Made by a program: the position numbers and the translations under genes
Part shown: positions 1 through 11,623 of the stretch, piece by piece
How positions within the stretch are numbered: position 1 is the first letter of the stretch
Layout of the letters: every line of letters begins with the position of its first letter
Source: Desulfonatronospira sp.
GTDB taxonomy: Bacteria; Desulfobacterota; Desulfovibrionia; Desulfovibrionales; Desulfonatronovibrionaceae
Length of the DNA stretch: 11,623 nucleotides
NCBI GenBank assembly: GCA_003563255.1
Contig: PWSL01000214.1
Span: forward strand, 1-11,623
Direction of reading: 5' to 3'
Notes under the pieces: generated by a model
The model's input: only the letters and a program-made list of their open reading frames with translations
The model's database searches: none
Told to the model about the DNA's origin: nothing

Positions 1-121
1 ACATGCAAAGCAGGGGACAGGCACTCCGGGACCCACTTGAGCATCATGTTGTGCTTAAAATATCTTATTTTCTGGGACAAGCGGGTCCCGGAAGAGCCAG
101 TCCCCGTGCCACATGCAAAGC
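1..121. repeat. Palindromic REP/MITE-like element
   Basis: Two long imperfect inverted arms lie at about 13-39 and 78-105. The inner arms, 26-39 and 78-91, match at 13 of 14 positions (CCGGGACCC core), and the outer arms include GGGGAC (13-18) against GTCCCC (100-105). A small perfect hairpin, AAAATA/TATTTT with a TCT loop, sits near the centre (57-71). The structure is flanked by an 11-nt direct repeat, ACATGCAAAGC, at 1-11 and 111-121; the left copy may continue beyond the window. No transposase is encoded, so a non-autonomous or REP-type element is inferred. The right flank recurs at 6142-6159. Confidence 0.6.
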
Positions 122-190
122 GCTAAACCGATACCCGGCACTGTTTTTATCAGAGATTATTTCAGCTGATTTGAAAAAGTGCAGGGCGGG

Positions 191-220
191 TCAGTCCCCG
201 GCGATCAGTCCCCGGCGATC
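191..220. repeat. 14-nt tandem repeat, two copies
   Basis: The unit TCAGTCCCCGGCGA occurs at 191-204 and 205-218, identical in both, followed by the first two bases of a third copy. The CAGTCCCC core also occurs at about 98-105 in the right arm of the neighbouring palindromic element, so it is probably debris of the same repeat family. No function is evident. Confidence 0.8.
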
Positions 221-323
221 AATAAAACAGTTTCGATGTAGTGTTGGAAATCAACTACTTTTCCGCCTTTTCACGTCTGGAAGGTCAGATATGCAACAGC
301 ATAAGTCGGCCTTTCAGGCGCAT

Positions 324-357
324 TAAAGTCTTGCTATTAATCGCCAATGGCGTTAAT
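324..357 (+). promoter_or_regulatory. Palindrome overlapping a weak sigma-28-like promoter
   Basis: TAAAGTCT (324-331) and GCCAATGG (343-350) are separated by exactly 11 nt. The FliA consensus is TAAAGTTT-N11-GCCGATAA, so the matches are 7/8 and 5/8. Overlapping it is an inverted repeat with outer arms ATTAA (336-340) and TTAAT (353-357) and inner arms CGCCA (342-346) and TGGCG (348-352), with one bulged base. It ends 11 nt before the ATG of the response regulator, where an operator could sit. The promoter call is weak because the -10 is poor; the palindrome is directly visible. Confidence 0.35.
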
Positions 358-368
358 CTCCCTTCCTT

Positions 369-1781
369 ATGGCCAACATTCTGATAGTTGATGATGACCC
401 CGATGTGTGCAGCGTACTGGCAAGGTCTGTTGAGAATGCAGGGCACAAGGCACTCACTGCCGGAAGTCTCAGGCAAGCCAGGTCCCAGGCTGAAGGCTTT
501 GCCTGTGAAGCGGTCTTCCTGGACCTGAGCCTTCCCGACGGGCATGGACTCGACGCTTTACCGGAATTCCAGGCTCTACCCTCACTTCCAGAAGTAATCA
601 TCATCACCGGCAAAGGTGATCCCGAAGGGGCTGAGCTGGCCCTGAACAAAGGAGCATTCGACTTTCTGGAGAAGCCGGCCTCAATCATGGAGGTCACGCT
701 GGCCCTGGTCCGGGCTCTGGAATACAGGGAGGCCAGGATAACGAGATCAAAAAAAAGGCTTATTGCCAGACCGGGAATAGTGGGCAGCAGCCCGGTCCTG
801 AACAAATGCCTGCAGGACCTGGCCCAGGCCGCAGTGACGGGCAACAGCGTCCTCATCTACGGTGAAACCGGCACAGGCAAAGAGCTCTTCGCCAGGGCCC
901 TGCATGAAAACAGCCCCAGATCCGCCGGCAGCTTCGTGGTTGTAGACTGTTCGGCCCTGACTCAGGGCCTGCTTGAGAGCACTCTTTTCGGGCATGTCCG
1001 GGGCGCTTTTACCGGTGCCATGGAAAACTATTCAGGCCTGGTGTCCCTGAGTCACCAAGGGACCCTGTTTCTGGACGAGATCGGTGAGCTGAGCCTGGAG
1101 ATGCAGAAAAGGTTTTTGAGGCTGCTGGAAGAAAAAAAATACAGGCCGGTGGGGGCATCCAGGGAAGTCCACAGCGATTTCAGGCTGGTATGCGCCACCA
1201 ACAAAGACCTTGAGGCCATGGCCCAGCGAGGGGAGTTCCGCCAGGATCTGCTGTACAGAATCAGGATGTATCAATGCCGTCTACCCCCTTTGCGGGAACG
1301 CAAAGACGACATACCCGAACTCTCGGACCGTTTCCTCTCTGATATAGCCCGCCAGAGTGCAGAGCAACCCAAAGCCCTGTATCCCGAAGTCCTGGATATA
1401 TTCCAAGCCTATGACTGGCCGGGCAACGTCCGGGAGCTCAAGCATGCCCTGGAGCAGGCAGTGTCCGCTGCCACAGGAGTAACCATGCTGCATCGCAAAC
1501 ACCTGCCCCTGCACCTCAGAGTCTCGCTGCTCAAGAGTTCGCTCTCCGGGCAGCAGCATAAGGCCCAGGTACTGGATCCGGGCTTTTCTCCCCTGGGACG
1601 CCCGGACATTCCCCAATGGAAGACTTTCAGGGACCAGGCCGTTCGTGCCGCTGAAGAGCGATATTTCCAGGATCTATATGACCATACCGGCGGCAGGGTA
1701 AAAGAGATGGCTCAAATGGCCAACCTGACCCAGGCCAGGGTCTACGACCTGATCAAAAAATACAGGCCGCGCAAATCATAA
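369..1781 (+). CDS. Sigma-54-dependent response regulator, NtrC/AtoC type
   Basis: A cytoplasmic two-component transcription activator that would hydrolyse ATP to open sigma-54 promoters when phosphorylated. Residues 1-120 are a receiver domain with acidic residues D8-D10, phospho-acceptor D52, T80 and K102. Residues about 136-370 are an AAA+ domain with Walker A GETGTGKE (165-172), the sigma-54-contacting GAFTGA loop (212-217), Walker B ending LFLDE (about 233-237) and the WPGNVREL motif (350-357). The C-terminus (about 440-467) is a Fis-type helix-turn-helix. The 470-residue length is normal. The ATG is fixed by the receiver start, yet no purine-rich ribosome site precedes it, so initiation may be weak or near-leaderless. 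No partner kinase is in the window. A sigma-54-like promoter with palindromes follows immediately and is the obvious candidate target. The family assignment is very secure; the regulated genes are inferred. Confidence 0.96.
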   Translation: MANILIVDDDPDVCSVLARSVENAGHKALTAGSLRQARSQAEGFACEAVFLDLSLPDGHGLDALPEFQALPSLPEVIIITGKGDPEGAELALNKGAFDFLEKPASIMEVTLALVRALEYREARITRSKKRLIARPGIVGSSPVLNKCLQDLAQAAVTGNSVLIYGETGTGKELFARALHENSPRSAGSFVVVDCSALTQGLLESTLFGHVRGAFTGAMENYSGLVSLSHQGTLFLDEIGELSLEMQKRFLRLLEEKKYRPVGASREVHSDFRLVCATNKDLEAMAQRGEFRQDLLYRIRMYQCRLPPLRERKDDIPELSDRFLSDIARQSAEQPKALYPEVLDIFQAYDWPGNVRELKHALEQAVSAATGVTMLHRKHLPLHLRVSLLKSSLSGQQHKAQVLDPGFSPLGRPDIPQWKTFRDQAVRAAEERYFQDLYDHTGGRVKEMAQMANLTQARVYDLIKKYRPRKS

Positions 1782-1849
1782 CCCTGGGATTCCCGCCTGA
1801 GACCTTTACAGATTCAGGAATAACACTACGTAAATAGCACATACCAGAA

Positions 1850-1949
1850 ATTTCAAATTTGATTTGAAATATTTCAAGCCGGATTTGAAAAATACCCTTC
1901 CAAGATCTATCTCTTTCAGTCCTTTTTCTACCAACCTATTGAAATTCAA
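1850..1949. promoter_or_regulatory. Palindrome cluster, candidate activator binding sites
   Basis: ATTTCAAAT (1850-1858) and ATTTGAAAT (1862-1870) form a perfect 9-bp inverted repeat with a 3-nt spacer. It overlaps a second perfect palindrome, TTGAAATATTTCAA (1864-1877). A further half-site, ATTTGAAAAAT, lies at 1883-1893, and TTGAAATTCAA at 1939-1949. The main cluster is about 80-125 bp upstream of the -24 box, the usual position for enhancer sites of NtrC-family activators. The regulator encoded immediately upstream is the natural candidate to bind. The palindromes are certain; the binding role is inferred. Confidence 0.5.
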
Positions 1950-1959
1950 ATTAAAATTT

Positions 1960-1988
1960 TTGACATTATTTTTGGCACAGGTTTTGAT
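1960..1988 (+). promoter_or_regulatory. Possible sigma-70 promoter overlapping the sigma-54-like site
   Basis: A perfect TTGACA -35 hexamer (1960-1965) is followed after 17 nt by TTTGAT (1983-1988), which matches the -10 consensus at 4 of 6 positions. It overlaps the -24/-12 element, so the two forms of polymerase would compete. The region is AT-rich, which raises the chance of a random match. Confidence 0.35.
1973..1988 (+). promoter_or_regulatory. Candidate sigma-54 (-24/-12) promoter
   Basis: TGGCAC (1973-1978) is followed by 5 nt and TTGAT (1984-1988). The consensus is TGGCAC-RNNNN-TTGCW, so the -24 half is perfect, the GG-to-G spacing is correct and the -12 half deviates only by A for C. 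Transcription would start near 1998, leaving a leader of about 80 nt. Its position downstream of a NtrC-type regulator gene and of palindromic sites supports the call. Confidence 0.5.
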
Positions 1989-2081
1989 AAGAGTTTATGT
2001 AAGTTTTTTTGATCTGCACGTTGATTGCACTGGGGACATATCAGCGAAAGAGGGCCAAACCTGTCAACAGGCTAAGGATTA

Positions 2082-3926
2082 ATGAAGGATCTGGACTATC
2101 ATTCTGAAACAGACGGTAAATCCGGTCTGGAAGATTACCCCTTAAGGGAGTGGCTCCAGGAACTGGAAGAGGCGACCTCCAGCCTGGGCCAGGTGGTGGC
2201 GGGCAGGGAAGACGAATTCCTGGAAATCGGCCAGGGGGTGCAGGACTTGTCAGTCCGTTCCCGGGAGTTGTCCTCCTGCTCAATGGAGCTGGCCGAGAAG
2301 GCTTCCGGCAAGACCCTCAAAGAGGATATGCAGGAGATGGACCGGGCCCTGGAGCAGATCCAGGACAAGTCTGAGAGTGTAGACCTGTCCCTGATCCTGG
2401 GAAGGTGCACTGATCTGGCCGGGGCTATTGCAAAACTGCACAAGGAGATGCAGCAGTTCAGGCCCATGCTCAAGCATCTCAGGGTACTGGCCATGTCCAT
2501 CCGAATCGAGAGCGCCAGGCTTGGCGAGGCCGGTAGACATTTTGTGACTCTGGCCCAGGAAGTGGAAAAACTGGGTCACAAGACTGATGAGTACTCCCGC
2601 CATGTGGGCCGGAGGGCAACGGATCTTCTGGGAGAAGTTCAGAAAGTCCAGGACCGGGTGGATATGACCCAGAAATTGCACTCAGGAGAGATAACGCCCC
2701 TTCTGGACAGGTTCTGCCAGGGAAACCAGGATCTCAAAGAGCTTCAGTCTTCATCCGAGCGCATTTCAAGCTCCATTTCCAGCCGCACCGAGGATATAAA
2801 AGAGCAGATCGGGGAGATCATCTCCTCGGTGCAGTTTCACGACATAACCAGGCAGCAGGTGGAGCATGTGCAGCAGAGCCTGGAAGAGGTCCAGATTTTT
2901 TTCCAGGGAGATCCCGGCCGGCAGCAGGACGATGCAGCCGGCATGATCAGCTGGCTCAACGATGTCTGTTCCCTGCAGTACCGGCAGCTTACATTTACAA
3001 AATCCGAGCTGGGCAGTGCAATGGACCGGATCAGGGAGAGCATCACAGCCATAGGCAGGTTTGCTGCAGAGCAGGAAAAGGACATGGATGGTTTTGCCGG
3101 TCTGGACTCCGGGAGCGGCAAAGGGGTGCTGGGAGAGCTGGAGCAGGATGCCTCAGAACTTATTCCCGCGTTGCAGCAGGCATCCACCCGTTTTGAGGAC
3201 GTGGTGGATCGACTTGACGGTATGGCCGGTGTCTTGGGGGATATGCAGAATCTTTTGGACACCCTTGAGGATATTGGCGAGGAAATAGAACTCATCGCCC
3301 TCAACGCCAGCGTCAAGTCGGCTCACACCGGTGATGAGGGCAAACCTCTGGGGGTCCTGGCCGGAGCCATTCACCGGCTTTCCAGAAGCACCAAGGACCT
3401 GGTCGCCCGCGTTTCAGGGGTGCTGGAAGAGATCGTTTCGGTTTCCGGGGATTTCAACTCCCATGCCGCAAGTGCAAGGGCCAGGGCCCAGAAGGAAGCC
3501 GCCCTCTGTGAAACCCTGGGCCAGGTACTCAACCGTCTGGCTCAATCCAATTCCGAGGCAGCCGCATTGCACGGTTCGCTGCGCCGGGACACGGCTGAAT
3601 TTCTCAAGCTGGTCAGAAGTCTGGAAGATAAAATGGATCTGCAGTTTGTGGTGGAAAAGGAATTGAGCTCTATCATCCAGCATCTGCAAAGGATTCAGGG
3701 TCAGGTCAGTGATCAGGTCCCTGAGTATGCAGAGGGCAGGTATTCTGAACGGCTGAAAAACAGCCTGCACCGTTATACCATGCAGTCTGAGCGCAGCGTG
3801 TTCTTGGAGTTTACAGGTGAGGGCCAAGCAGCAGGAAAGAATATGCCGGATGATAATATCGATCTTTTTGATGAGGATGCCGGGGAAGATGAAGACGGGT
3901 TCGGCGAAAACGTGGAACTGTTCTGA
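2082..3926 (+). CDS. Soluble double-tip receptor-like protein with CheZ-like features
   Basis: A 614-residue, mostly helical coiled-coil protein with no signal peptide or membrane segment, so cytoplasmic. It carries two degenerate copies of the chemoreceptor hairpin tip. The first (about 132-168) keeps the E143, R146 and E149 equivalents but has S139 for the conserved Asn. The second (about 400-440) keeps N408 but has K412 and H415 for the Glu and Arg. A segment at 249-264 contains D254-ITR-Q258, matching the D-x3-Q catalytic motif of the CheY-P phosphatase CheZ. The C-terminal 25 residues are very acidic and contain DDNIDLF (590-596) and end in ENVELF, recalling the CheZ tail that binds CheY-P. 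Start choice: ATG with AAGGA at 2074-2078, a short spacing. Receptor-like ancestry is secure. Phosphatase activity is inferred; a scaffold or cytoplasmic receptor is the alternative. Confidence 0.85.
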   Translation: MKDLDYHSETDGKSGLEDYPLREWLQELEEATSSLGQVVAGREDEFLEIGQGVQDLSVRSRELSSCSMELAEKASGKTLKEDMQEMDRALEQIQDKSESVDLSLILGRCTDLAGAIAKLHKEMQQFRPMLKHLRVLAMSIRIESARLGEAGRHFVTLAQEVEKLGHKTDEYSRHVGRRATDLLGEVQKVQDRVDMTQKLHSGEITPLLDRFCQGNQDLKELQSSSERISSSISSRTEDIKEQIGEIISSVQFHDITRQQVEHVQQSLEEVQIFFQGDPGRQQDDAAGMISWLNDVCSLQYRQLTFTKSELGSAMDRIRESITAIGRFAAEQEKDMDGFAGLDSGSGKGVLGELEQDASELIPALQQASTRFEDVVDRLDGMAGVLGDMQNLLDTLEDIGEEIELIALNASVKSAHTGDEGKPLGVLAGAIHRLSRSTKDLVARVSGVLEEIVSVSGDFNSHAASARARAQKEAALCETLGQVLNRLAQSNSEAAALHGSLRRDTAEFLKLVRSLEDKMDLQFVVEKELSSIIQHLQRIQGQVSDQVPEYAEGRYSERLKNSLHRYTMQSERSVFLEFTGEGQAAGKNMPDDNIDLFDEDAGEDEDGFGENVELF

Positions 3927-4008
3927 ATGGCTTCCTCTGCAGCAGTGTACACTTGGATTATTTACCGCACGGGTTGTGGTATAAAACCTGGAAGGCAGGA
4001 GAACGGGT

Positions 4009-6081
4009 ATGAAAAACTTGAAGTTGGGTGTAAAATTGATGGGGGGCTTTATAATTGTGGCCCTCATAGTTCTGGTAGTGGGTTTTTTCGGCTGGAGGGG
4101 GGCCAACAATCTTGATGGTCATGTACATGAGATCGGCCAGGTCAATCTGCCCAGCATCAACAACCTCAGGATTGCGGAAAAGGAACTGGAAACATTGATG
4201 GTCGCTTTCCGGACCCTGCTCAACCCCGAGCTGAGCATGGAGGAAAGACAGGAGCAGCATCAAGCCATTGATGCAGCCAGATCAAGATACGGGCCGGCAA
4301 TGGATGCCTTTGAACAACTGCCCCGGACCAGTGAAGAAGATGCTCTCTGGAGCGAAATAGGAACCACTATTCAGCAATGGGCCGGGGTGAACGACGAATT
4401 TCTGGCCATGGCCAGGGAACTGGAGGATATAGGCATCCTGAACACAGATGAATTTCTGAGTATGCTCCAGGGGTTCAGAGGGGATCACTATGCCCTTATG
4501 GACAATATCGGCCGTTTTCTGCTGACCGGCCAGGATTTTGAGGGTGGAGACGATGCCAGGGCCTGTGCCTTCGGCCGCTGGATGGCTGATTTTCGCATTG
4601 ACAATCCCCAGATCACCGGGATGCTCCGGGATGTTGTCCCTTATCATAATGCCTTTCACGAAAGTGTGGCTGATATCAGGCAGGAAATGCAGGCCGACAA
4701 CGAGCAGGCGGCTATAGATATTTATTATGAACAGATGCTGCCTGCCGCGGAAAATACTTTCGGGTATTTTGACAGGCTCATCGAGATCGCTCAGGAGGCA
4801 GATGCTTTATATGACCAGATGAACCAGCTGGCCATGCAGGACTCCAGGGAGATGCAGCTGGCCGCCATGGAACTTATGGGGGAAATCATCGCCATCAATG
4901 AGCAGGGGGCGGCCCATGCCGTGTCAACGGCTGAAAACGATGCCGCCAACGCCATAACCGTTGCCCTGGCCGGGATGCTCATAGGGGTGGTGCTGGCCGT
5001 GGCTCTGGGAGCAGTGCTGACCAGGGCCATAACCGGCCCCGTAGCCAAGGGCGTGGCCTTTTCCGAGCAGATGGCCGACGGAGATATGACTCAGGCCCTG
5101 GATGTCAACCAGAAGGACGAAATAGGAATTCTGGCCGATTCCATGCGCCGCATGCAGGAAAAGCTCAAGGAAGTGGTGCAGGAAGTAAAGACTTCCGCGG
5201 ACAACGTGGCTGCTGGCAGCGAGGAAATGAGCTCTTCTTCTGAGGAGATGTCCCAGGGGGCCACGGAACAGGCCTCCAACCTGGAAGAGGTATCCTCCAA
5301 CATGGAGCAGATGGGCTCCAATATCCAGCAGAACGCCGACAATGCCGCTCAGACCGAAAAGATCGCCCTGCAGGCGGCCAAGGATGCCGAAGACGGCGGC
5401 AGGCAGGTCCAGGACACGGTCCAGGCCATGCGGGATATTGCTGAAAAGATCAACATTATCGAGGAAATCGCCCGCCAGACCAACTTGCTGGCCCTGAATG
5501 CGGCCATTGAAGCCGCCCGGGCCGGAGAGGCCGGCAAGGGATTCGCCGTGGTGGCTGCAGAGGTGCGCAAGCTGGCCGAAAGAAGCGGTCAGGCCGCCAA
5601 CGAGATCAGCGGGCTGTCAGCTTCCAGTGTGCAGGTAGCGGAAAAGGCCGGGGAAATGCTCAGAAAGATGGTCCCGGACATCCAGAAGACCGCCGATCTG
5701 GTCCAGGAGATCAGCGCATCCTCCAAAGAGCAGACCTCCGGGGCGGAGCAGATCAACAAGGCCATCCAGCAGCTGGATCAGGTGGTGCAGCAGAATGCTT
5801 CCGCTTCGGAAGAGCTGTCCTCCACTGCCGAGGAACTCTCCAGCCAGGCCCAGCAGCTGCAGGGAATCATCAGTTTCTTTAAGGTCGATGCCCGTGAAAG
5901 CGGCATCGGAAAGTCCCTGATGACCGGTAAAGCCTCTTCAGGCGGCAGACCTGTTAAAAAGACAGGCGACCGGATGCAGCTGGCCCACAAGGAACCCGGA
6001 CAGCAGGACCGGCAAAAGAAGCGCCTGTCCCTGGATATGGGAGCAGAGGACGCCGAGGATCAGGAGTTTGAAAAATACTAG
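4009..6081 (+). CDS. Membrane chemoreceptor with periplasmic CZB-like zinc site
   Basis: A 690-residue methyl-accepting chemotaxis protein that would sense a ligand across the inner membrane and control CheA. Membrane segments are at about 9-28 and 313-337, enclosing a long helical periplasmic domain. Within it, H160, C186 (in CAFGRW), H213 and H217 (HxxxH) reproduce the ligand pattern of the CZB zinc-binding domain, which in many receptors is cytoplasmic. A HAMP domain spans about 338-390, followed by the signalling hairpin with a canonical tip (about 488-525, [16 protein letters not shown] at 494-509). A hydrophilic tail of about 65 residues ends in EFEKY, fitting the x-[HFYW]-x2-[HFYW] CheR-docking pattern. 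AGGAGA at 3997-4002 with 6-nt spacing sets the start. It follows the soluble receptor-like gene by 82 nt. The ligand is unknown; redox, zinc or hypochlorite-type signals are possible by family analogy only. Confidence 0.96.
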
Positions 6082-6092
6082 GGCTTGTTTAC

Positions 6093-6159
6093 GGGACCGG
6101 TGCAGAGGTTCTTCGCCGGTCCCCCTCCGGGCGGGCAGCCATGCCACATGCAGAGTGCT
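6093..6159. repeat. Hairpin plus flank related to the 1-121 repeat
   Basis: GGGACCGG (6093-6100) pairs perfectly with CCGGTCCC (6116-6123), and the stem extends by a G-U and a G-C pair to 10 bp around an 11-nt loop. Downstream, TGCCACATGCAGAGTGCT (6142-6159) matches 107-124 at 16 of 18 positions. The co-occurrence of a GTCCCC palindrome with this flank in two places points to one dispersed repeat family. No U-tract follows the hairpin, so it is not a typical intrinsic terminator; it may stabilise mRNA or separate expression levels within the operon. Confidence 0.55.
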
Positions 6160-6191
6160 GACATGATAACAGCAGAAAAACATGTTCCTCA

Positions 6192-6200
6192 GGGGAGGAG
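6192..6200 (+). promoter_or_regulatory. Ribosome binding site fixing the STAS gene start
   Basis: The purine run GGGGAGGAG lies 2 nt before the ATG at 6203, with GGAGG (6194-6198) at 4-nt spacing. It lies inside the longer frame that begins with the ATG at 6182, which has no such site, so 6203 is preferred. Confidence 0.7.
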
Positions 6201-6202
6201 TT

Positions 6203-6544
6203 ATGGAAGAACGTATGCCGGAAGAAAATACGATCTATACTTTGAGGCTGACCGGCGACTGCAGCGTGCAGCATGCCACTGATATCCTCAAGAGGTTCTC
6301 CCAGGCGCTGGAAACGACTGACAACCTGGCATTGGACCTGTCCGAGGTCGAAAACACGGACCTTTCCCTGCTGCAGATTATCTGCGCTGCTCACCAGTCT
6401 TTTGCAGCCAGGGCGAAAAAGATCAGTTTAAGCAGGCCCCCGGCCGATGCCGTTATTGCTGTATGGCGGGACGGCGGTTTCGGCCGGGTGTGCATGTTTG
6501 CACAAGAGGAATGTCTGTTCAAGGAGGTAAGCCTTAATGGGTAA
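6203..6544 (+). CDS. STAS-domain protein
   Basis: A 113-residue single-domain cytoplasmic protein of the STAS (SpoIIAA/anti-sigma antagonist) fold. The recognisable core is LALDLSEVENTDLSLLQIIC at about 42-61, corresponding to the beta strand and following helix that carry the phospho-site in SpoIIAA. There the usual D-S/T-x-G-L is replaced by D53-L54-S55-L56, so the Ser directly after the Asp is missing and regulation by a serine kinase is doubtful. It overlaps cheY by 8 nt (6537-6544), so the two are probably translationally coupled. STAS proteins of this shape occur in chemotaxis operons, but their role is not established; a protein-interaction partner in the array is a reasonable guess. 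The ATG at 6203 is chosen over 6182 for its ribosome site. Confidence 0.8.
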   Translation: MEERMPEENTIYTLRLTGDCSVQHATDILKRFSQALETTDNLALDLSEVENTDLSLLQIICAAHQSFAARAKKISLSRPPADAVIAVWRDGGFGRVCMFAQEECLFKEVSLNG

Positions 6545-6899
6545 GACGATAATGACAGTGGACGACTCATCCAGCGTACGCCAGATGGTCAGCTTTACCC
6601 TCAAGGATGCCGGCTATTCCGTGGTGGAGGCGGTGGACGGCAAGGACGCCCTGCAGAAGCTTCAGGGCCAGGTGGATATGATCATCACCGACCTGAACAT
6701 GCCCAACATGGACGGCATAGAACTCATAAAAAACGTCAGGGCCACCGCGGGCTACAAGTTCATTCCCATTGTTATGCTCACCACTGAATCCCAGAATGAA
6801 AAAAAGCAGGAGGGCAAACAGGCAGGGGCTTCCGGCTGGATCGTCAAGCCTTTCAAGCCGCCTCAGATCCTGGCCGTGGTCCAGAAACTGCTTAAATAG
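6537..6899 (+). CDS. cheY: CheY, single-domain response regulator
   Basis: A 120-residue stand-alone receiver domain with no output domain, the diffusible signal between CheA and the motor or another target. All key residues are present: D9 and D10 for magnesium, phospho-acceptor D52, T82 (the T87 equivalent) and K104 (the K109 equivalent), with the E. coli spacing of 30 and 52 residues from the Asp. The switch aromatic (Y106 equivalent) is W101, a common substitution. AAGGAGG at 6521-6527 gives a strong ribosome site inside the end of the STAS gene. It sits 9 nt before cheA, so CheA is its likely phosphodonor. A role other than flagellar motor control cannot be excluded from sequence. Confidence 0.95.
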   Translation: MGKTIMTVDDSSSVRQMVSFTLKDAGYSVVEAVDGKDALQKLQGQVDMIITDLNMPNMDGIELIKNVRATAGYKFIPIVMLTTESQNEKKQEGKQAGASGWIVKPFKPPQILAVVQKLLK

Positions 6900-6908
6900 G
6901 AAATTGCC

Positions 6909-9056
6909 ATGACCCGAGAAAACATGTCGGATAAAGAAAAGATGCAGCAGGCCTTCCTGGAGGAAGCAGGCGACCTTCTGCCGGAACTGGAGACCGCCCT
7001 TCTGGAGCTGGATAGTGATCCCGGGGACGCGGATCTGGTCAACAGAGTGTTCCGAGCCCTGCACACCATCAAGGGTTCGGGTGCCATGTTCGGATTTGAA
7101 GAGGTGGCTGAGTTCACCCATGAGCTGGAGAACGCCTTTGAAATGGTCCGCTGCGGTGAGCTGCAGGTGAGTAAAGAACTTCTGGATTTGACCTTGAGCG
7201 CCAAGGATCAGATCCAGAATCTTCTCGGAGATCCCCAGGATCATGACCAGGAGGCGATGCAGAGCATCCTGGAAGCCTTGAAAGAGATTCTGCCCCTTGA
7301 GCATTCAACGCAAGGTCAGGGTGAAGGTTTGGAAGAGGAGCAGCAGCCTGCAGGGGAGAAGCTGGTTTACCGTATCCGCTTCAAGCCCGAAAAGTCCATA
7401 TTTGCTACAGGTACCAACCCCTTGCACCTTCTGGAAGAGATCCGGGAACTTGGCCAGGCCTGTGTCATCGCACACGGCGAAGATATCCCCCCCCTGGATA
7501 AGATTGATCCCGAACAGTGCCATGTATGGTGGGATATTATTCTGACCACGACACAGGGCAAGAACGCCATCCAGGACGTGTTCATTTTCGTGGATGAGGA
7601 CAGCGAGCTGAATATCCAGCTCATTGACCACGGTACAGAGTCCGGGCAGGCGGAAGGTTACCGCAGGCTGGGAGAGATACTTACCGAGCGCGGGGACATC
7701 AGTCGTCAGGAACTGGAAAGTGTCCTGGGTAACCAGAAGCGTTTGGGAGAACTGCTGATCCAGGCGGGACTGGTAAGCAGATCCCAGGTGGAAACAGCCC
7801 TGGTCGAGCAGCAGACAGTGCGCAAGCTTCAGGAGGAGCGAACCAGGGATGTCTCCTCTTCAAGCGTTCGCGTACCCGCTGCCAAACTTGACGATCTGGT
7901 CAACCTGGTGGGAGAGCTGGTCATAGCCCAGGCCAAGCTGACCCGTATGATCGGAGATCATGAAAACCGCGAACTCAAAAACATCTCCGAAGAAATCGAG
8001 CGCCTGTCTGATGAACTCAGGGACAATACTCTGGGCATCAGAATGTTGCCCATCGGCTCCAGTTTCGGAAAATTCCGCAGGGTGGTCAGGGATCTGAGCA
8101 GTCAAAAAGGCAAGGAGATCGAGCTGGTGACCGAGGGTGCCGAGACTGAGCTGGACAAGACGGTTATTGAGAGGATCAACGATCCTTTGGTACACCTTCT
8201 GCGCAACAGCATTGATCACGGAATCGAGTCTCCTGCAGAACGCGTCAGGCTGGGCAAGCCCAGGCAGGGCACAATAACTTTTTCGGCCATGCAGTCCGGG
8301 GGCAACGTTGTTCTGACTATCAGAGATGACGGCCGGGGCATGGATCCCGAGGTCATCAAGGCCAAGGCCCTGGAAAAGGGTATTATACCCCCCGGAGCTG
8401 AGCTGAGTGGCAAAGAGATATTAAATCTGATTTTTCTGCCCGGTTTTTCCACCTCCAGGGAGATAAGCGATATCTCCGGGAGAGGAGTGGGTATGGATGT
8501 GGTCAAGCAGAACATAAACGCCCTGCGGGGCAGGGTCGAGGCAGACAGCATTCCGGGTCAGGGCAGTACCATCAGGATCAGCCTGCCCCTTACTCTGGCA
8601 ATCATCGAAGGGCTGCAGGTCAGAGTGGGAGAACAGTACTTCATCATTCCCCTGAGCGTGGTGAGCGAATGCGTGGAACTGACCTCTGAAGAGAAACAGA
8701 ATCGCAGCTCAGGCAGGCTCATCCCTCTTCGAGACACCCTGGTGCCCTATATCCGTCTGCGGGAATGGTTTCTCATCGAGGGCGTCCCCCCGGCAATCGA
8801 GCAGGTGGTCATGGTCAGCAGCACTCAGATGACCGTGGGCCTGGCCGTGGATGAGGTAATAGGCCAGCAGCAGACGGTGATCAAGAACCTTGGGCAGGCA
8901 TATCAGGATGTCCAGGGCATCTACGGGGCGACCATCAACGGTGACGGCAGCATCGCCCTGATCCTGGATATCGAGCCCCTGGTGCGCGACGTGAGAAGCA
9001 ATGAATCCAATCCGGCGGTTGAGTCCTCCTTCGGATTCAACACAGAGGCGTCATGA
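6909..9056 (+). CDS. cheA: CheA, chemotaxis histidine kinase
   Basis: A 715-residue cytoplasmic histidine kinase that would pass phosphate from H52 to CheY. Domains in order: P1 Hpt domain (about 8-110) with LHTIKGSG around H52; a P2-like domain (about 152-240) of the type in delta-proteobacterial CheAs; a tandem pair of 24-residue motifs (253-276 and 278-301) with the RLG…G…L…L..Q pattern of the MshEN/GspE N-domain; P3 dimerisation (about 318-375); the P4 ATPase with N-box N433, DDGRG (473-477) and GRGVGMD (524-530); and a CheW-like P5 domain (about 565-690). The start is supported by AGGA at 6898-6901 with 7-nt spacing. It follows cheY by 9 nt. The tandem motif between P2 and P3 is not in E. 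coli CheA. The identification is very secure. Confidence 0.98.
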   Translation: MTRENMSDKEKMQQAFLEEAGDLLPELETALLELDSDPGDADLVNRVFRALHTIKGSGAMFGFEEVAEFTHELENAFEMVRCGELQVSKELLDLTLSAKDQIQNLLGDPQDHDQEAMQSILEALKEILPLEHSTQGQGEGLEEEQQPAGEKLVYRIRFKPEKSIFATGTNPLHLLEEIRELGQACVIAHGEDIPPLDKIDPEQCHVWWDIILTTTQGKNAIQDVFIFVDEDSELNIQLIDHGTESGQAEGYRRLGEILTERGDISRQELESVLGNQKRLGELLIQAGLVSRSQVETALVEQQTVRKLQEERTRDVSSSSVRVPAAKLDDLVNLVGELVIAQAKLTRMIGDHENRELKNISEEIERLSDELRDNTLGIRMLPIGSSFGKFRRVVRDLSSQKGKEIELVTEGAETELDKTVIERINDPLVHLLRNSIDHGIESPAERVRLGKPRQGTITFSAMQSGGNVVLTIRDDGRGMDPEVIKAKALEKGIIPPGAELSGKEILNLIFLPGFSTSREISDISGRGVGMDVVKQNINALRGRVEADSIPGQGSTIRISLPLTLAIIEGLQVRVGEQYFIIPLSVVSECVELTSEEKQNRSSGRLIPLRDTLVPYIRLREWFLIEGVPPAIEQVVMVSSTQMTVGLAVDEVIGQQQTVIKNLGQAYQDVQGIYGATINGDGSIALILDIEPLVRDVRSNESNPAVESSFGFNTEAS

Positions 9057-9112
9057 TCCATAAACCGGAAAAGGAACAGGGCTGCCGGTTCAGATTACAC
9101 TTCAGAAGATAA
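9053..9112 (+). other. Possible 19-codon coupling ORF
   Basis: An ATG at 9053 overlaps the CheA stop as ATGA and has AGAGG (9044-9048) upstream with 4-nt spacing. The frame encodes 19 residues, rich in Arg and Lys, and stops 4 nt before the ATG of the methyltransferase gene. The latter has little ribosome site of its own, so this frame could couple its translation to cheA. It resembles no known domain and may be chance. Confidence 0.2.
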
Positions 9113-9116
9113 GCAA

Positions 9117-9725
9117 ATGGCCTTTACCTACTTTTTCAGAGACAGGCAGACCCTGGAACTCATCAGGGATATCGTGGTGCCCAAGCTGCGCTCCCGCAGG
9201 TTTATCAGCATCTGGGACGCCGGGTGCGCCATGGGGCCGGAGCCTTACTCGGTGGCCATTACTCTCAGGGAGAATATGGGGGCCATGTGTTTCAGGAATG
9301 TTACCATACATGCCACGGATATCGACGGCAGTAACCAGTTCAAACAGGAAATAGAGGCCGGGCTGTATCATCGGGAAAGGCTGCACAGCGTCCCCCGGGA
9401 GATAATGGAGCATTATTTTCAAACAACCGACACGGACGACTGGTACCTGATAGCCGATGAAATCAGAAAGAGCGTAGTGTTTCAAAAGCACGACCTGCTG
9501 ACCCTGCAGCCCATAAGAAAAAACTTCTCCCTGGTTATCTGCAAGAATGTCCTTTTGCACTTCAAGGAGAGCGAGCGGGTGGAGGTTATCCGTATGTTTC
9601 ATTCGTGCCTGGAGGATGGGGGGTACTTTGTAACCGAGCATACTCAGAAGATGCCTGAAAAACTGAGCCATCTTTTTTCGCCGGTTACCTCCAATGCCCA
9701 GATTTACCAGAAGAGAGCGGCCTAG
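9117..9725 (+). CDS. cheR: Mini-CheR, chemoreceptor methyltransferase lacking its N-terminal domain
   Basis: A 202-residue protein matching the catalytic part of CheR, which uses S-adenosylmethionine to methylate receptor glutamates. FFRD (6-9) corresponds to the FFR motif, the SAM-binding loop is WDAGCAMGPEPYS (33-45), the acidic ATDID follows at 66-70, and KNVLLHF (143-149) matches the conserved RNV-x-IYF motif. In E. coli-type CheR roughly 80-90 residues forming an all-helical domain precede the FFR motif; here only five do. Upstream in the same frame there are 20 codons without ATG, GTG or TTG and then the CheA stop, so no longer start exists. The ribosome site is weak. It is followed directly by the MBL gene. 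Catalytic fold is secure; whether it methylates receptors without the N-domain is open. Confidence 0.88.
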   Translation: MAFTYFFRDRQTLELIRDIVVPKLRSRRFISIWDAGCAMGPEPYSVAITLRENMGAMCFRNVTIHATDIDGSNQFKQEIEAGLYHRERLHSVPREIMEHYFQTTDTDDWYLIADEIRKSVVFQKHDLLTLQPIRKNFSLVICKNVLLHFKESERVEVIRMFHSCLEDGGYFVTEHTQKMPEKLSHLFSPVTSNAQIYQKRAA

Positions 9726-10319
9726 ATGCGCCTGGACAACCTGACGGAAAAAAGCAGTGTCTATACCTGTAATGTCTACCTCATCCGGGGGGACTGGAAC
9801 TCTCTGCAGGACCAGAACACCCTTGTGGATGTGGGACGGGACCCGGGCATATTTGAAGAATTGGAAAACATTTCCACCGGGCTGGGCAAGAAAAAGGTGG
9901 ACCAGGTGGTGCTTACCCACACCCATTCGGATCATGCAGGGCTGATCCAGGAGGTCCGCAGCAGGTTTGAGCCGCAAGTCCTTGCTTTTTCAGAGTTCTG
10001 CGAGGGCATAGACCGGGTGCTGCAGCACGGGGACATCCTGCAAATGGGGGACGAGGTATTTGAAGTCATCCATGCCCCGGGACACAGCAGCGATTCCATC
10101 TGTCTTTTCTGTGCCCGCAACGGGGTCCTGTTTTCCGGGGACACGCAGCTGTCCTTTTTAAATCCCCAGGGAAACCATCATGAAGATTTTATTATGGCCC
10201 TGAAGTACCTGGCATCGCTGGAGGTCAAGTCGGTTTACCCCGGACACGGCCCGCCGATACAAAAAAACGCCGCTGCCATGATCCGGTCTTCCGCGCGGAT
10301 GTTTGGGGGTGATGATTGA
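9726..10319 (+). CDS. Metallo-beta-lactamase-fold hydrolase in the chemotaxis operon
   Basis: A 197-residue cytoplasmic protein with the complete binuclear metal signature: H65-T-H67-S-D69-H70, H120 (in APGHSSDS), D139 (in FSGDT) and H174 (in YPGHGPP). This is the glyoxalase II-like arrangement and not the flavodiiron one, which has HxExD. The fold hydrolyses diverse substrates (thioesters, lactones, phosphodiesters), so the reaction here cannot be named. There is no signal peptide. The ATG follows the mini-CheR stop with no gap (TAGATG), which implies translational coupling and a functional tie to signalling. Homologous folds have been recruited as chemotaxis sensors, for example the diiron oxygen sensor of Treponema denticola, but that protein has a different metal motif. 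Fold secure, role unknown. Confidence 0.9.
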   Translation: MRLDNLTEKSSVYTCNVYLIRGDWNSLQDQNTLVDVGRDPGIFEELENISTGLGKKKVDQVVLTHTHSDHAGLIQEVRSRFEPQVLAFSEFCEGIDRVLQHGDILQMGDEVFEVIHAPGHSSDSICLFCARNGVLFSGDTQLSFLNPQGNHHEDFIMALKYLASLEVKSVYPGHGPPIQKNAAAMIRSSARMFGGDD

Positions 10320-10385
10320 GACCTGCTTAAAAACTGCACAGGGGCAATGTTAAACAGGGCGTGCAGGAACTGCCCGTCCCAGGAT

Positions 10386-10389
10386 GGAG
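10386..10389 (+). promoter_or_regulatory. Ribosome binding site fixing the ParA start
   Basis: GGAG lies 5 nt before the ATG at 10395. The upstream in-frame ATG at 10347 has only a GGGG run 2 nt away. The 10395 start places the Walker A lysine at residue 14, as is usual for short ParA proteins. Confidence 0.65.
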
Positions 10390-10394
10390 AATGC

Positions 10395-11165
10395 ATGATT
10401 ATAGCGGTTATCAACAATAAGGGCGGTACAGCCAAAACCACCACCAGCGTCAATCTGGCCGCCGGGCTGGCCCGGTCAGGGGAAAAGACCCTGCTGGTGG
10501 ATCTGGACAGCCAGGCTTCAGCTGCTCTGAGTCTTGGAGTGCCGAACCATGATTTGACGCCTTCCATGTCCGACGCCCTGTTGCAAGGCCGCCCCATAGA
10601 AGAGATCATCCGAAGCACTGCTCAGCCCGGGCTGGACATGGTGGTAGGCAACATGGATCTGGCCAATACCGACCTGCATCTGGCCGATGTCCCGGGCCGG
10701 GAGCGCCGTCTCATTCGCCAGCTGCAGCGGGTCAGGACCGACTATGCCTGGGTGTTCCTGGATTGTCCCCCTTCTTTGTCCATGCTGTCAATAAATGCCC
10801 TGGTGGCGGCGGATTTCTACCTGATTCCAGTCAAGCCCGAGTACCTGAGCCTGCAGGGGCTTTTCAACCTGGACCTGGCCATAAAACGCCTCAAGAAAGG
10901 CATGAACCTGGCCCCCAGGCTGGCAGGCATTCTTCTGACCATTGTGCATCCCAGTTCCCGGGTGGTGCGCCAGAATATCAATGAGATCCGGAAAAACTAT
11001 CCAGAAGACGTTTTTGAAACCTATATCAGGCAGGATGTTCGACTGTTGGAGGCCCCTGCTCACGGGCAGAGTATTTTTTCCTATTCTCCAGGGTCCAGCG
11101 GGGCCAGGGCATACGCTCGCATTGTCGAGGATATGAAGGCGCGGATAAAGCGCGCTGCAACTTAA
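10395..11165 (+). CDS. ParA/Soj-family ATPase, probable array-positioning protein
   Basis: A 256-residue P-loop ATPase of the ParA/MinD class. The deviant Walker A is KGGTAKTTT (9-17) with signature lysine K9 and catalytic-loop K14, Walker A' is LLVDLDSQ (33-40), and Walker B is FLDCPPS (121-127). There is no N-terminal helix-turn-helix, as in chromosomal Soj and not plasmid P1-type ParA. There is no ParB or centromere-like site beside it. Its place in a chemotaxis cluster resembles ParC of Vibrio and PpfA of Rhodobacter, ParA homologues that position chemoreceptor arrays. An upstream ATG (10347) would add 16 residues containing three Cys and is disfavoured. It is 75 nt after the MBL gene and 33 nt before the PAS gene. 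Family secure; cargo inferred. Confidence 0.93.
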   Translation: MIIAVINNKGGTAKTTTSVNLAAGLARSGEKTLLVDLDSQASAALSLGVPNHDLTPSMSDALLQGRPIEEIIRSTAQPGLDMVVGNMDLANTDLHLADVPGRERRLIRQLQRVRTDYAWVFLDCPPSLSMLSINALVAADFYLIPVKPEYLSLQGLFNLDLAIKRLKKGMNLAPRLAGILLTIVHPSSRVVRQNINEIRKNYPEDVFETYIRQDVRLLEAPAHGQSIFSYSPGSSGARAYARIVEDMKARIKRAAT

Positions 11166-11184
11166 AGCCAGACAGTTGTCGCAA

Positions 11185-11191
11185 AAGGAGG
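11185..11191 (+). promoter_or_regulatory. Strong ribosome binding site for the PAS gene
   Basis: AAGGAGG, a full anti-16S match, lies 7 nt before the ATG at 11199 and establishes the start of the truncated final gene. Confidence 0.8.
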
Positions 11192-11198
11192 AGAGGGT

Positions 11199-11623
11199 AT
11201 GAGTCAGACAAAGGACATTTTTGAACAAACAGATGCTGGTTCTTCGCCGGCTCAGGCCGTGACACCCGGTCAGAGCGGTGACCCAAAAGAGGTGGAGGAT
11301 CTGCGCAGGGCCCTGGATGAATGCCGGTTCAAGGCCGATATCCTGCATGAAATCCCTACTCCGGTGATGGCTGTGGACAGGGAGTACAGGGTCATCTACA
11401 TGAACGCCGCCGGGGCAAAGGCACTGGGCAAATCTGCAGATGCTGTTGTGGGGCAGTACTGCTTCAACCTTTTCAATACCGGACATTGCAATACTGAAAA
11501 CTGCCAGGTCAAAAAGGCCATGCAGCAGGACGGTGTGTTCACCAGCGATACCGTGGCCAGGCTGCCTTCCGGGGAGCTTCCCATCAGATACACCGGCAAG
11601 CCCATCAAGAATGACAAGGGTGA
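11199..11623 (+). CDS. PAS-domain sensory protein, N-terminal part
   Basis: The gene runs off the window; 141 residues are visible. About 45 hydrophilic residues with no signal peptide or membrane segment come first, so the start of the protein is cytoplasmic, including a likely coiled coil (about 30-47). A PAS domain begins at about 48 (EIPTPVMAVD, then YMNAAGAKALG). Inside it a cysteine cluster C88, H96-C97 and C102 occurs, a pattern familiar in PAS domains of delta-proteobacterial chemoreceptors. By analogy the missing part is probably a methyl-accepting signalling domain, but a histidine kinase or diguanylate cyclase remains possible. It is 33 nt after parA and likely in the same operon. 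Confidence 0.85.
   Translation, partial: MSQTKDIFEQTDAGSSPAQAVTPGQSGDPKEVEDLRRALDECRFKADILHEIPTPVMAVDREYRVIYMNAAGAKALGKSADAVVGQYCFNLFNTGHCNTENCQVKKAMQQDGVFTSDTVARLPSGELPIRYTGKPIKNDKG

Follow-up and report, generated by a model that had tools for sequence, protein, structure and literature searches.

A receptor-like protein lies in a row of chemotaxis genes

The window analyzed in this study, 11,623 nucleotides from Desulfonatronospira sp. (contig PWSL01000214.1 of assembly GCA_003563255.1), is one entire contig, so that genes outside it were not visible. A row of chemotaxis genes occupies its + strand, from a regulator at 369-1781 through CheR and beyond:

369-1781, + strand: sigma-54-type response regulator (sigma-54 activator)
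2082-3926, + strand: receptor-like, putatively CheZ-type protein of 614 residues (open reading frame and Pfam scan)
4009-6081, + strand: membrane chemoreceptor with 4HB, CZB, HAMP and MCPsignal domains and a C-terminal EFEKY (Pfam scan)
6182-6544, + strand: STAS-domain protein (Pfam scan)
6537-6899, + strand: CheY, the presumed substrate, with D9/D10, D52, T82 and K104 present
6909-9056, + strand: CheA, into which an MshE-type c-di-GMP-binding motif is inserted
9117-9725, + strand: CheR (Pfam scan)
after CheR, + strand: metallo-beta-lactamase-fold protein, ParA-type ATPase and the first part of a PAS protein

A sigma-54-like site, TTGGCACAGGTTTTGATA, was seen by eye at 1972-1989, 5' of the gene for the 614-residue protein and beside the activator gene at 369-1781. 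The membrane receptor at 4009-6081 carries the zinc-binding CZB domain, and its EFEKY end is close to EFEKF, which a 2008 survey gives as the CheR tether of Geobacter class 34H receptors (PMC2577667). The insert in CheA matched NF053729 at residues 253-301 (51.6 bits, where the cut-off is 38), and this MshE-type motif suggests direct c-di-GMP input to the kinase.

The numbering by which a first-pass annotation had named D52 as the phosphorylation residue of CheY was correct. That annotation had also noticed no CheZ, CheC or CheX nearby, and our scan agreed, since none of the ten window proteins scanned exceeded the cut-offs. The 614-residue protein itself gave a weak match to Pfam CheZ (PF04344) of 11.1 bits, under the curated cut-off of 30.7.

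The 614-residue protein consists of receptor-type hairpins

With Pfam MCPsignal (PF00015), for which the cut-off is 34.6 bits, the 614-residue protein scored 68.9 bits; it contains two MCP-like stretches, that is, two chemoreceptor-type hairpins. There was no further Pfam domain above cut-off and hence no sensor or input domain recognizable by Pfam. The protein is soluble, with no transmembrane-like segment and a highest 19-residue hydropathy of 1.14; a membrane anchor is dispensable in soluble receptors. Its features are listed below, where fractions refer to the 229 rows of the pooled alignment described in the next section:

2139-2906, + strand: hairpin 1, N-terminal and chemoreceptor-type, residues 20-275
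2208-2231, + strand: conserved block EFLxxG, residues 43-50 (227/229 rows have E43 and F46, gaps in 2)
2478-2573, + strand: receptor-tip region of hairpin 1, residues 133-164, IESARLGEAGRHF
2832-2855, + strand: catalytic-type motif QFHDITRQ, residues 251-258 (D254 at 2841-2843, Q258 at 2853-2855)
3126-3632, + strand: hairpin 2, chemoreceptor-type, residues 349-517, tip at about 404-427
3774-3794, + strand: YTMxxER motif, residues 565-571 (Y565 226/229, M567 225/229, R571 224/229)
3849-3869, + strand: internal tail motif copy DDNIDLF, residues 590-596
3906-3926, + strand: C-terminal tail motif ENVELF and stop (F614 226/229, L613 223/229)

Hairpin 2 has its best MCPsignal stretch at residues 366-506 and its helices at 349-415 and 421-517 in the model, and an hhalign comparison with canonical MCPs gave a probability of 98.7. 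Both tips are recognizable. Tip 1 drifts among relatives, with E143 kept in 228/229 rows, S144 in 209/229 and R146 in 205/229. The YTMxxER motif is nearly invariant, and a looser version of it is common to the single-hairpin relatives described below. By profile and model, the 614-residue protein is a receptor-family protein. Where a source gives a relative a name, this is mostly methyl-accepting chemotaxis protein, at times hypothetical protein.

Both AlphaFold2 models put QFHDITRQ inside a long helix, in line with the helical segment that had been described for it. The model of hairpin 1 was fitted on the Tsr tip chain 6s1k_E over 102/102 residues at 1.6 A. This fit requires a turn near residue 149, which was taken as present, though DSSP shows no break at tip 1. 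On this model the D254/Q258 site maps to about the level of the methylation helices of Tsr, away from the receptor tip. The idea of a phosphatase site at the receptor tip was thus not borne out, as D254 lies 100 residues from the tip. From the symmetrical spacing about the tip, the EFLxxG block may face the DxxxQ motif across hairpin 1. No CheZ chain was among the 50 matches listed per Foldseek or VIA-align search, a comparison that is uninformative for long helical bundles. The full-length model was discarded as a guide to function, since it matches many unrelated helical proteins.

Like the chemoreceptors (PF00015; Tsr and the soluble receptor 3g67), the protein has the hairpin fold, the tip position and the MCPsignal match. 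It differs from them in having no membrane or sensor domain, in the DxxxQ motif at about the methylation-helix level, in the drifting tip 1 and in a tail unlike CheR tethers. It could nevertheless be a soluble receptor adaptor, whose tips join arrays and tune CheA, whose tail is a CheR/CheB tether of the NWETF/EFEKF kind and in which DxxRQ structurally replaces the methylation region. An MCPsignal score above cut-off and the position of D254 are what such an adaptor would be expected to have, but it is tip 1 that drifts in the family, while D254 and Q258 do not. We consider this reading improbable, also in view of the tail ends given below.

D254 and Q258 are invariant among relatives

The conservation of D254 and Q258 was examined in three sets of relatives. 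A protein search gave 340 relatives, and among the matches listed, 120 (window protein included) were aligned; D254/Q258 are kept in 120/120. A whole-protein search of 297 genomes of the phylum gave 38 matches in 34 genomes, the window's own included, and 29 of the 37 others were read. All 29 keep D and Q despite changes in the flanks (QMHDMTRQ, QSHDITRQ, QVHDITRQ, QYQDITRQ and QTQDATRQ). The best 80 of 197 loci from a pattern-based scan were added. These loci are not independent evidence, because the patterns include the motif; the exception is five loci found by the tip pattern only, which also retain D and Q. A single-protein scan of genome contigs gave no relatives of the 614-residue protein.

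The pooled alignment holds 229 rows, 219 of them distinct over the query columns because the source sets overlap. D254 and Q258 are kept in 229/229 rows, and likewise in 181/181 clusters at 90% identity and 73/73 at 50%; free variation among homologues, which would have spoken against the proposal, was not seen. The 614-residue protein holds four D-x3-Q pairs, so a D-x3-Q pair alone means little; only 254/258 is conserved, the other three being kept in 4, 1 and 1 of 229 rows. In 55 receptor open reading frames from the same loci, F[HQ]D-x3-Q occurs in none. The spacing from the tip phenylalanine to D254 is 100 residues in 215/227 rows. A correlated change in the lengths of the two arms, which would have been evidence of pairing, was looked for and not found (Spearman -0.08); the C-arm length hardly varies.

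R257, H262, A313 and F154 are also kept in 229/229 rows. Since R257 and H262 are as invariant as the pair itself, the block may be a binding surface, and the protein a non-catalytic binder of CheY-P, in which the D/Q block and the tail act as a sink, a shield or a scaffold bringing CheY to the array, without hydrolysis. However, for mere binding there is no need to preserve exactly the catalytic pair of CheZ when the residues next to it change: F252 is kept in 219/229 rows, and position 253 is H in 222/229 and Q in 7/229. In the single-hairpin relatives FQDxxxQ is retained even where R is lost, as in P0154 (QFQDLIAQ). Binding without catalysis therefore appears rather unlikely.

The likeness to CheZ is nearly confined to the catalytic segment

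CheZ (PF04344) and the family share the DxxxQ pair after F-[HQ], a helical hairpin, a flexible linker, a hydrophobic C-terminal peptide ending in F and a gene near cheY. The extended CheZ motif is given in PMC7750401 as AxxFQDxxxQ, with AxxFQ directly on the N-terminal side of DxxxQ. The two-hairpin family mostly has SxQFHDIxRQ, and some rows carry A or Q; S stands in 117/120 listed relatives at the position where CheZ has A. Examples from true CheZ proteins of this phylum are SFQDITGQ and QDFQDLTGQ, and the usual D-x-T-G-Q of CheZ differs from D-x-x-R-Q in the family. The family scaffold is a receptor hairpin, duplicated in the 614-residue protein, unlike that of CheZ.

Pfam CheZ matched none of 40 members above cut-off, while 19/40 matched at E <= 1 (best E 6.6e-6). 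The best score among the scanned relatives was 26.6 bits against 30.7, and in ten further relatives Pfam CheZ appeared in seven, always under cut-off. A precomputed CheZ label is present on 2/120 listed relatives. By the sequence test, the 614-residue protein is thus outside the CheZ family. Pfam CheZ matches were discarded as proof on their own, as some unrelated coiled-coil families match more members (Baculo_PEP_C in 25/40).

When hairpin 1 was compared by hhalign with 22 CheZ proteins of the phylum, the probability was 50.6 and E was 1.6e-4 (for one comparison), and the DxxxQ motifs aligned in register. In the controls, the probability against CheZ was 0.8 for seven canonical MCPs from the same genome and 17.2 for the C-terminal hairpin. 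Among 5458 open reading frames of the 80 loci, a CheZ HMM gave 41 matches at E <= 1, of which 39 were family members and two were not; 41/80 family open reading frames had no match at this threshold. Masking of the motif lowered the median CheZ-HMM score of the 229 rows from 10.9 to 2.9 bits, compared with 2.6 bits for the 55 receptor open reading frames, and 18/229 rows against 2/55 receptors still exceeded 10 bits. As masking brings the scores to about the receptor level, the likeness to CheZ is nearly confined to the catalytic segment.

The motif might instead belong to a HisKA_3-like phosphotransfer helix, with HDxxxQ as the dimerization and phosphotransfer motif and H253 phosphorylated. 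The letters HDITRQ presumably fit the HisKA_3 H-box. DxxxQ is the catalytic pair common to CheZ and the HisKA_3 sensor phosphatases (NarX type), according to PMC3510030; like the latter, the family carries it on a helix. However, relatives do without the histidine that precedes D, since Q replaces H253 in the seven rows noted above and in 118/118 listed Nitrospira-type relatives. The family has no kinase domain, and neither HisKA_3 nor HATPase matched the 614-residue protein at E <= 1. A phosphotransfer role is therefore highly improbable. CheX and CheC presumably act on the same substrate as the family, but CheX uses ExxN in place of DxxxQ (PMC3510030).

Single-hairpin relatives keep the pair and its distance from the tip

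A profile search with hairpin 1 gave 44 proteins. A motif scan found QFHD- or QFQD-type motifs in all of these except P0133 (207 residues) and nine weak matches (P0156-P0164), ten proteins in total. Eight short proteins with one hairpin, from these matches and from three fetched loci, were inspected, and seven were aligned: P0138, P0140, P0147, P0154 and the genes in loci L158, L159 and L160. P0150 was omitted from the alignment; QFQDITRQ is present in it, but its tip has no phenylalanine and it has no tail motif. QFQDxxxQ is invariant in the seven aligned proteins, with D at 100 residues from the tip in five of them and at 102 in the other two. The single-hairpin relatives have a canonical receptor tip. 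Those of L158, L159 and L160 have a hydrophobic N-terminal segment, and a receiver-domain open reading frame of 127-130 residues follows each of these three genes.

A profile search with the seven single-hairpin relatives gave 7994 proteins, of which 120 were listed and 118 of these were new. All 118 carry FQDITRQ at a spacing of 100, and they belong to Nitrospirota where the source names an organism. The matches beyond the 120 listed probably include many ordinary receptors. A scan of viral contigs with P0170 as the query gave no relative.

The acidic tail is a possible CheY-docking peptide

The long acidic tail with DDNIDLF (590-596) and a terminal ENVELF (609-614) is present as first described, and its last 30 residues hold 12 D/E and 1 K/R. 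It had been likened to the C-terminal peptide of CheZ, of which we found no recognizable copy: the CheZ tail is DVDALLAEFGF-like, whereas the family tails carry a motif of their own, in most cases x-[VI]-x-[LF]-F. A DNA pattern for the NVELF-type end had its sole exact match in the genome in the gene for the 614-residue protein.

The linker from YTMxxER to the C-terminus was 4 to 107 residues long in the 222 rows with this motif. These 222 tails end in NVELF (153), NIELF (33), NVDLF (22) and a few other forms, including NFELF (3). Copies of x-[VIL]-[ED]-[LFM]-F numbered none in 4 tails, one in 169 and two to seven in 49. The motif occurred in the last 60 residues of 0/55 receptor open reading frames from the same loci, and upstream of the last 120 residues of the family it occurred once in 116,334 residues. 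Loci L081, L082, L083, L090 and L093 carry tandem DDNVELF-type repeats, and a tail in the family can have as many as seven copies. Such repeats look like a multivalent docking tail, and they would also suit a sponge for CheY-P as in the non-catalytic reading above.

The tail also bears on the adaptor reading. NVELF resembles NWETF and EFEKF, both described for receptors as tethers in the survey cited above (PMC2577667), and the three NFELF ends have an aromatic residue at the aromatic position of the tether. However, an aromatic-x-x-[FY] end, the form of a tether, is found in 3/229 family rows against 34/55 receptor open reading frames of the same loci, and the usual ends are those counted above. 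The motif is also internal, with at least two copies in 49/222 tails, and 112/118 listed Nitrospira-type relatives end in [VI]TLF. The conserved ends, the repeats and the rarity of tether-form ends therefore favor a CheY-docking peptide over a CheR tether, and the tail may dock CheY rather than CheR.

CheA, and usually CheY, follow the family gene

Gene order was counted in the 71 of 80 loci with at least 1.5 kb 3' of the family gene. In 70/71 loci CheA was on the same strand and started no more than 1.5 kb past the family gene; for CheY, by a strict rule, the count was 61/71. In L078, L084 and L087 the CheY frame opens just before the end of the family gene. In L095, L114, L122, L135 and L143 CheA comes directly after the family gene, with no CheY between them. 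CheY is about 9 kb away in L131, and neither CheA nor CheY was found within 1.7 kb in L100. The five loci with CheA directly after the family gene are from Desulfovibrio/Solidesulfovibrio records; L095, L114, L122 and L143 read QSHDIVRQ, and L135 reads QFHDIVRQ. The titles of the locus records name Desulfovibrio, Geobacter, Syntrophus, Nitrospirae, Ignavibacteria, Kuenenia and Planctomycetota, among others, and single organism titles may be wrong because many records are metagenome bins.

Other phosphatases were also looked for. Genome-wide, no CheZ was found above cut-off, and the only match to the CheZ model at E <= 10 was the 614-residue protein itself (16.9 bits). Outside the window, the genome has CheX-family matches above cut-off at four places; one of these matches is a better fit to DUF3334, and two of the four places also have CheC matches above cut-off. 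The genome has four CheA-type matches and one FliM, whose N-terminus, MNKILDQGEVDALL, presumably fits the usual CheY-P-binding motif.

CheZ above cut-off is also held by 15 of the 34 family-bearing genomes of the phylum; as the CheZ search covered 294 genomes and the family search 297, a few of the other 19 may lie outside the CheZ search. The family therefore does not simply replace CheZ, and the coexistence is compatible with the non-catalytic reading as well. The 2008 survey states that three Geobacter genomes have no cheZ, that a CheZ-independent signaling mechanism must operate there and that the same three genomes have cheC and cheX (PMC2577667). Family loci in Geobacter-type records adjoin CheY and CheA, and these records are not necessarily the three surveyed genomes. 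By term counts, CheZ and phosphatase are absent from the main text of the paper on Desulfovibrio vulgaris CheA3, and no description of a receptor-shaped CheZ-like protein was found in open-licence PMC papers.

A predicted CheY-P phosphatase on a receptor-type scaffold

The 614-residue protein is kin to receptors, with an invariant D254/Q258 at a fixed distance from the tip, a conserved tail and a conserved gene order with CheA and usually CheY. A protein filed as a receptor that carries the conserved catalytic pair of CheZ and adjoins the gene of its likely target is therefore probably a new, receptor-shaped means of switching off the swimming signal. We thus predict, with good though not full confidence, that the protein is a CheY-P phosphatase on a chemoreceptor-type hairpin, CheZ-like in action.

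In the mechanism that we propose, the hairpin would dimerize into a four-helix bundle, like those of receptors and CheZ. D254 would meet the conserved lysine of CheY-P, here K104, and, as happens in CheZ, the side chain of Q258 would position a water to attack phosphorylated D52. The acidic tail, in which a flexible linker bears usually one and at most seven x-[VI]-x-[LF]-F-like copies, may catch CheY and so concentrate it locally. Through its receptor-type tip the enzyme may come to lie within the array of receptors and CheA or close to it.

We consider the chances about even that the relatives form a widespread family of CheY-P phosphatases derived from receptor hairpins. In these, a constant 100 residues would separate the CheZ pair from the tip and put it at the methylation level; the single-hairpin relatives, whose tip is canonical, would lie within the array and erase the signal at its source, and the multivalent tails would hoard CheY.

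A chemotaxis pathway needs some means of erasing CheY-P. Such a widespread family would provide the function of CheZ to the che clusters of several groups, among them Desulfovibrio- and Geobacter-type bacteria and Nitrospira. It would also suggest a common ancestry of CheZ and receptors or convergence on one bundle; the likeness in sequence to CheZ does not show ancestry. If the activity is real, proteins named receptors in the databases are enzymes. The fixed spacing of 100 residues would then be a ruler from the receptor tip to the place of dephosphorylation.
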